DNA of 6,166 bases from positions 1-6,166 of the forward strand of contig NZJU01000023.1 in NCBI GenBank assembly GCA_002692325.1, read 5' to 3'. Shown one piece after another: positions 1 to 6,166 of the stretch (its first letter is position 1; each line of letters starts with the position of its first letter). The notes beneath the pieces were generated by a model. That model had not been told where the DNA came from and ran no database searches. It saw nothing but the letters and a program-made list of their open reading frames with translations. A program made the translations under genes and the position numbers. This DNA comes from Candidatus Pelagibacter sp. (GTDB taxonomy: Bacteria > Pseudomonadota > Alphaproteobacteria > Pelagibacterales > Pelagibacteraceae).

Positions 1-690
1 ACTAAACAAATGAATATAGAAAAAACTGCTCTTAATACAAATTTGGAGGCTGCTGAGGAGATATGTAGACAACTTAAATTAAGAGATTTGTCAGGTTTAA
101 TTGTCATAGATTTTATTGATATGCAAAATTTTTACAATAAAAGATTAGTTGAAAAAAAAATGAGAGAATGTGTGAGAAAAGATAGGGCTAGAATCCAATT
201 AGGCAGAATAAGTAATTTCGGACTTTTGGAAATGACTAGACAAAGACTTAGAGAGGGATCAATCAAATGGGAAACGAACTTATCAATTGAGTCTTTTTCA
301 CAAAAAATTATCAAAAAAATTCAGCTTTTTGCGTTAGAAAATAAAACCAAAATTGTAAATACTTACTTGCCTCACAAAATGATTAAATATTTAGAGATAA
401 ACTTCTCAAAAGAAATTAATTATCTACAAAAAAAGCATTTATTAAAGATAAATTTAATTTCAGCACCAAATTTATTAATTCCAGAGTTTAAAGTAGAGCT
501 ATTAAATAAATCCAAAAAGGTAATTAAAAAGTTTGAGTTTTTGAAAAATATAGAAGATGAAAAATTAACACCAAATAAAGATAAACCAAAAATAGTAAAA
601 AAAAATGAGAGTAAAACAATTAAAGAAAAAAAAATAAAAAAAAAATCAAAAACTCTCCGAACTCTTTGGACTAGAAAAAAAGCGAGTTAA
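1..690 (+). CDS. rne: Ribonuclease E/G, C-terminal part (5' end outside window)
   Basis: This is the 3' part of an RNase E/G-type endoribonuclease, which starts mRNA decay and processes rRNA and tRNA precursors in the cytoplasm. The frame is open to the left edge (codons 1-3 read T-K-Q), and the residues around the first Met match the middle of the family, so the ATG at 10 is not a start. Visible family blocks are [20 protein letters not shown], then LIVIDFIDM, which carries one of the acidic Mg2+ ligands of the DNase I-like domain, then [24 protein letters not shown]. The segment after RQRLR should hold the Zn-link motif CPxCxGxG, but it is replaced by a short cysteine-free stretch before the small domain ([10 protein letters not shown] onward). 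There is no long scaffold arm; the last ~45 residues are a Lys-rich tail ending [12 protein letters not shown]. The stop is interlocked with that of the convergent thiG. Whether it should be named rne or rng cannot be settled from this part. Confidence 0.88.
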
Positions 691-1460
691 ATAATTCCTT
701 CTGAAGGTGAGCTAGGTGAACCAAAAAAATTTTTTTTCATTCTGCCTGCCAAATATGATTTCCTCCCAGAAATTACAGCATCTTTAAAAGCTTGCGCCAT
801 AACAACTGGCTTTTTTGATTTTGCTATAGCTGAATTAATTAAAACACCGTCACATCCCAGTTCCATTGCGATAGTAGCGTCAGAGGCTGTGCCAATTCCA
901 GCGTCAACGATTACTGGAACTTTAGATTGTTTTTTGATTAAACTTATGTTGAATTTATTTTGTATACCTAAACCAGATCCAATAGGAGAGGCTAAGGGCA
1001 TAATTGCTGACGCTCCAACATCCTCTAAAATTTTAGCTTGCAAAGGATCATCATTGCAATAAACCATTACTTTAAATCCTTCTTTAATTAATACCTTTGT
1101 AGATTTAATTGTTTCTATCATATTTGGATATAAAGTTTTTTTATGACCCAAAACTTCTAGTTTTACTAATTTCCAACCTCCCATTTCTCTAGCTAATCTT
1201 AAAGTTCTTAGTGCATCAATCGAGTTAAAACATCCGGCCGTGTTTGGAAGATATAAAATTTTTTTTGGATTTAAATAGTCTGTAAGTATTGGTTTATTTT
1301 TATTTAAAATATTAACTCTTCTTACTGCAACTGTTACTATTTCTGCTTTTGAGGCTAAAACTGCTTCGCGAGTTTCTTTTAAATTTCTATATTTGCCTGT
1401 ACCAACTATAAGCCTAGACTTAAACTTTTTTCCACTGATAGTTAAAAATTCGTTTTTCAT
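687..1460 (-). CDS. thiG: Thiazole synthase ThiG
   Basis: ThiG is a TIM-barrel enzyme that condenses 1-deoxy-D-xylulose 5-phosphate, dehydroglycine and sulfur from ThiS thiocarboxylate into the thiazole phosphate of thiamine. The 257-residue product is full length. Visible signatures are LIVGTGKY (17-24), TVAVRR (43-48), VKLEVLG with the probable Schiff-base Lys100 and Glu102, CNDDP, the phosphate-binding loops PIGSGLGI and [11 protein letters not shown], and [10 protein letters not shown] chose the ATG at 1460, not the in-frame TTG at 1475: ATG gives the family N-terminus [10 protein letters not shown] and has a strong GGAGGG Shine-Dalgarno four bases upstream. The gene sits one base after thiS, so the two are cotranscribed and probably translationally coupled. 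It converges on the RNase E gene with a 4-base overlap. Confidence 0.96.
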
Positions 1461-1461
1461 T

Positions 1462-1662
1462 TTACCCTCCGCCAATAAAGTGTACTATTTCAACAATATC
1501 TTTGTCTTTTAGTATTATCTTGTGTTCGGCTAATGGAATAATCTTACCATTTAATTCTAAAGCAACTCTTTTGTTTAATAGTTTATACTTCGAAAGCAAT
1601 TCTTTTACAGACGTTTTTTTTTTCAAAGTAATTTTTTTACCATTTAATTGTATTTTTGCCAT
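1462..1662 (-). CDS. thiS: Sulfur carrier protein ThiS
   Basis: This 66-residue ubiquitin-like protein carries sulfur as a C-terminal thiocarboxylate, made after adenylation by ThiF or a MoeB-like enzyme, and hands it to ThiG. It has the normal ThiS length and a beta-grasp pattern (MAKIQLNGK, then a region around [10 protein letters not shown], then [11 protein letters not shown]), and it ends in Gly-Gly-Gly, which supplies the obligatory C-terminal Gly-Gly. The start is ATG at 1662, with no clear Shine-Dalgarno. Only 32 bases separate it from the divergent aroQ. A 10-base A/T tract (1614-1623) lies inside the Lys-rich segment KKKT and leaves the frame intact. No activating enzyme gene is in the window. 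Confidence 0.93.
1465..1470 (-). promoter_or_regulatory. Shine-Dalgarno of thiG inside the end of thiS
   Basis: On the minus strand the junction reads GGCGGAGGGTAAAATG. GGAGGG is complementary to the 16S anti-Shine-Dalgarno core and stands four bases before the thiG ATG. The same bases are the last two Gly codons (GGA GGG) of thiS. It is the strongest ribosome-binding site in the window and decides the thiG start. Confidence 0.85.
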
Positions 1663-1694
1663 AATTCAGTTAGTTTTATTTATTATTTATTACT
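1663..1694. promoter_or_regulatory. Divergent thiS / aroQ intergenic spacer
   Basis: This 32-base, almost entirely A/T spacer separates two divergent start codons. It holds a tandem 7-base repeat (TTTATTA at 1679-1685 and 1686-1692). It is too short for a full promoter in each direction plus leaders, so promoter elements for each operon must reach into the other's first gene. A TPP riboswitch would not fit here. I cannot point to convincing -35/-10 pairs. Confidence 0.4.
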
Positions 1695-2141
1695 ATGCAA
1701 AATAATATCATAATTATTAATGGACCAAATTTAAATCTTTTAGGAGAAAGAGAAAAGAATAAATATGGAACACATAGTTTGAAAGAAATTGAAAATAAAT
1801 GTGCGGATTTTTGTAAAAAAAACAGCCTTAACTTAACATTTTATCAATCTAATATTGAAGGTGAGATTGTTGAAAAAATACAAAATTCAAGATCAGATAT
1901 TCATGGCCTAATAATCAATGCAGGTGGCTATACGCATACATCAGTAGCTATTCATGATGCCTTAAAAGTATTGAATATACCAATTATTGAATTGCATATT
2001 ACAAATATTTATAATAGAGAAGAATTTAGACACAAATCCTTAATAAGTAAGGTGGCTACTGCAGTAATATGCGGTCTTGGAACTGATGGGTATATAATGT
2101 CGTTGGAAGCTCTGAAAAAATTGATAAAAAATGAAAATTGA
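1695..2141 (+). CDS. aroQ: 3-dehydroquinate dehydratase, type II
   Basis: AroQ is a cytoplasmic dodecameric enzyme that performs the third shikimate-pathway step, converting 3-dehydroquinate to 3-dehydroshikimate by anti elimination through an enolate. The 148-residue product has the normal length. Visible active-site elements are INGPNLNLLGERE (8-20) with Arg19, the lid Tyr24 in KYG, INAGGYTHTSVAIHDAL with Asn75 and His81, the catalytic partner His101 in ELHITN, and REEFRHKS with Arg112. It is the first gene of an operon with accB and accC, and its last 11 bases overlap accB. aroQ-accB-accC is a familiar gene order in bacteria. No clear Shine-Dalgarno precedes the ATG. Confidence 0.96.
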   Translation: MQNNIIIINGPNLNLLGEREKNKYGTHSLKEIENKCADFCKKNSLNLTFYQSNIEGEIVEKIQNSRSDIHGLIINAGGYTHTSVAIHDALKVLNIPIIELHITNIYNREEFRHKSLISKVATAVICGLGTDGYIMSLEALKKLIKNEN

Positions 2142-2559
2142 AAAAAACTTAATCAAGGAATTGGTTGATTACTTAAACGAGTTTAATTTAACAGAACTTG
2201 AGTACCAAGATGGCACGAAAAAAATCAAAGTATCAAAGACTACAAAGGGTGTAGTTAGTCAAAATATTTCAGATAATTTAGTTTCCACAAATAAAGCTGT
2301 TTTAAATGAGTCATCAGAGACTAACGGAGTACGTATAAAGTCTCCAATTATAGGAACAGCATACCTGGCATCTGAACCGGGGGGGAAACCTTTTATCAAG
2401 ATCGGAGATAAAGTAAAAAAGGGACAAACTATAATGATAGTTGAAGCGATGAAAACGATGAATCATATTCCTTCTTCTTCAGATGGTACTGTAAAAAAAA
2501 TAATGGTTAGTGATGGTCAGCCGGTAGAATTTGGTCAAACGCTAATAATTATAGAGTAA
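2131..2559 (+). CDS. accB: Biotin carboxyl carrier protein of acetyl-CoA carboxylase
   Basis: AccB carries the biotin that AccC carboxylates and that AccA/AccD uses to make malonyl-CoA, the committed step of fatty acid synthesis. The 142-residue product has a short N-terminal helical region (1-30), a Ser/Thr/Asn/Lys-rich linker (about 35-65), and a C-terminal biotinyl domain (about 68-142). The biotinylated residue is Lys108 in EAMKTMN, a form I associate with alphaproteobacterial BCCPs. The segment SEPGGKPFIKIGD (81-93) matches the 'thumb' loop that separates BCCP from other biotinyl or lipoyl domains. The start codon lies inside the end of aroQ in another frame, and accC follows with no gap, which suggests translational coupling. 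A G7 run lies in the thumb codons. Confidence 0.96.
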   Translation: MKIEKNLIKELVDYLNEFNLTELEYQDGTKKIKVSKTTKGVVSQNISDNLVSTNKAVLNESSETNGVRIKSPIIGTAYLASEPGGKPFIKIGDKVKKGQTIMIVEAMKTMNHIPSSSDGTVKKIMVSDGQPVEFGQTLIIIE

Positions 2560-3897
2560 ATGTTCAAAAAAGTTTTAATTGCAAATAGAGGTGAGATCGC
2601 TGTAAGAATCATAAGAGCATGTAAAGAATGGGGTATAGAAACTGTTGCTGTTCATTCAGATGTTGATTCTGAGTCCATGCATGTAAGATTAGCTGATGAG
2701 AGTGTTTGCATTGGCTCTCATCAACCACAAAATAGTTATCTTAATATATCCGCAATAATGTCAGCTGTAGATTTGACTGGAGCAGAGGCAATACATCCAG
2801 GTTATGGATTCTTGTCTGAAAATTCGAAATTTGCTGAAGTAGTTAATAAACATGGAATAAAATTTATTGGGCCAAGCCCAGAAATAATTAATAAAATGGG
2901 TGACAAAATTGAAGCAAAAAAAATTGCTAAAAAATATGGTTTACCCATAATTGAGGGCTCTGAAGGTAGTGTAAGCTCAATTTCAGAGGCTAAATCAATA
3001 AGTAAAGAAATTGGTTATCCTGTGCTTATTAAAGCTGCAGGTGGTGGCGGTGGTAAAGGAATGAAAATCGTTGAAAAAGAGTATGATTTAGAAAAATTAT
3101 ATATTCTCGCTAAAAATGAAGCAAAAAAATACTTTGGTAAAGATGAATTGTACATCGAAAAATATTTTAAAAACCCAAGGCACATAGAGGTTCAAATAAT
3201 GTCCGGAAAAAATAGAACCGTACATATTGGTGAAAGAGACTGCTCAGTTCAAAGACGACACCAAAAATTAATTGAAGAAACGCCTAGCCCAGTATTAACA
3301 GATGAGCAAAGAAAAAGCTTATTAGAAAAAACTGTTAAAATGGTAGAACAAATAGGTTACGAGGGAGCAGGCACTGTTGAATTTATCTATGAAGATGGAA
3401 AATTTTATTTTCTTGAAATGAATACAAGGGTGCAAGTCGAGCATCCTGTTACTGAGGTACAAACTGGAATAGACATAGTAAAAGAGCAAATCTGGGTAGC
3501 TTTTTCTGGAGAAACTGCATTAAAACAAATTGATATTACCCCTAGAGGGCATTCAATAGAGTGCAGGATTAATGCTGAAGATCCATCATTAAACTTTCAA
3601 CCAAGTCCTGGCGTTATCAAAGTGTGTCATCAGCCCTCTGGTTTTAGAACAAGAGTTGATGGATCTATTTTTCAAGGTTGTAAAATAACGCCATATTACG
3701 ATAGTTTAATTGCAAAAGTGATATGCAAAGGCAGGAATAGGACCGAAGCAATTCAAAGAACTCTTAGATCATTGGATGAATTTGTTTTAGAGGGTGTTAC
3801 TACTACAATAGACTTGCATAAAAAAATACTTAAACATGAAAAGTTTATAAATTCTACTTTTGATACAAATTGGTTAGAAAAGGAAAAGTTTTTCTAA
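2560..3897 (+). CDS. accC: Acetyl-CoA carboxylase, biotin carboxylase subunit
   Basis: AccC is an ATP-grasp enzyme that carboxylates the biotin on AccB using bicarbonate and ATP. The 445-residue product matches the usual size of about 450. Domains in order are a pre-ATP-grasp N-terminus (KVLIANRGEIAVRIIRAC), the ATP-grasp core and a C-terminal biotin carboxylase domain. Residues corresponding to E. coli AccC are present: Lys116, Lys158, the glycine loop 161-167, His208, Cys228 in ERDCSVQRRHQK, Lys236, Glu274, Glu286-Met-Asn288-Thr-Arg290 and Arg336. It starts on the base after the accB stop and ends the operon. The 3' end overlaps the convergent DUF2155 gene by 4 bases. In many alphaproteobacteria aat would follow; here it does not. 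Confidence 0.98.
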   Translation: MFKKVLIANRGEIAVRIIRACKEWGIETVAVHSDVDSESMHVRLADESVCIGSHQPQNSYLNISAIMSAVDLTGAEAIHPGYGFLSENSKFAEVVNKHGIKFIGPSPEIINKMGDKIEAKKIAKKYGLPIIEGSEGSVSSISEAKSISKEIGYPVLIKAAGGGGGKGMKIVEKEYDLEKLYILAKNEAKKYFGKDELYIEKYFKNPRHIEVQIMSGKNRTVHIGERDCSVQRRHQKLIEETPSPVLTDEQRKSLLEKTVKMVEQIGYEGAGTVEFIYEDGKFYFLEMNTRVQVEHPVTEVQTGIDIVKEQIWVAFSGETALKQIDITPRGHSIECRINAEDPSLNFQPSPGVIKVCHQPSGFRTRVDGSIFQGCKITPYYDSLIAKVICKGRNRTEAIQRTLRSLDEFVLEGVTTTIDLHKKILKHEKFINSTFDTNWLEKEKFF

Positions 3898-4370
3898 GTA
3901 TTAGTACAGCTTATCAGCCAAACATCATAAATAGCGTGATCTATTGAAGTATTGATAGAGTTAGATGAAAAAGTCCAACCGTTGAAAATGAAAACCTTTT
4001 CATTTTCACTTTCTTTTCTATCTTTTATTTGTAAATAAGCAACATCTTCTGTTTCAAAATTTTCTTTTATTACTTTGCCGCATTTAAGAGGTTTTATTTC
4101 TAGTAGTCCATAATTTTTTTTTTCTCCAATCTTGATCACAAATTCACTAGTTTTTGCTGTGATCTTGTCTAACCCAATTATTTTAACCCCAGAGTATTCT
4201 TTGTTGTCTTCTAAGGACTTTATTTCATTCATAAGATTTCTACTTTTTTTTCTTACTTTTTCATTTTCTTGAGGTTGAACTTCCTCATAGCTTGGTTTAA
4301 TTTGATCTACATTAATTAAAGGGGTTATACTAATATTATTTTCAGAATATAAATTTGACTTTAAAAACAA
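3894..4370 (-). CDS. DUF2155 family protein, probably exported; start displaced by a T11 tract
   Basis: The C-terminal ~100 residues match the DUF2155 family of alphaproteobacteria, whose molecular function is unknown: VKIIGLDKITAKTSEF (62-77), GLLEIKPLKCGK (88-99), FNGWTFSS (129-136) and HAIYDVWLISC (145-155). Cys97 and Cys155 could form a disulfide, which fits a periplasmic site. Residues 20-60 are charged and low in complexity. As written, the frame can begin only at a TTG (4370), because an in-frame stop lies at 4386-4388, and it has only a remnant hydrophobic start. An ATG at 4431 in another frame supplies a proper signal peptide if one T of the T11 tract is skipped, which would give 178 residues. 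The gene follows the NDUFA12 gene, as in relatives. The family call is firm; the true start is uncertain. Confidence 0.82.
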   Translation of the reverse strand: MFLKSNLYSENNISITPLINVDQIKPSYEEVQPQENEKVRKKSRNLMNEIKSLEDNKEYSGVKIIGLDKITAKTSEFVIKIGEKKNYGLLEIKPLKCGKVIKENFETEDVAYLQIKDRKESENEKVFIFNGWTFSSNSINTSIDHAIYDVWLISCTNT

Positions 4371-4431
4371 AAAAAAAAAGCAAGATTAAATAACTATTTT
4401 TTCCACTCTTTATATTTTTTAAAATTTTCAT
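4369..4431 (-). other. Out-of-frame signal peptide leader of the DUF2155 gene, ending in a T11 tract
   Basis: ATG at 4431-4429 opens a frame that reads a basic segment, MKILKNIKSGK, then N-S, then the hydrophobic run YLILLFF before the homopolymer. In the given sequence (T11 on the minus strand, 4379-4369) it continues as V-F-K-V-K-F-I-F and stops at 4344-4342 after 29 residues. If the tract were T10 it would run on as LFLKSNLYSEN in the DUF2155 frame, giving a standard n-region, h-region and a plausible cleavage near Y-S/E. The leader overlaps the last 38 bases of the NDUFA12 gene. A tract of 10 or 13 T is in frame; the 11 seen is not. Confidence 0.7.
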
Positions 4432-4744
4432 TTTTATCTATTCTATTTGGTTTATAAGCATTATCAGTTCCAGTTAAATTTTCTAAATGTTCTTTTTGCC
4501 AAAAATAAGTTTTTTTTTGTTCAGTTGGGGGTTTGTCAACGGTATGGTGGATCCACATAAACCATTCAGATGTAATTTTAGATGCTTCAACATTTCCTGA
4601 ATAAACAACCCATCTTTCATCTTTCTTATTCCTGTAATATTTATTTCCAAAGTGGTCTTTTCCGACTAATTGACCGGTAAAAATAGTTTTAAAAAAAGTG
4701 CCTAAAGTTTGCTTATTCCACCAGGTAAAAATTTGATTGATCAT
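4394..4744 (-). CDS. NADH:ubiquinone oxidoreductase NDUFA12 (B17.2)-like accessory subunit
   Basis: This is a homologue of the complex I accessory subunit NDUFA12/B17.2, which sits on the peripheral arm at the membrane interface and is shared by alphaproteobacteria and mitochondria. The 116-residue protein shows the family blocks LGTFFKTIFTGQLVGKDHFG (14-33), YYRNK, RWVVYSG (44-50), then WFMWIHHTVDKPP (61-73) and YFWQKEHLENLTGT. It has no signal peptide or membrane segment, as expected of a matrix or cytoplasm-facing subunit. The start is ATG at 4744, which gives a typical N-terminus with a WWNK segment. It is transcribed away from the NrdJ-like gene, and its last codons overlap the probable leader of the DUF2155 gene. 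The main nuo operon is not in this window. Confidence 0.93.
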   Translation of the reverse strand: MINQIFTWWNKQTLGTFFKTIFTGQLVGKDHFGNKYYRNKKDERWVVYSGNVEASKITSEWFMWIHHTVDKPPTEQKKTYFWQKEHLENLTGTDNAYKPNRIDKNENFKKYKEWKK

Positions 4745-4818
4745 TTAAATCCACACACCAATTAAGTGTATTATTAATATTATAATTTAAGATATATATC
4801 ATAAGAGATTCCTTTTAC
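4745..4818. promoter_or_regulatory. Divergent promoter region with a palindromic -10 (ATTATAAT)
   Basis: This 74-base A/T-rich spacer lies between two divergent genes. At 4779-4786 the palindrome ATTATAAT contains a perfect TATAAT on each strand (+ at 4781-4786; - at 4784-4779), so the same site could serve as the -10 of both genes. No good TTGACA-like -35 is visible at normal spacing on either strand. Towards the plus-strand gene, AAGAGA (4803-4808) ten bases before the ATG is a weak ribosome-binding site. Confidence 0.45.
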
Positions 4819-5646
4819 ATGAAAAAATTTATTGTTGAAACATATTATACCTGCACATTTAAAACCATCCATGAACTTGATGATGTAAACGAACAGGAGT
4901 TATCTAAAATAGATAGTAGAAATGACGGAAAAGTTGAAGTTATTGAGGTAAAATTAAATAATAGGAAAACTAAAAAAACAGGTGAGGATAAGAGCGCGAG
5001 ACAGGAAAAAAATGAAGCTAAAAAGAGTGTCAATGTTAATGAAAATGAATTTTTAAAAAATAGCAAAAAACTGCTTACAAAAACTAATGAGCACGCAAGT
5101 AAGTTGAAAAACCAAAGTGATCAAAGATTTAAAATGCCTGACAGGAGAAAGGGATATATTCAAAAAGCATCTATAGGAGAACACAAGATTTATTTACATA
5201 CTGGCGAATACAATGACGGTAGAATTGGAGAAATTTTTATAGATACCAATAAAGAAGGTGAATTAGTTAAAGCTTTAATGAATAATTTTGCAATAGCCAT
5301 CTCTCTGGGTCTTCAATACGGTGTTCCCCTTGATGAATATGTAGATGCTTTCATTGATACAAAATTTGAGCCATCTGGAAAAGTCGATGGCAATGATAGA
5401 ATACTAAGCGCAACGTCAATACTCGATTACGTATTTAGGGAACTTGCTATATCCTATCTGGGAAAAGAAACTTTAGCTCATACACCAACAATAGCAAAAG
5501 CCTCTGATCACCAAAGTTTTGAACAAGATGACAAATTTTTAAAAGTTGTAAAAGATATTACTTCAAAAGGGTTTGTAAGAAGTAATTATGAGGAAAAATT
5601 AGTTGATCTCAGTGACATTAGGATTAACCTCAAATCAAAAAATTAA
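4819..5646 (+). CDS. Stand-alone protein with the C-terminal domain of class II ribonucleotide reductase (NrdJ-like)
   Basis: Residues about 103-220 closely resemble the C-terminal region of alphaproteobacterial vitamin B12-dependent ribonucleotide reductase: the linker [12 protein letters not shown], then [56 protein letters not shown] and [17 protein letters not shown]. The catalytic barrel, with its radical-site and active-site cysteines, is absent. The only cysteine in the whole protein is Cys12, so it also lacks the C-terminal redox pair and cannot be a reductase by itself. Residues 1-50 (ETYYTCTF, then [20 protein letters not shown]) look ordered and may be a small separate domain; 51-100 is a charged Lys/Glu/Asn-rich linker; 221-275 is unassigned. 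It may be a regulatory or nucleotide-binding relative, comparable in architecture to the split NrdJb of Pseudomonas. The gene converges on aspS with a 4-base overlap. Confidence 0.75.
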
Positions 5647-5657
5647 TTTTTTTTTTT
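5637..5657. other. A6-TTAA-T11 stop junction between the NrdJ-like gene and aspS
   Basis: Both convergent genes stop in the central TTAA (5643-5646). The flanks make a perfect A/T palindrome, AAAAAATTAATTTTTT (5637-5652), followed by more T up to 5657. The T run resembles the U-tract of a terminator for the plus-strand gene, but no GC-containing stem precedes it. A weak bidirectional termination role is possible but unsupported. Confidence 0.3.
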
Positions 5658-6166
5658 GTTCAGCGAAATTTGAAGTTCTTTAAGCTGGGAGTTTTCGATT
5701 TCATTTGGGGCTCCCATCATTAAATCTTGAGCATTTTGGTTCATTGGAAATAATGTAACCTCCCTAATATTTTTCTCATTGGCTAATAACATGATTATCC
5801 TGTCAATTCCTGGAGCTATACCTCCATGAGGTGGCGCTCCGTAACTAAGGGCGTTTATCATACCTTTAAATTTCTCATCAACTTGGGTTTTGTTATAACC
5901 GGCAATTTTAAATAAATTGTACATCAATTCTGGTTTATAATTTCTAATAGCTCCAGACGAAAGTTCAATACCATTACATACGATATCATATTGGTAAGCC
6001 ATAATTTCTAAAGGTTTAGAAAAGTCAAGTTTTTCTATATCACCTTGAGGCATTGAAAAAGGATTATGGCTGAACTTAATCTTTTTGGTTTGTTCGTCTA
6101 ATTCAAACATAGGGTAATCTGTGATCCAACAAAATGCAAATTCATTCTCATTTATTAAATTTAATT
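5643..6166 (-). CDS. aspS: Aspartyl-tRNA synthetase, C-terminal part (5' end outside window)
   Basis: This is the 3' part of a class IIb aminoacyl-tRNA synthetase that charges tRNA-Asp. The frame is open to the right edge and reads [14 protein letters not shown] there, a conserved inner part of the bacterial enzyme, so the Met at 6110 is not a start. Further family signatures are [28 protein letters not shown] and the motif 3 region [19 protein letters not shown] with its ATP-binding Arg in GIDR. The tail [20 protein letters not shown] resembles the alphaproteobacterial form rather than the E. coli form, and that form often also charges tRNA-Asn; this is inference. The C-terminus is a short Lys-rich end partly encoded by a T11 tract (5647-5657). 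Confidence 0.96.

Follow-up and report, generated by a model that had tools for sequence, protein, structure and literature searches.

What has become of the start of the DUF2155 gene in this stretch of DNA, and does the damage belong to the cell or to the record? The window, by which we mean the whole stretch of 6,166 nucleotides analysed here, carries part of an RNase E/G gene, thiG, thiS, aroQ, accB, accC, the DUF2155 gene, NDUFA12, a TSCPD-domain gene and part of aspS, as identified from open reading frames and Pfam matches. The DUF2155 body (PF09923) occupies positions 3894..4370 of the minus strand as 158 codons, counted from a TTG at 4370, plus a stop. Its score lies above the curated Pfam cut-off (E = 8.1e-21, 74.4 bits versus 27, profile positions 3-89 of 89) and places it in the family. 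The body frame becomes open at 4385 (SCFFFLFLKSNLYSEN...), and the TTG at 4370 is its first listed start; its first ATG-coded Met is internal (NLMNEIK). Upstream on the same strand, an ATG at 4431 opens a short frame (4342..4431) that reads MKILKNIKSGKNSYLILLFFFVFKVKFIF and then ends at a stop codon whose last base is 4342. These 29 residues consist of a basic n-region and the first half of a signal-peptide hydrophobic region, followed by out-of-frame residues.

Leader and body part company at a homopolymer, T11 on the minus strand and A11 on the plus strand (4369..4379). When run lengths from 7 to 14 were tried, both halves shared one frame only at 7, 10 and 13; at length 11 the leader stops after 29 residues, and at length 12 after 23. 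Joined in one frame, leader and body give a protein of 178 residues. The earlier note had placed the leader ORF, the T11 run and the stop correctly, and its length for the joined protein is the one that we compute. The broken register is present in the record, and the DUF2155 body is free of any other lesion and thus bears no sign of decay. The window DUF2155 is a broken copy of a normal gene; its membership by body domain stands, and the N-terminal export leader, out of frame in the window record and usually in frame among relatives, is not part of the Pfam definition.

That the leader belongs to the gene follows from comparison with homologues. A protein search with the body only returned 4108 matches at E 1e-5 or better, and among the 120 matches listed is P0001, a public protein of 177 residues, 99% identical over the body and representing a cluster of 4 sequences. 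Residues 1-20 of P0001 are those of the leader ORF, and from residue 21 onwards it matches the window's body frame at every position apart from the absence of one Ser, which accounts for its length of 177 rather than 178. The view that such a leader is improbable by chance is borne out by this match. P0002 to P0007, the next among the matches listed, are 69-73% identical over the body and likewise begin with a basic and then a hydrophobic segment. P0008 (119 residues; longest contig 1.08 Mb), which is close to P0005, is devoid of the leader and most of the linker; judged from the protein sequence alone, its shortness may be a start-call or frame problem.

The closest genome loci to the window come from uncultured Pelagibacteraceae, and 140 of the 169 genomes in the closest genome's genus have a DUF2155 match, genome completeness not being stated. 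We read one locus per matching genome, 140 unique relatives in all after the duplicate L199 was dropped. Hydrophobic leader and whole body lie in one open frame in 137 of them: 135 were recognized by script (a landmark immediately after the leader and correctly spaced from the matched body, plus an in-frame hydrophobic stretch with a suitably placed Met), and L156 and L160, which fall outside the landmark pattern, were found in frame by eye. Two more, L197 and L198, keep one frame from the leader through the neighbouring portion of the body and are broken further down. Only L196 has no leader; this locus, at the end of a contig, is a fusion of TSCPD and DUF2155 coding sequence. Leader and adjacent body are therefore in frame in P0001 and 139/140 relatives, which supports the earlier proposal that a signal-peptide leader and a DUF2155 body are split at the T11 run.

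The TSCPD gene invites a separate remark. In L196 (G159) and in L040 on the same contig, TSCPD-domain coding continues without a change of frame into the C-terminal portion of DUF2155, with neither NDUFA12 nor the leader between them, which looks like an inversion or an amplification chimera at the contig end. In the window, unlike in this fusion, the TSCPD gene and DUF2155 lie on opposite strands. The window's TSCPD-domain protein (PF12637, 275 residues, 4819-5646) is encoded by a separate gene between NDUFA12 and aspS and has a match in 41/41 SAR11 loci checked; the TSCPD domain is found in the C-terminal part of class II ribonucleotide reductases.

The record as written would also permit another reading, namely that translation starts at TTG 4370 and yields a cytosolic DUF2155 protein of 158 residues, the upstream leader being a coincidence or a remnant. 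As the record stands, no start precedes TTG 4370 in the open body frame, but this codon is built from the last two T's of the run and the next G. Relatives speak against this reading through the leader that is in frame in P0001 and nearly all loci, and so do 16 of 17 more distant alphaproteobacterial loci, which by eye have a hydrophobic leader upstream in the body frame; the remaining one is cut by a contig end. A search among the relatives for leaderless homologues beginning near the TTG, the case that would have counted against a split gene, was negative. In addition, two Cys residues (positions 116 and 174 of P0001) are invariant in 46 aligned homologues, as would suit export. We regard a start at the TTG as the least probable of the accounts considered here.

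These alignments show the leader to be a true and conserved component of the DUF2155 gene. Its best 11-residue hydropathy is 2.71 in P0001, against a range of 1.96-3.66 and a median of 2.72 in 135 relatives, and on the strength of hydropathy and homology it would have the n-, h- and c-region organisation of a putative Sec-type signal peptide. A candidate signal-peptidase site (...LYS|EN..., 4341..4346, minus strand) aligns with the A/S|E/D column of the relatives, which makes cleavage at LYS|EN likely. The start codon has shifted as well. At 4411..4413 on the minus strand, where most relatives have the ATG of an MKLG.. type start, the window has an ATA codon. This usual family position (4413-4411) is 6 codons downstream of 4431; both the window and P0001 have Ile there and begin 6 codons (18 nt) upstream, in the window within NDUFA12. 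Ile also occupies this position in at least six relatives (L060, L066, L085, L117, L169 and L187), and where its codon was read in five relatives, it was ATA in three and ATC in two. The NDUFA12 gene (4394..4744, minus strand; ORF and Pfam) overlaps the window's leader ORF at its 3′ end by 38 nt, that is, by one of the usual family overlaps (17 or 20 nt) plus 18 nt. Among the 128 relatives in which the pattern M-x(1-3)-G was found, the start overlaps the NDUFA12 end by 17 nt in 82 and by 20 nt in 40; the six others show 23 (two), -205, 113, 224 and 230, and in at least the negative case (L194) the pattern was misplaced. DUF2155 genes of Pelagibacterales (PF09923; for example P0001 and locus L001/L059) share with the window the body domain, the N-terminal leader and the NDUFA12 overlap, and with P0001 the window has the start 6 codons upstream in common; the window differs in the loss of register between leader and body at T11.

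The length of the T run among relatives bears on whether the odd register could be a functional device. The longest leader T run in the 135 relatives varies from T2 to T13, and every one of the 135 has its leader in frame. T runs of at least 9 occur in 33 relatives, of at least 10 in 20 and of at least 11 in 12, all of them in frame, and the lengths of the 33 fall into all three classes modulo 3 (16, 9 and 8). None of the relatives read has an out-of-frame leader, and no run kept at an out-of-frame length, as expected of a slippage site, was found in the 135 measured. Given this range and the in-frame state of every run of T10 or more, the run appears to be a side effect of writing a hydrophobic segment with F and L codons in AT-rich DNA, with selection presumably keeping the frame; it does not resemble a conserved slippage site.

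Expression through slippage was one option raised in the earlier note: T11 would be real and the protein still made, by RNA polymerase slippage to an in-frame length or by ribosomal +1 slippage, as phase variation or slippage-tolerated expression. The frame is open at T7, T10 and T13, and selection against A/T runs, taken as a sign of slippage, is reported to be evident from nine bases in many bacteria (PMC1088944), although the same source suggests that some AT-rich bacteria suppress slippage. Frameshifted genes of Blochmannia and Buchnera are described in PMC3017870, citing earlier work, as rescued with ~30% full-length transcripts, and homopolymers account for more than half of the single-base transcription deletions in Buchnera, at a rate that climbs with run length (PMC5574713). 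The poly(A)/poly(T) frameshifts of PMC3017870 resemble that of the window in their AT-rich setting, in arising from one indel within a run of at least 9 bases, and in the otherwise intact body. They differ in that the window's frameshift is not common to any relative read, its shift is in the disfavoured direction, the organism is, judged by its relatives, not an endosymbiont and the window is known from DNA alone. Rescue at T11 requires the loss of one base or the gain of two; a gain of one leads to a stop after 23 residues, and ribosomal -1 slippage therefore fails. In the Buchnera data, insertions lie in homopolymers in 151/157 cases, compared with 16/57 for deletions (elsewhere in the paper, 15, 21%); homopolymer transcription indels there are mostly single insertions, and no restored frame was found (PMC5574713). 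The run itself is not conserved: it varies from T2 to T13, with all 135 measured relatives in frame. Slippage rescue is thus possible but disfavoured, nothing in the comparative data asks for it, and we judge it improbable. The option found no support, with no out-of-frame leader among relatives and a needed change that runs against the commonest slippage direction, and the endosymbiont precedent invoked for it holds as an analogy only, since the host is, by its relatives, of SAR11 type and not an endosymbiont. A stronger form, in which the T run in the signal-peptide core varies between cells as an on/off or dosage switch for DUF2155 export, and out-of-frame cells make a little protein via RNA polymerase slippage, we consider very unlikely. 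If it were true, the DUF2155 T run would be a contingency locus in a streamlined free-living bacterium.

Frame breaks at homopolymers in the sequence records themselves offer a different kind of comparison. Of the nine A/T runs in the window that reach 9 bases or more, the T11 at 4369-4379 alone breaks a frame. The other eight, which include the thiS T10 (1614-1623), the aspS T11 (5647-5657) and a second long DUF2155 run absent from the earlier note (A10 on the coding strand, 4114..4123, minus strand), lie in open frames; four are inside Pfam-matched parts (RNase E/G 152-160, thiS, the DUF2155 body and NDUFA12), and the other four, of which three lie in the tail of RNase E/G and the last at the extreme end of aspS, are beyond the reach of a homology check. 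A G7 run in accB (2379-2385), also in an open frame, stands out amid the AT-rich window. The eight open runs indicate that the window is not obviously noisy, which counts against a sequencing or assembly error. Furthermore, no frame switch appeared in 356 gene-by-locus comparisons covering nine window genes at 41 SAR11 loci (202 kb); these took in 116 A/T runs of at least 9 bases (16 had 10 or 11) and were blind to breaks in a short leader. Homopolymer frame breaks are rare in those 41-locus SAR11 assemblies.

Within the DUF2155 gene, two of the 140 relatives do show a frame switch at or around a homopolymer. In L197 (G152), the reading frame changes around an A11 (coding strand) located in the linker that joins leader and domain; the window shows a comparable break at a different run. 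L198 (G019), a stretch of 881 bases, combines a DUF2155 break at an A8 (coding strand) with an NDUFA12 break at an A9, and this double break suggests homopolymer sequencing errors in that genome. Homopolymer consensus errors are reported to cause false frameshifts, worse in A/T-rich DNA on 454, with Illumina assemblies less affected (PMC3277595). The false frameshifts in metagenome assemblies described there share with the window a one-base length change, a long A/T run and a conserved gene; the window differs in that its other long runs leave open frames.

Between an error in the record and a lesion in the cell, the second is the account that we rank second, as a tentative but serious one: a real, private and recent length mutation, by which the strain acquired T11 through replication slippage, with loss or strong reduction of the secreted protein. 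Replication slippage is reported to be frequent at long A/T runs (PMC1088944, PMC3017870), the window's other long runs are open, and in Thioclava DUF2155 was scored non-essential, such that its loss may be tolerated there (PMC9226611). Conversely, 0/20 relatives with a leader run of T10 or more are out of frame, the gene is widely kept in the genus (the 140/169 genomes noted above), and the lack of a second lesion in the body allows only a very recent event.

On the basis of these comparisons, we favour a consensus or mixed-population indel as the cause of the T11 break, to which we give about an even chance as a matter of judgement, not of computation. This choice rests on P0001, which equals leader plus body minus one Ser, on the leader being in frame with the body across relatives, on the body without lesion and on the 20/135 leaders of T10 or more that are all in frame; the homopolymer breaks in the records of L197 and L198 and the precedent in PMC3277595 add to it. 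It is weakened by the open state of the other runs, by the lack of any switch in the 356 comparisons and by the lower error-proneness reported for Illumina (PMC3277595). The locus would then hold an ordinary DUF2155 gene of a SAR11-type alphaproteobacterium, whose small, exported and probably periplasmic product carries a Sec-type signal peptide. In the record, the T run within the hydrophobic region of that signal peptide is one base out of register and cuts the signal peptide off from the body; the odd length would most likely stem from a miscall at the 11-base homopolymer or from a population of mixed lengths being collapsed there. The cell would make the full-length protein from an in-frame gene, and a programmed frameshift would be unneeded.

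As for function, a structure model gives a beta-rich DUF2155 body, and judged by its leader the product looks exported. Export also fits a bioinformatic comparison that counts a DUF2155 protein of Liberibacter as an outer membrane protein (PMC9548881). In Thioclava, DUF2155 stands in an operon with NDUFA12 and mlaD (PMC9226611), and from the mlaD neighbourhood one might guess at a link to envelope lipid transport.

The finding is mainly a matter of annotation: a gene caller would likely give a signal-less protein of 158 residues instead of an exported one of 178. It also exposes a general trap, in that AT-rich signal-peptide cores use F and L codons and hence frequently contain T runs of 9 or more (33/135 relatives), and one-base errors or mutations in such runs strip the export signal and leave the body intact. 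Should T11 be real and tolerated, the locus would allow slippage-tolerated expression to be tested cleanly in the streamlined genome of a free-living organism.
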